From: Nitrosomonas sp.
Lineage (GTDB): Bacteria; Pseudomonadota; Gammaproteobacteria; Burkholderiales; Nitrosomonadaceae
Assembly: GCA_024281995.1 (NCBI GenBank)
Contig: JAMWZW010000001.1
Span: 744,001 to 808,000, forward strand
DNA length: 64,000 nt
Direction of reading: 5' to 3'
Shown: in pieces, positions 1 through 64,000 of the stretch
Layout of the letters: the number at the start of each line of letters is the position of its first letter
Numbering within the stretch: the stretch's first letter is position 1
Notes under the pieces: model-generated
What the model was told of the DNA's origin: nothing
The model's input: only the letters and a program-made list of their open reading frames with translations
The model's database searches: none
Program-made: the position numbers and the translations under genes

Positions 1-1
1 A

Positions 2-76
2 CAACATGATAAGCGTGAAACCGAAAAGCAAAAAGAATGGGAACGCACTAAACAGCGTTTGCTCCGGGCTAAATGA
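2..76 (+). CDS. C-terminal tail of an unidentified protein (cut by window start)
   Basis: An open frame enters from the left edge and ends at a TGA at 74-76. The 24 visible residues are highly charged and rich in Lys, Glu, Arg and Gln, which would suit a cytoplasmic tail. The frame lies 43 bases before the heme A synthase start, so it may belong to the same operon, possibly another cytochrome oxidase assembly gene. That is only a guess from position; the fragment is too short to name. Confidence 0.4.
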   Translation, partial: QHDKRETEKQKEWERTKQRLLRAK

Positions 77-119
77 AATATAACTTATTGATCAAATAAA
101 ATAACTTTTCTTTAAAACT

Positions 120-1142
120 ATGCAAAAAACAAAACCTATTGCAATCTGGCTATTAACATGTTGTGCCTTGGTATTTGCCATGGTGGTGGTTGGTGGTGTG
201 ACACGCCTAACAGAGTCAGGGCTTTCGATTGTGGAATGGCAGCCAATTGTTGGAACTATGCCACCGATTACTCAACAGGATTGGGATGAATTACTTGAGA
301 AATACCGTGCTACACCTCAATACCAGCAAATTAATAAAGGTATGAGTATCGAGGAGTTCAAAAGTATTTTTTGGTGGGAATATTTTCATCGTTTGCTTGG
401 TCGGCTCATAGGGTTGGTTTTTTTTATCCCATTTGTTTATTTTTTGCTTAGAAAACAAATAGACCGGTCATTGGGGATTAAACTGACAGGAATATTCATC
501 TTGGGTGGATTGCAAGGCCTTATGGGTTGGTATATGGTTATGAGCGGATTGGTGAACGACCCTCATGTGAGTCAGTATCGGTTAACTGCACATTTAGGGC
601 TGGCATTTGTCATTTTTGCGGCCTTATTTTGGGTTGCACTGGGATTGTTGTCTCCAGAAAAAGAGAACTCTCGATCAAATGAAGGCATGCAAAGTTTACG
701 GCGATTCTCCTTTGGATTGACTGCATTAATTTTTATGATGGTACTTTCGGGTGGATTCGTTGCTGGTATTCGCGCAGGCTTGGCTTATAATACGTTTCCA
801 TTGATGAATGGGCATTTTATTCCACCCGACCTCTTTGTGCTGGAACCGTGGTATCGTAATTTCTTTGATAACATAACAACTGTACAATTTGATCATCGCA
901 TGATTGCTTGGATTTTGGCTTTTTCAGTCCCGCTGTTCTGGTATAAATCGCGTAAGGTAGAATTATCGAAAACTACACACCTTGCCTGTAGTCTTTTTTT
1001 GTTGATGTTGGTAATCCAGGTTAGTCTGGGGATTGCAACTTTATTGCATGTGGTACCAATTCCTTTGGCGGCATCGCATCAAGGAGGTGCAGTGTTGTTG
1101 TTTGCTGCGTCGTTATGGGTAAGTCATCGATTGCGTCAATAA
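120..1142 (+). CDS. ctaA: Heme A synthase, COX15/CtaA family
   Basis: This inner-membrane enzyme oxidises the C8 methyl group of heme O to give heme A for aa3-type cytochrome oxidase. The 340 residues form about eight membrane segments. The early [12 protein letters not shown] motif and the insert before EYFHRLLGR mark the mitochondrial/proteobacterial (COX15-like) type rather than the short Bacillus type. Histidines placed to bind heme are visible at about residue 90 (EYFHR) and 158 (TAHLG), and later in FDHRM and ASHQGG. The ATG at 120 has no strong Shine-Dalgarno, but the protein starts normally. No heme O synthase (ctaB) follows; the next gene is on the other strand. Confidence 0.93.
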
Positions 1143-1188
1143 TTTTATAATTTTGCTATACATAACTGATATTAAGATTTTGTTAGGT

Positions 1189-2592
1189 TTATTTGGCTTC
1201 GTTTAATCCAAGCCTCTCCATTCTATAGCGCAGTGATCTAACTGTAATGCCAAGTATTTTTGCGGCCTTGGTGCGATTATATCGACTCTGATTGAGTGCT
1301 TTTACAATGGAATCCTTTTCCAGTTTATCGAGAAAATCTTGTAATGGTAGACCGTGATCGGAATCGATAGTTGGCAGGTTATCGGTATTTTGTGAAATCT
1401 CCTTGTTAAGAAGCTGTAATTCCTCTTTATCAATTTGAAGATTCGAGGAAAATGCTAGGGTGCGTTCAAGAATGTTTTCCAGCTCGCGGACATTACCCGG
1501 ATAATCATATTTAACAAGTATGGCTAATGCATCTTTGGTGAATGTGCAGATGGGGCGCGAAGCTTCCTGACATAGCTTTGCCAGAATTTTTTCAGCAATG
1601 AGTGGAATATCCTCCTTCATCTCACGTAGTGCGGGCATATTCAATTCAATAACGTTTAAACGATAGTATAAGTCTTGGCGGAACTGTCCGGCTTCGACAC
1701 AGCTACTAAGTTTTTTATGGGTAGCACTGATGATGCGAACGTCGATATTTTTCTCTTGGGTATCGCCAATCCTTCTTACCTGCTTTTCCTGTATGACTCT
1801 AAGCAATTTAACTTGCATGGCTAATGGCAAGTCGGCTACTTCATCAAGAAATAAAGTACCACCATCTGCCGCTAGAAAAAAACCATCATGATCTTTATCG
1901 GCGCCGGTGAAGGCGCCTTTTTTATAGCCAAAAAATTCACTTTCCATCAAGTTTTCAGGTATAGCGCCACAATTAACCGCAATAAACGCTTGTTTATGTC
2001 GGGCGCTTTTTTCATGAATCATCCTTGCCGCTAATTCTTTACCACTGCCTGATTCACCGTAAATATAAACGGAAGCTTGGCTGCGGGAGAGTTTATCGAT
2101 AATTGTGCGAAGTTGGTGCATGGGTTGAGATTTACCCAATAATGCACGTTGATTCGATTGGATTTGTGATATGGATTCATTGTTTATAAGAGGTAGGTTC
2201 AAGGCCGACTTAACTAAGTCACGCAACTGTTTTAAGGAGACAGGTTTGGATAAATAGTCGAAAGCTCCAGCTTTGAGTGCAGCAACGGCATTTTCAGCGG
2301 TGCCATATGCAGTAATAACAGCAACAGGCAGGTTTGAACTATGGCTAGTTATATATTTAACCAGATCCAAGCCTTCGCCATCGGGTAAGCGCATATCTGT
2401 AAAACATAACTGAAATTGATGCGATTGCAACAAAATCTTGGCATCATGAATTGATTTTGCACTGAAAACTTGCATGCCCATACGAGCTAAAGTAAGTTCA
2501 AGCAACTCTATAATATCGGGTTCATCATCCACAATAAGAATCGTGGGTGAGGAATTATTTAAGTGCGTATTAAATATTTGTTCGTTACTCAT
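1189..2592 (-). CDS. pilR: Sigma-54-dependent response regulator, PilR-like
   Basis: This is an NtrC-family activator of 467 residues. A receiver domain spans about 17-130, with phosphoacceptor Asp66 (FTDMRLPDG) and the conserved Lys in YLSKPV. The AAA+ sigma-54 domain follows, with Walker A GESGSGKE, the sigma-54 contact loop GAFTGA and Walker B GGTLFLDE. The C-terminus is a Fis-type helix-turn-helix (TKAAKILGITVRSLRYRM). It starts 2 bases after the sensor kinase gene ends, so the two are co-transcribed and should form one phosphorelay. In other proteobacteria PilR drives transcription of the type IV pilin gene. The pilin gene is not in this window, so the target is inferred from family. Confidence 0.88.
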   Translation of the reverse strand: MSNEQIFNTHLNNSSPTILIVDDEPDIIELLELTLARMGMQVFSAKSIHDAKILLQSHQFQLCFTDMRLPDGEGLDLVKYITSHSSNLPVAVITAYGTAENAVAALKAGAFDYLSKPVSLKQLRDLVKSALNLPLINNESISQIQSNQRALLGKSQPMHQLRTIIDKLSRSQASVYIYGESGSGKELAARMIHEKSARHKQAFIAVNCGAIPENLMESEFFGYKKGAFTGADKDHDGFFLAADGGTLFLDEVADLPLAMQVKLLRVIQEKQVRRIGDTQEKNIDVRIISATHKKLSSCVEAGQFRQDLYYRLNVIELNMPALREMKEDIPLIAEKILAKLCQEASRPICTFTKDALAILVKYDYPGNVRELENILERTLAFSSNLQIDKEELQLLNKEISQNTDNLPTIDSDHGLPLQDFLDKLEKDSIVKALNQSRYNRTKAAKILGITVRSLRYRMERLGLNEAK

Positions 2593-2594
2593 TG

Positions 2595-4229
2595 TTATAA
2601 CGATCTACTTTTGCAAATGATTCTAAAATGACCACCTGTTGAACCTTCAATATATTCAAGCGATGCTTTGTTCGATTCGCATAATTCGCGTGCGATATAT
2701 AACCCTAAACCAGTGCCACTTGTTGCGGTAGTAAAAAAAGGCTCGAAAATTTGTTTGAGTTGCTGTGATTCGACACCGTAGCCATCGTCAATAATATCCA
2801 GGTTAACGTCGTTTTTATCAATTCCTGCAGAGAATTTAATATGAATGCTATTGGTTTTTTTTTGGCAGTGCTTCAAAGCATTCTGACATAAATTCCATAT
2901 GACTTGATTTAAGTGATCGCGATCAAAAGTAATAAAATACTTTTTCGAAGAAGTTACCGTAAATGTATTGATATCAATGTCTTCGGTACGACTAAATTCT
3001 TCAATAAAGTGATGAATGAATTCCTCTATATCGATTGGTTCAAGTTTAGGAACTTTACGGCGATTAAGCTCCAGCACATCTTGTACAATTTTATTAAGAC
3101 GTTTGGTGTTGTCACAAATAATTCGCACTAGACGTGCCTCAGTATTATTTTCTAACCGTTCTTCTTCTAATAATTCGGCAGCATGATTGATTGCCGCAAG
3201 TGGATTACGGATTTCATGTGCGATATTTGCTGTTAAACGGCCCAATGCTGCCAATTTCAGTTGCTGCAATTGCGTTTGTATGCGCCCCATATCCTCCAGA
3301 AGAATGACAACGCTATTGCGTGAATCTGATTGCACAGGGAGAAATCGGGTACGGACTATGGCGTTGCTATGACCTAATCTTAATAGTTCAAAATTAACGT
3401 TGGGGTTGCTTTGCCAGCGCGTAAGCCTATGAGCAATTTCAGGTACACAGTCCGACAATTTGGAAAAATTGGTTTTAGTAATGCTCAGATTAAGTAATTT
3501 CTCGGCATATGTATTGTGCTGTTGAATAATTCCTTGCTGATTAACAACGAGCATGCCTTCTTGCAGATGTTGAATGACCAATTGATTGATTTGTGCCATA
3601 TTGGCTAGATCAACGCCACGTTCTTGTGCAAGCTGTTCACTTGCTAATGCATGCTTTGCCAGTTGATGGGCCAACCAGGCTACTGCAAAGCACGCCAAAC
3701 TTAGTAAACCTGCTTGCGAGTATTGCGCATTGTAAGAATTTGTGGTGAATAGGGAATAAGTTTCTTGTAATAGTAAGCAAATGGTTGCAATAGATGCAAA
3801 AAAAAGAGCCATACGACCGCGGCTAATTAATCCGGCACCCGCCAGTGAGACCAGCAATAATCCTCCTAAGCCGCTTTGCAAGCCACCACTGGCGTAAATC
3901 ATGATAGACAAGAAAACGATATCTCCGATTACTTGAATGGCAAGTTGCCAGTTAAAATTTGGATGATGCAGTTTAATCAGTAGTAGGGTGATGCTGCTGA
4001 ACAAAATGTAGGCAAGATTGGCATAAAGAAATAGTAGCTGCTGAAATGAGTCAGAGTTATTGAAAGGAAATTGCCAAGCAATGATTGCTAACGTACTACC
4101 TGTTATTAATCGGTAAATACTGAAATAAAAGAGAGGGCGCCAGAAATGATGAGCATGATTATTCTCGACTACTGCATAACCCAATGTTAGGTGTTCGGTC
4201 GGTTTGTTTTGTGCGGAATGAGTAGACAA
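2595..4229 (-). CDS. pilS: Sensor histidine kinase, PilS-like
   Basis: This membrane sensor kinase has 544 residues. The N-terminal half holds about six hydrophobic segments (residues 30-190). A PAS-like linker follows, and then a HisKA domain with the phosphoacceptor in ANIAHEIRNPLAAI. The HATPase domain shows the N box (NLCQNALKH), G1 box (DIIDDGYGV) and GTGLGLYIARE. The polytopic sensor fused to a PAS and kinase core, directly upstream of a sigma-54 regulator, is the PilS arrangement. Other NtrB-like kinases can look similar, so the pilus link is family-based. Confidence 0.85.
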   Translation of the reverse strand: MSTHSAQNKPTEHLTLGYAVVENNHAHHFWRPLFYFSIYRLITGSTLAIIAWQFPFNNSDSFQQLLFLYANLAYILFSSITLLLIKLHHPNFNWQLAIQVIGDIVFLSIMIYASGGLQSGLGGLLLVSLAGAGLISRGRMALFFASIATICLLLQETYSLFTTNSYNAQYSQAGLLSLACFAVAWLAHQLAKHALASEQLAQERGVDLANMAQINQLVIQHLQEGMLVVNQQGIIQQHNTYAEKLLNLSITKTNFSKLSDCVPEIAHRLTRWQSNPNVNFELLRLGHSNAIVRTRFLPVQSDSRNSVVILLEDMGRIQTQLQQLKLAALGRLTANIAHEIRNPLAAINHAAELLEEERLENNTEARLVRIICDNTKRLNKIVQDVLELNRRKVPKLEPIDIEEFIHHFIEEFSRTEDIDINTFTVTSSKKYFITFDRDHLNQVIWNLCQNALKHCQKKTNSIHIKFSAGIDKNDVNLDIIDDGYGVESQQLKQIFEPFFTTATSGTGLGLYIARELCESNKASLEYIEGSTGGHFRIICKSRSL

Positions 4230-4242
4230 AATTAATTTAAGA

Positions 4243-4464
4243 TTAATGACTTATGTGTTGATTGCAATGTTCTTTGCAACAAAAATAATCTTTGTGTATG
4301 AGAATAGCTTCACTTTTTGGTAAATGGATACCGCAATGCGTACAGCACACCATATCTTCAATTGGTTTTATAAGTGTTTCTTTTTTCATGTGCTTAGATT
4401 TTCGGTTATTTATCAACCAATAAATCAGTATCGCTATAACTAAATAAAAAATTAATTTACTCAT
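4243..4464 (-). CDS. Small membrane protein with C-terminal Cys/His zinc-ribbon-like motif (PP0621 type)
   Basis: This protein of 73 residues has one N-terminal membrane segment (about residues 4-18) and a cytoplasmic tail with CCTHCGIHLP and CCKEHC. These are four or more cysteines plus histidines that could bind zinc. It matches the small PP0621-type proteins often found next to pilS in beta- and gammaproteobacteria. The frame stays open to an ATG at 4533, but the ATG at 4464 gives the normal short membrane-anchored form, so I chose it. The gap to pilS is 13 bases, so it is probably the first gene of the pilSR operon. Its role is unknown. Confidence 0.72.
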   Translation of the reverse strand: MSKLIFYLVIAILIYWLINNRKSKHMKKETLIKPIEDMVCCTHCGIHLPKSEAILIHKDYFCCKEHCNQHISH

Positions 4465-4794
4465 ATTATGGTAGGTATTTCTTTCGTAAGACATTAAGCT
4501 GACTAAATTTGCCACACCTATATACATAAGCATAGCAATTTTTTACTTTAGTAAATTGTAGATTAACTGTGCTTTAATGACCTTTAAGCAAAAAGTCTAC
4601 GTAATATCAAAGAGACATTTTTTACTGAAATAGGTTTTCTAAATTGAGGAATTTGATTGGTATTTGCTACACAAAGAGCAGCTATGAATGTGCGGAAAAT
4701 TCACTTTTTATGTACAAGGGTAGTAGTACTTATTTTATTAGGCACTATTCTTAAATAGTACTGTTAATAGTTATAGAGAAAAAATGACTAATAA

Positions 4795-5763
4795 TTAATG
4801 ATTGCGTGTGACTGCGAATTGGGCCAACTGAAGAAGGTATTTTTTATTTTCCGAGTCTGGCAAAAAAGCTATAGAAGCAATAGCGGTCGCGATTTCAGCT
4901 TCTGCACATTGTTTGGCATAGTCTAGTGCGGCTGTTTGTTGAATTATGTTAAGAACCGGTTGGAAGCCATTTTTCCCGCCATCTTCGATAGCTTTACGGA
5001 TAATGCCGGCTTGCTCGGATGTGCCTACCCTCATTGCATAAATCAGAGGGAGTGTAGGTTTGCCTTCAGCTAAATCATCACCAAGATTTTTACCGATATC
5101 TTGATTATTTCCAGAGTAATCTAGCATATCATCAATCAACTGAAATGCAGTTCCCAAATGCATGCCATAAATTGCCATCGCTTCTTCTTCATTGGGCGTA
5201 GCATTACCTAGAACTGCACCTAAGCGGCTGGCAGCTTCAAATAATTTGGCAGTTTTATAGCGAATAACTTGTAAATAATTTTCTTCTGTAACATGAGGGT
5301 CACGGCAATTTAAAAGTTGCAAAACTTCTCCTTCTGCAATGGTATTGGTTGCGTCTGCCAGTATCTGCATTACTCGCATGTTGTTAACCTCAACCATCAT
5401 CTGGAAAGCTCTGGAGTAAAGAAAGTCTCCTACTAAGACGCTTGCAGCATTACCAAATAGCGCATTTGCTGTTTCTTTATTGCGCCTTAATGCTGATTCA
5501 TCAACTACATCATCGTGGAGTAATGTGGCTGTATGAATGAATTCGACAACAGCAGCAAGGTTATAATGATATTTTCCAGAATAGCGAAAGGCTCCTGCGG
5601 ATAGTATAACAAGTGCAGGGCGTAAACGCTTTCCTCCACTATTAATAATATATTCACTAACTTGGCGAATCAGTAAAACATGAGAATGTAATTTCTCCCG
5701 AATGACATCATCGACGATACTCATATCCTGAGCAAGAAAACTTCTAATATATTCGATTGACAC
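4795..5763 (-). CDS. ispB: Octaprenyl diphosphate synthase
   Basis: This trans-prenyltransferase builds the polyprenyl side chain of ubiquinone from farnesyl diphosphate and isopentenyl diphosphate. The 322 residues carry the first aspartate-rich motif LLHDDVVDES followed by RR, and the second, QLIDDMLDYSG. GGKRLRPAL near residue 43 is the usual substrate-binding stretch. It is divergent from rplU-rpmA, as in E. coli and many betaproteobacteria, which supports the ispB assignment over other chain-length variants. The chain length itself cannot be read from the sequence. Confidence 0.92.
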   Translation of the reverse strand: MSIEYIRSFLAQDMSIVDDVIREKLHSHVLLIRQVSEYIINSGGKRLRPALVILSAGAFRYSGKYHYNLAAVVEFIHTATLLHDDVVDESALRRNKETANALFGNAASVLVGDFLYSRAFQMMVEVNNMRVMQILADATNTIAEGEVLQLLNCRDPHVTEENYLQVIRYKTAKLFEAASRLGAVLGNATPNEEEAMAIYGMHLGTAFQLIDDMLDYSGNNQDIGKNLGDDLAEGKPTLPLIYAMRVGTSEQAGIIRKAIEDGGKNGFQPVLNIIQQTAALDYAKQCAEAEIATAIASIAFLPDSENKKYLLQLAQFAVTRNH

Positions 5764-5862
5764 AATGTTACCTTACAGAAAACGCTATGTTAGGAATGAC
5801 GACACCAAAGTGTCAAGCATAATGTAATCAAAATTTTCTACCACAATCGGATACTAGTTATG

Positions 5863-5868
5863 TATAAT
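5863..5868 (+). promoter_or_regulatory. Candidate -10 element for rplU-rpmA
   Basis: A perfect TATAAT lies 35 bases before the rplU start, in the 140-base divergent gap with ispB. No good -35 hexamer sits 16-18 bases upstream, so the call rests on the -10 match and position only. Confidence 0.35.
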
Positions 5869-5903
5869 TTCAAATTCTGTGAAAGGCGAGTTTGGAGTTA
5901 GTT

Positions 5904-6215
5904 ATGTATGCGGTTATAAAAACCGGTGGGAAACAATATCGAATTCAAGTGGGTGAGAAACTTAAGATTGAGCAACTCACAATCGAGAGTGGTAGTGAGT
6001 TCGTAATTGATCAGGTGTTGATGGTTGCTGATGGCGATAAAGTGTCAACGGGAACACCACTTGTTAGTGGTGCAAAAGTAAATGCAACAGTTTTGGGTCA
6101 CGGTCGGCACGATAAAATTCGTATTTTCAAAATGCGCCGTCGTAAACACTATCAGAAGCATCAGGGGCATCGGCAGAACTATACGGAAATACAAATCACC
6201 GGTATTTCAGCTTAA
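5904..6215 (+). CDS. rplU: 50S ribosomal protein L21
   Basis: This is a 103-residue large-subunit protein that binds 23S rRNA. It begins [14 protein letters not shown], and the C-terminal half has the basic stretch [16 protein letters not shown]. An upstream TTG at 5892 is in frame, but the ATG at 5904 is preceded by GGAG at 5894-5897 and gives the standard N-terminus. It leads the conserved rplU-rpmA-obgE order, with rpmA 11 bases downstream. Confidence 0.97.
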
Positions 6216-6226
6216 AAGGTTATCAA

Positions 6227-6484
6227 ATGGCACATAAAAAAGCAGGTGGAAGCTCGAGAAATGGCCGTGATTCACACTCTAAACGCCTTGGAGTGAAACG
6301 TTACGGTGGCGAATTAATTTCAGCAGGATCAATAATTATCAGGCAGCGCGGCACACGTGTGCATCCAGGAGAAAATGTTGGTATAGGTAAAGATCATACT
6401 TTATTTGCTAAAATTGCAGGAAAAGTTCATTTTAGTGTGAAGGGTGCATTAAAGCGAAAAATAGCAAGTGTGATACCCGCTTGA
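6227..6484 (+). CDS. rpmA: 50S ribosomal protein L27
   Basis: This protein has 85 residues. Its flexible N-terminal tail reaches towards the peptidyl-transferase centre. The start [16 protein letters not shown] is the family signature, and the length is normal. It is co-transcribed with rplU. A strong terminator lies about 50 bases after the stop, so obgE is probably read partly by read-through or from its own promoter. Confidence 0.97.
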
Positions 6485-6534
6485 TACTATCTATCAGTAT
6501 AAAATATAAATATAATTAATTTATAACTTTTAAG

Positions 6535-6565
6535 AAGCCCTGTCTTGATCGATAGGGCTTTTTTG
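6535..6565 (+). terminator. Rho-independent terminator after rplU-rpmA
   Basis: A perfect 7-bp stem (AAGCCCT pairing with AGGGCTT) closes a 12-base loop and runs directly into six T residues. It separates the ribosomal pair from obgE. Confidence 0.88.
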
Positions 6566-6599
6566 TTTGTGAATTCCTACCATAATTACCAGGAAATAG

Positions 6600-8776
<2,177 letters not shown>

Positions 8777-8796
8777 TTTTGCAAGATCCTGTAATT

Positions 8797-9906
8797 ATGC
8801 TATTTGATAAAAACGCGCAACGCATCGCAGCCATCGACTGGCTGCGTGGGATCGTAATGATTCTAATGGCGCTTGATCATACCTCGTGGTTTTTCAATGA
8901 GCAGCGTATTTTTGCCGATTCGGTGCTACTGTACGAACCCGAAGTTCAATTTGCAGTCGATCAGTTCTTCACCCGCTGGATCACACATATCTGCGCGCCC
9001 ACTTTTGTTTTTCTCGCCGGTACTTCGATTGCAATCAGTAATTTCCAGCGCCGTCAGCAAGATATCAGCGATGCTGTCATCGATCGTGAATTGCTGCTAC
9101 GCGGTGCTTTTATTGCGTTGCTTGATATCTGTATTTTTTCTTTGGTTTCTGGAGAAATGGTTTTGCAAGTGCTTTATGCTATAGGGGTTAGTATGATGCT
9201 AATGGTTTATTTGCAGCGCCTCGGTATCTACATGGTATTTTTGCTGGCTATAATAGTCATCATTGGAAGTGAATGTTTATTAATGGCTTTGTGGCAACCA
9301 GATGATGTGGTTCCAGTATGGCTAGGATTAAGTTTTGTCCCCATATTCGGTGAAACCTTCACTGTATTGTATCCGGTATTGCCTTGGTTGGCGATCATGA
9401 TGTTGGGTTGGGTTTTTGGCGAGCAATTTATGTCAAAGCAGATTGATCCGAATGTAGCAATAAGATTGCTAGTTACCATCGGTTGGTTTATGTTGGCTTT
9501 ATTTGTGATCATTCGTGGTTTGGATGGCTATGGCAACATGTTTATGACACTGCAAGGAAATACTTTAGTACAGTGGTTACATGTCAGTAAATATCCACCC
9601 AGCATAGCCTATATCTTATTGGAACTAGGCTTAATGGTCATGATTCTTGCGTTGTTGATGCGTTGGGAAGCAGCTAAAAATATGATTAACCTTAACGGAC
9701 CTATTTTGGTCTTTGGACAAACTGCTTTATTTTTTTATCTGGCCCACTTTTGTGTATTGGCAGCATTGCGATTTGTAATCGGACGTGGAGATCTTGAACA
9801 AACCTATTGGATCACTTTATTAGTATTGATTATTTTATATCCGATATGTCGTGCCTATCGTTCAGTAAAATGGCATCACCCACAAAGCCTTCTGCGTTTT
9901 CTGTAA
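8797..9906 (+). CDS. DUF1624 / heparan-alpha-glucosaminide acetyltransferase-like membrane protein
   Basis: This polytopic membrane protein has 369 residues and about ten hydrophobic segments. The N-terminal RIAAIDWLRGIVMILMALDH is the signature of the DUF1624/YeiB-like superfamily. Related proteins transfer acetyl groups across membranes, but the bacterial substrate is unknown. I used the ATG at 8797; an in-frame TTG at 8779 sits 2 bases after the proB stop and could be the start of a form six residues longer. It probably rides on the obgE-proB transcript. Confidence 0.78.
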   Translation: MLFDKNAQRIAAIDWLRGIVMILMALDHTSWFFNEQRIFADSVLLYEPEVQFAVDQFFTRWITHICAPTFVFLAGTSIAISNFQRRQQDISDAVIDRELLLRGAFIALLDICIFSLVSGEMVLQVLYAIGVSMMLMVYLQRLGIYMVFLLAIIVIIGSECLLMALWQPDDVVPVWLGLSFVPIFGETFTVLYPVLPWLAIMMLGWVFGEQFMSKQIDPNVAIRLLVTIGWFMLALFVIIRGLDGYGNMFMTLQGNTLVQWLHVSKYPPSIAYILLELGLMVMILALLMRWEAAKNMINLNGPILVFGQTALFFYLAHFCVLAALRFVIGRGDLEQTYWITLLVLIILYPICRAYRSVKWHHPQSLLRFL

Positions 9907-10187
9907 ACCAGCAATTCCGGTTCGAGATGAATTGGTGGCCACACGCAAACCCAGTTTTTCCGCGCATGCTCTTTTTTGTCGCCCAAATACTATTTTGGCA
10001 ACAAGATTCCTCAGACAAATAAAACCCGTACCAAAATGAGTAGATTGATGTAAATCTGCTAAAAACTGGTTGCTCTTCCTCAGTAATTCCCTCAAATATT
10101 AACCTAAGTTAATTTCTTTTCTTTTTAATATAGTTAGCATATGAATCGCGCTGAAGATTACTACAACAGTAAGTAATGGAGATTAAC

Positions 10188-10490
10188 ATGCAGATTAGAT
10201 TATTTATCACTACAGTATTTGTAGCAGCATCAATCGTGGCAGGATTATTTTTTTCGCCACTTAGCCTCGCAGGCCTTTTAGATAAAAAAGTTGAATTATC
10301 AACATTGCCGCCAAAGGTTCAGGAAACAATAAAGCTGAATGCACAAGGCGGAACGATAGAGAGTATTGAGCAAGAAAAGGTAAAAAGAGAAGTTACTGTT
10401 TATGAGGTTGAAGTGAAGAAATCTGATGGTACAGAAATTGAATTCAAAGTTGATGAGAATGGCTCATTAATTGAATTAGAAAAAGATTAA
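10188..10490 (+). CDS. Small exported PepSY-like protein
   Basis: The protein has 100 residues. An N-terminal signal peptide (about 1-28, ending near LAG) precedes a domain with the pattern LPPKVQETIKLNAQGGTIES...YEVEVKKSDGTEIEFKVDENG. This is the helix-then-strands layout of PepSY-type domains, which in some families inhibit or chaperone exported enzymes. An ATG at 10176 is in frame, but GGAG at 10178-10181 sits 6 bases before the ATG at 10188 and decides the start. It is monocistronic in appearance. The target is unknown. Confidence 0.65.
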   Translation: MQIRLFITTVFVAASIVAGLFFSPLSLAGLLDKKVELSTLPPKVQETIKLNAQGGTIESIEQEKVKREVTVYEVEVKKSDGTEIEFKVDENGSLIELEKD

Positions 10491-10549
10491 CTAAAGTTGC
10501 GCTCAAACGTCGGCTACCATTCTACTATTTCTACAATAGGAATAAAATT

Positions 10550-10927
10550 ATGATACGAAATAATAACTTATTATGGCCCCTCTTGGGTTTTGCTTTATTT
10601 TTATTACCGAGTTTATCCATTTTTGCAAATGCTTACGCATCCCAAGCTAATATTGATAAGAAAGCAGTGAATATCGTGCAATCACATAACCCCGCATTGC
10701 TTCAAGAAAAAGATAAAGGTGTTTCTGAAAATCATGGTTCTGATTCTGAAAAATCTCATGGCTATTCTGATGAAAAGGCTAAGCAAACACAAATAGATTC
10801 TATTAAAAAGGATCCAAACAATACATCGCCTGTTGACAGTGCTAACAATCCAGCTACACCAAATTTGAATACTCCTGGTGGAGCAGGTCAGCCTGCCTCA
10901 GGGATGCCATCAAGCTCAGGCTATTAA
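10550..10927 (+). CDS. Exported low-complexity protein of unknown function
   Basis: The protein has 125 residues. A clear signal peptide (hydrophobic 8-28, likely cleaved after ANAYA) precedes a disordered, hydrophilic region rich in Ser, Asp, Asn, Lys and Pro. The tail is Gly/Pro/Ser-rich (GGAGQPASGMPSSSGY). No cysteine or domain is visible. It lies 59 bases after the PepSY-like gene on the same strand, so the two may be co-transcribed. I do not recognise a family. Confidence 0.5.
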   Translation: MIRNNNLLWPLLGFALFLLPSLSIFANAYASQANIDKKAVNIVQSHNPALLQEKDKGVSENHGSDSEKSHGYSDEKAKQTQIDSIKKDPNNTSPVDSANNPATPNLNTPGGAGQPASGMPSSSGY

Positions 10928-10968
10928 TTAATAGGATTATATTTTTTAATAGTAACAATTTGATAAAC

Positions 10969-11207
10969 ATGCTGGTTATACGATTTTCTGTGGTTATTGT
11001 GATGTTGGGGTTATTTCGATTTCTATCGAATGCAATTGCAGCAGATGCCTATTTGAATCAAACAATTTAAAGTGTTCAAGCTGTGGCGAATGCTGAAGAC
11101 AAGAGATATATGTTACTAAATATTTAGATGATGCTAAAAGTCATGCCAATACAGGCAAGAGGGCAGAAAAAGCTGCTGTCGAGTATTTTAAGCAAACTGT
11201 TCAATAA
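10969..11207 (+). pseudogene. Decayed small exported protein, possibly SmbP-like
   Basis: An ATG at 10969 opens a signal-peptide-like stretch (VVIVMLGLFRFLSNAIAADA). An in-frame TAA follows at 11068-11070. The same frame continues for 18 codons to a second stop, and a different frame then encodes YVTKYLDDAKSHANTGKRAE and ends at TAA 11205-11207. The last part resembles the helical repeat of small metal-binding proteins of the SmbP type known from Nitrosomonas, but with few of their histidines. At least one nonsense and one frameshift change make it a broken gene. The family guess is weak. A terminator follows at 11233, as if after a real gene. Confidence 0.42.
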
Positions 11208-11232
11208 ATTTACAGCTTCATGTATAGATAAC

Positions 11233-11271
11233 GAAACGACAGGTAAATATTCTTGTCGTTTCTTTTTTTTT
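11233..11271 (+). terminator. Rho-independent terminator
   Basis: A perfect 9-bp stem (GAAACGACA pairing with TGTCGTTTC) with a 12-base loop is followed by nine T residues. It ends the 10.2-11.2 kb cluster of small exported proteins. Confidence 0.88.
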
Positions 11272-11568
11272 ATGTTGATTGCAGAATAAGTGTAGGCTTT
11301 ACTAATTCTCAATATTAAATTTATTTTTATGAAACAGATTGTTATATGCTATTTTTCCATGAACTATTTATACAAAAATAGTTTTTTTGAGAGAGCATGC
11401 CGCAGTAACTCGATCGTTGCGTTCTTAATTTTTACAAGTCATTTATGAATGAGTGATCATTTTAAAATCGGGATCACACTGTATATATAACTGAAGTGAT
11501 TGATAAAAATTGAGTTTTTTGGTGCACATGAAAAATTAACCGCTTGAAAAAAGAAAGGAGATAGCAAG

Positions 11569-12099
11569 ATGGATTTGAATTCACGATATACAGAGGAGGA
11601 GATGAATTTATTAGCGCATACTCCCCACCTTATCGGTTCTGCGATGGCATTTGTTGGTAGTAGCGGATTTTTTGGTACGGGCAAAGAAATGTTCATGAGT
11701 AACAAGTCGATCATGTCTGGTATTAAGGAGTATCCTAATAATGCATTAATTCAAGCAATCTTACCCAATATGACAGAAGGTGTGTCAGGAGCCATGGAAA
11801 AAATTAAAGTTATCCGGGATTGGGGGCGTGATCGTTTGAAAGCTAAAGGTGTAAATTCTGTTGAAACCTATAGAAATGCTGCTATAGAGGACGTTAAAGC
11901 AGTTGCTTATCTCCTATCTGCTAAATCTTCCCAACAGGAAGCGGATGAGTATAAGCAATGGGCAATGTCTATTGCTGAAAATGTGGCAATGGCAACAACA
12001 GAGGGCAGTTTTCTAGGATTTGGAGGCGAACGCTTTAGTGACAATGAAAAACAGTTTTTTGACGAGATTCGGGATGCGCTTCACGGTAGTGTAATTTAA
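11569..12099 (+). CDS. Hypothetical protein, mostly helical, 176 residues
   Basis: I do not recognise this family. The ATG at 11569 follows a good AAGGAG Shine-Dalgarno. No signal peptide is obvious, though residues 18-37 (HLIGSAMAFVGSSGFFGTGK) are small and apolar. The rest reads as soluble helices, and the tail has a Gly-rich turn (GSFLGFGGERFSDNEK) before a short acidic helix. The gene stands alone, with 297 bases after the upstream terminator and 259 bases before the next gene. Confidence 0.6.
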   Translation: MDLNSRYTEEEMNLLAHTPHLIGSAMAFVGSSGFFGTGKEMFMSNKSIMSGIKEYPNNALIQAILPNMTEGVSGAMEKIKVIRDWGRDRLKAKGVNSVETYRNAAIEDVKAVAYLLSAKSSQQEADEYKQWAMSIAENVAMATTEGSFLGFGGERFSDNEKQFFDEIRDALHGSVI

Positions 12100-12358
12100 G
12101 TGATTGATTAATATTTTGATATTAAGAAAGATGACAAAATAGATTATTTTGTCGAAACAAAAAAGCATTTTAAGTGCATCAATATTTTGAAACACGCAGC
12201 GAGATGTATTTTATTATTGAGTTTTTGTTAATTAGAAAATAGCATTATTTCTTGTAAAATTGAAAAAAATTACGGTACTATAAGTAGCATATGTTTTTCT
12301 TATTGCGTGTTCTAAGATATTTTTGGTTAAAGGATAGTAGCGAGTGAGGAGCTAACCT

Positions 12359-13057
12359 ATGGACACAAAGCGTACCTGGCATTTAACGAATACAGCGGGT
12401 AATCATATTGTAGAAGTTTGTCACAACGATGTTTCACAAGCAGAAGCAGTTAGTCGTTTTCTAATTGAGGGTTTACTGAAGAGTGAAGCAGTTGTTGTTT
12501 TTGCTAAACTTGCATTAAGGAAAGCTGTTATTGCTAAAATGACTGCGCGAGGATTAGATGTGCAGACTTTTAAAAATGAGGGTCAAATCAAATTCTTTGA
12601 CGCTGAATTTTTAATATCGAGTATGCGGATGGATAGTATTTTTGAAGAACAGGCTTTTCAGGAATACGTAGGTACTCAAATTGAAGCCGCCCACTTAAAA
12701 TATGGAAAAGTTCGAGTTTTTGGCGGAATGGTTGCTTCACTTTGGAATACTGGCGAGTACGATGCTGCTATGCAGCTTGAAGATTTCTGGGTGAATTTAA
12801 CTCAGAAACTGGAGTTTTCTCTTCTTTGCTGTTATTCCTTAGGGAATCAAACACCGCAAACTTATGAGAGAGCCTTACAGTTTATTTGCAGATGCCATAA
12901 CCATTTAGTTCCAGTTGAAAGTAATGACTTACCTGAAATCAATGAAGGTGAGGAATGGGTAGATATGCTTGGAGTCGCTTGGAATCATGTGATAGGAAAA
13001 ATGGCAGAATCGGGTAAATCTTCAGAACAATCGTCTTCATTGCCTATTTTAAATTAA
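12359..13057 (+). CDS. MEDS-domain (DcmR-type) sensory protein
   Basis: The protein has 232 residues. The region from about 12 to 180 follows the MEDS sensory fold first noted in DcmR of methylotrophs and in methanogens: an early His (GNHIVEVCHND), FLIEGLLKSEAVVVFA, the FFDAE strand and RVFGGMVASLW. No DNA-binding or kinase domain is fused, so it would signal through a partner. It converges on the Crp/Fnr-family regulator next door (42 bases between stops); a functional link is possible but unproven. The ligand is unknown. Confidence 0.72.
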   Translation: MDTKRTWHLTNTAGNHIVEVCHNDVSQAEAVSRFLIEGLLKSEAVVVFAKLALRKAVIAKMTARGLDVQTFKNEGQIKFFDAEFLISSMRMDSIFEEQAFQEYVGTQIEAAHLKYGKVRVFGGMVASLWNTGEYDAAMQLEDFWVNLTQKLEFSLLCCYSLGNQTPQTYERALQFICRCHNHLVPVESNDLPEINEGEEWVDMLGVAWNHVIGKMAESGKSSEQSSSLPILN

Positions 13058-13099
13058 GCATAAAATTTCTCTTGTTGAGAATAAATAATTACTTATTAA

Positions 13100-13852
13100 T
13101 CAGTGATCTAGTAAGGAAGTTTGTAGATCTTGAATGAGGCGGATCGATTCTTCCTTCATTACGCTGTAACATTCACAGGCAGTAGTCTCTAATTTTTCTC
13201 GATCCTTAAGCTCTATCTGGCCTCGGCTGTATTCGATTAATTCAGCCTCTTGTAATTTTTTCGCGGTTTCAGTGATGCTTTCCCGGCGCACACCGAGTAT
13301 ATAAGCAATTGATTCTTGAGTCATTAACAAATGACTTGAACGACTACGGTCGGAACTTGCGAGTAACCAGTAACACAATTGTTGTTCTAAATTATGGCGG
13401 CGATTACAAGCAATTGCTTGTGACATTTGCAAAAAAAGAGTTTGGGAATAACGTAGTATTAATTTTTGTAGTGTTCCAGTACGTCGGCCTCCACTCCGAG
13501 CCAAGACGTCGTGTAATGAATTGAGTGAGATACGATAACAGTGTCCAGGTATGTTGATAACTGCTTGTGTCAAGCCCTCATCTCTTCCCAATAATGCCGA
13601 AACCCCGAGAATGCCTTCATTACCAACCATGGCCACTTCTACTGACACTCCATCTTCTAAGCCACACAGTAAAGATGTGGTAGCGGTGACAGGAAAATAA
13701 ATGTACTGCAGTTTGTCGTAAGCTTCAAACAAAACTTCAGCGCGAGACATTGACATTAATTCAAGGTGCGGTTCAATAAGATCAAACTCGGTTTTCTGAA
13801 GAGCGTTTAAAATATGATTTTCTTTTGGGTCGCAAGTGGCTGTCATTTTCAT
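13100..13852 (-). CDS. Crp/Fnr-family transcriptional regulator
   Basis: The protein has 250 residues. A cyclic-nucleotide-binding-like beta-barrel (about 25-150) is followed by a winged helix-turn-helix with the recognition region MTQESIAYILGVRRESITET. The N-terminal four-cysteine cluster of Fnr is missing, and the phosphate-binding arginine pattern of Crp is not obvious, so the ligand cannot be given. The frame is open to an ATG at 13921, but the ATG at 13852 has GAG 8 bases upstream and gives the usual N-terminus. Proteins with GLEDGVSVEVAMVGNEG are common as orphan regulators in betaproteobacteria. Confidence 0.82.
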   Translation of the reverse strand: MKMTATCDPKENHILNALQKTEFDLIEPHLELMSMSRAEVLFEAYDKLQYIYFPVTATTSLLCGLEDGVSVEVAMVGNEGILGVSALLGRDEGLTQAVINIPGHCYRISLNSLHDVLARSGGRRTGTLQKLILRYSQTLFLQMSQAIACNRRHNLEQQLCYWLLASSDRSRSSHLLMTQESIAYILGVRRESITETAKKLQEAELIEYSRGQIELKDREKLETTACECYSVMKEESIRLIQDLQTSLLDH

Positions 13853-13921
13853 AATTGCTCGGAATCTAACATGAATTAATCGAATAGCCTGAGAAATCAA
13901 CTTGAATCTTATACTCAGCAC

Positions 13922-14453
13922 TTTTAAAATTAAGCACTTTAAAAATAATCATTAAAACATCGTGTATCGATTGAATGTTGTGATTGTCTGTATTAGTAAA
14001 GACTATTTGAAATATTGACACGAGTATTAAGTCAGTACTGCTTAAAATACAGCCTTCACTAAATTTTGTGATTTGCGAATGTGCCGATTATCCCGCCTTC
14101 TACACCTTTCACTACTATCAATATTGTACCTATTTTTGATTAGGTAAAAAGCTTATTTCACAGTCAATGATGTCATTGCCATTGGCTCTTTATATTTTGA
14201 CAGAATCTAGTTTTCAGGATTCGCAATAAGATTTGTTTGTTACTCGAAGATGGGCAAGTCGATCTGACAGTCTGAGCTGAGTCAAGAGACATAAAATTTT
14301 ATAAATAATATCAATTGGTTAGTAATTATTATAAGCTAAATGCCAAACGAAGCGCTGAGCTAAGTGTGCAGATGCTGAAAGATGAAAGCACTACTAGTAA
14401 TAATCACATCTTGTACGTATTATTTTAAATTTCTTAGTGATTGCCTATTGCCT
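13922..14453. other. Intergenic stretch without a recognisable gene
   Basis: This AT-rich sequence lies between the divergent Crp/Fnr-type regulator and the DsbA-like gene. It should hold both promoters. I see no clear -35/-10 pair, hairpin with T-run or RNA gene. Base composition changes near its right edge, where the more GC-rich block starts. Confidence 0.5.
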
Positions 14454-15077
14454 ATGTCACGTCTATTTTATATCCATGATCCGATGTGCAGTTGGTGCTA
14501 TGCCTTTGGCCGAAGCTGGGATGCATTGCTACAGGATTTGCCTGATTGCATCGAAGTGGTTTATTTATTGGGTGGATTGGCGCCGGATACCACTGAGCCG
14601 ATGCCGATCGCGCTGCAAAAAACTATCCAGCAAGCCTGGCAACGTATTGAACAATCTGTTCCGGGGGTGCGGTTTAACTGGGAATTCTGGTCGCGTAATA
14701 CACCGATTCGTTCAACTTATCCGGCGTGCCGGGCAGTGTTGGCCGCCAGAAAGCAGTGCGCAGAAAGCGAGCAAAAAATGGTGCAAGCCATTCAGGCAGC
14801 CTATTATCAACGAGCAAAAAATCCATCATTGTCGGCAACCTTGCTGGATTGTGCCGAAGAAATCGGATTGGATGTGAAAAGCTTTGCGGAAGACTTCGTC
14901 AGCGCCGCGATAGCGCAAGCGTTGCAGCAAGAAATCCAGCAAGCGCGTAATATGAGTGTTAATTCTTATCCGTCGTTACGGCTTATGCATGATAACGCCG
15001 TAATGCCGATCAGTATCGATTACCGTAATCATCAAACCATGATTGATGAAATCAATCATATCGTACAGAAAACTTAG
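14454..15077 (+). CDS. DsbA-family thioredoxin-fold protein
   Basis: The 207 residues have the active site CSWC at about residues 12-15, right at the N-terminus (FYIHDPMCSWCYAFG), and the cis-proline loop in NSYPSLRL. No signal peptide precedes it from this start, so it is probably a cytoplasmic DsbA/FrnE-like oxidoreductase or isomerase rather than periplasmic DsbA. The frame is open to an ATG at 14382, whose extension is hydrophobic (LLVIITSC) and could act as an export signal; no Shine-Dalgarno decides between them. I prefer 14454 because the fold begins there. Confidence 0.78.
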   Translation: MSRLFYIHDPMCSWCYAFGRSWDALLQDLPDCIEVVYLLGGLAPDTTEPMPIALQKTIQQAWQRIEQSVPGVRFNWEFWSRNTPIRSTYPACRAVLAARKQCAESEQKMVQAIQAAYYQRAKNPSLSATLLDCAEEIGLDVKSFAEDFVSAAIAQALQQEIQQARNMSVNSYPSLRLMHDNAVMPISIDYRNHQTMIDEINHIVQKT

Positions 15078-15099
15078 CAGCAGTAGAACTGCCAGACAG

Positions 15100-16008
15100 T
15101 TAAGGCGTATCGTTTGCGAGTATGAGTAAATCGGCTTCCCATCCTTTTAACTTTTTGTACGCGTGTTGACGCTGCTTTTCGCTGGTGCTGTTGTGAACGT
15201 GTGCAATAAAAGCGCAGTTGTACTCGGTTAATTTAATTTGATAGATACGGTAATTGGTGTCACTGGAACGTTCGATGTGTTCCACTATAGTGCGTAGTGA
15301 ATTGATCGTGTGCTCAGTTTCAACCGGTTTTGCAATAAGCTGGCGCAGTATCGAGAGTGTTTCATTCTGACGGCGCTGGCGTTCGGCTAACCAGGCTTCG
15401 GGGTCAAAAGGCGAAGCGATGAGGTTATCAGTAATCAGACGGCGTTGCGTTTCATTGATTTTTCCGTATAAGTTTTCGACGCGTTTGACCGTGCGTTGAA
15501 CCGATGCCTGCAAGCGCTCTTCAGCAGCCGGTTGCAGATAATCACTGCGAAATTCCTCGTTACCCTTGGCGTAGCGCTGCCCGATATGGATCAATTGTTG
15601 TTCACTTAAGCTTGGTACTAACGGTGCTGCAAGCAGCAGAGAATAATCAAGGGCGGGCGCAACGGTGCTGCGGATTTTCTCAGACCAACGGCACACTTGG
15701 TCAGGTGTGACGGAATCGCCGATTTCACTGCTCAGTGCAGTGAGCCAGGCGGCATATTCAGGTAACTGCATGCTACGGTGCCAATCAAACCAATCGCGGA
15801 TTGCTTTTTTGACATGCGGCGTTTGCTCATGGGTGAAATCGACATAACTATCCAACCACCACCAGAGAAGATGCGGCCCTTGATTGTAGCTCATGCGCAG
15901 CATGCTGCAACTGCTGAGCAAGAGAAATAATCCGATTAAAGCTCCCCGGGTTATAAAAGCGCGTGTGAATAACGGATGTCTGATGAATGAAGTCAAAGCA
16001 AAATACAA
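15100..16008 (-). CDS. DUF6279-family lipoprotein
   Basis: The protein has an N-terminal hydrophobic segment ending in a lipobox (LLLSSC), so it is probably anchored in the outer membrane. The body starts SYNQGPHLLWWWLDSYVDF and is helical with many Trp, Arg and Glu residues, the pattern of DUF6279 proteins. No ATG is available. A TTG at 16006-16008 has GAGAGGG six bases upstream and is my preferred start; the frame is open to a TTG at 16032. Its function is unknown. It is convergent with the DsbA-like gene (22 bases between stops). Confidence 0.72.
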   Translation of the reverse strand: MYFALTSFIRHPLFTRAFITRGALIGLFLLLSSCSMLRMSYNQGPHLLWWWLDSYVDFTHEQTPHVKKAIRDWFDWHRSMQLPEYAAWLTALSSEIGDSVTPDQVCRWSEKIRSTVAPALDYSLLLAAPLVPSLSEQQLIHIGQRYAKGNEEFRSDYLQPAAEERLQASVQRTVKRVENLYGKINETQRRLITDNLIASPFDPEAWLAERQRRQNETLSILRQLIAKPVETEHTINSLRTIVEHIERSSDTNYRIYQIKLTEYNCAFIAHVHNSTSEKQRQHAYKKLKGWEADLLILANDTP

Positions 16009-16050
16009 TTTGCACCCTCTCGAGTCATACAAAATGTAGAAATTGTACTA

Positions 16051-17313
<1,263 letters not shown>

Positions 17314-17478
17314 TCATAAATCTTCGCAGATAATGTAGGGATTTGAGCGATAATCATGTAAATTTGAAGCTGTAATCCTATTGAACAGATGCTGAATTCT
17401 ACACGTCTGCTGCAAGTCTTGCATAGTTGATGCCAGTGCAAACTTGACCGGACTTAACTCATTACGAGGAAAATTGCC

Positions 17479-19878
17479 ATGCTCCTGTTTCTCTTTTATC
17501 TGATCCTTTTTGTAGTAGTCACTATCGGTTTGATCCTGGTCGTGCCGTTTCTGCGGCGTCTGCTGGTTTCCAATCAAATACTGAAAATTTTCCGCAAAAT
17601 GCTGCCGCAAATTTCGCAGACAGAACAAGAGGCGCTGGATGCGGGTACGGTGTGGTGGGAAGGTGATTTATTCAGCGGCAAGCCGGATTGGGAAAAACTG
17701 CTGGCTTACCCAAAACCACAGTTAACTGCCGAAGAACAAGCATTCTTGGATGGCCCGGTGGAACAACTCTGCGCGATGCTCGATGAATGGAAGATTACGC
17801 ATGAATTGAAGGATTTGCCGCCGGGAGTTTGGCAGTTTATAAAAGACAAAGGATTTTTTGGTTTGATTATACCGAAGCAATACGGCGGATATGGATTTTC
17901 GGCGCTCGCGCATTCCGAAGTAGTAATGAAAATAGGTTCGCGCAGCGGCACGGCAGCGGTGACGGTGATGGTGCCGAATTCACTGGGACCGGCTGAATTG
18001 TTATTGCATTACGGTACCGAAAAACAGAAAGAATACTACTTGCCACGCCTAGCTAAAGGGTTGGAAGTGCCTTGTTTTGCGCTGACATCGCCGGAAGCCG
18101 GATCGGATGCGGGTGCGATGCCCGATTTTGCCATTGTATGCCGCAGTGAATTCGACGGTAATCCCGATGTATTGGGTATGCGGGTAACCTGGGAAAAGCG
18201 CTACATTACACTGGGTCCGGTTGCGACCATTTTGGGGCTTGCTTTCAAACTCTACGATCCCGACCGCTTGCTCGGTAAAGAAGAAGATCTCGGCATTACA
18301 TTGGCATTGATTCCTACCCATACGCCGGGCGTCAATATCGGGCGGCGGCATTATCCGCTTAACGGCGCGTTTCAAAATGGCCCGAACTCCGGTAAAGGCG
18401 TGTTCATTCCCATGGACTGGATCATTGGCGGTCAAGAAGGCATCGGGCAGGGTTGGCGTATGCTGATGAATTGCTTGGCGGCAGGACGCTCCATTTCGTT
18501 GCCCGCGACCAGCGTGGGTGCGGCTAAATTGTCTGCGCGTACCAGCGGTGCTTACAGCAGAGTACGTGTGCAATTCAAAGTGCCAATCGGTTATTTTGAG
18601 GGAATTGAAGAAGCACTGGGACGTATCGGCGGCAACACTTACATGATGGATGCTGCCCGTGTTATGACTGCGGGTGCCGTCGATCTGGGTGAAAAGCCTT
18701 CGGTATCATCTGCAATCGTCAAGTACCATCTTACCGAACGAGGGCGGCAAGCGGTGAATGATGCGATGGATATTCATGGTGGCAAGGGCATATGCATTGG
18801 CCCAAGAAATTATTTGGGACGCATGTATCAGCAAATTCCGGTTAGTATTACCGTTGAAGGTGCCAATATCCTCACGCGCAATATGATTATTTTTGGTCAG
18901 GGTGCGATGCGTTGTCATCCCTATTTATTAAAAGAAGTGAATGCGGCGCATGACCGTAATCAAGATCGTGCCTCGCTGGCATTTGATGAAGCGCTGGTCG
19001 GGCATGCCAAATTCACACTGCGCAATACCGCAAACAGTTTGTTTTATGCATTATTCGGTCATTACATAAAAGATAATGCGCCGTCCAACATTGCATTGGA
19101 AACGGCCGTTTATTACCGTCAATTGGCGCGTTTCTCCGCCAGTTTTGCATGCATTGCGGATATCGCCCTCATGCGCTTGGGTGGTTCGCTCAAACGCAAG
19201 GAAAGATTATCCGCTCGTTTGGGTGATATTCTAAGCATGCTGTATTTATGTTCAGCCGTGCTTAAACGCTATGAGGACGATGGTCGTCCCAATTCCGATT
19301 TGCCGTTGTTGCATTGGTCGATGCAGGATGCCATGTATCGCATGCAACAAGCGTTTGATGAATTTCTTACGAACTTTCCCGGGCATTTTACAGTGGTGTG
19401 GCTACTTAGAGCGTTGGTTTTCCCGCTTGGTAAACGCTGCAAACCGCCGGCTGATGGATTGACGCACGAAGTAGCTAAGTTAATGATGCAGCCGGGGGCT
19501 GTACGCGATCGTTTAACAGCCGGAATTTATGTGCCTATTGCAGGAGGCGAGCCACTCGCGGATCTTGAACAAGCGCTACAATGTGCCATCGATAGTGGCG
19601 CAGCAGAAGCTAAACTGCGCGAAGCAGTCAAATCGCATCAAATTACTGCGAAAGGTGAGGAGAAAATCGCACAAGCCCTGCAGCTCAATGTGATTTCTGC
19701 TGCAGAGGCTGAATTGTTGAGAAAGTTGCGGGAATTGCGCAGCCGAGTCATTAAGGTTGATGATTTTGCGCCAGATTTCGGTAGTGAAGCAAAACCGGCA
19801 GCTAAAGGAAACAATAATTCTTCACAGAGTGCCGAGAGCATCAAGACATTGGACCAAAATTTGGAAGCCGTGGAATAG
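17479..19878 (+). CDS. fadE: Acyl-CoA dehydrogenase, FadE type
   Basis: This large flavoenzyme catalyses the first oxidation step of fatty-acid beta-oxidation. The 799 residues match the long FadE class: an N-terminal membrane segment (about 1-30), the acyl-CoA dehydrogenase core (PCFALTSPEAGSDAGAMPD, DIHGGKGI), and a DUF1974-type C-terminal domain of about 250 residues. A GAGGA precedes the ATG at 17479. It is followed 50 bases later by an acyl-CoA synthetase, so the pair could activate and oxidise fatty acids. The tail after about residue 770 is Ser/Asn-rich and probably disordered. Confidence 0.92.
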   Translation: MLLFLFYLILFVVVTIGLILVVPFLRRLLVSNQILKIFRKMLPQISQTEQEALDAGTVWWEGDLFSGKPDWEKLLAYPKPQLTAEEQAFLDGPVEQLCAMLDEWKITHELKDLPPGVWQFIKDKGFFGLIIPKQYGGYGFSALAHSEVVMKIGSRSGTAAVTVMVPNSLGPAELLLHYGTEKQKEYYLPRLAKGLEVPCFALTSPEAGSDAGAMPDFAIVCRSEFDGNPDVLGMRVTWEKRYITLGPVATILGLAFKLYDPDRLLGKEEDLGITLALIPTHTPGVNIGRRHYPLNGAFQNGPNSGKGVFIPMDWIIGGQEGIGQGWRMLMNCLAAGRSISLPATSVGAAKLSARTSGAYSRVRVQFKVPIGYFEGIEEALGRIGGNTYMMDAARVMTAGAVDLGEKPSVSSAIVKYHLTERGRQAVNDAMDIHGGKGICIGPRNYLGRMYQQIPVSITVEGANILTRNMIIFGQGAMRCHPYLLKEVNAAHDRNQDRASLAFDEALVGHAKFTLRNTANSLFYALFGHYIKDNAPSNIALETAVYYRQLARFSASFACIADIALMRLGGSLKRKERLSARLGDILSMLYLCSAVLKRYEDDGRPNSDLPLLHWSMQDAMYRMQQAFDEFLTNFPGHFTVVWLLRALVFPLGKRCKPPADGLTHEVAKLMMQPGAVRDRLTAGIYVPIAGGEPLADLEQALQCAIDSGAAEAKLREAVKSHQITAKGEEKIAQALQLNVISAAEAELLRKLRELRSRVIKVDDFAPDFGSEAKPAAKGNNNSSQSAESIKTLDQNLEAVE

Positions 19879-19928
19879 CATTACTTAAGTTGGGTACGCA
19901 ATGACGTACTGTTATAAAAAGGAAAATT

Positions 19929-21758
19929 ATGTCAAGTCAGCAAGATGAAATGGAATCCGGCGTAATCTCGGCAGAAACTGCAAAAACGCTGGATGGCCTC
20001 TTTAAGGAACGGGTGCAACGTTCAGCGCAAAAAGTGGCTTATCGCTATTTCAATTCGACCTGCGAGGAATGGAGCGATTATACGTGGCAACAAATGTACC
20101 AGTTCATTGCCCGCTGGCAGGCGGCGCTGATGAAAGAATCGTTGGCTCCTGGTGATCGTGTTGCGGTGATGATGAAGAATTGTCCGGAATGGGTCATGTT
20201 CGAGCAAGCGGCGTTAGGTCTTGGTTTGGTTGTAATTCCTTTATACACGGATGACAGGGTTGAAAATGCAGCCTATGTAATCAATGATGCGAATGTTAAA
20301 TTGCTGTTGCTGGAGGGGTCGCATCAATGGCAGCAGTTTGTTGCGATACGTGAGCATGTACGGGGATTGCAACGCGTCGTTCTGCTTAAATCTTTTGAGC
20401 AAAGTGATATGAATTTACGTGAAGATGTTGTCATATCAGCTTGGGAATGGTTGCCTGCGCATTTTGGTGAAGTTCATCATGTTCCAACTGATCCGCACAG
20501 TCTTGCTACAATCATTTATACATCAGGTACATCGGGTCGCCCCAAAGGAGTGATGCTCAGTCATCACAATATACTCAGTAACGCATACAGTTGCTTGCAG
20601 GTGGTACCTGTCTTACCCGACGATTTGTTGTTATCCTTTTTGCCGTTGTCGCATACCTTTGAGCGTACCTCGGGTTACTATGTACCGATGATGGCCGGAG
20701 CCACGATTGCATATGCGCGGTCGATTCCACAGTTACAAGAAGATTTGTTGACCATCCAGCCTACGCTATTGATTTCTGTGCCGCGTATCTATGAACGTGT
20801 ATACGCTGGAATTCGTACGAAACTTGCCGAAGGTTCTGCATTGGCGCGATGGTTGTTCGATTCAGCAGTTGCCGTGGGTTACAGCCGTTTTGAACATCAG
20901 CAGAAAAGAGAGAGCTGGCGGTTCTCGCATATGTTTTGGCCGTTATTGAAGAAATTGGTCGCCGATAAAGTGCTGGGTAAACTGGGTGGCCGGTTACGCT
21001 TTGTCATGAGCGGCGGTGCTGCATTATCGGCTGAAGTTTCACGCATTTTCATAGGATTGGGGTTGCCTATTCTACAAGGATACGGCATGACCGAGAGCAG
21101 TCCGGTGGTATGTGCCAACCGCCTGACTGATAATGCGCCAGCCAGTGTCGGTTTGCCGATTCCGGGTGTGGAAGTCAAGTTGGGAGAGGATAATGCATTG
21201 TTGATCCGTGGTCCGAATGTGATGCTGGGCTACTGGAATAATCCGCAAGCCACTCAAGCAGTCATCTCGCCGGATGGTTGGCTGAATTCCGGTGATATCG
21301 CATCGATAGATGCGCAAGGGCATATCACTATCACCGGGCGGTTGAAAGAAATCATTGTATTATCCACTGGCGAAAAAATACCACCTGCGGATATGGAGGC
21401 AGCCATAATGCGCGATCCGTTGTTTGAGCAAGTCATATTGATCGGGGAATCGCGTTCCTATTTGAGTGTATTAACCGTACTGAATTTTGGTCGGTGGCAA
21501 GAATTCATGGCGCATTATGGCTTGGATGGAGATTTGACAAATGAGCAGCAGCGGCAGCAAATTGAAGAAATTTTGCTGGAAAAAATTACTCAGCAAACGA
21601 GCGAGTTCCCGGGTTACGCAAAAATACGCCGCGTTGCAATCATTCAAGAACCCTGGACCGTTGAGAATGGCTTGATGACCCCGACTTTGAAGTTGAAACG
21701 GGGAAAAGTACTCGAGAAGTATCAAAAGGAAGTGGATAGATTATACGCAGGACATTAA
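19929..21758 (+). CDS. Long-chain acyl-CoA synthetase (AMP-forming)
   Basis: It adenylates a fatty acid and transfers it to CoA. The 609 residues carry the P-loop motif IIYTSGTSGRPKGVMLSH, the substrate motif ILQGYGMTESSPVV, and the A8 hinge region LNSGDIASIDAQGH...TGRLKEIIVLSTGEKI. The architecture is that of the FAA1-like long-chain enzymes rather than E. coli FadD. GGA lies close to the ATG. It sits 50 bases after the FadE-type gene, probably in one transcript. Confidence 0.92.
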   Translation: MSSQQDEMESGVISAETAKTLDGLFKERVQRSAQKVAYRYFNSTCEEWSDYTWQQMYQFIARWQAALMKESLAPGDRVAVMMKNCPEWVMFEQAALGLGLVVIPLYTDDRVENAAYVINDANVKLLLLEGSHQWQQFVAIREHVRGLQRVVLLKSFEQSDMNLREDVVISAWEWLPAHFGEVHHVPTDPHSLATIIYTSGTSGRPKGVMLSHHNILSNAYSCLQVVPVLPDDLLLSFLPLSHTFERTSGYYVPMMAGATIAYARSIPQLQEDLLTIQPTLLISVPRIYERVYAGIRTKLAEGSALARWLFDSAVAVGYSRFEHQQKRESWRFSHMFWPLLKKLVADKVLGKLGGRLRFVMSGGAALSAEVSRIFIGLGLPILQGYGMTESSPVVCANRLTDNAPASVGLPIPGVEVKLGEDNALLIRGPNVMLGYWNNPQATQAVISPDGWLNSGDIASIDAQGHITITGRLKEIIVLSTGEKIPPADMEAAIMRDPLFEQVILIGESRSYLSVLTVLNFGRWQEFMAHYGLDGDLTNEQQRQQIEEILLEKITQQTSEFPGYAKIRRVAIIQEPWTVENGLMTPTLKLKRGKVLEKYQKEVDRLYAGH

Positions 21759-22471
21759 AGAAGCACTGATTAATTGCCTGTGCAATCCAATTGCCGTGTT
21801 GGTTGATGTGTGCATGGAAAATATTTATGAATGATCACATTCTCCGCAATCATAATATTCAAGCACTTGGACTTATTCAGCGTTCAGCATCCAAGCAACT
21901 TGGCCCAAGGAAGTCTTAGCCCGCTCTTTAGCAGCCGGAGTCGGATTTCTTTTTTGTCGTCGATTTCTGAGCAAGAAAACGTGCCTTGCTGTACTTGCAT
22001 AGGTTTTGCGGGTCATCGACGCCCGAAGTGGCGAATCCGCCTTCTAAAAAGAGAGTTGCCCCTGCAAAACGCTAGTATTGCAGTTTATAAAACGGCATCT
22101 CTTATCTCACCAATGTTACGGAGTAATGCTTTACCTTCATTAGTTGAGATAGACGAAACACAAAATCATGCACGTGTGTGCGACTTCTCTTGAAAAGGCT
22201 GGCGAATGGCTACCACGGACACAAATTGTTATTGAAATGTAACGTCTTATTCATTTGCCACTTCTAGAAATTTAATGATTAAGGAATGACGCACAGCATT
22301 TTTAGTACTTCCACAATGGCTGATAGTAATTCTTTGACTGTTACTTCATAAAAATTCAATGACATCAATCAGTTGATAAATCTTCAATTAATGAATGGTA
22401 CTTTCAAAGAACGAAGAAGATCTTGAATTCGATTGCTAAAACAATTTAGGTGCTTGTTTCATATGGATTGA
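21759..22471. other. Intergenic stretch of about 710 bases, no gene recognised
   Basis: A 120-codon frame at 21831-22193 on the plus strand is rich in Ser, Leu, Arg and Cys and looks like chance or the shadow of decayed coding DNA. On the minus strand, short pieces such as AAKERAKTSLGQVAWMLNAE look protein-like but are broken by stops. This may be a decayed gene between the GC-rich fatty-acid block and rne. The part next to rne (22200-22471) is AT-rich with nothing visible. Confidence 0.4.
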
Positions 22472-25060
22472 TTATTCTCGTGTTTCAACTTGCATTAATG
22501 GACCGGTTTCAGTAGCCACTATATTTTTTATTTTTCTTCTGGGTCGTTTAGGCATAATAATTTCTTCCGTCGCTACTTCGACCTTTTCAGGAGGAGTTTC
22601 GATCATAACGAGTCCGCTTTCCTTTAAACTTTGGTGTTCTTTAGTACGAGTGGATCCAGGTAGCGGTAATTCGGAAATTTCTGGAGTTGTTTTATCAGCA
22701 GAAATAAAATGATTATCAACGTCTACTGGGGTTTCACTGCTGGTTTTATTACCTACATCTGGAACTATAATAATTTCTGTGAGATTTTCAGCACTTTTTG
22801 TATCCAAGATTTGCTCATTAGGCTCAAGCACAGATAATGATTTTTCTGTGCTTGATAAAGGGTTTAACGGATTTTTTTCAGAATCAGTCGTTATGGTTGA
22901 TGTGTGCTCAATTGCCACTACGTCTACATTTGCAATCAAATCCTTATCACGAGTAACTTGTTCCCTATTTCTATTATTACTGCGGTGTCTTCGTGAACGT
23001 TTATGTTCGCCTATCTTTATTGAATTATCTTGCGGGGAGGAATTCTCTTTCTTTGCTATCAATAAATCTTCAGTCAGTGTAGTAGCGGCGATATAATTTG
23101 AGTCTGATTCCTGGATAGATTTATTTACTGTACCTATTTCTTCTGCGCTACCAGATAAATGATTAGATTGTTCGGAAGTCGAAATATCATAACTATCCGC
23201 GTTAATGAGATTATCCACTTTAGCTGGTTTATTTACTATTTCTTTGTTACGTTCATTCCGGTTGCGCCCACCACCACGACGTCCACGTAGACGCCCGCTG
23301 CGTTCGTGGGTTGTTTTGAGTTTGTCGATAGATTGTTTTGCATCTTCACCGCTATCGATTTTTGCCTCTTCCGTGTTAGCGGCGGGTTTAAACCAACTAA
23401 AGAACTTATCTAATAAGGATGTGTCACGTAATTTATCTTCTCGTATTGGTGCCGGTTGTGCGGGCGTTATGCCCTGGACTGCCGCTTGAGGACGTGTAGG
23501 CTTGATTTTCTGCTTGGTAAATACTAAATCATTTTCCTCAACGGTTTTTTCAACCATTTTGTAGCTGGCAACAATTTCATTCGGTTTTATATCTTCATGT
23601 CGTAATCGTGTAATGTTGTAATTAGGTGTTTCGATGTGAATATTAGGAATCAAAATAACATTTATCCTTTGTCGCATTTCAATATCGAAGATTTCTGCAC
23701 GTTTTTCATTAAGCAAATAGGTGGCGACATCAACAGGAAGCTGAACATGTAAAGCGCTAGTATTTTCTTTCATAGCTTCTTCTTGAATGATTCTTAGCAC
23801 ATGTAATGCCGATGAGTCCGTACCACGAATAAATCCTGTTCCATTACAACGAGTACATGGAATATAGTTACTTTCTCCCAATGAGGGGCGCAATCGTTGT
23901 CGTGATAATTCTAATAAGCCGAAACGCGAAATTTTTCCTACTTGGATACGAGCACGATCTTGCCGTAGTGCTTCGTGCAATCTGGCTTCAACTTCCCGCT
24001 GATTACGCTGGACGTCCATATCAATAAAATCAATGACGATTAATCCACCTAAGTCGCGTAATCTCAGTTGGCGTGCGATTTCATCCGCTGCTTCAAGATT
24101 GGTATTGAGTGCGGTATGTTCAATATCTGATCCCCGAATAGCACGTGCAGAATTGACATCAACAGACACTAGAGCTTCCGTATGATCAATAACAATAGCT
24201 CCACCCGACGGCAACGAGACTTGCCGCGAATAAGCGGTTTCTATTTGATGCTCAATTTGAAAACGTGAAAATAATGGCACATCGTCATGATAAAATTTGA
24301 GGCGACCGACATTCGCAGGCATCACATGCGCCATAAACTGGCTAGCTTGTTCAAAGATATCGCGACTATCAATCAGAATTTCACCGATTTCTTGGTTAAA
24401 GTAATCGCGAATTGCGCGAATAACTAAGCTACTTTCTTGATAAATCAGAAATACGCCGTCCTGATTATTAGCTGCTTCTTCAATGGCATGCCAGAGCTGC
24501 GTTAAGTAATTTAAATCCCATTGTAATTCTTCTGCACTTCGGCCAATTCCGGCAGTTCGAGCGATAATACTCATTCCTTCTGGAACATCAAGCTTTGCAA
24601 TAACTTCACGCAAATCATTGCGTTCTTCGCCAGTTATTCGGCGTGATACTCCTCCACTATTAGGATTGTTAGGTATTAAAACCAAGTATCGACCTGCGAG
24701 AGAAATGTATGTAGTAAGCGCGGCACCTTTATTTCCACGTTCATCTTTGTCAACTTGAACAATTAATTCTTGTCCTTCATGAATAAGATCTTGAATACGA
24801 TTGTTCGTAGTGTTAATGTCTTCTTCAAAACAGGACGTGGAAATTTCTTTGAAGGGCAGAAAGCCATGCCGCTCACAGCCATAATCAACAAAGGCTGCTT
24901 CTAGGCTAGGTTCTATCCTTGTGATTATAGCTTTGTAGATATTACTTTTGCGTTGTTCCTTACTTACGGACTCGATGTCAAGATCGACAAGTGTTTGTCC
25001 ATTGACTATAGCGACACGCAGCTCTTCAGGCTGCGTCGCATTGAATAACATTCGTTTCAT
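22472..25060 (-). CDS. rne: Ribonuclease E
   Basis: This endonuclease starts mRNA decay and processes rRNA and tRNA. The 862 residues comprise an S1 domain (about 37-120), a DNase I-like catalytic domain with metal-binding Asp301 (VSVDVNSARA) and Asp347 (VIDFIDMD), and the zinc-link PCTRCNGTGF at 401-410. The C-terminal 350 residues are disordered, with Arg-rich patches (GRLRGRRGGGRNRNERN, KRSRRHRSNNRNRE) that would bind RNA or degradosome partners. It is divergent from rluC, as in E. coli. Confidence 0.94.
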   Translation of the reverse strand: MKRMLFNATQPEELRVAIVNGQTLVDLDIESVSKEQRKSNIYKAIITRIEPSLEAAFVDYGCERHGFLPFKEISTSCFEEDINTTNNRIQDLIHEGQELIVQVDKDERGNKGAALTTYISLAGRYLVLIPNNPNSGGVSRRITGEERNDLREVIAKLDVPEGMSIIARTAGIGRSAEELQWDLNYLTQLWHAIEEAANNQDGVFLIYQESSLVIRAIRDYFNQEIGEILIDSRDIFEQASQFMAHVMPANVGRLKFYHDDVPLFSRFQIEHQIETAYSRQVSLPSGGAIVIDHTEALVSVDVNSARAIRGSDIEHTALNTNLEAADEIARQLRLRDLGGLIVIDFIDMDVQRNQREVEARLHEALRQDRARIQVGKISRFGLLELSRQRLRPSLGESNYIPCTRCNGTGFIRGTDSSALHVLRIIQEEAMKENTSALHVQLPVDVATYLLNEKRAEIFDIEMRQRINVILIPNIHIETPNYNITRLRHEDIKPNEIVASYKMVEKTVEENDLVFTKQKIKPTRPQAAVQGITPAQPAPIREDKLRDTSLLDKFFSWFKPAANTEEAKIDSGEDAKQSIDKLKTTHERSGRLRGRRGGGRNRNERNKEIVNKPAKVDNLINADSYDISTSEQSNHLSGSAEEIGTVNKSIQESDSNYIAATTLTEDLLIAKKENSSPQDNSIKIGEHKRSRRHRSNNRNREQVTRDKDLIANVDVVAIEHTSTITTDSEKNPLNPLSSTEKSLSVLEPNEQILDTKSAENLTEIIIVPDVGNKTSSETPVDVDNHFISADKTTPEISELPLPGSTRTKEHQSLKESGLVMIETPPEKVEVATEEIIMPKRPRRKIKNIVATETGPLMQVETRE

Positions 25061-25494
25061 TTACAAGCCTTACGTGTTTTATTTATAAATTTCTCTATTA
25101 ATTTGCTGAATAGATTATTGTGATATACGCAGTTGTAATGACGAGATTTCGGTTTAATAATAGTTTTAATGTAATGTTTGTTAATCAATTATATATTTCT
25201 TTGATATTAATATACTAATTTTTTGTTTCTCTAGGTAAATGTGTAATCAACACATCAAAGCAAGTTTTGTTTCTTCAGTCTCTTGCTAATTGTGCGTAAG
25301 GTAACAGATTTTACATAAAGTTCCAATCAGAGTGCTATGCTTACCCCTTCCTGATTTTCTTATTTTTAGTAATAGATCTTTAAGAATTATAAAATAAGAA
25401 TAAATTTAAGTACTCGTTTAATTTTACAACAAGTATTCCAAAAAGACATACGTTAGAGCCCTTTTTAATAAAATTTAAGTATCTTTTGAAACAA
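25061..25494. other. rne/rluC divergent spacer and probable rne leader
   Basis: This is a 434-base AT-rich gap between the two divergent starts. In enterics the long rne leader folds and mediates autoregulation by RNase E; the spacing here would allow the same, but I see no specific conserved hairpin and the idea is inference. Confidence 0.4.
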
Positions 25495-26520
25495 ATGAGT
25501 AAAACTGAAAGTGCGCATAAAAAAAATGCATTGGCAAGGGATATGTCAGTGAAAAATTTGTGTGTCGGAGTGAAAGAAGAAAATCAACGAGTAGATAATT
25601 TTTTATTTCGATGCTATCGAATGGTTCCTAAGAGCCATATCTATCGACTCGTCAGGAGTGGTCAGGTACGTATAAATGGAAAACGAACAGATGTCAGCTA
25701 TCATTTGCAATTGGGTGATAATATAAGAATTCCGCCTATTAAAGTTGGAAAAGAAAGTACTTTGCAGAAAACTTCAGTTAAACCATCCAACTTATTTGCT
25801 TTTAATACTTTATTTGAGGACGATGTATTACTTGTTATTGACAAACCTAACGGTATGGCAGTTCATGGCGGCAGTGGTATTAGTTTTGGTGTAATCGAGC
25901 AATTACGCGCGCAAAATCCATCATGGAAATTCCTCGAATTGGTGCATCGTCTCGATAGAGAAACGTCTGGTATATTGTTACTTGCGAAGAAACGTAGTGC
26001 ACTCGTTGAGCTTCATCGGCAAATTCGTGAAGGTTTGATGAAGAAGCATTATTTAGTCATGGTTTATGGAAAATGGCACAAGACTACACAACATGTAAAG
26101 CTAGCTTTGAATAAATTTATTACTGCTACAGGTGAGCGGCGCGTTGCGATAGCAAGGAATGGAAACAAAAATAACAAACCATTGGAGGCGCATACTGTAT
26201 TTAGATTGCAAAAATTATGGAGAAATTTCAGTTTGCTTGATGCTGAATTAAAAACAGGCCGTACACATCAAATTCGTGTTCATCTTGCTCATCTTGGATT
26301 TCCAATAATTGGTGACGACAAATACGGCGATTTCGAACTTAATAAACAGCTTGCGAAAGGAAATGGGCAAGACAATATTTCCCGAATGTTTTTGCATGCA
26401 CATACATTGCAAATAAAGCACCCCGTTTCTATGGAAATTATGAAGCTACAAGCATCGTTGCCTGAGGATTTGCAACGATTTGTAGATAAATTAGATAATG
26501 ACAATCCGTTACACTCTTAG
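25495..26520 (+). CDS. rluC: 23S rRNA pseudouridine synthase RluC
   Basis: It isomerises specific uridines in 23S rRNA to pseudouridine. The 341 residues have an N-terminal S4 RNA-binding domain (about 27-90, RVDNFLFRCYRMVPKSHIYR) and the RluA-type catalytic domain with the catalytic Asp in VHRLDRETSGILLLAKK. The GRTHQIRVHLAHLGFPIIGD motif follows. A TTG at 25486 is in frame; I chose the ATG at 25495. The position opposite rne supports RluC over RluD. Confidence 0.92.
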   Translation: MSKTESAHKKNALARDMSVKNLCVGVKEENQRVDNFLFRCYRMVPKSHIYRLVRSGQVRINGKRTDVSYHLQLGDNIRIPPIKVGKESTLQKTSVKPSNLFAFNTLFEDDVLLVIDKPNGMAVHGGSGISFGVIEQLRAQNPSWKFLELVHRLDRETSGILLLAKKRSALVELHRQIREGLMKKHYLVMVYGKWHKTTQHVKLALNKFITATGERRVAIARNGNKNNKPLEAHTVFRLQKLWRNFSLLDAELKTGRTHQIRVHLAHLGFPIIGDDKYGDFELNKQLAKGNGQDNISRMFLHAHTLQIKHPVSMEIMKLQASLPEDLQRFVDKLDNDNPLHS

Positions 26521-26570
26521 TTTAGTAAGGCGTCGTTTGTTACAACAAAGTGATATAATTCCGTGCGTAT

Positions 26571-27218
26571 TTAAGTACCTGGAGTAATACTAACTTGTTC
26601 ACTTTTGAACATAGTTTGTAAAACATCCCATACATTTTCTACTATTTTTTTCTGAGCAAGTTCATTAGGATGGATTCCATCGGCTTGAAAAAAATCATGT
26701 TTATCACCGAAACCAGCCAACAAAAATGGTATTAATTTTATTTGATAATTTTCTGCGAGTTGTGGAAATATTGCCTGGAACTTTTGTGTATAGGAAATAC
26801 CATAATTAGGAGGTAGCTGCATACCCGCAAGTAAGACAGTTGCATTGTTTTCTTTGCAAGCTTTAATAATAGCTTCTAGGTTTTCATAAATAGATTTTAT
26901 AGATGCACCGCGTAAACCATCATTGGCGCCAAGTTCAAGCACAACGATTACTGGTTGATGTTCTTTAAGTACTTGATCTATGCGATTACGTCCTCCAAGC
27001 GTTGTTTCGCCGCTGATACTTGCGTTTATGATTTTATAATCAGTGAATTTAGACTGTATGCGTTGTGTTAATAAAGCAACCCAGCCAACTTCAGCTGGCA
27101 AGCCATAACTGGTAGACAAGCTGTTACCAAAAACCATAATAGTTTTAGTTGTTGTGGCTGTAGCGGGTGTAATGAAAGTAAAAAAGATAATCACAACAAT
27201 AAGGATATTTTTTTTCAT
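26571..27218 (-). CDS. tesA: SGNH-fold esterase, TesA-like (GDS changed to GNS)
   Basis: This periplasmic acyl-CoA thioesterase/arylesterase has 215 residues. A signal peptide spans about 1-22 (KKNILIVVIIFFTFITPATA). SGNH blocks are visible: VFGNSLSTSYG (catalytic Ser), GGRNR region, VLELGANDGLRG (Asn) and DGIHPNE (Asp-His pair). The usual GDSL Asp is Asn (AAC) here, while the catalytic Ser is intact. The frame is open far upstream, but the ATG at 27218 gives the signal peptide. Its start codon overlaps the start codon of the divergent ybbA. No Shine-Dalgarno is seen. Confidence 0.88.
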   Translation of the reverse strand: MKKNILIVVIIFFTFITPATATTTKTIMVFGNSLSTSYGLPAEVGWVALLTQRIQSKFTDYKIINASISGETTLGGRNRIDQVLKEHQPVIVVLELGANDGLRGASIKSIYENLEAIIKACKENNATVLLAGMQLPPNYGISYTQKFQAIFPQLAENYQIKLIPFLLAGFGDKHDFFQADGIHPNELAQKKIVENVWDVLQTMFKSEQVSITPGT

Positions 27219-27903
27219 GTTAGATGATTTTGTTGAACAACCGATTCTTCGGACTGATTCACTTACCAAGCGAGTTAATACCGGTAATGAGCAACTAACT
27301 ATATTACAGGATATTAATTTAGAGGTGAATGCAGGTGAAGCGGTAGCGATTGTCGGTGCATCCGGTTCAGGCAAATCTACCTTATTAGGATTACTTGCCG
27401 GGTTGGATCTGCCAACGATAGGTAAAGTTCATCTTGATAATATTGATATTTTTACTTTAGATGAAGATAGTCGAGCTGCGCTCCGTGGTAGAATTCTCGG
27501 GTTTGTGTTTCAATCATTTCAATTACTTCCGGCGTTAACAGCAATAGAAAACGTTATGTTGCCTCTCGAGCTTACTGCAGCTAGTGATATAGAGGCAGTA
27601 GCGCGGAGATTATTGGATCGAGTAGGGCTGGAAAAACGCTTGCATCACTATCCTAAGCAATTGTCCGGTGGTGAGCAGCAACGAGTAGCTATTGCGCGTG
27701 CGTTTGCAACTGATCCAAAATTATTGCTAGCAGATGAGCCTACGGGAAATCTTGATTCGGCGACCGGCATACAGATCATTGAGCTGATGTTTGAGCTTAA
27801 TCGCGAACATGGGACAACTTTAGTCCTTGTCACTCATGATGAAGCATTGTCACGACGATGCTCGCGCCAAATTCGATTAGCAGACGGGAAGCTCGTTCAA
27901 TAA
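27217..27903 (+). CDS. ybbA: ABC transporter ATP-binding protein, YbbA/LolD-like
   Basis: This is the ATPase of a MacB/LolD-type ABC system. The 228 residues show Walker A GASGSGKST, the Q loop in FVFQSFQLLP, the signature LSGGEQQRVAIARA and Walker B LLLADEPTGNLD. It pairs with the large permease that starts 77 bases later. An AAGGAT ribosome site for this ATG lies inside the first codons of the antiparallel tesA gene. The tesA-ybbA-ybbP arrangement is that of E. coli. Confidence 0.92.
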   Translation: MLDDFVEQPILRTDSLTKRVNTGNEQLTILQDINLEVNAGEAVAIVGASGSGKSTLLGLLAGLDLPTIGKVHLDNIDIFTLDEDSRAALRGRILGFVFQSFQLLPALTAIENVMLPLELTAASDIEAVARRLLDRVGLEKRLHHYPKQLSGGEQQRVAIARAFATDPKLLLADEPTGNLDSATGIQIIELMFELNREHGTTLVLVTHDEALSRRCSRQIRLADGKLVQ

Positions 27904-27914
27904 ATAGGTAATCG

Positions 27915-27980
27915 ATGAAACTCAGTGATGCAATACTACTATTTGTAATTTTTTTGTGGAATAGCACCAGCTATAAATAA
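27915..27980 (+). CDS. Possible 21-residue membrane peptide between ybbA and ybbP
   Basis: A short frame starts with ATG after AGGTAA and ends with TAA at 27978-27980, sharing its last A with the ybbP ATG (TAATG). The peptide is mostly hydrophobic (AILLFVIFLW) with a short polar end. The stop/start overlap is what translational coupling would need. No family is known; it could be a leader that feeds ribosomes to ybbP, or chance. Confidence 0.3.
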   Translation: MKLSDAILLFVIFLWNSTSYK

Positions 27981-30490
27981 TGAATTATTTCAAGATTTCA
28001 TATCGTATGCTATGTCGCGATTGGCGCGCGGGCGAGCTTAATGTATTGATTCTAGCATTGATTATCGCGATTAGCGGGTTGACCACAGTGGCTTTTTTTG
28101 CCGATCGCGTAGAATTGGCGCTTGCTCGCGAAAGTAATCAGTTATTGGGAGCGGATTTGTTAGTTATTTCGAATCAACCGTTACCTGAACATTATGCTGA
28201 TAAGGCGTTGGAACTGGAGTTGATCGTTTCATCGGTAACCAAGTTTCCTAGTATGATATCAAATAGTGATAGCAGTTTACTTACTGAAATTAAAGCAGTT
28301 ACTGAAGGTTATCCATTGCGTGGAAATGTGTATTTGATGGACGGACCGCCAGAAAAATTAGTGGGGCCGTCAAAAGCACAATCAGCAGGAAAAATTCCCC
28401 AACCCGGAACGATTTGGGTTGACGAAAAGGTTAGAATGCAACTCAATTTGAATAAGGGTGATAGCGTTGATGTCGGTGCTGTTCAATTGGTCGTGACTGA
28501 GTTTATTGAGCGTGAACCGGATTATTCCGTGGGATTTATTAATATGGGTCCGCGTGTCATGATAAATGCCGCTGATTTGATGGCAACCGATTTAATACAT
28601 CAGGGGAGCCGCATTTCCTATAATCTGCTGGTAGCTGGCGAAGTAAAAAAAGTGCAACAATTTCGTGACTGGGCAAAATCTCAACTTACCAAAGCACAAA
28701 GAATCGAAGGTATTCGCGATGCACGTCCCGAAATCAAAGCGGCCCTTGAACGTGCAGAAAAATTTTTGAATCTCGCTGCTTTAGCAAGTGTTGTACTTGC
28801 AGCAGCAGCAATAGCATTAGCTGTGCGGAGATTTACACAACGTCATTTGGATGCGTGTGCAGTGATGCGTAGCTTTGGGGCGAGCCAGAAGTATTTATTG
28901 AATTTATATCTTTATTATTTTGTTATTTTGGGTGTTGTTGCGAGCGGTGTGGGTTGCATAATTGGTTTTGTTGCTCAGGAAATTTTAGCGCATTGGTTGA
29001 CAGGAATTGTCGATACAGCGTTACCTTGGCCTAGCTGGTTGCCTGCTTTTCAAGGCTTACTGGTTGGTTTAGTACTGTTAGTGGGTTTTGCATTACCGCC
29101 TGTGTTAAATTTACGCAGTGTTCCAGCGTTGCGTGTACTGCGCAGGGATATTGGTTTATCCAATGCGCACAGCATTTCTGGATATTTGTTAGGATTAGTG
29201 GCTTTATCATTACTGTTCATTTGGAAAGCGCAAGATTTCAAGCTGGGTCTCTTTGTTGTGGGCGGATTTATAGCTGCTATTGCAGTATTTAGTTGCTTGG
29301 GCTGGTTACTGATTAAAATATTGTCAAGTTTACGCCATCAAGCCGGAGGCGTATGGCGTTATGGTTTAGCAAGTATTCGTCGCCGCGCAGCTTCAAGTGT
29401 ATTGCAGGCAGTCGCTCTAGGGTTGGGGTTAATGGCGTTGCTGGTGTTAACACTAATTCAAGAGGACTTGATCAATGATTGGCACGCCAGTTTGCCGCCT
29501 AGAGCGCCTAATCACTTTTTAGTAAATATTCAACCTAATCAGTTGGAGTCTTTGGAAGAATTTTTTCAGCACCACAAGATTCAATCTCCCGTTATGCATC
29601 CTATGGTAAGAGGTCGTTTAATCAAGATTAACGGAAAGAAAGTTTCGCCAAAAGACTATGCGGATGACTTGCATGCAGAGAGACATATTAGGCGTGAGTT
29701 TAATTTATCGTGGACTAATAAGATCAATGCTGATAATGAAATTATTCAGGGGAAATGGTGGGATAACGATACTACCGATGCCGTTATATCGATTGAAGAG
29801 GGTATTGCTAAAACAATCCGGGTTAAATTAGGCGATGAATTAACTTACGACATCGCGGGCAATCATTTTTCAGCCAAAATAGCCAGTATAAGGAAAGTGG
29901 ATTGGGACAGCTTTCGTGTAAATTTCTTTGTTGTGGTTCCTCCTGGATTATTGGAGGATTACCCGGCAAATTACATCACGAGTTTTTATTTATCACCCGC
30001 AGAGATTAGTGTGGTTCATGAGTTGGTCAGGGCTTTTCCAAATATTTTGGTAGTCGATGTGGCGATAGTGATTAATCAAGTACAACAGATGATTCGACAA
30101 GTATCTCAAGCGATAGAATTTGTTTTTTTGTTCACAATACTGGCTGGTTTTGCAGTGTTATATGCAGCTATTGCATCGACACAAGATGAACGTATATATG
30201 AAGCAGCTATTTTCAGAGCGTTAGGTGCTAAAAAGGAACAGTTGTCTCGCGCTTGGGCGGCTGAGTTTGTGATTTTAGGTGGATTAGCTGGATTATTTGC
30301 TTCTGCTGGTGCCACCTTATTGGGATATGTCATTAGCAAGCATGTTCTACATTTTGATTATACATTTAATCCTTGGATTTGGTTGATTGGCACAGTCGTT
30401 GGGATTATTGGTGTTTCCGTGGCTGGTTTGCTCGGTACACGCTCAGCGATCTCAAGCCCACCGTTATTAACGTTGCGCAAAATTGGGTAG
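27980..30490 (+). CDS. ybbP: ABC transporter permease, YbbP-like (FtsX family)
   Basis: This inner-membrane permease has 836 residues and two FtsX-type modules. An N-terminal membrane segment (about 20-40) is followed by a periplasmic domain, then a cluster of membrane helices at about 260-470. A second periplasmic domain follows, and a last FtsX block of three helices (from about 705) contains FRALGAKKEQL. It is the partner of the ATPase upstream. The substrate is unknown; location beside tesA suggests a lipid or envelope role, which is inference. Confidence 0.9.
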   Translation: MNYFKISYRMLCRDWRAGELNVLILALIIAISGLTTVAFFADRVELALARESNQLLGADLLVISNQPLPEHYADKALELELIVSSVTKFPSMISNSDSSLLTEIKAVTEGYPLRGNVYLMDGPPEKLVGPSKAQSAGKIPQPGTIWVDEKVRMQLNLNKGDSVDVGAVQLVVTEFIEREPDYSVGFINMGPRVMINAADLMATDLIHQGSRISYNLLVAGEVKKVQQFRDWAKSQLTKAQRIEGIRDARPEIKAALERAEKFLNLAALASVVLAAAAIALAVRRFTQRHLDACAVMRSFGASQKYLLNLYLYYFVILGVVASGVGCIIGFVAQEILAHWLTGIVDTALPWPSWLPAFQGLLVGLVLLVGFALPPVLNLRSVPALRVLRRDIGLSNAHSISGYLLGLVALSLLFIWKAQDFKLGLFVVGGFIAAIAVFSCLGWLLIKILSSLRHQAGGVWRYGLASIRRRAASSVLQAVALGLGLMALLVLTLIQEDLINDWHASLPPRAPNHFLVNIQPNQLESLEEFFQHHKIQSPVMHPMVRGRLIKINGKKVSPKDYADDLHAERHIRREFNLSWTNKINADNEIIQGKWWDNDTTDAVISIEEGIAKTIRVKLGDELTYDIAGNHFSAKIASIRKVDWDSFRVNFFVVVPPGLLEDYPANYITSFYLSPAEISVVHELVRAFPNILVVDVAIVINQVQQMIRQVSQAIEFVFLFTILAGFAVLYAAIASTQDERIYEAAIFRALGAKKEQLSRAWAAEFVILGGLAGLFASAGATLLGYVISKHVLHFDYTFNPWIWLIGTVVGIIGVSVAGLLGTRSAISSPPLLTLRKIG

Positions 30491-30498
30491 TTGATTTC

Positions 30499-31716
30499 GT
30501 GACATTTAATAGCCTACAGGAATTTCTCCCTGAATCACAATCGTTCAAACTCAAATCGTTACCCCCCTTGAGTTTATATATTCACATCCCATGGTGTATA
30601 AAAAAATGTCCATATTGTGACTTTAATTCCCATGAAATCCATAATGAAAAAAATCACGTACCAGAAGATGAATACGCTAACGCATTGATACGGGATTTGG
30701 AATCTACCTTACCTAATGTTTGGGGACGACGATTGACTAGTGTATTTTTTGGTGGTGGCACACCTAGTTTATTTAGTGCTAAGACAATTGATCGATTATT
30801 AACTGCTGTAAGAACCTTACTGCCATTGGAGCATTTTGCTGAAGTTACAATGGAAGCTAATCCTGGAACTTTTGAAGCGCAGAAATTCAATGAATTCCGT
30901 GCAGCTGGCATTAATCGTTTGTCGATCGGCATTCAGAGTTTTAACCGGCAGCATCTTAGTGTGCTGGGGCGAGTGCATGATGATCGAGAGGCATATCGTG
31001 CAGTGGAAATTGCACTGAAAAATTTTGATAATATCAATCTTGATTTAATGTATGCCTTACCAAAGCAAACCGTGGCAGATGCACAGACTGACATTGAAGT
31101 TGCATGTTCGTTGGGAGTCACGCATATTTCAGCCTATCACTTGACATTAGAACCCAATACATTGTTTTACCGCTTTCCACCGCATCTTCCTAATGACGAA
31201 CAGGCGGAACAAATGCAAGACATCATTGAGCAAACTACTGCAAATCACGGTTACTATAATTACGAAACGTCAGCGTTTGCACAGAATGGTAAAGAGTCGC
31301 GTCATAACATGAACTATTGGCAATTTGGTGATTATGTCGGTATTGGCGCCGGTGCGCATAGCAAAATAAGTTTTGCCGATAGAATCTTACGTCAGATGCG
31401 TTATAAGCAACCTAAAGAATATTTGACGCGAGCCAAGGTGGGTGAATCGCTCACGCAGATGCAACATGAGTTGACAGTTACAGACCGGAGTTTTGAATTC
31501 ATGATGAACGCGCTGCGACTAACTGGCGGCTTTGATGCGGCGCTATTCCTGGAACGTACCGGTTTGCCCATTACCGTTGTTCGTGATCAACTGAAAGAAG
31601 CAGAGCAGCGCGGGCTATTAATATATGATTGCAATCGCGTAAAGCCGACGGTATTAGGCAGGCGCTTTCTAAATGATTTGCTGCAAATTTTTTTGCCGGA
31701 AACTAGCCTTCCATAA
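30499..31716 (+). CDS. hemW: Radical SAM heme chaperone HemW
   Basis: The protein has 405 residues. It carries the radical-SAM cluster motif CIKKCPYCDF, with the extra cysteine pattern typical of HemW, the following FFGGGTPSL, and a C-terminal HemW domain. The family binds heme and delivers it to respiratory enzymes; it was long misnamed as an oxygen-independent coproporphyrinogen oxidase. The frame runs back into ybbP, but the GTG at 30499, with GGGTAG upstream, gives the normal N-terminus 8 bases after the ybbP stop. Confidence 0.9.
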   Translation: MTFNSLQEFLPESQSFKLKSLPPLSLYIHIPWCIKKCPYCDFNSHEIHNEKNHVPEDEYANALIRDLESTLPNVWGRRLTSVFFGGGTPSLFSAKTIDRLLTAVRTLLPLEHFAEVTMEANPGTFEAQKFNEFRAAGINRLSIGIQSFNRQHLSVLGRVHDDREAYRAVEIALKNFDNINLDLMYALPKQTVADAQTDIEVACSLGVTHISAYHLTLEPNTLFYRFPPHLPNDEQAEQMQDIIEQTTANHGYYNYETSAFAQNGKESRHNMNYWQFGDYVGIGAGAHSKISFADRILRQMRYKQPKEYLTRAKVGESLTQMQHELTVTDRSFEFMMNALRLTGGFDAALFLERTGLPITVVRDQLKEAEQRGLLIYDCNRVKPTVLGRRFLNDLLQIFLPETSLP

Positions 31717-31811
31717 TATTGCTACCATGAATACACCCCAAACTAGACCTGATTGCGCGCTAGAATCGAATGTACATGAAATGTGAGGTTTTGTGATAAA
31801 GGAGTAAAGAT

Positions 31812-32609
31812 GTGGCGTATGTAAAACCGGAAGAAATCGTTGCAAGCATGTTAGAGGCAGGTGCTAAGAAAGCCAGTCTGCCGGTTATGCAATTGCTGAT
31901 TCGCGGTTTTCTGGCAGGCGCTTTTCTCGGTTATGCCACGACATTGGCAATTCTCGCAGCCACGCAAACAGGTTGGGGTGTCGCCGGTGCATTGGTGTTT
32001 CCGGTAGGCTTTGTCATGATCGTTTTACTTGGATTAGAACTTGCGACTGGTAATTTTGCACTGATTCCAATTGCAGTTAAGGACAACAGAGCCTCACTGA
32101 TTCATTTGCTAAAAAACTGGACCTGGGTACTAATTGGCAATTTGATTGGTAGCGTCATGTATGCGTATTTGTACTGTGTAGTGGCAACCAAAATGGGATC
32201 AATTGATCCGGCTTCTATTTCGGCTTTGCAGCGCACGATAACAATAGCGGAAACTAAAACGCTGGGATACGCGCAATTAGGGTTAGATGGTGCGATTACT
32301 GCATTTGCCAGTGCAATATTGTGCAATTGGATGGTAAGTTTAGGTGCAGTAATGGCGTTTGCATCCACTACGACGACTGGTAAAATTGCTGCTATGTGGT
32401 TGCCGATCATGACTTTTTTTGGCTTAGGCTATGAACATGCTATTGTCAACATGTTTGTGATTCCCGCAGGTATGTGGTTGGGTGCTGATATCACATGGAC
32501 TGATTGGTGGTTGTGGAATGGATTGCCAGTGATTACGGGAAATTTATTCGGTGGGATGATTTTTACTGGATTTATGTTGTATTGGAGCTATGGAAAAACG
32601 AATGATTAA
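31812..32609 (+). CDS. Formate/nitrite transporter family (FocA/NirC) channel
   Basis: This pentameric membrane channel passes small monovalent anions. The 265 residues have six membrane segments and the FNT features LGLELATGNFA and LGAVMAFASTTTTGKIAAMW followed by YEHAIVNMF. It starts with GTG at 31812, seven bases after GGAG; an ATG two bases upstream is out of frame. Whether formate or nitrite is carried cannot be told from the sequence; in a nitrifier nitrite would make sense. Confidence 0.88.
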   Translation: MAYVKPEEIVASMLEAGAKKASLPVMQLLIRGFLAGAFLGYATTLAILAATQTGWGVAGALVFPVGFVMIVLLGLELATGNFALIPIAVKDNRASLIHLLKNWTWVLIGNLIGSVMYAYLYCVVATKMGSIDPASISALQRTITIAETKTLGYAQLGLDGAITAFASAILCNWMVSLGAVMAFASTTTTGKIAAMWLPIMTFFGLGYEHAIVNMFVIPAGMWLGADITWTDWWLWNGLPVITGNLFGGMIFTGFMLYWSYGKTND

Positions 32610-32830
32610 GCTTAATAGTGACAATAATTTTAAAATTTAAAGAAATACTAATGCTATCATAGAGTTATTGTGTTAATGAGTGATGAGTCAATTTATGTGA
32701 TTAGCTATGTACCTAGGGTAATTATGTTCTAATCCTCTGAATTTATTTACATAACTATTAAAAATAAAGACTTTTACTTTTATTTGATTTATAAAATCCT
32801 CGGATTTATTCAAAATTATTGTTTAATAAC

Positions 32831-33226
32831 ATGCCACGTCCAGATTTTTTACTGCCATTATCTCGTGAACACCACACGGCTTTGGTACTCGCTCGTGCAG
32901 CTAGGAAAGCGATAAATACCAATGATAGGGTTACTTGCTTAGAAGTGTTGGCAAAAATTGAAGTGTACTGGCATTCCATTATGGCAGCGCATTTTGACAA
33001 AGAGGAGCAATTAATACGACGTGCAGAATCAATGCTTAATCCTGAGGATGTGATGCGGGTTTATTCAGAACATAGCGAATTGCGTATGCTTGTGCATGAC
33101 TCGTGTATGCTGGAACTGTCTGTTCGTTTATGCAAATTTGCCGATCTTATGGCTGCTCATGTGCGCTATGAGGAGCGCGTATTGTTTCCGCAATTGCAGC
33201 GCTGCCTCAACGGTATTCTTCAATAA
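32831..33226 (+). CDS. Hemerythrin-like (HHE) domain protein
   Basis: The protein has 131 residues and forms a single four-helix hemerythrin domain. Candidate di-iron ligands are in SREHHTAL, HFDKEEQ, YSEHSELRML and HVRYEERVLFP. Such proteins bind or sense oxygen or nitric oxide or act in iron-sulfur repair. The ATG at 32831 gives a standard start; a TTG at 32819 is in frame. It converges on dciA with only 3 bases between stops. It lies next to the FocA/NirC gene, but 221 bases apart. Confidence 0.83.
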   Translation: MPRPDFLLPLSREHHTALVLARAARKAINTNDRVTCLEVLAKIEVYWHSIMAAHFDKEEQLIRRAESMLNPEDVMRVYSEHSELRMLVHDSCMLELSVRLCKFADLMAAHVRYEERVLFPQLQRCLNGILQ

Positions 33227-33229
33227 GTT

Positions 33230-33694
33230 TTAGTCAACACTGTATTTCTTTACAAAAGATTGAATAGTACTTTTTAGTTCGGAGTCAGGCAAAGTTGCAG
33301 CAAGTTTGATTAGGCATTCTTTTCCGGTTGAGCTCAATTCAATTTTTTTGTTGGTATGTTCTTTACTTGCAAGTAGATTTTTATTTTTGAAGTAGAAATG
33401 TGCTTGCACGAAAATTTGAATTGAAGTAACTTCCCACCCTAGCTCCTTCAATTTGTACAACAATGATGGGGTCATTTGCTTAAGTTTTGAAGCAACAGCA
33501 CCATTTTCAACCATTATAGTTAGCTTACCATTTGAGATTTGCCCTAGGTTGCAATATTTCGCCATATGTGGTGGAACAATGTTAGAAAATACTAATTGAT
33601 TTGCATGTAACTGATGGATTAAAGAGAATATTTTTTTATATTCAGGTAATTTACTGAGATGATTTAAATAGGTACTGGCTTTATACGAGGTCAT
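33230..33694 (-). CDS. dciA: DUF721 / DciA-family protein
   Basis: The protein has 154 residues. The N-terminal 100 residues show the DUF721 pattern: short helices, then GQISNGKLTIMVENGAVASKLKQM and a last strand. DciA proteins help load the replicative helicase DnaB in bacteria that lack DnaC-type loaders. The place next to an M23 peptidase and secA, on the opposite strand, is the usual order in beta- and gammaproteobacteria. The sequence is divergent, so the call leans partly on context. Confidence 0.72.
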   Translation of the reverse strand: MTSYKASTYLNHLSKLPEYKKIFSLIHQLHANQLVFSNIVPPHMAKYCNLGQISNGKLTIMVENGAVASKLKQMTPSLLYKLKELGWEVTSIQIFVQAHFYFKNKNLLASKEHTNKKIELSSTGKECLIKLAATLPDSELKSTIQSFVKKYSVD

Positions 33695-33729
33695 AGCTAT
33701 TAAAGTAATTTTATGAGAACAATATATAT

Positions 33730-34647
33730 ATGAATATTATTCTAATTTCTAATAAATCTGAACGAGCGAAAAAAATAACCCTAACCAAGAAGCATTTTAT
33801 ATTATTAATCAGTATCTTTTTATTTCTTATTCTGGCATTAGCTTTAAGTCTGAATTTTGTTTCTCTTCGTTACGCAGATCGAATTGATGCACCAGCATTG
33901 AGAGCAGTATTAGTTAACCCACAAGAGGAAAGACATCGTAAGATTCAAACCCATTTACAAGATAATTTAAATATTATGGCAAGTAAGTTGGGGCAGATGC
34001 AGGCACAGTTATTAAAGCTGGACACCCTCGGCGAGCGATTAGCAGAATCCTCAGGAATAAAATCACGAGACTTTTTATCCAATACAGTACCAGGACAAGG
34101 AGGAGTTTATTCCGAGCTGTCATCTGAAGAATTAACTTTCGTTGAATTTGATCATAAAGTTCAAGAGCTTTCGAATATGCTGGATGAACGGGTAGATAAA
34201 TTAGGTGCACTGGATTCTTTATTGCGACAGGGGCGCTTAACAAAATATATTTTACCTTCTGAAATGCCTATTGAAACAGATTGGTATTCTTCAGGCTTCG
34301 GATTTCGAATTGATCCTTTTACAGGAAAAAAGGCATTTCATGATGGAGTAGATTTTCCAGCAGAAGTAGGTACACCTATAAAGGCTGCTGCTGGAGGTGT
34401 AGTTGTTTATTCAGACCGTCACCCTGAGTATGGTAATATGGTCGAGATTGATCATGGCGATGATATGGTGAGTCGTTATGCCCATGCATCGAAACTCTTA
34501 GTAGAACTTGGACAAGTTGTACTTCAAGGGCAAAAAATTGCGGAAGTTGGCAATACAGGTCGATCAACAGGGGCTCATTTACATTTTGAAATTAGATATA
34601 AAGACAGACCACTCAATCCGTCGAAGTTTCTAAAGAAACCGAGTTAA
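33730..34647 (+). CDS. M23-family (LytM) peptidase
   Basis: The protein has 305 residues. An N-terminal membrane anchor (about 23-47) and a coiled region (about 60-170) are followed by a C-terminal LytM domain with the zinc-site motifs HDGVDFP and HLHFE. YGNMVEIDHGDDMVSRYAH lies between them. All metal ligands are present, so it should cleave peptidoglycan cross-links rather than be a degenerate activator. It is separated from dciA by a short divergent gap and is followed by secA. Confidence 0.88.
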   Translation: MNIILISNKSERAKKITLTKKHFILLISIFLFLILALALSLNFVSLRYADRIDAPALRAVLVNPQEERHRKIQTHLQDNLNIMASKLGQMQAQLLKLDTLGERLAESSGIKSRDFLSNTVPGQGGVYSELSSEELTFVEFDHKVQELSNMLDERVDKLGALDSLLRQGRLTKYILPSEMPIETDWYSSGFGFRIDPFTGKKAFHDGVDFPAEVGTPIKAAAGGVVVYSDRHPEYGNMVEIDHGDDMVSRYAHASKLLVELGQVVLQGQKIAEVGNTGRSTGAHLHFEIRYKDRPLNPSKFLKKPS

Positions 34648-34808
34648 ATCAGAATTGAGGATCGTAACCACACACAAGTTATTTGCTATGTCGCTGAATA
34701 TCAATGGTTAATAATATAGGCTCTTATAAACATAAATAATTGGTATTCAGGTGAAATTTTTTCTGAAAAAAACAATTCACATTCAATCAATATTACTTTT
34801 AGTTTTGT

Positions 34809-34841
34809 AAGGGTGAGGTATGGATCTCACCCTTTATTTTT
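34809..34841 (+). terminator. Hairpin before secA, probable terminator of the M23 gene
   Basis: A perfect 9-bp stem (AAGGGTGAG with CTCACCCTT) and an 8-base loop are followed by TTATTTTT. It ends 37 bases before the secA start, so it could also act as an attenuator in the secA leader. Confidence 0.68.
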
Positions 34842-34878
34842 GACATTTGTTTAAACATAAACAGAATTTAGAGACTTT

Positions 34879-37614
34879 ATGCTAGGTAATATACTTAAAA
34901 AAATTTTTGGAAGTCGAAACGATCGAATAATTAAGCAGTACTCTCAAACTGTAAGGGATATTAACGATCTAGAATCGTCGATAGCAGACTTATCCGATGC
35001 TGAGCTACGTGCCAAAACAGACGAGTTCAAACAGCGTGTTCAAAATGGTGAGACTTTAACTGCTCTATTACCAGAAGCATTTGCTGTAGTACGAGAAGTT
35101 GGTAAACGGGTTCTAGAGATGCGCCATTTTGATGTTCAACTTATTGGCGGCATGGTATTGCATGAAGGAAAGATTTCTGAGATGCGTACTGGTGAAGGTA
35201 AAACACTAATGGCAACTTTACCAGCTTATCTTAATGCATTGCCAGGAAATGGTGTGCACATTGTTACAGTTAATGATTATCTAGCAAAACGCGATGCTGA
35301 CTGGATGGGGAAAATTTATCAATTTCTGGGAATGAGTGTAGGAGTGATTTATGCACAAATGCCTTTTGCAGATAAGCAAGTCGCCTATGCCGCGGATATT
35401 ACTTATGGTACCAATAATGAGTACGGTTTTGATTATTTACGCGACAATATGGTGACGCACCCTTCTGAGCGAGTGCAGCGCAAACTTAATTTTGCGATTG
35501 TTGACGAAGTAGACTCAATTTTGATCGATGAAGCGCGTACGCCGTTAATCATTTCAGGCCAAGCTGAAGGCGATACAGAAATTTATGTGCGCATTAATGC
35601 GCTGATCCCTCGGCTAATACGTCAGGAAACAGAAGATGGGCCAGGAGATTTTAGTGTAGATGAAAAATCCCACCAGGTTACATTAAGCGAGGCTGGATTT
35701 GAGCATGCTGAAAAGCTTTTGACAGGTGCTGGTCTTCTAAAATCTGGAACCAGTCTCTATGATCCAGCAAATATCAATTTAATTCATCATTTAAACGCAG
35801 GATTGCGAGCGCATAACCTGTATTTTCTGGATCAGCATTATGTAGTACAAGATGGTGAAGTCATTATCGTCGATGAATTTACCGGCCGACTGATGGCTGG
35901 TAGACGTTGGTCAGATGGATTGCATCAAGCGGTAGAAGCAAAAGAAGGTGTGGTAATTCAGAAAGAAAATCAAACGCTTGCATCTATAACTTTCCAAAAT
36001 TATTTTCGTATGTATCAAAAGCTATCCGGCATGACGGGGACAGCAGATACTGAAGCCGCTGAGTTTCAGCAGATATATGGATTAGAGACAGTAATAATAC
36101 CTACTCATCGACCAATGATTCGTGAGGATCGCATGGATTTGGTGTTTCGTACAACAAAAGAAAAGAACGAGGCTATTATTGAAGGAATCAAAGAATGCTA
36201 TGAAAGTGGGCAACCAGTTTTGGTTGGTACGACATCGATTGAAAATAATGAACTACTATCCAAACTACTTAATCGTGAAAAACTTCCTCATCAAGTTTTA
36301 AATGCTAAACAACACGCGAGTGAAGCGAGTATTGTCGAGCAAGCAGGTCGACCCAAAATGATTACCATAGCAACGAATATGGCAGGGCGTGGAACGGATA
36401 TTGTACTGGGAGGTAATCCAGAACCGGAAATCGAACGTATAAGGCACGATGAAAAACTTACTGCCGAAGCACAAGAAAAACTAATTAATGAAATATATGA
36501 AAAATGGAAAGTCACGCATGCAGAGGTATTGAGGAAAGGGGGCTTACATATTATTGGTACGGAACGTCATGAATCGCGCCGAGTTGACAATCAATTGAGG
36601 GGACGTTCTGGTAGACAAGGAGATTCAGGATCCAGTAGGTTTTATCTTTCTTTAGAAGATCCTTTGTTACGTATTTTTGCATCGGATCGCGTTGCTAATA
36701 TTATGACACGTCTTAAAATGCCTGAAGGAGAAGCTATTGAACACCCCTGGGTAACTCGTGCTATCGAAAATGCTCAACGCAAAGTAGAAGCAAGAAATTT
36801 TGATATGCGTAAGCAATTGTTAGAATATGATGATGTAGCTAATGATCAAAGACACGTAATCTATCAGCAACGTAGTGAATTGTTAGAATCAGAACGTGAT
36901 ATTTCAGAAACGATTGCAGTAATACGGGAAAGTGTATTAAGTGATTTATTCAATCAACACATTCCACCAGGAAGCGTAGAAGAACAATGGGATGTCGCAA
37001 GTTTGGAGAAAACTCTTGCGGCAGAGTATCAACTGCATTTCCCTTTGCAAGAATGGCTTGAGCAGGAGTCTGATCTACACGATGAAAATTTGTCTCGGCG
37101 TATTATCAACTTATCGAATGAGCAGTATCAAGCAAAGGTAGAAAAAGTAGGGACTGACATTATGCATCATTATGAGCGTGTAGTAATGTTACAGAGTTTG
37201 GATTCGCATTGGCGAGAGCATTTGGCAGCATTGGATCATTTACGTCAGGGTATACATTTACGCGGTTATGCGCAGAAGAATCCGAAGCAGGAATATAAAC
37301 GTGAAGCTTTTGAATTATTTACCAATATGCTTGAAGAAATCAAGATTGAAGTTACCAAAATACTCTTGACTGTAAAAATCAAAAGTGAAGAACAAGTCGA
37401 AGCTGCTACCGAATCATTACGAGCCCCGGAAAATGTACAATTTCATCATGCAGACTATAAAGAAGAGATGACTGAAGAAGCAGACTACGAAAAAGATCAG
37501 AGTGAGAAAATACAACCTTTTGTCCGACAAAGTGACAAAATTGGTCGTAATCAACCATGTCCTTGTGGCTCAGGTAAAAAATACAAGCAATGTCACGGTA
37601 AATTAAGTAGTTAG
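34879..37614 (+). CDS. secA: Preprotein translocase ATPase SecA
   Basis: This motor protein drives export through SecYEG. The 911 residues show Walker A MRTGEGKT, the DEAD-like [15 protein letters not shown], the helicase region [13 protein letters not shown] and [19 protein letters not shown]. The C-terminal zinc-binding [14 protein letters not shown] binds SecB and SecY. Length and order are normal. No SecM-type arrest peptide is seen upstream; a hairpin lies there instead. Confidence 0.97.
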
Positions 37615-37673
37615 AAAGATGACCTAACTAAAAATATTTTTCTCGTGCGGGATTGCTCAAAATGGTTTAAGTT

Positions 37674-37704
37674 TTGTAAAAAGTTATTCACATAATCCTA
37701 TAAT
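37674..37704 (+). promoter_or_regulatory. Candidate promoter of the petABC operon
   Basis: TTGTAA at 37674-37679 and a perfect TATAAT at 37699-37704 are 19 bases apart, slightly longer than ideal. A second -10-like TATACT is at 37713. The petA start is 140 bases downstream. Called from motif match only. Confidence 0.35.
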
Positions 37705-37845
37705 GGTTATGCTATACTGCGCAACCTTATAATTTAAACTTTACAATTGTCACAGAGTGAATTACTAGTATGATCGAATGTAAAGCAGATTTGCCGTTTT
37801 ATTGATGGGTTTTCGTGAAAAATATTACTGATGGAATAGTTTAAT

Positions 37846-38454
37846 ATGGCAGATAGTTTCAGCATCAATGATGAGATGAGTGGCAGACGAAAATTTTTAG
37901 TCGCTGCAACTTCAGTAGCGGGTAGTATTGCGGGTGCTGCAATTGCAACACCGTTTTTGTTAAGTATGATGCCAAGTGAACGAGCCAAGGCAGCAGGAGC
38001 ACCAGTAGAGGTTGATATATCGAAGCTCGAGCCCGGCATGTTGTTAATGGTGGAATGGCGGGGAAGAGTTGTCTGGGTTTTGAATCGTACTCCTGAAATG
38101 TTGGAATCTCTGGTGAAAGTAGAGGAGCAGTTGGCTGATCCAAATTCTGAGAAGAATCAACAGCCCGAGTATGCTCGGAATCGCACACGCTCAATTAAAC
38201 CGGAAATCTTAGTTACTGAAGGTGTATGTACACACTTGGGTTGTTCTCCAGTATTTAGAAAAGAAATTGCACCTGCAGATCTTGGACCTGACTGGCAAGG
38301 TGGTTTTTTCTGTCCGTGCCACGGGTCAAAATTTGATTTAGCAGGCCGTGTATATAAGAATGTACCTGCTCCAACAAATATGGTTGTTCCTCCCCATACG
38401 TATTTGAGTGATAACCGCCTTCTAATTGGATCTGAAAGTGAGGGATCTGCGTAA
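37846..38454 (+). CDS. petA: Ubiquinol-cytochrome c reductase Rieske iron-sulfur subunit
   Basis: This subunit passes electrons from ubiquinol to cytochrome c1 in complex III. The 202 residues have a twin-arginine-like N-terminus (GRRKFLVAATSVAG), an uncleaved membrane anchor and a soluble Rieske domain. The cluster ligands are in CTHLGCSP and CPCHGSKFD, with an insertion between the two boxes. It heads the operon; petB starts on the very next base after the stop. Confidence 0.95.
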   Translation: MADSFSINDEMSGRRKFLVAATSVAGSIAGAAIATPFLLSMMPSERAKAAGAPVEVDISKLEPGMLLMVEWRGRVVWVLNRTPEMLESLVKVEEQLADPNSEKNQQPEYARNRTRSIKPEILVTEGVCTHLGCSPVFRKEIAPADLGPDWQGGFFCPCHGSKFDLAGRVYKNVPAPTNMVVPPHTYLSDNRLLIGSESEGSA

Positions 38455-39702
38455 ATGAGTAATCTATTTAATTCAATGATTGAATGGATCGATAAGCGTT
38501 TTCCATTGACGTCAAACTGGAAAGCGCATCTTTCTGAATATTATGCACCAAAAAACTTTAATTTTTGGTATTTCTTTGGTTCGTTGGCCCTGTTAGTACT
38601 GGTTAATCAATTATTAACCGGAATTTTCCTAACTATGAACTACAAACCAGATGCAAGCCAAGCATTTGCTTCGGTAGAATATGTAATGCGAGATGTTGAA
38701 TATGGTTGGTTAATTCGCTATATGCATTCTACAGGTGCGTCCATGTTTTTTGTCGTGGTTTATCTTCACATGTTTAGGGGTATGATGTATGGATCATATC
38801 GGAAACCACGAGAGCTTTTGTGGATAGTGGGAATGGCCATATTTTTTGTACTGATGAGCTTAGCTTTTACTGGATATATATTACCATGGGGGCAAATGTC
38901 TTATTGGGGTGCGCAGGTAATTGTAAGTATGTTTGGAGCAATTCCTGTTATTGGTGATACACTTCAGCAATGGTTATTAGGTGATTTTACGCTTTCAGAT
39001 GCTGCACTCAATCGTTTTTTTGCTTATCATGTCGTGACCTTACCGTTAGTATTATTAGTATTAGTTTTTGTACATATTTTGGCATTGCATGAAACTGGTT
39101 CTAATAATCCCGATGGTATAGAAATAAAAGAAAATAAGAATCCTCATACAGGCATTCCTGTTGATGGTATTCCCTTTCATCCTTATTATACTGTCAAAGA
39201 TATTGTTGGAGTGGTAGTGTTTTTGATTGTGTTCTGCGGGATTATTTTCTTTGCTCCAGAGATGGGAGGATATTTCTTAGAATATAATAATTTTATTCCC
39301 GCTAATACGTTGCAAACACCAGATCATATAGCACCAGTCTGGTATTTCACGCCCTACTATTCCATGTTACGCGCCGTAACTATCAATTTTCTTGGGATAG
39401 ATGCTAAATTATGGGGTGTGATTTTAATGGCAGGGTCAGTGGTTATTTTCTGTTTTCTGCCATGGCTTGATAGGAGTCCAGTGAAATCAATCCGTTATAA
39501 AGGTCCTTATTTTAAAACAGCTTTGGCCTTATTTGTGGTTAGCTTTTTTGTACTAGGTTGGTTAGGAACAAAATCTCCTACACCCTTATATACGCTATTA
39601 GCACAAATTTTCACAGTTATTTATTTCGCTTTCTTTATCTTGATGCCTTGGTATAGCAAGATAGATAAAACAAAACCTGAGCCAAAAAGACTAAAAGAGT
39701 AA
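38455..39702 (+). CDS. petB: Cytochrome b subunit of the bc1 complex
   Basis: This di-heme quinol-oxidising membrane subunit has 415 residues and about eight to nine membrane helices. Paired heme-ligating histidines are visible in RYMHSTGASMFFVVVYLHMF and in AYHVVTLP...FVHILALHE. The quinol-site motif appears as PDHIAPVWYF, close to the usual PEW region. It is fused-type (b6 plus subunit IV in one chain) as expected for proteobacteria. It abuts petA and is 4 bases before petC. Confidence 0.96.
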   Translation: MSNLFNSMIEWIDKRFPLTSNWKAHLSEYYAPKNFNFWYFFGSLALLVLVNQLLTGIFLTMNYKPDASQAFASVEYVMRDVEYGWLIRYMHSTGASMFFVVVYLHMFRGMMYGSYRKPRELLWIVGMAIFFVLMSLAFTGYILPWGQMSYWGAQVIVSMFGAIPVIGDTLQQWLLGDFTLSDAALNRFFAYHVVTLPLVLLVLVFVHILALHETGSNNPDGIEIKENKNPHTGIPVDGIPFHPYYTVKDIVGVVVFLIVFCGIIFFAPEMGGYFLEYNNFIPANTLQTPDHIAPVWYFTPYYSMLRAVTINFLGIDAKLWGVILMAGSVVIFCFLPWLDRSPVKSIRYKGPYFKTALALFVVSFFVLGWLGTKSPTPLYTLLAQIFTVIYFAFFILMPWYSKIDKTKPEPKRLKE

Positions 39703-39706
39703 AAAA

Positions 39707-40432
39707 ATGAAGAAAATAACGATTGCTATATTAATCTTATTATGTCTGATTCCATTTAACATCTTTGCTGCTGAATCTGGCATGGCATTAGAGCGTGCTC
39801 CAGTTGATATAACTGACAATGCTTCGTTAAAACGTGGCGCAGAAAGCTTTGTTAATTATTGTTTAACCTGTCATGGTGCAAGTTATATGCGTTATAACCG
39901 TCATCGTGATATCGGATATACTAATGAAGAAATTCTCGAAAAATTAGTATTTACTGGGCAAAAGGTTGGTGATTTGATGGAATCCGCTATGCGAAAAAAA
40001 GAAGCCGAGGAATGGTTTGGTGTTGTGCCTCCTGATTTATCTGTGATAGCACGTGCACGTGGTGCAGATTGGCTGTATACATATCTTAAAGCTTTTTACC
40101 GTGATGAAACTACTGCAACAGGGTGGAATAATTTAGTGTTCGATCGTGCCGCAATGCCTCATGTTCTATATCAATTACAGGGAGAACAAAAACTAGTTCT
40201 TAAAAAAACTGATAAAGAGGAGCAGAAAAACTTATCTTTAGAAAAAGAGGGGAAATTAAGTGCTGCAGAATATGATAAATTTGTGGGTGATTTAGTTAAC
40301 TATCTTGTTTACCTAGGCGAACCACATGCTAATGCGCGTAAAAAACTAGGGATTGAAGTAATGATCTTTTTGCTTGGTATGTTGCTGCTGTCCTATGCCC
40401 TGAAAAAAGAATATTGGAAAGATATTCATTAA
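39707..40432 (+). CDS. petC: Cytochrome c1 of the bc1 complex
   Basis: This subunit has 241 residues. A signal peptide (about 1-21) leads to the heme c site CLTCHG at about residues 52-57, followed by SYMRYNRHRDIGYT. The sixth ligand Met is likely in AAMPHVLYQ. A C-terminal membrane helix (about 217-233) anchors it. It completes the petABC operon and hands electrons to periplasmic cytochromes c. Confidence 0.95.
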   Translation: MKKITIAILILLCLIPFNIFAAESGMALERAPVDITDNASLKRGAESFVNYCLTCHGASYMRYNRHRDIGYTNEEILEKLVFTGQKVGDLMESAMRKKEAEEWFGVVPPDLSVIARARGADWLYTYLKAFYRDETTATGWNNLVFDRAAMPHVLYQLQGEQKLVLKKTDKEEQKNLSLEKEGKLSAAEYDKFVGDLVNYLVYLGEPHANARKKLGIEVMIFLLGMLLLSYALKKEYWKDIH

Positions 40433-40477
40433 TATATAGCGTTCTGAGTATATTAATATTTTCTAAGACTAGCAGTT

Positions 40478-41077
40478 ATGATGACATTATATTCAACAAT
40501 TACATGTCCATATAGTCATCGATGTAGGATTGTCTTGCACGAGAAGGATATGGATTTTCAGGTAGTTGATGTTGATCCAAATAATAAATCTGAAGATCTG
40601 GCTGTAATCAGTCCATATGGTAAAGCTCCTATACTTGTGGAACGCGATTTGATTTTATATGAGTCGAATATTATTAATGAATATATTGATGATCGCTTTC
40701 CACATCCACAGTTAATGCCTGCCGATCCCGTAATGCGTGCTCGTGCACGTTTATTACTGTATCGATTTGAACAAGAACTATTCTGTCATATTGCAGCATT
40801 TGAAGGTACCGATCAAAAGATTATGGATAAAGCGCGTGCAATAATTGCAGATCACCTTACTGTAATTTCTCCTATTTTTGAGAAACAAAAATTTATGCTT
40901 GGCGATGAATTTTCCATGCTAGATGTTGCAATTGCGCCATTATTATGGCGTCTCGAATATTTTGAAATTCGCCTACCTAAACAAGCTGCCCCATTATTGA
41001 AATATTCAGAAAGATTGTTTAGCCGACCGCTATTTATTGACGCATTATCAGCTTCAGAAAAAGTTATGCGGAAGTAA
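40478..41077 (+). CDS. sspA: Stringent starvation protein A (GST fold)
   Basis: The protein has 199 residues and a glutathione-S-transferase fold: a thioredoxin-like N-terminal half (TLYSTITCPYSHRCRIVLHEK) and a helical C-terminal half. SspA binds RNA polymerase and alters promoter use under starvation rather than acting as a transferase. Its place between petABC and sspB is the conserved betaproteobacterial order. A second ATG one codon later is possible as the start. Confidence 0.9.
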   Translation: MMTLYSTITCPYSHRCRIVLHEKDMDFQVVDVDPNNKSEDLAVISPYGKAPILVERDLILYESNIINEYIDDRFPHPQLMPADPVMRARARLLLYRFEQELFCHIAAFEGTDQKIMDKARAIIADHLTVISPIFEKQKFMLGDEFSMLDVAIAPLLWRLEYFEIRLPKQAAPLLKYSERLFSRPLFIDALSASEKVMRK

Positions 41078-41079
41078 AT

Positions 41080-41490
41080 ATGAATTCTATCAAACCTTAT
41101 TTAATTCGCTCTATTTATGATTGGTGTATTGATAACGACTTCACTCCTTTTCTTCTGGTAGAAAATTGTTCAGGACTTGACACACACGATAAATATATTA
41201 GGAATGGTGAGATAATTTTTAATATTGGTGCAAAAGCAGTTCTTGATCTTATGATTAATAATGATATTGTCTGCTTTGTGGCTCGTTTTAATGGAATTTC
41301 GAAAGAAATTAAAATTCCTATTAATATAATCAAAGGTATATTTGCAAAAGAAGTGAATCAAGGAATAGAGTTTACTAGGAATCGGATAAATATAAGTATT
41401 AATTTAAGTAGCAAAGACAACATGGTGGAATTTAATTCTCTCGCACACCAATCGAAAAATAATAAACCTAATTTGCAAATAATCAAATAA
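41080..41490 (+). CDS. sspB: ClpXP protease specificity-enhancing factor SspB
   Basis: This adaptor delivers ssrA-tagged and other proteins to ClpXP. The 136 residues have the N-terminal fold PYLIRSIYDWCIDNDFTPFL and the groove region ARFNGISKEIKIPI. A disordered linker ends in NKPNLQIIK, which matches the ClpX-binding tail at the C-terminus of SspB proteins. It starts 2 bases after sspA. The body is divergent and AT-rich, but tail and context support the call. Confidence 0.85.
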   Translation: MNSIKPYLIRSIYDWCIDNDFTPFLLVENCSGLDTHDKYIRNGEIIFNIGAKAVLDLMINNDIVCFVARFNGISKEIKIPINIIKGIFAKEVNQGIEFTRNRINISINLSSKDNMVEFNSLAHQSKNNKPNLQIIK

Positions 41491-41539
41491 CTCCAATTTT
41501 ATCTAAGAGAAAAAAGCTTGTCTCATTAAGGTAAAGAAA

Positions 41540-41615
41540 GCCGGCATAGCTCAGATGGTAGAGCAGCTGATTTGTAATCAGAAGGTCCCGAGTTCGATTC
41601 TTGGTGTCGGCACCA
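41540..41615 (+). tRNA. tRNA-Thr (anticodon TGT)
   Basis: This 76-base cloverleaf has acceptor stem GCCGGCA pairing with TGTCGGC, a D arm with AGCTCAGATGGTAGAGC, anticodon loop TTTGTAA (anticodon TGT), T loop GTTCGATTC and an encoded ACCA end (discriminator A plus CCA). It stands alone rather than in the usual tRNA cluster with tuf, at the left edge of the accessory island. Confidence 0.96.
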
Positions 41616-41813
41616 TAAAAACAATAACTTAAGTAATATTTTCCAGACTCCTGATTTCCAATTGTGTAGAAAAATTGTGCTATTAGGAGTTCATCTACTA
41701 CCATTGCATGTTTACTGAATTGCTAGGGAGCCAAATATAACAACTAACTGGATATTTTTTGCTAAAAAATCCAGAAACTGCTTTATGTGTTATGGCTCAA
41801 ATTAACCACCACG

Positions 41814-41820
41814 TTTTATA
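41814..41820. repeat. Target-site duplication, left copy (TTTTATA)
   Basis: The seven bases just before the left end of the IS481-type element are repeated exactly just after its right end. Confidence 0.85.
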
Positions 41821-41847
41821 TGTAGTAGTTCGACCCGATCTGACAGT
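41821..41847. repeat. Left terminal inverted repeat of the IS481-type element
   Basis: It matches the right end over about 27 bases, apart from one gap and three changes after the first eleven identical bases. Confidence 0.8.
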
Positions 41848-41884
41848 TACCCGATTTAACGATGCGGTTAGATCAAATTCAGTT

Positions 41885-42913
41885 ATAGAATGGATGGGGT
41901 AATTTTCTCGTCCGCCCCTTGCGTCAATTAAAGCGTTTGCATGGTGTACGCCCACAACACATTTTTCCTTGGTGAGTACATGTTGTTGGTAATCGCCATC
42001 CAGTCATCCAGATAGTGCTGTAACTCTTGATCAATTGGTAAATGTTACGCCTGAATGCTACCTGGTAGAATTCCTGCAAGATGGTTTTGTGGAAACGCTC
42101 GCAGATATCATTTGTTTGTGGATGATTGGCTTTCGTTCTGGAATGCTCGATGTTCATTGAGTGCCAGATAGAGCTGGTAATCGTGACTCTCCGGCTTACC
42201 GCAGTATTTGGTACCGCGATCGGTCAGGATACGGATGACTCCATACCTTGTTGACAAAGAACGGAAGCACCCGGTCATTAAGCAAATCAGCTGCTGTGCA
42301 TCGGCGTTTTGGTGGTATACAACTTCGCTGCAGCCCACTTGGAATCGTTGTCGACCAGATGTTTATTGATATGCGATTGGACCACGCCCCTTGATGGTGC
42401 CAACGTAAAATGTGTCTTGGCTGCCGGGATAGCCTGGATGAGCCGTCTGGATTTCGCCATGAGCAACATCGTCTTCTTGTTTCTTCTCAGGGCCTGCACT
42501 TGCGCTTCGGTCAGCACTGCTCCGGTCTCGGCGATATGTTCTCCAAGGCTGACAAACGCTTCTTGAACGACTCTCCAGATTCTGACGCAGCCCACACCGA
42601 ACAACGCCAGATAGAACGATGCGCGTTTGCGTCGTTCATTGGAACACGAACCTGACCAAACGCAGGTTGCTGCCCAGCGCAAAAGCTTTGATCGCTGCTC
42701 CGTCGCTTCTTCTACGCGATTCTTGATATGGGTTTACGCCGGTTCATCGAATCAGTGCCTCAACGCCTCCTGCCTCAACGGCAGCCTGATAGCGATAGAA
42801 AGTATCGCATGAAAAACCCGTACCTTTGCAGGCTCGGGATACTTTCCAAGCTCGGCTGCCAGATTAAGCAAACCAATCTTGTGTTTGATGATAGTTCGTT
42901 GAATACTACTCAT
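41885..42913 (-). pseudogene. IS481-family transposase, frameshifted
   Basis: Pieces of one transposase are spread over three frames. At the start (42913 leftwards) is SSIQRTIIKHKIGLLNLAAELGK. In the middle are LTEAQVQALRRNKK and SKWAAAKLYTTKTP; next is VIRILTDRGTKYCGK. The end has HPQTNDICERFHKTILQEFY and THQGKMCCGRTP. The catalytic DDE residues are still recognisable in DNDSKW, LTDRG and CERFHK. The helix-turn-helix region is the most damaged. At least four reading-frame breaks are needed to join them. Confidence 0.88.
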
Positions 42914-42999
42914 GGGATTACTCCTTTGCGCGCTTGCGCGCTTCGTTGATAAAGATTCACACCCTATCAAACCGGGTAATCCCACCTTTGGCAAGACCT

Positions 43000-43027
43000 A
43001 CTGTCAGATCAAGTCTGAACTACTACA
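43000..43027. repeat. Right terminal inverted repeat of the IS481-type element
   Basis: It is the partner of the left end at 41821. Its outermost bases supply the TAG stop of the nuclease gene at 43023-43025. Confidence 0.8.
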
Positions 43028-44444
43028 TTTTATACCCATGTAGCATCGATCTTGATTCATTGTTTTTTTCTCTCAATGAATATATTGTTAATATTATTTT
43101 TGCGTCTGCTTTAGCTTTTTCATCAGATTTTTTATATTTAGCGACTTCTTTGACCAGCGCATCAAAATCAGATTGATCTACCTCCACTTTGTATTCAGGC
43201 TGAGTATCAGATATAAATTCAATACCTAATTCCGCTGATAAGAAATCAATTAGTTCTTGTTTTGTCCGAGAACCATTTACAGTTATATAATTAGATAAAA
43301 AATCATCGTAAGTTTTAATTCTTTTCTCTTTTAAAGCATAGATGTAAGCTCTAACTAAAATTTGATCAACCAGATCAGTAGATCCATCAGAATAGAAATC
43401 AATATTTCTCGCATATTCCGTTTCATAAATATGTTTAGATCTTTTGATATGAAAATCCAGTTCATCTAAGATTGTTTCGTTAATCAAGAGCTTCACACCA
43501 CGAAGGTTTGCGGATTTTAACAAGCTCCAATATCGTTTATTTTGTGGATCTAAATAGATCTCAGACAGCGCAGGGATCAATATCGATGTACAAACAAATA
43601 TTCTCATGTCTCCAGCCATCGACAAAAAATAATTTACAATAGATGGCTCGCACTTCAGTAAAAACAACATTTGGTATGTTCTTGATAATGACCTTAGATA
43701 ACTCTTAGCCTCTATTGAACTTGAATAAAGTAAATCTCTAATTGACATTACTAGAGCAGTTTTAACTTTGTTCAAATTTTTATCAACAATATTTGAATTA
43801 TTTACAATATCTGAGACAGTGTCATGCAGATTATTCTCAAAGGTATCTTTACATCCTCCATTTAACAGAAACTCTGAAAATTCTAATCCCTGATTGTAAT
43901 AAATATTTTCAAGTGTACTCCCTAGTAATTCAGCAACATCTCGAATACTAACGCCTTCACCTTTGAGGTTATTCCTTATGATTTTTTCAGCTTCTTCAAT
44001 AAATGATTCGTGTTCTATTTTGTTTTTTGCATTGTTTGCAAGAATTTGGAGTCTCGTGTCATAAGGTAAACAATACTTATTTATATCTGTATGGTAATTA
44101 ATCTTCCTGCTAGGTTTCTTGCTTAAGACTTTTAGTCGTCTATTAATTTCTGACTGAATTCTCTCAATCTCGAATTTCAGTAAGTTTCTTACTTCATCCA
44201 AAATTTCTTCTGCGGAAAGGAATTTATCTACTCCAATTGCAGGATCTGTATCGCGTAATGAGTAAAGAATTAGACTGTCTATAAGCTTTTCATTAAGATT
44301 ATTAATCTCACTATCATTGCCAATCTGTTGCATCAAATATACATACAATCTTGGGTTGCTTACATAATCACTAACAACGAATCCTTCGCCAGGGTTTTGG
44401 TATTTTCTTAGATGCTGATCTATAAATGTTTTTACAACAGACAA
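43023..44444 (-). CDS. Large protein with PIN-like C-terminus; 3' end replaced by IS; likely second half of a nuclease gene
   Basis: The protein has 473 residues. The first 250 or so are helical and unrecognised. Residues about 280-390 look like a PIN nuclease fold: a strand into SILIPALSEIYL, then SANLRGVKLLINETILDELDFHI and a later acidic helix region (DLVDQILVRAYIYAL). The first PIN aspartate is not evident (VCTSILIP), so activity is uncertain. There is no ATG: the frame opens at a TTG without a ribosome site, overlapping the end of the upstream nuclease ORF in another frame. Both facts suggest one original gene with a frameshift. The last codon and the stop come from the IS481 end; without it the protein would end YKTWWLI. 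Confidence 0.6.
   Translation of the reverse strand: MSVVKTFIDQHLRKYQNPGEGFVVSDYVSNPRLYVYLMQQIGNDSEINNLNEKLIDSLILYSLRDTDPAIGVDKFLSAEEILDEVRNLLKFEIERIQSEINRRLKVLSKKPSRKINYHTDINKYCLPYDTRLQILANNAKNKIEHESFIEEAEKIIRNNLKGEGVSIRDVAELLGSTLENIYYNQGLEFSEFLLNGGCKDTFENNLHDTVSDIVNNSNIVDKNLNKVKTALVMSIRDLLYSSSIEAKSYLRSLSRTYQMLFLLKCEPSIVNYFLSMAGDMRIFVCTSILIPALSEIYLDPQNKRYWSLLKSANLRGVKLLINETILDELDFHIKRSKHIYETEYARNIDFYSDGSTDLVDQILVRAYIYALKEKRIKTYDDFLSNYITVNGSRTKQELIDFLSAELGIEFISDTQPEYKVEVDQSDFDALVKEVAKYKKSDEKAKADAKIILTIYSLREKNNESRSMLHGYKM
43028..43034. repeat. Target-site duplication, right copy (TTTTATA)
   Basis: An exact copy of 41814-41820. Here it is also codons of the interrupted gene (minus-strand TAT AAA A). 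Confidence 0.85.
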
Positions 44445-44863
44445 GTCGCTTGATTATGGTTTGTATTTTGTGAAAGCCATTTTCCATCATATATTCTTAA
44501 ATTTATCCCATCGTTATTTTGATAATCATCTATTAATAAATCTTTATTTTTTACCTCAATATTTGTTACATAATAGAAAGTTGTATATTCGATCTGATTG
44601 TCATTCAACTTGTCGACAGTATCTTTAATTTTAGTTGATGGCTTTTTATCAATGCTAATTTGAAAAATACTTTTTTTTGTTGAGTCAATTTCGGATGCAT
44701 ATTGCAATCCATCTATTCCTCTGTCTTTTAGACCTCCACTTGAAATAAATTTGTAGCCAAGCCTGGCTGCTAGAAATTCTTGTGCGAATCTTTCAAACAA
44801 AAATCCATCTTCAATTAAATGCAAAACATCTTGAACATCAGACGGATCTAATAGATCATCCAT
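44432..44863 (-). CDS. PD-(D/E)XK (Mrr-like) nuclease module
   Basis: The 143 residues fit the restriction-endonuclease-like fold: helix FERFAQEFLAARLGY with a conserved Glu, then SSGGLKDRGIDGL with the catalytic Asp. The strand SIFQISIDKKPSTKIKDTV supplies the Q-x-K-type residues. It ends WLSQNTNHNQATCLL and overlaps the next frame by 13 bases. I infer it was the N-terminal domain of a protein of about 610 residues that continued into the following frame. The ATG at 44863 has GAGG about 11 bases upstream. It lies in an accessory island and would fit a DNA-targeting defence protein. Confidence 0.6.
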   Translation of the reverse strand: MDDLLDPSDVQDVLHLIEDGFLFERFAQEFLAARLGYKFISSGGLKDRGIDGLQYASEIDSTKKSIFQISIDKKPSTKIKDTVDKLNDNQIEYTTFYYVTNIEVKNKDLLIDDYQNNDGINLRIYDGKWLSQNTNHNQATCLL

Positions 44864-45076
44864 TATTAAAACATCCTCAATGAAGTATAACGTTTGGGCT
44901 CAAGCATAGGAAAAAGGCACAGCAATTCGGAATTCCTCGTAAGACAGGTTGTATGCCTTCACTTTAAATGCATATTAAGATGATACGGTAGCATAATCAT
45001 CAGTACTTGATACTAACTAATCGATTGATTGTATCTTGGAATTATCACTAGTATTCAATTGTGTTTTTATAGCTCA
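44864..45076. other. Spacer between the nuclease gene and the transposon debris
   Basis: AT-rich sequence with no frame I can support. It must hold the promoter of the nuclease gene if the gene is still expressed. Confidence 0.4.
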
Positions 45077-45250
45077 TTAGCATTTCTCCGTACAGTTATT
45101 AACAGAACTCGAACTCGAACTCTCAATAATGGTTTTGCGAGAAAATCCGCAACACTCCGCTAATCGCTGAACACTTGGGTAGCATTGTCTTTGTTCGTTG
45201 GTGAAAGAACATAGCCACATAAACTGTAGATAAAATGCACGACAAAATTT
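45077..45250 (-). pseudogene. Fragment of a helix-turn-helix protein
   Basis: The minus-strand frame reads FMWLCSFTNEQRQCYPSVQR and then LAECCGFSRKTIIE, the start of a winged helix-turn-helix of the HTH_36 kind found in plasmid and phage replication or regulatory proteins. After that the sequence turns into a Ser run from a GAACTC repeat and stops. Upstream it is fused to unrelated sequence near the IS5 fragment. It is a remnant, not a working gene. Confidence 0.45.
45105..45122. repeat. Three tandem copies of GAACTC
   Basis: A perfect hexamer repeat inside the helix-turn-helix remnant. It preserves the frame, and the remnant ends shortly after it. Confidence 0.7.
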
Positions 45251-45279
45251 TAAATATTCAAGAATACCCACCCCGACAC

Positions 45280-45573
45280 CACATTCTCATCGGATAAATC
45301 AAACGCCTGCTGTAAATATAACAAGCCAGCTATCAAATACGGCGAAGTAGCTCTGCGACCGCGCTCAATCTTGAAGTGACTGATGCACACCGCATCAATG
45401 CGATCCCATTCGATCAAGTCGGCCAGACGTACCAGCAGGTGCTTCAAATTGATCTGCTCTCGCAGCGGCTGACGAAACAGTTCAACACAAGGAGAACGAA
45501 TCGGCTTGGGACCGATAGAAATACCAGAAAAATTTTGCAGGAAAAGACCCTGTATTATCTCAGATACTGCCAA
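45280..45573 (-). pseudogene. IS5-family transposase, 5' fragment
   Basis: About 95 codons show the N-terminal part of an IS5-type transposase: LFRQPLREQINLKHLLVRLADLIEWD and then RRATSPYLIAGLLYLQQAFDLSDENVVSGW. It breaks off where the conserved ENPYWQ region should follow. The DDE catalytic domain is missing entirely. Confidence 0.75.
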
Positions 45574-45614
45574 TCAGAACTAATATAATTACTCCAGGAA
45601 CAGCATGAATAAAG

Positions 45615-45890
45615 AACTTGGAGGATTATTCAGGCCCGACTATCTACTTCACTCATCCTTACCATTCATGGGAGTGCGGCTTGAACGAGAACAGCAATGA
45701 CCTATTGCGACAGTATTTTCCCAAGGCAATGGAATTGGTGGATGTTACTCAAGAACAAGTGCAATGGGCGATGGATAGACTCAATCATCGGCCACGCAAA
45801 GTACTGAGTTTCAAAACCCCGTTTGAGGTATTCTTCAGGAAAACGGTGCACTACACCAATTCACCGTTAGGTGTTGCACTTCGAAGTTGA
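45615..45890 (+). pseudogene. IS30-family transposase, 3' fragment
   Basis: The frame encodes the C-terminal part of an IS30 transposase: TIYFTHPYHSWECGLNENSN, LLRQYFPKAMEL, WAMDRLNHRPRKVLSFKTP and VALRS at the end. The catalytic Glu region (ERGTNEN in working enzymes) is ECGLNEN here. The N-terminal two thirds are missing. It lies head to head with the IS5 fragment, so two truncated elements were joined. Confidence 0.78.
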
Positions 45891-46010
45891 ATCTGCGGTG
45901 TATAAAACGGATTTATTCAGACTCGACTATTGAAGCATTGTTGAAGGAATGTGAGTAGGTGGTGGAACTGGAGGGATACCATATTTCTGGTTTTATATAC
46001 AATCATTCAT

Positions 46011-46685
46011 TCAGATTAAATTGTGCTCAGAAAAGGACATGGCTGTACCGTTGCCGATAATAAAATGGTCGAGTACCTTGATATCGATTAGAGCTAATGC
46101 TTGTTTTAAGGATTGAGTCAATATTTTATCAGCATGGCTTGGTATTGCGACACCCGAAGGATGGTTATGAGCAAAAATCATTGCTGCAGCATTATGATAC
46201 AAAGCACGTTTGATTACTTCTCGAGGGTAAACGCTGGTTTGTGTCAATGTGCCACTGAATAACTCTTCCATTGCAATAGTATGGTTTTTAGCATCAAGAA
46301 AAATGCCTATAAATACTTCATTCTCTTTGTTTGCCAAGCTCAGACGTAGAAAATTCCGAGCAAGTTGAGGGGAATTCATTGCATCTCCATGTTTTAGGTC
46401 TTCTCCTAAGGTACGGCGAGCCATTTCTAGTACTGCTTGTAGTTGGGTATATTTAGCAATGCCCAGCCCAGGTATTTTGCAAAAACTGGCTTGACTGGCT
46501 GCTAAGATATTGGTTAAGCTGCCAAAATGCAAGAGTAATTCCCTCGCAAGATCAACAGCGCTTTTCCCTGTAACACCTGTGCGTAGAAATATTGCTAACA
46601 GTTCAGTGTCTGAAAGAGCAGTAGGACCTTTCTGAAGCAATTTTTCGCGCGGCCTGTCAGAAGGTGGCCAGTTTGAAATTGCCAT
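46011..46685 (-). CDS. radC: RadC/JAB-domain protein
   Basis: The 224 residues are the family's usual length. An N-terminal helix-hairpin-helix part ([18 protein letters not shown]) is followed by an MPN+/JAMM domain with the zinc motif [15 protein letters not shown]. The frame extends upstream to 46847, but the ATG at 46685 gives the normal start [17 protein letters not shown]. The old link of RadC to DNA repair is doubtful. It is divergent from coaBC, as in many proteobacteria. Confidence 0.92.
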
Positions 46686-46885
46686 GGAAAATTGTAAATA
46701 GCGTAGACATATAAAAAGTGTTGAAAAATGTATTGACCGAGTATTATGGCGCGTTGGCCTTATTGCAAATAGCGGCATATGGTGTAATTTTTTTATATGA
46801 ATAAATCGGATGTTCTTATTAATATTTAATTTTTGTTTGGACAGCATATTTATAGTGTGAAACTTGTTAAAAAAAATTTTTTGTC

Positions 46886-48103
46886 ATGACTACCTATGTA
46901 AGCTCTACATCTAAAAAGCGTTTGTTGCTTGGGGTAACTGGAGGAATTGCTGCGTATAAAGTTGCAGAATTAGCTCGTTTATTAACGCAGAATGGAATTG
47001 ATGTGCACACAATAATGACCGAATCTGCACATCACTTTATTGGGCCAGTGACATTTCAATCGTTAACGGGTAATCCGGTCTACACTGATTTGTGGGGAGC
47101 AAATGCAGCAGCTAATATGGCGCATATTAACCTATCTCGTAATGCCGACATGATCTTGGTAGCACCGGCAAGTGCTAATTTTATTGCGAAACTTGCCAAT
47201 GGTATAGCAGATGACTTGCTAACAACGCTCTGTTTAGCGCGTGACTGCCCGCTGATGATAGCACCAGCGATGAATCGGCAAATGTGGGAAAATCCCGCAA
47301 CGCAGCGGAATTTGTCGGTACTGCGTCATGATAATATAAAAATAATTGGTCCAGCCTGCGGTGAGCAAGCTTGTGGTGAAACGGGAATGGGTCGTATGTC
47401 GGAAGCTTGTGAGTTGGCAGAAGCTGTGCGGTCCGCTTTACAAGCGAAAAATTTATTGCGGAATAAAAAAGTGCTGGTTACAGCGGGGCCTACTTTTGAA
47501 GCAATTGATGCTGTGCGAGGATTAACTAACAAAAGTTCTGGGAAAATGGGCTACGCCATTGCTCAAGCAGCAGTGGAAGCAGGTGCGAAAGTTACGCTTG
47601 TTTCAGGACCTACATGCTTAATGCCGCCCGCAGTGGATACATTAATCAATGTAGTAAGTGCTGCTGAGATGCTGCATGCTGTACAAGCACAAATAGAGCA
47701 AATAGATATATTTATCGGTGTTGCTGCTGTTGCTGATTATCGTGCAGCAGAGGTTAATCAACAGAAACTTAAAAAAACTAATGAGAAAATGTTATTAGAA
47801 TTAATTCCGAATCCAGATATTCTAATGACAGTATCCAATTTACCGAAGCCGCCTTTTTGTGTTGGTTTTGCAGCCGAAACACAAGATCTTGAAAAAAATG
47901 CTGAAATAAAACGGAAAAAGAAGAAACTACCTTTACTGGTTGCAAACTTAGCGCAATATGCCATTGCTTCTGATGAGGTTGAATTAGTATTAATTGATGA
48001 TAACGGTAAGCATATACTGCCCAAGGCAACTAAATTACAACAAGCGCAGCACTTGATAAATCATATTCATTTACTTTATAAGAGAAAAGATAATCTTGCT
48101 TGA
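46886..48103 (+). CDS. coaBC: Bifunctional phosphopantothenoylcysteine synthetase/decarboxylase
   Basis: It carries out two steps of coenzyme A synthesis. The 405 residues comprise the flavin-dependent decarboxylase CoaC (about 1-185, with [31 protein letters not shown] and the PAMN motif as APAMNRQMW) and the CoaB synthetase (from about 195, [27 protein letters not shown]). It is followed by dut with almost no gap, the standard coaBC-dut operon. Confidence 0.96.
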
Positions 48104-48111
48104 CTGAGAGT

Positions 48112-48561
48112 ATGAAGAAAGTTGATATTAAGATTCTTGATGAGCGCTTAAAAGAGCAGCTTCCTGCATATGCAACCCTAGGTTCCGCTGGCTTGGATTT
48201 ACGTGCATGTATTGAACAGCCCATTGTAATCAATCCGGGAGAAACTAGCCTTATTCCTTCAGGTATTGCAGTACACCTTGCAGATACCGGATTGGCGGCA
48301 TTAGTGTTGCCACGTTCTGGGCTTGGTCATAAACATGGTATTGTATTGGGAAATTTAGTCGGTTTGATTGATTCGGACTATCAGGGCCAAATTTTGGTTT
48401 CCTGTTGGAATAGAAGCCAAACAACTTTTCATCTTAATCCCCTTGAGCGCATTGCCCAACTGGTGGTGGTTCCCGTGATTCAGATCGAATTCAATGTGGT
48501 GGATGATTTTGCTCTAAGCCATCGAGGAGAAGATGGTTTTGGAAGTACAGGTAAGCATTAG
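48112..48561 (+). CDS. dut: dUTP diphosphatase
   Basis: It hydrolyses dUTP to dUMP, keeping uracil out of DNA. The 149 residues contain the trimeric dUTPase motifs: GSAGLDLRA (I), [21 protein letters not shown] (II-III, read in two parts) and the C-terminal [10 protein letters not shown] (V). An in-frame TTG overlaps the coaBC stop, but the ATG at 48112 with GAGAG upstream fits known N-termini. Confidence 0.96.
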
Positions 48562-48563
48562 TG

Positions 48564-49007
48564 ATGCGTTTCTTTTTAATGATAATTATTACTATGCTTA
48601 CGGCGGTGTCCATTGATGCCCATTCTTCTAAAGCCGATATCATTTCATTAAAAATATCAGGGCATTTAATTTCGGCAGAAGTGGCACATACCCCGCTTTT
48701 TCGATCGCGAGGATTAATGTATCGTAAGGAATTGGGAGTAAATGCTGGTATGTTATTTGTTTTTCCTGAGCCTGGTTACCATAGCATGTGGATGAAAGAT
48801 ACTTATATTCCTTTGAGCGTGGCTTTCATTAACGAGCGCGGCACTATACTTAATATTGCAGATATGCAAGCGCAGACCAGAACAGCACATACTTCCTCAG
48901 GTATGGCCAAATATGCGCTTGAAATGAATATGAGGTGGTTTTCAGCAAGAAAGATAAAAGCTGGGATGCAAGTTCTGGGGTTAGAAAAGGCACCTGCAGC
49001 AAAGTGA
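48564..49007 (+). CDS. Exported DUF192 protein
   Basis: The 147 residues have a signal peptide (about 1-20) and a single DUF192 domain (VEVAHTPLFRSRGLMYRKEL, GMLFVFPEPGYHSMWMKDTYIPLSVAFI). The function is unknown. The ATG at 48564 lies 2 bases after the dut stop, so it is the third gene of the coaBC-dut operon. A GTG at 48561 is also possible. Confidence 0.82.
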   Translation: MRFFLMIIITMLTAVSIDAHSSKADIISLKISGHLISAEVAHTPLFRSRGLMYRKELGVNAGMLFVFPEPGYHSMWMKDTYIPLSVAFINERGTILNIADMQAQTRTAHTSSGMAKYALEMNMRWFSARKIKAGMQVLGLEKAPAAK

Positions 49008-49047
49008 ATATAAATAAAATTTTACTGCTACCGATTTTATAGTTGCA

Positions 49048-50397
49048 CTAGTGTAAGCGGGGAAGCATCCCTTTTAATCCACGCATCATTTTTGCCATTC
49101 CGCCTTTATTCATCATTTTCATCATCTTTCTGGCTTGTTCGAATTGCGCCAATACACGATTAACTTCTTGCACAGAGACTCCTGCACCCATAGCAATACG
49201 GCGTTTACGTGAAGCTTTGAGAAGCTCGGGTTTAGCTCGTTCTTGCTTTGTCATGGAATTAATAATGCCTTCTGTCCGATTAATTAATTTGTCATCTATT
49301 TTAATATTTTGTGCGGCCTGGCTAAATTGAGCAGGGAGTTTATCCATTACGGAGCTCATTCCACCCATCTTGCGCATTTGTTGAAATTGTGATTTGAAAT
49401 CATTAAGATCAAAATCTTTTCCTGATTTCATTTTTTTCATGAGCTTCTCAGCTTCTTGCTGATCTGCGCTTCGCTGAGCTTCCTCAATCAACCCCAATAC
49501 ATCACCCATTCCTAAAATACGCGATGCTATTCGGTCAGGATGAAATACCTCCAATCCAGTCAATTTTTCTGCAACACCAGCAAACTTAATCGGTCTTCCG
49601 GTAATATGTTTAACAGATAATGCAGCGCCACCGCGCGCATCTCCGTCAAGTTTAGTGAGGATGACTCCGGTCAAAGGCAAGGCATCGGCAAATGCCTTGG
49701 CCGTATTAACCGCATCTTGTCCTTGCATGGCATCGACTACAAATAAAGTTTCGATTGGTTTTAATAAAGATTCCAACTCTCTGATTTCTTGCATCATTGC
49801 TTCGTCAATACCTAACCGGCCCGCAGTATCAACAATGATAACTTCGTAATGATGTTTGCGAGCATAATCTAATGCAGCGGTTCCAATTTCTCCTGGTTTT
49901 TGCCCTTCTTTCACGGGGAAAAAATCCGCCCCTGTTTGATGAGCAAGGAGTTCGAGTTGTTGAATGGCGGCAGGACGATAAATATCGCATGAAACTAATA
50001 ATACTTTCTTTTTCTTTTGCTCCATCAACCACTTTGCCAGTTTACCGCTGCTGGTTGTTTTGCCGGCACCTTGCAATCCTGCCATGAGAATAACAGCTGG
50101 GGGTGCTGTGGCAAGATTGAGCTCAGATTTCTCACCACCCATAATGGCGATAAGTTCATTATGAACCACGCCTATTAAAGCTTGGCCAGGTGTAAGGCTG
50201 GTCATGACTTCATGGCCAACTGCTTTTTCTTTAATTCGTGCAATAAAATCTTTAACTACGGGTAAAGCCACATCAGCTTCCAATAATGCTAATCGAACTT
50301 CGCGTAATGCATGCTGAATATTGTCTTCTGTAAGTCTTGCTTCACCTCGCAAAGTTTTTATGACACTGGTGAGACGGCCGGTTAAATTTTCAAACAT
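49048..50397 (-). CDS. ffh: Signal recognition particle GTPase Ffh
   Basis: It binds 4.5S RNA and signal sequences of nascent inner-membrane proteins. The 449 residues consist of the N domain, the G domain (GLQGAGKTTSSGKLA, DTAGRLGID, TKLDGDARGG) and the methionine-rich M domain from about residue 300 (MKKMKSGKDF, RKMGGMSSVMDKL, the Met-rich KMMKMMNKGGMAKMMRGLKG end). It is divergent from the cytochrome c assembly gene, a common arrangement. Confidence 0.97.
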   Translation of the reverse strand: MFENLTGRLTSVIKTLRGEARLTEDNIQHALREVRLALLEADVALPVVKDFIARIKEKAVGHEVMTSLTPGQALIGVVHNELIAIMGGEKSELNLATAPPAVILMAGLQGAGKTTSSGKLAKWLMEQKKKKVLLVSCDIYRPAAIQQLELLAHQTGADFFPVKEGQKPGEIGTAALDYARKHHYEVIIVDTAGRLGIDEAMMQEIRELESLLKPIETLFVVDAMQGQDAVNTAKAFADALPLTGVILTKLDGDARGGAALSVKHITGRPIKFAGVAEKLTGLEVFHPDRIASRILGMGDVLGLIEEAQRSADQQEAEKLMKKMKSGKDFDLNDFKSQFQQMRKMGGMSSVMDKLPAQFSQAAQNIKIDDKLINRTEGIINSMTKQERAKPELLKASRKRRIAMGAGVSVQEVNRVLAQFEQARKMMKMMNKGGMAKMMRGLKGMLPRLH

Positions 50398-50523
50398 GCT
50401 AAAACCTCAGAAAAATAAATGGATGTAATCATATAAATTTATATAATTATCTAGATTAGCACTTTGAATTTATTAAAGTGCCATGTAGACTAATTATCTA
50501 TTTTTGCTTCTTGAAAAATTGTG

Positions 50524-51369
50524 ATGTCAATAATCAGCATTTTAACTTATCTTGCAGCCTTTATGCTTTATATACTTGTCGGCTGGTATTTCTGGCGAAA
50601 TACGTGGAATCCTTTACCAGCAGATATGAATGGACATGAATTTACTACGGATAATCGCATCCACTATGTCATGCTTGTACCTTTGGTATTGCATGCCATT
50701 ACACTTTATCAATCAATGTTTATCGGGGAAGGTTTAAGTTTTGGTTTAGGTAATGCAATTTCATCGATTGTTTGGTTAACAGCGTTTATTTATTGGTTTT
50801 CAGGATTCTTTAACCGCTTGCAAGGATTGCAAACCTTAGTTGCGCCTATTGCAGCAGCGGCAGCAATTGCGATTTTACTGCCATTAATATTTCCATCGTT
50901 GCGTACTCTAGAAAATACAGAATTACCTGCATTTAAAGCACATTTGTTGATTGCTATGATGGCATATAGTTTACTAGCTATAGCGGCATTACATGCCTTG
51001 TTGATGACGGTGGTAGAAAGACATCTGCATCACCCGGTAGCGCATTCAGTATTCACAAATCTGCCACCATTATTAGTAATGGAAAAGTTGTTGTTCCGTA
51101 TTATCTGGGCTGGATTTGTATTGCTTACATTAACGTTGGTAAGTGGTATTGTTTTCTCAAAAGAAGTGTTTGGGCAACCACTTACGTTTTCCCATAAAAC
51201 ACTTTTTGGTTTTATTTCATGGAGTGTTTTCGCCGCGCTGCTGATGGGCAGGCAACTGTATGGATGGCGAGGCAGAATAGCTATTCGTTGGACATTAACA
51301 GGATTTGGAACATTATTGCTTGCGTATATTGGTAGTAAGTTTGTATTAGAGATTATTTTAAATCGTTAA
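50524..51369 (+). CDS. Cytochrome c assembly membrane protein (CcsA/YpjD-like)
   Basis: The 281 residues form eight hydrophobic segments with the CcsA/CcmC-type core (LKTHLL-like FKAHLLIAMMAYSLLAIAALHALL, and FSHKTLFGFISWSVFAALLMGR). Conserved histidines lie in both, which could bind heme. It belongs to the short CcsA-like proteins next to ffh in many proteobacteria, whose exact role in heme delivery is unclear. A GTG at 50521 precedes the ATG. Confidence 0.85.
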   Translation: MSIISILTYLAAFMLYILVGWYFWRNTWNPLPADMNGHEFTTDNRIHYVMLVPLVLHAITLYQSMFIGEGLSFGLGNAISSIVWLTAFIYWFSGFFNRLQGLQTLVAPIAAAAAIAILLPLIFPSLRTLENTELPAFKAHLLIAMMAYSLLAIAALHALLMTVVERHLHHPVAHSVFTNLPPLLVMEKLLFRIIWAGFVLLTLTLVSGIVFSKEVFGQPLTFSHKTLFGFISWSVFAALLMGRQLYGWRGRIAIRWTLTGFGTLLLAYIGSKFVLEIILNR

Positions 51370-51520
51370 TAGGTTATCCGTTAATTACATCATTTTAAGA
51401 TTTACGCTTTTAATATTTTTTAGCAAAATTTCAGTTTATGTAATCTGTAAAAAATATTGTAAACGGTAACGATCGAGAAACAATCTAAGAACAAATTCCT
51501 GGGAATTATAGTGAGATTAA

Positions 51521-52315
51521 GTGATTGATAAAATGAGACAAATAACATTATCTTCGTTAATAAGAATTACTTGTTTACCAGTAGGGCATGTAATCCTAGT
51601 TTTATTTTTCGTGATTTTAGCAGGATGTGCTTCTAAGGAACCTGTGGCTATTTCAATTGCTGAGCCTGTGCCTGAATCTTCTCCCCAGTATGAAGAATTA
51701 AAGAATGAAATTTTACGCTTGGAAAAAATTATTGCGGATAAAGACGAATTGATAAGAAATCAGAAAATGCAGCAACAAAGCCAAGCACATGCACTTCGCG
51801 AAACTAATAAGGAAGCTACGCGAACCCAAGTAAAATTACATCGCTTGGCGACAAAACCAAGTACAGCTTCTGCTATTGCGGAGGTGGAAGCAAGCTTAGA
51901 ACATTTGAAACAAGCAAATACTTCTTCATTTGACCAAATATTACAAACACAGGCGCAGCGATTACTAGAAACTGCTACATCGTTTTATTCGAAAGATCAG
52001 TATGCAGCAGCTATGAATCATATTGCACAAGCAAATAATTTTATTGCGTTGATATCAGATCAGAATCGTAAGAAAGTTACTCATGTTGATCATTTTCAAC
52101 TGGAATTTCATGTGCCTATAAGATTACGTACGATTAAGAATGCTTTTTTACGAAAAGAACCTAATCCGCACGGAGTGATTCTTAGTACCGTGAAAAAAGG
52201 TTCTATATTAACAGCGATTGCGAATCAAGGGCCCTGGTTACGAGTCCAAGTCGATAGAAAGCTTGGCTGGGTACTACATACTATGTTGGAAAGAGAAACG
52301 AGTGGCAATCCATGA
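51521..52315 (+). CDS. Lipoprotein with C-terminal SH3 domain
   Basis: The 264 residues have a signal peptide with lipobox ILAGC at about residue 36. A coiled-coil region follows (about 55-110, QYEELKNEILRLEKIIADKD), then a helical part (about 125-175). The bacterial SH3 fold from about 195 shows RTIKNAFLRKEPNPHGVIL and LRVQVDRKLGWVLHTML. It is likely an envelope protein that touches the cell wall. The GTG at 51521 and the ATG at 51533 are both possible starts. Confidence 0.72.
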   Translation: MIDKMRQITLSSLIRITCLPVGHVILVLFFVILAGCASKEPVAISIAEPVPESSPQYEELKNEILRLEKIIADKDELIRNQKMQQQSQAHALRETNKEATRTQVKLHRLATKPSTASAIAEVEASLEHLKQANTSSFDQILQTQAQRLLETATSFYSKDQYAAAMNHIAQANNFIALISDQNRKKVTHVDHFQLEFHVPIRLRTIKNAFLRKEPNPHGVILSTVKKGSILTAIANQGPWLRVQVDRKLGWVLHTMLERETSGNP

Positions 52316-52322
52316 GAGGATT

Positions 52323-53984
52323 TCACGCAACACTGGTTTTGGGCTGCATACAGTAAGCTTGGTTGCGTCCCGCATGCTTGGCTTCATAGAGGGCACTATC
52401 GACTCTGGAAAGTAGAATGGTTAATGAATTATCTTCCGGTTCGCTTTGTATAATACCGATGCTCAAAGTTACTTCAACGGTTTGATTGATTGCATTGCAA
52501 TGAATACTAGCTACCTGAGATCGAATGCGCTCCGCAGTTTTCATTGCTTCATCAGCAGTTGTTTCGGTTAGGATAAGAATAAATTCGTCACCGCCATAAC
52601 GAGCGGCAAAATCAACGCTACGGATGCAGTGAATAATTTTATTAGCGACAGTAGCCAATATTTCATCACCGGCAATGTGTCCGAGACTATCATTCAGTGT
52701 TTTGAAATAGTCGACATCAATCATCAATACTGCAAAGGGGCGCTTATTACGCGCATATCGAGCCAGTTGATCATTGATAATTAAATTTAGTTTATTGCGG
52801 TTATAGAGCCCGGTTAAGCTATCTGTTATTGATAGCGTTTCCAGCAATTGATTTTTAAGCTGCATGGCCGCGCTTGCAGCGTTAATTTCAGATTGATTCT
52901 GACGCAATTTGTCGGTCATCTGATTAAACATCTGAGTAAGCTGACCCATTTCGTTACGCTGAGTTGTATTTAATTCAACGTTAAGATCGCCTTTAACAAT
53001 TTTTTCTGTTGCAGAGATGAGTCTTTCCAGAGGTACAACGATAGCATGTCCCATTCTAAATGCAATGGTAGTTACTATAAGAAGTAAGACGCTAATAAAA
53101 CCAATAAACAAGTTACGTTGCTGTACCCAAGCAGCATATATGGATTCATGGCTTCTGCTTGCAATGATAGTGATTGGTGGTTTTTCAGAGGCATAGGCTA
53201 GGCCAATCATTTTCTGCTGATGTAGTCCTTCAAAGATTTCAGATTCGCCCGGATTATCTTGCAGTCGTTGCAATACTTGAGAATCAAGTGTGGCTGGTTG
53301 ATTAGTTTCGAGCGCTAGGTTATTACTCGCTAACATAACACGGCCATTTTGATCTAATAACAGAACGTCTCCTGGTGGCGATTTGATGGGGTCTTTCAAG
53401 CTCGACTGAATATTGTGTAAATCAAAAGTTACAATTAGAGCACCCAGGATAAAGTCATCAATTGAGAGAATGGGAACTGAAATGCTAAATGTTGCAGTCG
53501 AATGCAATGTATTCCAGTGCGGTGGAATAATTACATTTCCCTGAATAGATGCATATTCTGGCCAATTCTTTTGAAGTGGGGGTGGGGTAAGAGATTCTGA
53601 ATCTATGGTACTGGCGATTACTTCCCCCTCTGTATCAACTACAGTTAATTCCAAAACAGTTTCAAGTTTATTATGTACAGATTTTAGGTAATGTTCTAAG
53701 ATTTTTGGTTGTGATAATAGATTGTTTTTATGAGATTGTTCGGTTAAAGACAGTCCATCAATAAGAATTTTTGAAGTTGAAAGTTCGCGGGCAATATAAA
53801 CCTGGTCTTTAGTCCATAAATCAAGTTCACGACTAGCATGATTCGCCAAAGCACGTAATTCACGAGTGACATTCTCATTGATCATCACTTCATTTTGCTG
53901 AAATGATAGTACCCCTAATCCTACAGAAGGGATCAAGGTAGCTAAAATTGAAAAAACAATGATTTTACTTTTGATACTTTTCAA
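52323..53984 (-). CDS. Membrane diguanylate cyclase (Cache-HAMP-GGDEF)
   Basis: It should make the second messenger cyclic di-GMP. The 553 residues have an N-terminal membrane helix, a periplasmic Cache-type sensor (about 30-290), a second helix (IGFISVLLLIVTTIAFRM), a HAMP linker (VPLERLISATEKIVKGDLNV) and a GGDEF domain with an intact RYGGDEFIL active site. The frame opens at TTG 54023, but the TTG at 53984 has AAGGA 8 bases upstream and begins just before the membrane helix. It converges on the SH3 lipoprotein with 7 bases between stops. Confidence 0.9.
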   Translation of the reverse strand: MKSIKSKIIVFSILATLIPSVGLGVLSFQQNEVMINENVTRELRALANHASRELDLWTKDQVYIARELSTSKILIDGLSLTEQSHKNNLLSQPKILEHYLKSVHNKLETVLELTVVDTEGEVIASTIDSESLTPPPLQKNWPEYASIQGNVIIPPHWNTLHSTATFSISVPILSIDDFILGALIVTFDLHNIQSSLKDPIKSPPGDVLLLDQNGRVMLASNNLALETNQPATLDSQVLQRLQDNPGESEIFEGLHQQKMIGLAYASEKPPITIIASRSHESIYAAWVQQRNLFIGFISVLLLIVTTIAFRMGHAIVVPLERLISATEKIVKGDLNVELNTTQRNEMGQLTQMFNQMTDKLRQNQSEINAASAAMQLKNQLLETLSITDSLTGLYNRNKLNLIINDQLARYARNKRPFAVLMIDVDYFKTLNDSLGHIAGDEILATVANKIIHCIRSVDFAARYGGDEFILILTETTADEAMKTAERIRSQVASIHCNAINQTVEVTLSIGIIQSEPEDNSLTILLSRVDSALYEAKHAGRNQAYCMQPKTSVA

Positions 53985-54158
53985 CGCAAATATCCTTATG
54001 ACAAAAGGAATATTACACTGCAATCAATAAAAGAATATAGTCAAATAAAAGCACTTTATTATCTCTTTTTATTTCATTATGCTTATCAATAATATCGATG
54101 GAAGATTTGTCTATTCTATTTTATAACTATTTGATTTAATTAATATTATTTATTGATT

Positions 54159-54584
54159 CTAAGCAATATGAAGTGCTTCCGGGTTTTTATCCGGATAATT
54201 ATTCATCTGATAACCTTGCCACAATCGCGTAGCAATGAATGCAGCAACTGCATCAGCGTGTTTTTGTAAGGTGGTGTTGCCAAGTTCCTCAGTTGTTTGT
54301 CGGAAAAGAAATAACCACCGTTCGAATAGCGCAGCTGTAAGCTCTGGTAGGACAATATGTTTTGGCATTGGGGCGCCACGAAATCGGCTAGTTCCTCGCA
54401 ACTGAGCAGACCAAAAATTAATCATTTGCACAAAATGTGCGTCCCAGTCAATGACATGAGCCTCAAAAATCGGACCCAGTGAAGGGTCTTTTCTAGCTTT
54501 TGCATAAAATGTATGCACAAGTTTTGCAATTTCTTCTTCAGTATATAAACTTGGATTAGGTATAGGAGTGAATGATTGATTCAT
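54159..54584 (-). CDS. Group III truncated hemoglobin
   Basis: The 141 residues match the group III (trHb3/ctb) family: LVHTFYAKARKDPSLGPIFEA, then HFVQMINFWSAQLRGTSRFRG and PKHIVLPEL with the proximal histidine region. LWQGYQMNNYP lies near the end. The family binds oxygen or NO and may protect respiration from nitric oxide. It stands as a single gene between the diguanylate cyclase and maeA. Confidence 0.88.
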   Translation of the reverse strand: MNQSFTPIPNPSLYTEEEIAKLVHTFYAKARKDPSLGPIFEAHVIDWDAHFVQMINFWSAQLRGTSRFRGAPMPKHIVLPELTAALFERWLFLFRQTTEELGNTTLQKHADAVAAFIATRLWQGYQMNNYPDKNPEALHIA

Positions 54585-54766
54585 AATTTTTATATCTTAA
54601 AAATTCTAATTATTACAAATAAAGTATGAGTTATTTTGCGAAATGCTTTTCTATTTCGGACAAATAAGTTTATCTTTCGTTCTTTGGATTGTCCAATTGC
54701 GATTTATTTCGAGTCGTTTATTGTGCAAATATCCAAAAGATCAGTTGATATAGGACTAGAATTCAT

Positions 54767-56377
54767 ATGAAAAATCTACACGGAAAGGCCTTGCTAGTTG
54801 ATCCGGCGCAAACTAAGTCAACGGCATTTACACGGGAAGAGCGTGAAAATTTTGGTTTGCGTGGATTATTACCTTATGAAGTTGCCAGTATTTATAAACA
54901 AATTGATCGAGTGCTTGGTAGCATGCGAAGCAAAACGTCAGCCATTGAGAAATATATTTTTCTAAATGCGCTATTGGAGCGTAATCAAAGGCTTTTTTAT
55001 CGCACAATGATTGATCATATCGAAGAGATTATGCCATTGGTTTACACACCGACAGTAGGTGAGGCGTGTAAGGAATTTGCGCATATTTTTAGAAAACCGC
55101 AAGGATTTTATATTACTCCTGAAGATCGTGGAGAAATTGCGACAATTTTAAGAAACTGGCCTGAAGATGACATTCGGGTTATTGTCGTAACCGACGGCGA
55201 GCGGATTCTTGGTTTAGGTGATTTAGGTGCCAATGGTATGGGAATACCTATCGGTAAAATTGCTTTATATGTGGCGTGTGCTGGTATTAATCCGGCACAA
55301 TGCATGCCGGTCATGCTTGATGTGGGAACTAACAATGTTTCTTTGCGAGAGGATCCTTTATATCTCGGGTATCCGTACCCACGAATCAGTGGTGTTGCTT
55401 ACCGATCATTAGTTGATGAATTTATCAATGCTGTGCAATTGCGTTTTCCTTATGCGCTGATACAGTTTGAAGATTTTCTGACACCACATGCCTTTGAATT
55501 CTTAGATCGCTACGGCCTTCAAGTCCGTTGTTTTAACGATGATATTCAGGGGACCGCTGCGGTTACATTGGCTGGTATTTATACTTCATGTCGCATTACC
55601 GGAAAAAAGTTTGCTGATTTGCAAATCATGTTTCTTGGCGCGGGTTCTGCCGCAAGCGGCACAGCTGAATTATTGGTAGATGCATTTTGCAGCGTGGGAT
55701 TGAATAAATCACAGGCTCAGAAGCGGTTATGGTTTATCGATAGAAAAGGATTAGTGACTGCAGCAAATGAAAATATCAAACCACGCATCCTGCCTTTTGC
55801 CCATAAACATGTTGCATGCAGCTTTGTCGATGCCATCGAAAATATTAAACCCGATGTGTTAATTGGTGCAACCGGCGTCGCGGGAACATTTAATGAAACT
55901 GTAGTGCGCAAAATGGCTACAGTCAATGAACGTCCGGTTATTATTGCCTTATCAAATCCTACTTCACATACGGAGTGCACGGCTGAGCAAGCTTACCAAT
56001 GGAGCGATGGGCGGGTTATTTTTGCTAGTGGTAGTCCTTTCGGTGAGGTGCAGTATGGCGATAAATTATTTAAGCCCGCACAAGGTAATAATGCGTATAT
56101 TTTTCCAGGAATTGGTTTGGGTGTTTACGCAAGTGCTGCTCGCTTCGTTACACAAAAAATGTTTTTAGCAGCAGCAAAAGTGTTGGCAGGTATCGTTACA
56201 GGACAGGAAATCGCTGCCGGCGCAATTTATCCCACTCTACCGCGGGTGCGCAAAGCGTCGCATGCGATTGCTGTAGCGGTGTGCGAGGTGGCAATTGCTG
56301 AGGGACTAAGCGATGCCAATTTGCCCGAGGATCTGAATAGCTATATCAAGTCGTTGATGTACGAACCCAATTACTAA
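54767..56377 (+). CDS. maeA: NAD-dependent malic enzyme
   Basis: It decarboxylates malate to pyruvate. The 536 residues are the large (eukaryote- and SfcA-like) form: the N-terminal malic domain with YTPTVGEAC and VTDGERILGLGDLGANGMGI, and the metal site region FEDFLTPHAFE...FNDDIQGTAAVTLA. The nucleotide-binding FLGAGSAASGTAELL and ALSNPTSHTECTAEQAY complete the pattern. It converges on serB with only 3 bases between stops. Confidence 0.95.
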   Translation: MKNLHGKALLVDPAQTKSTAFTREERENFGLRGLLPYEVASIYKQIDRVLGSMRSKTSAIEKYIFLNALLERNQRLFYRTMIDHIEEIMPLVYTPTVGEACKEFAHIFRKPQGFYITPEDRGEIATILRNWPEDDIRVIVVTDGERILGLGDLGANGMGIPIGKIALYVACAGINPAQCMPVMLDVGTNNVSLREDPLYLGYPYPRISGVAYRSLVDEFINAVQLRFPYALIQFEDFLTPHAFEFLDRYGLQVRCFNDDIQGTAAVTLAGIYTSCRITGKKFADLQIMFLGAGSAASGTAELLVDAFCSVGLNKSQAQKRLWFIDRKGLVTAANENIKPRILPFAHKHVACSFVDAIENIKPDVLIGATGVAGTFNETVVRKMATVNERPVIIALSNPTSHTECTAEQAYQWSDGRVIFASGSPFGEVQYGDKLFKPAQGNNAYIFPGIGLGVYASAARFVTQKMFLAAAKVLAGIVTGQEIAAGAIYPTLPRVRKASHAIAVAVCEVAIAEGLSDANLPEDLNSYIKSLMYEPNY

Positions 56378-56380
56378 TCA

Positions 56381-57220
56381 CTAATCGGGTTGATTGAATA
56401 AATTGATGACGCCATCTAGACCTACATAGTTGATCGAGTAGGTTGAGTGATCTTTTACAATAGGTTTGGCATGATAAGCGATGCTAATTCCCGCTTCAAT
56501 CAACATATCAAGGTCATTAGCGCCATCACCAATTGCAATAACCTGTTCCCGCGGGATCCCCAATTCCTCACACACCTGTTTTAAGATGCGTGCTTTCCCT
56601 TGCCTGCCTATAATTTCTCCAACTATCTTTCCGGTAAGTTTATCATTTTCTATCTCCAGTATATTGGCAGCAGCATAATCGAATCCCAGCTTTCGCTTAA
56701 TTCGCTCTGTAAAGAATGTGAAACCGCCTGAAATGACCATGGTTTTTAAACCGGCTTTTTTTGCTTGGTATAACATTCTTTCTGCACCCGGATTGAGCTT
56801 GACACGCTCATTATAAACTCTTTGCAGGGCCTCTTGAGACAGGCCTTGTAATAGTGCAGTACGTTGTGTCAGGCTTTCTTCAAAACTAATTTCACCACGC
56901 ATGGTTTGCAGTGTAATTGCAGCGACTTGGGGTTTAATCTGATGCATGTCAGCGATTTCGTCGATCGATTCAATCGCTAATAGCGTTGAGTCCATGTCCA
57001 TCGCAATGAGCCTGAAATCAGAAAGCTTGCTATCGGGATTTACATAAGCAAAATCCAGAGTCACTTCCTCGCAATAGGCAGCAATGTCCGCTGCATAAAT
57101 GGCATTTGTTAAACGAAAAGCTTGACCGGTTATTCGTTCAATGCCATCCGCGTGAGACAGTTTTGCCAAAGCTCGTAAATCACTGTTAGCAATTTCTAGT
57201 CCTTGAATGATTAGATTCAT
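56381..57220 (-). CDS. serB: Phosphoserine phosphatase
   Basis: It removes phosphate from L-phosphoserine in the last step of serine synthesis. The 279 residues show the HAD nucleophile motif IAMDMDSTLLAIESIDEIAD, the Ser motif MVISGGFTFFT, the Lys region and IGDGANDLDMLIEAG. An N-terminal domain of about 75 residues precedes the HAD fold, as in other proteobacterial SerB. The frame is open upstream into the neighbouring gene; the ATG at 57220 gives the usual length. Confidence 0.94.
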   Translation of the reverse strand: MNLIIQGLEIANSDLRALAKLSHADGIERITGQAFRLTNAIYAADIAAYCEEVTLDFAYVNPDSKLSDFRLIAMDMDSTLLAIESIDEIADMHQIKPQVAAITLQTMRGEISFEESLTQRTALLQGLSQEALQRVYNERVKLNPGAERMLYQAKKAGLKTMVISGGFTFFTERIKRKLGFDYAAANILEIENDKLTGKIVGEIIGRQGKARILKQVCEELGIPREQVIAIGDGANDLDMLIEAGISIAYHAKPIVKDHSTYSINYVGLDGVINLFNQPD

Positions 57221-57269
57221 CGGTAAGTTGTGCTGCTTGGACGTAGTGTCAAATGACGGAGAGAGCTTT

Positions 57270-58733
57270 TTAAGGATTCCATTCGATAATCCGATTGCGA
57301 CCGGCATGTTTAGCCGCGTATAGGGCGGAATCAGCTGCTTTTACCATATCCAGGGGCGCCTTAAAGGAAGGTGTGCCTTCATTATTAGAAGCAACGCCAA
57401 TAGAAGCGGTAATATGAATGGTGTAATGATCATCCAATTTAAATTCAATTGCCGCAATGGCGTCTTTCAGACGGGAAATAAGATTTCTTGAGGCAGCCAG
57501 TGTGGTACCAGGTAGGATTAATGCAAATTCTTCGCCGCCATAGCGACTTAATGTGTCATCTTGTCGGATCTGTTCGTAAATTGTACTCACTACGGTCACT
57601 AGTAAAGAATCGCCTGCAAGGTGACCATGGGTATCGTTAACTTGTTTAAAATGATCGAGATCAATAATCGCGATAGTTAGGGGTAAATTATATTGCGCGG
57701 ATAAATGAAATTCGCGTCGTAAGGTTTCATCAAAATATATCCGGTTGTGAGCACCCGTTAATCCATCACGTTGTGATTTTTCTTCTAACTCTTTTGCTCT
57801 GGCCAAATTGTGCATCATCAGCAATTCCTTAGCAGTAGCCATAATATCCGCAGCTTCAGAAGAATTGTGAATTTTGATATCAAATAGCTCCTCAACCGAT
57901 TTTAATCCTGTTTCCATGAGTTTGATGACATCCACCAATGTGTCGTTGTCGTCAATTCCAAGCCAATCTCTTGCCGCCTTAGTTAAGCTCGCTAATTTTT
58001 CATTATCCTGTGGGAAAAGAAGATAATCTGCTAAGTAGCGAGATACGGCTACACAAGATTGTAGCGTAGGCCCTAAATCCTTGGGGCCGGGTTGACTGTG
58101 GCTGGCAATGCAAGAAAGTGCAATATAATCGGGGATGTGCCATTTTTGTAATAACGCATAGCCTAATTCATCATGTCCAGAGCCAAATATCTCGCGTTCG
58201 GTTTTGAGCAATAAATCGTGATCGGATATGGATGAATAAATTCTGTTGTATTCTTCCGGCACTATAGCTGAAAAAGCCAATATACCGATTTCTTGTATCA
58301 ATCCGGCGAGAAACAAATCATCTAGGAAGCTTAGGCTTAATTTTTCTCCCAGTGCCCGACAGGCTAAGGCGGAGGTGATTGATCGGCGCCAAAATATATC
58401 ATTGCTAAATACGGATCGATTATTCGATCCCGGATTTTTCATGAGTGAATTGGCTAAGGTAAATGATAATGCAATTACGATAACCGAGTGCGTACCAAGA
58501 ATGCTTACAGCCTGGCGAATATTTGTTGCAACGCGCCGGGATTTGTACAAAGGTGCATTTGCGGTTTTAAGTAATTTTGCAGATAAAACAGGATCTAATG
58601 AAATATACTGACAGGCGGCTCCGATATCGGCGTCGGGATCATTGGCCAATTCAATGATTTTGACCGCAACTGCGGGAAGGCTTGGAAGTGCTGTGCAAAA
58701 ATTAAGGCGTGATTTCAATTTATCATCAAGCAC
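57270..58733 (-). CDS. HDOD-GGDEF signalling protein
   Basis: The 487 residues have an N-terminal HDOD domain (about 10-210, LPSLPAVAVKIIELANDPDA and the AKLLKTANAPLYK region), a linker with a short coiled coil (LARAKELEEKSQRD), and a C-terminal GGDEF domain with RYGGEEFALIL. GGEEF is an active-site variant compatible with cyclic di-GMP synthesis. No membrane segment is present. It lies 49 bases upstream of serB on the same strand. Confidence 0.9.
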   Translation of the reverse strand: MLDDKLKSRLNFCTALPSLPAVAVKIIELANDPDADIGAACQYISLDPVLSAKLLKTANAPLYKSRRVATNIRQAVSILGTHSVIVIALSFTLANSLMKNPGSNNRSVFSNDIFWRRSITSALACRALGEKLSLSFLDDLFLAGLIQEIGILAFSAIVPEEYNRIYSSISDHDLLLKTEREIFGSGHDELGYALLQKWHIPDYIALSCIASHSQPGPKDLGPTLQSCVAVSRYLADYLLFPQDNEKLASLTKAARDWLGIDDNDTLVDVIKLMETGLKSVEELFDIKIHNSSEAADIMATAKELLMMHNLARAKELEEKSQRDGLTGAHNRIYFDETLRREFHLSAQYNLPLTIAIIDLDHFKQVNDTHGHLAGDSLLVTVVSTIYEQIRQDDTLSRYGGEEFALILPGTTLAASRNLISRLKDAIAAIEFKLDDHYTIHITASIGVASNNEGTPSFKAPLDMVKAADSALYAAKHAGRNRIIEWNP

Positions 58734-58982
58734 TTCATAATCCTTGTTAGTTAAATATATCTTTATGATATTGAATAATTGAGTGATTGTTTTTTATTAT
58801 ATTACAAAGGTTGTATTCTGATTTATTTTAAAAAGAATTCATTTCTCGTTCTTTTAGACAGACTAATGTTATGCTGTTAATTTTAGATGAAAATTACAGT
58901 GATTATTTAAAACATAGAGAATATAAAAATAACGCTGTTGATGAACAAAAAATGCTTAAAAATCGTGAGAGAGGAGTTTAAT

Positions 58983-60479
58983 GTGGATTTTGAAATAAAA
59001 ATAGGAACCCCGGAAAAACAACGTGGTGCTTGTGCTGTCGTAGGGGTATTTGAATCAAGAAAACTGTCGAATTCAGCTAGGATGCTCGACAAAATTACCA
59101 ATGGATATGTTAAGAATATTGTTGCATTGGGTGATATGGATGGAAAAGCCAATACTTCGTTGTTATTGCATAAGATACCGGATACCCAATTTAAAAGAGT
59201 CCTATTAGTGGGGCTGGGTAAAGAGCAGGAATTCAAAGAAAAATCATTTTTAACTGCGATCAATACTATTCTGAGCAATCTACAAAAAACAGCAGCTACC
59301 GACGTAACATTGTTTTTAAGCGATTTTCCTGTCAAGGAACGGACCAGTGAATGGAAAGTTATCCAAACCGTCATTGCCGGGATCAGTAGCAACTACCGAT
59401 TTGACCAATTGAAAAGTAAACCAGAGAATAGTCAGAGCCATTTGCGTAAAATTGTATTATGTATCGATGATCGAAATGAAATGGCTGTGTGTGAGACAGC
59501 GATGCAGCGAGGGCTGGCGATTGCACAGGGTATGAGCTTAGCAAAAGATTTGGGCAATCTTGCGGCGAATATTTGTACGCCGACTTATCTTGCTAAGCAG
59601 GCTAAAGATCTCGCTAAGGCCCATAAAATGAAAGCCTCAGTATTAGAAGAAAAAGATATGGAGAAATTGGGTATGGGTTCTTTGTTGGCTGTGGCGCAAG
59701 GCAGTGAACAGCCCGCGAAATTGATCGTGCTGGAATATCATGGAGCTGGTAAAAAAGAAGATCCTATCGTGTTGGTGGGTAAAGGGGTGACCTTTGATAC
59801 TGGCGGTATTTCGATCAAACCTGCAGCCGAAATGGACGAAATGAAATTTGACATGAGTGGCGCAGCCAGTGTGCTAGGAACATTGCATGCCATTGCTGAA
59901 ATGAAATTGCCAATCAATGTGATAGGAATAATTCCAGCAACAGAGAACATGCCGAGCGGGAAGGCGGCAAAACCTAGTGATGTGGTAACCAGTATGTCCG
60001 GTCAAACCATTGAAATTCTTAACACCGATGCCGAAGGGCGGCTTATTCTGTGCGATGCATTAACTTATGCTGAACGTTATAACCCGAAGGCTGTAATTGA
60101 TATTGCTACCTTGACCGGTGCTTGTGTTATAGCTTTGGGGAATTTTACTACCGGCTTGATGAGTAATGACAACAAGTTGGCTGAAGAATTATTGTCTGCA
60201 GGTGAGCAAGTCGGTGATCGTGCATGGCAATTGCCCTTGTGGGATGAGTATCAGGATTTATTGAAAAGTAATTTTGCGGACGTGGCTAATATTGGCGGGC
60301 GCGCTGCAGGAACGATCACTGCAGCCTGTTTTTTATCACGTTTTGCAAAAAAATATCGTTGGGCTCATTTGGATATTGCAGGGACAGCCTGGAAATCAGG
60401 TAAAGAGAAAGGCTCAACCGGACGCCCGGTACCGCTTTTAACGCAGTTCTTGATAGCGCAAACTAAAGCTTCCACGTAA
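58983..60479 (+). CDS. pepA: Leucyl aminopeptidase
   Basis: This is a dizinc M17 peptidase of 498 residues. The metal site and catalytic region are VGKGVTFDTGGISIKPAAEM, then KFDMSGAASVLG and NTDAEGRLILCDALTYAE. The frame is open to 58938, but the GTG at 58983 follows AGAGGAG and gives DFEIKIGTPEKQRGACAVVG, which matches the N-terminus of E. coli PepA. It is followed by holC, as in many proteobacteria (pepA-holC-valS). Confidence 0.95.
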   Translation: MDFEIKIGTPEKQRGACAVVGVFESRKLSNSARMLDKITNGYVKNIVALGDMDGKANTSLLLHKIPDTQFKRVLLVGLGKEQEFKEKSFLTAINTILSNLQKTAATDVTLFLSDFPVKERTSEWKVIQTVIAGISSNYRFDQLKSKPENSQSHLRKIVLCIDDRNEMAVCETAMQRGLAIAQGMSLAKDLGNLAANICTPTYLAKQAKDLAKAHKMKASVLEEKDMEKLGMGSLLAVAQGSEQPAKLIVLEYHGAGKKEDPIVLVGKGVTFDTGGISIKPAAEMDEMKFDMSGAASVLGTLHAIAEMKLPINVIGIIPATENMPSGKAAKPSDVVTSMSGQTIEILNTDAEGRLILCDALTYAERYNPKAVIDIATLTGACVIALGNFTTGLMSNDNKLAEELLSAGEQVGDRAWQLPLWDEYQDLLKSNFADVANIGGRAAGTITAACFLSRFAKKYRWAHLDIAGTAWKSGKEKGSTGRPVPLLTQFLIAQTKAST

Positions 60480-60605
60480 GCGGATTTATACTATTGGTTG
60501 TTAATTAAAGGTGTTGTCATAGATTTGTTTTATGCTTTTTAATTAGCCTTTAGCAGCAATGATAAATGAGACACGAATAGTGGTGAAAAAGATGTTGATT
60601 ATTCA

Positions 60606-61031
60606 ATGACTCAAATTTATTTTTATTCGGGGTGTGCTGATAAGCTGAAAACAGTGTGTCGGCTTTGTGTCAAAGCCGTGCAACAGGAAATGAAAGTAAT
60701 GATTTATGTACCTGATAAGGCGTTAATTGAGGAGGTGGATGAATTGTTGTGGGCATTTTCTGCTACGAGCTTTATTCCACATTGTTGTAGAAATGATGAT
60801 AAGCAAATGATGGATATGACGCCGGTTATTTTGAGCGATCGAATACAGCCAGATGATTGTTTTGACATATTGCTGAATTTGCACCATCAACTTCCACCTT
60901 CAGTGAATCAATTTGACAGGCTTATCGAAGTTGCAAGTGTTATTCCTGAGGACAAACTGGCCGCACGAGAGCGCTATCGTTTGTATAAGAATAGCGGTTA
61001 TGAAATACAGCATTATGATCTCGATGAATAA
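60606..61031 (+). CDS. holC: DNA polymerase III chi subunit
   Basis: This clamp-loader accessory protein contacts SSB and psi. The 141 residues follow the HolC pattern: YFYSGCADKLKTVCRLCVKA at the start, IYVPDKALIEEVDELLWAF, FIPHC and the C-terminal RERYRLYKNSGYEIQHYDLD. Its position between pepA and valS is the classic one. Confidence 0.92.
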   Translation: MTQIYFYSGCADKLKTVCRLCVKAVQQEMKVMIYVPDKALIEEVDELLWAFSATSFIPHCCRNDDKQMMDMTPVILSDRIQPDDCFDILLNLHHQLPPSVNQFDRLIEVASVIPEDKLAARERYRLYKNSGYEIQHYDLDE

Positions 61032-61065
61032 GCAAAAAATGCAACGGTGATATTTTCTTACTACT

Positions 61066-61434
61066 ATGGACGAAGATAACCCTTCCACAATAGATTTTGA
61101 CGATGCGCAGATAATTGGTAAATTCAATAGCTTATTGAATAAATACCAGAATCAGGGGATGATACCTCAGAAGGCTACTTCAACTCCAATAGCTGCAGAG
61201 CAAACCTGTGGTTTAACAGTAGAGCTAGGATCAGATAAAATTCCCGTGCTTACTGATGTCGTAATACTTCATCCATCAGTAATACAACCTCAACCCAAGC
61301 GGTTGAGGCCAATGCAACAGATTCTGGATGCCGCACTCGTGGATGCACAAATCGAAATGAGTGCAAGCGATAGAAAAGCATTAGCAATTGCGCTGGAATC
61401 CCGCCTGGATAGTCAAATTAAGAATTGTATTTAG
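61066..61434 (+). CDS. Hypothetical protein between holC and valS
   Basis: The 122 residues are acidic at the start (MDEDNPSTIDFDDAQ), with a low-complexity middle and a helical end (MQQILDAALVDAQIEMSASD, RKALAIALESRLDSQI). No signal peptide or known domain is seen. It lies 34 bases after holC on the same strand, so it is probably part of the pepA-holC-valS block. In other betaproteobacteria a small unknown protein also occurs at this place. I do not know its function. Confidence 0.65.
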   Translation: MDEDNPSTIDFDDAQIIGKFNSLLNKYQNQGMIPQKATSTPIAAEQTCGLTVELGSDKIPVLTDVVILHPSVIQPQPKRLRPMQQILDAALVDAQIEMSASDRKALAIALESRLDSQIKNCI

Positions 61435-61572
61435 CAGGTTGTACCTCTATCCCGCTGTAAAGGGAGCAGTTGTAAAAATTGCAAAATGATTAATTTCATG
61501 CCGGACGCGATAACAAGCCATCCGTTATAATAGTTTTCACTATTTTTATCATTCAATTCAATCATAAATTTC

Positions 61573-64000
61573 ATGGAACTCGAGAAAAGTTTTGATCCCA
61601 AGCGTATTGAGGATCATTGGTATGCCATCTGGGAATCAAACGGTTATTTCAAACCAGCCGCTGCAAAAGATCAGCCGGCTTATTGCATCATGCTGCCACC
61701 GCCTAATGTGACGGGAACTTTGCATATGGGACATGCTTTTCAGCACACTTTGATGGATGCATTAACCCGTTATCACCGCATGCTGGGCGATAATACATTG
61801 TGGCAGCCGGGTACCGACCATGCCGGGATCGCCACGCAGATTGTCGTGGAACGTCAGTTGGATCAACAGCATATCGATCGCCGTGAATTGGGCCGGGAAG
61901 CATTCCTACAGCGCGTATGGCAATGGAAGGAAGAGTCAGGCTCAACGATTACGCGGCAAATGCGGCGGCTAGGTAGTTCTTGTGACTGGACACGTGAGCG
62001 TTTCACCATGGATGACGCTTTATCGCGCGCAGTGACGGAGGTTTTTGTCCGGCTTTATCGTGAAGGACTTATTTACCGCGGTAAGCGTCTGGTTAATTGG
62101 GATCCTGTGTTACAAACCGCGGTTTCCGATCTGGAAGTGGTGTCCACGGAAGAAAATGGATCATTGTGGCACATTCGCTATCTCCTTGAACAAGCGGATG
62201 GCAGCGCACTACAGCAAGCCGAAGCATTGATCGTGGCAACCACCCGGCCTGAAACCATGCTCGGAGACGTGGCGGTGGCCGTTCATCCCGATGATTCCCG
62301 TTATCAGCATTTGATCGGACGCCATGTGCGGTTGCCGTTGTGCGAGCGCACCATTCCGATTATTGCCGATACGTATGTCGACCGGGAATTTGGCACGGGT
62401 TGTGTGAAAATCACACCGGCGCACGATTTCAACGATTATCAGGTAGGGCAGCGGCATCATTTGGTGCCCATCAATATTTTTACCTTAGATGGAAAAATCA
62501 ATGACTTGGCGCCTACTGATTATCAAGGTATGGATCGCTTCGATGCCCGGAAAAGAATCGTTGCCGATTTAGAAGCGCAGGGTTTATTGGTCGAAACCAA
62601 AGCACACAAACTCATGGCACCACGGGGTGACCGGACCAATACCATCATTGAACCGATGCTAACCGATCAATGGTATGTCGCGATGGAGGATATGGCAAAA
62701 CGTGGTCTGGAAGTCGTCGCGAATGGAAAAATTACACTCACACCCAATAATTGGACGCATGTTTATAACCAATGGCTGGAAAATATTCAGGATTGGTGTA
62801 TTTCCCGTCAATTGTGGTGGGGGCATCGCATTCCTGCTTGGTATGATGAGGATGGCAACATCACCGTTGCGCATGATTTGGAAGAAGCGCAACGACTTGC
62901 CGGTAAAAATGATCTGAGGCAAGATGAAGATGTTCTGGATACTTGGTTCTCATCGGCGTTATGGCCATTTTCAACATTAGGCTGGCCGGATGAAACGCCG
63001 GAATTGAAAACTTTTTTGCCAACTTCGGTATTGATTACCGGTTTCGATATCATTTTCTTTTGGGTGGCGCGTATGGTGATGATGTCGCTGCACTTTACCG
63101 GTAAGGTGCCTTTCAAGGAAGTCTACATTACCGGTCTGATTCGTGATGCCGAAGGGCAAAAAATGAGTAAATCCAAAGGCAATGTGCTCGATCCGTTGGA
63201 TTTGATAGACGGGATTACTCTGCCGGAATTGATAGCTAAGCGGACGACAGGGTTAATGAATCCAAAACAAGCCGATTCCATTGAAAAAAATACCCGTAAA
63301 CATTTTCCTGAAGGTATTCCGGCTTTTGGCACCGATGCATTACGTTTTACTTTTGCCAGTCTGGCATCGCATGGTCGCGACATCAAATTCGATATGCAAC
63401 GGTGTGAAGGCTACCGTAATTTCTGCAACAAGTTGTGGAATGCTACACGCTATGTATTAATGAATTGCGAGGGCAAGGATTGCGGATTGGATGAAACACA
63501 GGCTTTAGTATATTCTGCCGCTGACCGGTGGATAATCAGCCGATTGCAGCAAGCGGAACAGGCTGTTGCGCAAGCGTTCGGCAATTACCGTTTTGATCTG
63601 GCTGCACGTGAAATCTATGAATTGGTTTGGGACGAGTATTGTGATTGGTATGTTGAATTCGCCAAAGTGCAATTGCATAGTGATCAGGTTGCAGTACAAC
63701 GGGCAACGCGCCGCACTCTGGTGCGCGTGCTGGAGACGATGCTGCGGCTTGCGCACCCAATCATTCCATTCATTACCGAAGAACTGTGGCAAAAGGTTGC
63801 GCCGCTGGCTGGGAAATCGGGAGCAAGTATCATGCGCCAGCCCTATCCAAAGATAAATGAAACGCGCATCAATGAAGAAGCAATGCAATCCATCGCTTTG
63901 TTGAAGGATTTAATTAATGCATGCCGCACCTTGCGCAGTGAGATGAATTTATCGCCGGCGCTAAAAGTACCTTTATTAGCAGCAGGGGATCAGCAATTAC
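61573..64000 (+). CDS. valS: Valyl-tRNA synthetase (cut by window end)
   Basis: This class I synthetase charges tRNA-Val and edits mischarged threonine. The first 809 codons are present; the gene runs off the right edge. The N-terminus is [17 protein letters not shown]. The HIGH-type motif is [13 protein letters not shown], the editing domain is in place ([15 protein letters not shown]), and the KMSKS loop is [14 protein letters not shown], followed by the anticodon-binding helical domain. Its base composition is more GC-rich than the genes just upstream. Confidence 0.95.

What the first reader, a model, noticed from the sequence alone, without database searches (positions are those of the whole stretch)
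43023..44863. Candidate two-nuclease gene: PD-(D/E)XK module followed by a long protein with a PIN-like end
The minus strand encodes an Mrr-like nuclease module (143 residues) and, overlapping in another frame, a 473-residue protein with a PIN-like C-terminus. The second frame has no ATG and no ribosome site, and its stop codon just upstream (TAA) leaves room only for a TTG start. The simplest reading is one ancestral gene of about 610 residues carrying two different nuclease folds, now split by a frameshift, or expressed by programmed frameshifting. It sits in an island beside a tRNA with IS debris, the kind of place where phage-defence genes live. I do not know a named system with this layout.
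Basis: partly seen in the sequence, partly recalled or inferred. Interest (0 to 1): 0.72.

Follow-up and report, generated by a model that had tools for sequence, protein, structure and literature searches.

The report
Broken copy of two-nuclease-fold gene
This is the wreck of one gene, cut by a frameshift and by a jumping element, from a rare and apparently undescribed bacterial protein family that joins two nuclease-like folds and may have served in defence against invading DNA.

Summary
A deltaproteobacterial relative (L002, 51% identical) has both parts in one frame and aligns to the window in three collinear pieces. Single-frame relatives of 723-743 aa occur on enterobacterial plasmids and in four other genomes. 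The copy here is dead: besides the frame change, an IS481 element (41821-43027, 7-bp target duplication) cuts the 3' end and supplies the stop of the 473-aa frame; the gene resumes beyond it with a stop codon. Programmed frameshifting is not supported. Profiles support an Mrr-type N-domain (Prob 95.9) and the first half of a PIN domain (Prob 84.3); both AlphaFold models failed. The N-domain lacks the catalytic lysine in 10 of 10 copies. The PIN acidic set is complete in clade A (4 of 4) but in none of 6 in the window's clade B. So a degenerate-nuclease sensor plus RNase-type effector is likelier than two nucleases. Neighbours (restriction-modification, HNH, TrlF, SIR2) suggest defence, untested. 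No Pfam, NCBIfam or PADLOC model named the members scanned.

The parts
44432..44863 (-). N-terminal piece (143-aa frame): Mrr/REase-fold domain with KDRGIDG and FQIS motifs; ends at a TAA after the frame change
   Evidence: 52% identical to L002 residues 12-111; hhalign of the family N-domain Prob 95.9 vs Mrr_cat set
43023..44444 (-). Main piece (473-aa TTG frame): helical middle part and first part of the PIN-like domain; its stop codon lies in the IS end
   Evidence: L002 residues 113-578 at 44441-43029, 50.5% identical
44432..44456 (-). 25-nt interval between the two stop codons in which the reading frame changes; no slippery heptamer
41821..43027 (.). IS481-family element interrupting the gene; its own transposase frame is broken in this copy
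   Evidence: 13 further copies of about 1.2 kb at 92-93%; terminal inverted repeats; family taken from the 362-aa transposase of sister copy L017: IS481 equivalog, 284.4 bits, cut-off 224
41814..41820 (.). Left copy of the 7-bp target-site duplication TTTTATA
   Evidence: printed sequence
43028..43034 (.). Right copy of the 7-bp target-site duplication TTTTATA
   Evidence: printed sequence
41734..41820 (-). Remnant of the same gene beyond the IS (YKTWWL...THKAV...KKYPVSCY), with one in-frame stop near the place of the last PIN aspartate; rest of the 3' end not found
   Evidence: tblastn piece of L002 residues 534-606 at 41937-41734, E 1.4e-7 in the 5.5 kb searched (composition correction off); its part above 41820 lies in the IS, the part matching residues 577-606 lies below it
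41540..41615 (+). tRNA-Thr(tgt) bordering the island
   Evidence: no second copy of its 3' end in the window at up to 3 mismatches

Best explanation
The two frames are pieces of one dead gene. In its intact form (723-743 aa, one frame) the protein has an N-terminal Mrr/REase-fold domain, a helical, probably winged-helix middle, and a C-terminal PIN-like domain. Shown: one gene, broken here by a frame change, an IS481 insertion with target duplication, a stop codon and a missing 3' end. Shown at profile level: the Mrr fold of the N-domain and the D1-to-E half of the PIN domain. Inferred: the intact protein is a single-gene defence factor. Its REase-fold domain, which lacks the catalytic lysine, would bind invader nucleic acid or another phage signal rather than cut it. 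The C-terminal PIN domain would then cut RNA in clade A; in the window's clade B its activity is doubtful. My likelihoods: dead gene of this family 0.95; defence role of the family 0.55; sensor-plus-PIN-effector mechanism 0.4.
For: L002 protein aligns to the window in three collinear minus-strand pieces on the two sides of the frame change and the IS. Uninterrupted single-frame relatives: plasmid P0001 735 aa, G141 736 aa, G622 723 aa, G1062 and G1086 738 and 743 aa. IS ends, inverted repeats, 7-bp duplication and 13 sister copies. hhalign: N-domain vs Mrr_cat set Prob 95.9, PIN region vs PIN_12 set Prob 84.3; the six cross and reversed controls give at most 1.6, and 0 of 100 column shuffles reach either score. 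Q-x-[ST] instead of [EQ]-x-K in 10 of 10 family copies, against [EQ]-x-K at the motif in 19 of 22 Mrr references by eye. Neighbours: BsuBI/PstI-type R-M, HNH and integrase (G1062), Eco57I-type methylase plus XhoI (G1086), Mrr, HNH and SocA/MqsA-like genes (L002); TrlF and a SIR2 and ATPase pair; methyltransferase and helicase. Inactive REase domains are described as sensors in immunity (PMC12839542, passages).
Against: No structure: both AlphaFold models failed (mean pLDDT 43 and 37). The D3/D4 half of the PIN domain is not supported on its own (Prob 0.3, 2 of 100 shuffles as high). The missing lysine may be replaced by the lysine of a K-I pair shortly downstream (present in nine of ten copies), so the N-domain could still cut. 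Four clade B copies have an aspartate two residues after the D1 place, which might stand in for it. Two full-length copies (G141, G622) lie among sugar/glycan-type genes (recalled) with no defence neighbour that I recognised. Neighbourhood enrichment was not tested against a control. The frame change alone could be an assembly error. No activity is known to me for any member.
Confidence: 0.6

Rival explanations
1. Programmed -1 frameshifting joins the two frames into one working protein.
For: The two frames overlap by 25 nt and the second has only a TTG start.
Against: No zero-frame X XXY YYZ heptamer in the overlap. The 7 relatives that read across the junction do so in one frame. The gene is truncated by an IS and carries a stop in the remnant beyond it.
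Confidence: 0.02
2. The intact family is a true two-nuclease restriction factor: the Mrr-like domain cuts DNA and the PIN domain cuts RNA.
For: Both domains match nuclease profiles. Clade A keeps D1, E, D3 and D4 of the PIN motif in 4 of 4 copies. The N-domain keeps the D and Q of the Mrr motif, and a K-I pair follows shortly downstream in nine of ten copies. Four loci have R-M-type neighbours, two of them beside broken copies.
Against: The lysine of [EQ]-x-K is S or T in 10 of 10 copies. D1 of the PIN is C or G in 6 of 6 clade B copies.
Confidence: 0.22
3. The family is a toxin-like or stabilising gene of plasmids and islands without a role against phages.
For: Patchy, on plasmids and beside tRNAs in some genomes. 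Several copies are broken. PIN domains are best characterised in VapC toxins, as PMC13092281 says (passages).
Against: No partner gene shared across the loci was noticed; neighbours include R-M and other defence-type genes. A 146-aa gene does precede the plasmid copies and was not tested as a partner.
Confidence: 0.15
4. The frame change is a sequencing or assembly error and only the IS broke the gene.
For: One short frame change, and only one assembly is available here.
Against: No homopolymer of 4 or more lies inside the overlap; a run of five A begins in the last two bases of the stop of frame 1. The stop and missing 3' end beyond the IS are independent damage.
Confidence: 0.12
5. Two separate, independently expressed genes.
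For: Two frames are open today. One related locus, G1031, also has the two parts in different overlapping frames.
Against: No ATG or ribosome site for the second; fused relatives. G1031 lacks about 88 residues between its two parts, so it looks like a deletion.
Confidence: 0.02

Closest known systems
Mrr-type restriction endonuclease domain (Pfam PF04471 Mrr_cat)
   Same: Profile match over 110 columns with an F-E helix, D-x-G-x-D and Q; a haloarchaeal relative of the N-domain passes the Pfam cut-off (22.7 bits, cut-off 21)
   Different: Lysine of [EQ]-x-K replaced by S/T in 10 of 10 copies; the window piece alone does not reach the Pfam cut-off (E 0.16)
PIN domain, PIN_12 type (Pfam PF16289)
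   Same: D1-to-E half matches with Prob 84.3; D1, E, D3 and D4 present in clade A
   Different: Long stretch between E and D3; second half not supported on its own; D1 is C in the window and L002 and G in the 4 other clade B copies
Inactive REase (iREase) sensor domains of immune proteins (PMC12839542, PMC10853773; passages seen)
   Same: REase fold with a degenerate catalytic motif joined to other parts of an immune protein
   Different: There joined to helicases or AAA+ ATPases; here to a PIN-like domain, with no NTPase among the Pfam hits of the members scanned
DS-3 single-protein PIN defence system (PMC13092281, passages seen)
   Same: One protein with a PIN RNase domain and no antitoxin
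   Different: Its PIN is described as split between the N- and C-terminus; no Mrr domain is mentioned in the passages; its sequence was not compared
Beta-propeller protein with N-terminal Mrr nuclease (PMC9519451, passage seen)
   Same: Defence protein with an N-terminal Mrr-family domain
   Different: Beta-propeller instead of a PIN domain

Membership tests
Mrr_cat restriction endonuclease | Homology to the Mrr_cat profile | tested here: met
   hhalign Prob 95.9, 0 of 100 column shuffles as high; hmmscan of single sequences subthreshold for the window (E 0.16) and G622 (E 0.068)
Mrr_cat restriction endonuclease | Catalytic D ... [EQ]-x-K | tested here: not met
   D and Q kept, K replaced by S/T in 10 of 10
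PIN domain | PIN fold by profile | tested here: inconclusive
   First half Prob 84.3; second half Prob 0.3; no usable structure; hmmscan of G141 protein vs PIN_12 E 0.67
PIN domain | Acidic set D1, E, D3, D4 | tested here: not met
   Window: D1 is C, E and D3 kept, a stop near the place of D4 beyond the IS. Clade A 4 of 4 complete; clade B 0 of 6
Inactive REase (iREase) sensor | REase fold with degenerate catalytic motif | tested here: met
   whether it senses anything was not tested
IS481 insertion | Transposase family, terminal inverted repeats, target duplication, sister copies | tested here: met
   (family from sister copy L017)
Programmed -1 frameshift gene | Slippery heptamer at the overlap, conserved in relatives | tested here: not met
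Known defence system (PADLOC-DB 2.0.0) | Match to a model | tested here: not met
   No hit for P0001 or P0003 at E up to 1; only weak hits (best E 0.0064, HEPN_IX) for the window pieces; other members not scanned
Anti-phage defence gene | Protects a host against phage | not testable with these tools
   Neighbour genes only

The most novel reading that the evidence does not exclude
A new single-protein immunity family in which a degenerate restriction-enzyme fold works as the invader sensor and a C-terminal PIN-like domain as the RNA-cutting effector. In clade B, the window's own, both nuclease folds have lost a textbook catalytic residue and yet full-length frames persist, so clade B may have turned into a binding-only or decoy device.
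Probability: 0.3. Interest if true: 0.6.

Novelty: new variant of a known kind. Interest (0 to 1): 0.36.

Why it matters
The copy here cannot make the full protein, so nothing about this genome's biology hangs on it. It points to an unnamed, patchy family with intact copies on enterobacterial plasmids that can be tested at once in laboratory E. coli. If the intact protein defends, it would add a compact one-gene layout, dead REase fold plus PIN-like domain, to the known list of sensor-effector fusions.

Tried and rejected
Programmed frameshifting: rejected. Two separate genes: rejected. Structure: two AlphaFold jobs with 3 and 2 rows gave mean pLDDT 43.3 and 37.4, so no fold search was run. 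Library searches: Pfam on the window pieces, P0001, P0003, P0006 and P0010, NCBIfam on the window pieces, P0001, P0006 and P0010: no hit over a curated cut-off. PADLOC on the window pieces, P0001 and P0003 and PHROGs on P0001, P0006, P0010, P0003 and the 143-aa piece have no cut-off; their best hits were E 0.0064 and 0.028. G1062, G1086, G1305, G1031 and G956 were not scanned. A profile search of PDB sequences gave 0 hits at E up to 1. Viral contigs: 5 scans, no relative confirmed. Phages: no match for P0001 or P0003. Attachment-site search: no second copy of the tRNA 3' end in the window, and no direct repeat of 16 nt or more in 41480-46100. D3/D4 half of the PIN against PIN_12: not significant.

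Rows dropped before counts: the N-domain comparison left out L002 (5' end missing) and G1031 and added two haloarchaeal domains, 10 rows in all; the motif count of 10 copies leaves out the haloarchaeal pair (which have H-x-[ST]) and adds L002 and G1031 by eye. The Mrr set used 22 of the 30 loci that one search returned; the PIN_12 set used 16 of the 19 matches that one search listed (three short ones under the cut-off left out). In the broken-against-intact count the Klebsiella quasipneumoniae copy, 99% identical to the intact plasmid lineage, is counted apart from it.

Full report
Observation. The 143-aa frame starts at an ATG at 44863 and ends at 44432. The 473-aa frame can start only at the TTG at 44444 (among ATG, GTG and TTG), because its frame has a TAA 12 nt upstream. 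Both are on the minus strand; the overlap between the two stops is 25 nt. The own genome has one copy, and 0 of 100 relatives searched have one.

One gene. A scan of genome contigs gave one relative, locus L002, from a MAG titled Deltaproteobacteria bacterium. There the homologues of both window frames lie in a single frame, 695 codons from stop to stop. That copy lacks its own 5' end, and a gene that I recognise as a transposase (recalled) lies just upstream. Its protein aligns to the window in three collinear pieces on the minus strand: residues 12-111 at 44746-44444 (52%), residues 113-578 at 44441-43029 (51%), and a third piece on the far side of an insertion. The third piece is reported as residues 534-606 at 41937-41734 (E 1.4e-7, composition correction off). 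Its upper part lies in the IS; the real match is residues 577-606, below 41820. The first two pieces meet at the frame change.

The insertion. DNA of 41650-43080 matches 13 further places in the own genome over about 1.2 kb at 92-93%. The shared stretch is 41821-43027, with terminal inverted repeats and TTTTATA on both sides (41814-41820 and 43028-43034). The transposase of the sister copy L017 (362 aa) scores 284.4 bits against the IS481 equivalog, cut-off 224; the transposase frame of the window copy is broken. The stop codon of the 473-aa frame (43025-43023) lies in the IS end. The gene resumes beyond the IS, carries an in-frame stop near the place of the last PIN aspartate of L002, and is lost before the tRNA-Thr at 41540-41615. 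So this copy has a frame change, an insertion, a stop and a missing 3' end, and cannot make the full protein.

Not programmed frameshifting. The overlap holds no X XXY YYZ heptamer in the zero frame. Seven loci read across the domain junction in one frame: the plasmid lineage, G141, G622, G1062, G1086, L002 and the N-terminal piece of G1305. Two others do not cover it. G1031 has its two parts in different, overlapping frames but lacks about 88 residues between them, so it looks like a deletion. G956 is split over two contig ends. G1031 needs telling: it is the only other place found where the two parts lie in different frames.

The family. Single-frame full-length members: plasmids of Klebsiella, Escherichia and Citrobacter (735 aa; 8 of 10 plasmid records with a match cover at least 80% of the query; 5 of 5426 complete E. 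coli genomes, in each on a plasmid), G141, G622, G1062 and G1086. Start codons were set mechanically. Broken or partial members: the window; L002 (5' end missing); G1305 (one in-frame TGA); G1031; a Klebsiella quasipneumoniae plasmid copy that keeps residues 467-735 with one stop, behind a Tn3-family transposase gene; a Gordonia plasmid remnant with one stop. Undetermined: G956 and G851, at contig ends. Five intact against six broken is a small sample. Genomes with any match: 1 of 101, 2 of 398, 1 of 48, 3 of 369 (one of them N-domain only), 5 of 210 (one N-domain only), 9 of 399 (five N-domain only). The own genome is in four of these counts, and the draws overlap, so they must not be added. 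No relative was confirmed in five scans of viral contigs or found in phage records.

Domains. No Pfam cut-off is reached by the window pieces, P0001, P0003, P0006 or P0010, and no NCBIfam cut-off by the window pieces, P0001, P0006 or P0010. For the window's 143-aa piece the best Pfam hits are SMEK_N (E 3.5e-4, 20.9 bits, cut-off 27) and Mrr_cat (E 0.16). I built reference sets from other genomes with Mrr_cat (22 of 30 loci) and PIN_12 (16 of 19 matches). hhalign of the family N-domain (10 rows, two of them haloarchaeal) against the Mrr set gives Prob 95.9 over 110 columns. The family PIN region (10 rows) against the PIN_12 set gives Prob 84.3 over 65 columns, aligning D1 and E. The six cross and reversed controls give at most 1.6, and 0 of 100 column shuffles reach either score. 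The second half of the PIN region, with D3 and D4, gives Prob 0.3, and 2 of 100 shuffles are as high, so those two positions are assigned by motif only. A winged-helix middle is a guess from one weak Pfam hit (Linker_histone, E 0.032). AlphaFold gave no usable model.

Catalytic residues. In the N-domain the D and Q of the Mrr motif are kept and the K is S or T in 10 of 10 copies. Among the 22 Mrr references I count 19 with [EQ]-x-K at the motif (by eye). A K-I pair follows in nine copies (then K or R in eight of them, S in G1086; absent in G1031, where the frame breaks) and its lysine could substitute. In the PIN region E is kept in 10 of 10. D1 is D in 4 (P0001, G141, G1305, G956), C in 2 (window, L002) and G in 4 (G622, G1031, G1062, G1086), the last four with an aspartate two residues later. 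D3 is D in 8 of 10. D4 is D in 5 of the 9 that reach it. The tree of 10 rows separates the four with complete sets (clade A) from the six others (clade B) with 100/100 support; the window pairs with L002 (100/99).

Surroundings. G1062: BsuBI/PstI restriction endonuclease, Eco57I-type methylase, HNH and integrase, tRNA-Arg. G1086: Eco57I-type methylase and XhoI. L002: Mrr with zinc ribbon, HNH, SocA/MqsA-like antitoxin. Plasmids: TrlF-family ATPase, and in one a SIR2 and ATPase pair. K. quasipneumoniae: DNA methyltransferase and helicase. Gordonia: an EcoRI-family methyltransferase. G1305: two tRNA-Lys genes. G141 and G622: genes that I recognise as sugar or glycan genes (recalled). This leans towards defence, but no control neighbourhoods were counted.

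How it most likely works. Dead here. In intact relatives I favour an REase-fold domain that senses and a PIN-like domain that acts, in one protein. Papers describe inactive REase domains as nucleotide or nucleic-acid sensors in immune systems (PMC12839542, passages), an iREase inside an AAA+ ATPase system (PMC10853773, passage), and a one-protein PIN defence system, DS-3 (PMC13092281, passages). The rival, an active DNase plus RNase, is not excluded.

In print. Searches of the held open-access library listed no paper that I saw to describe an Mrr-PIN fusion. I saw listings, and passages of seven papers only. This is weak evidence of absence.

Noticed in passing
window 41821-43027: IS481-family element with 13 further near-full copies in the genome at 92-93%; the transposase frame of the window copy is broken while that of the sister copy L017 is open (362 aa).
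   Followed up: yes
window 45077-45890: Fragments that look like at least two other transposase genes upstream of the nuclease gene (recalled, not searched by family); parts of 44440-46020 match 7 other places in the genome.
   Followed up: partly
L107 (G1031): A broken family member with N-domain cut short lies between genes that I recognise as rpoB and rpoC (recalled), an unusual place for an insertion.
   Followed up: no
G668, G915, G1131, G1148, G1158 (L035, L041, L049, L050, L051): The N-domain alone is matched in open frames of 1067-1159 codons, with no match to the rest of the family profile, so the N-domain seems to be a mobile module joined to other parts.
   Followed up: partly
L010:5001-6131 and L011:5001-6116 (haloarchaeal plasmids): Distant N-domain relatives of 376 and 371 aa with H-x-[ST] in place of Q-x-[ST]; one sits beside a SIR2 gene, the other about 4 kb from a HEPN gene.
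   Followed up: partly
L004:6912-7352: A 146-aa unnamed gene lies just upstream of the intact plasmid gene in 4 of 4 plasmid regions read that hold the intact gene (L003, L004, L012, L013); no Pfam hit at E up to 1. Possible partner.
   Followed up: no
family as a whole: Clade B keeps long open frames although both folds lack a standard catalytic residue; a conserved double pseudo-nuclease would be odd.
   Followed up: partly
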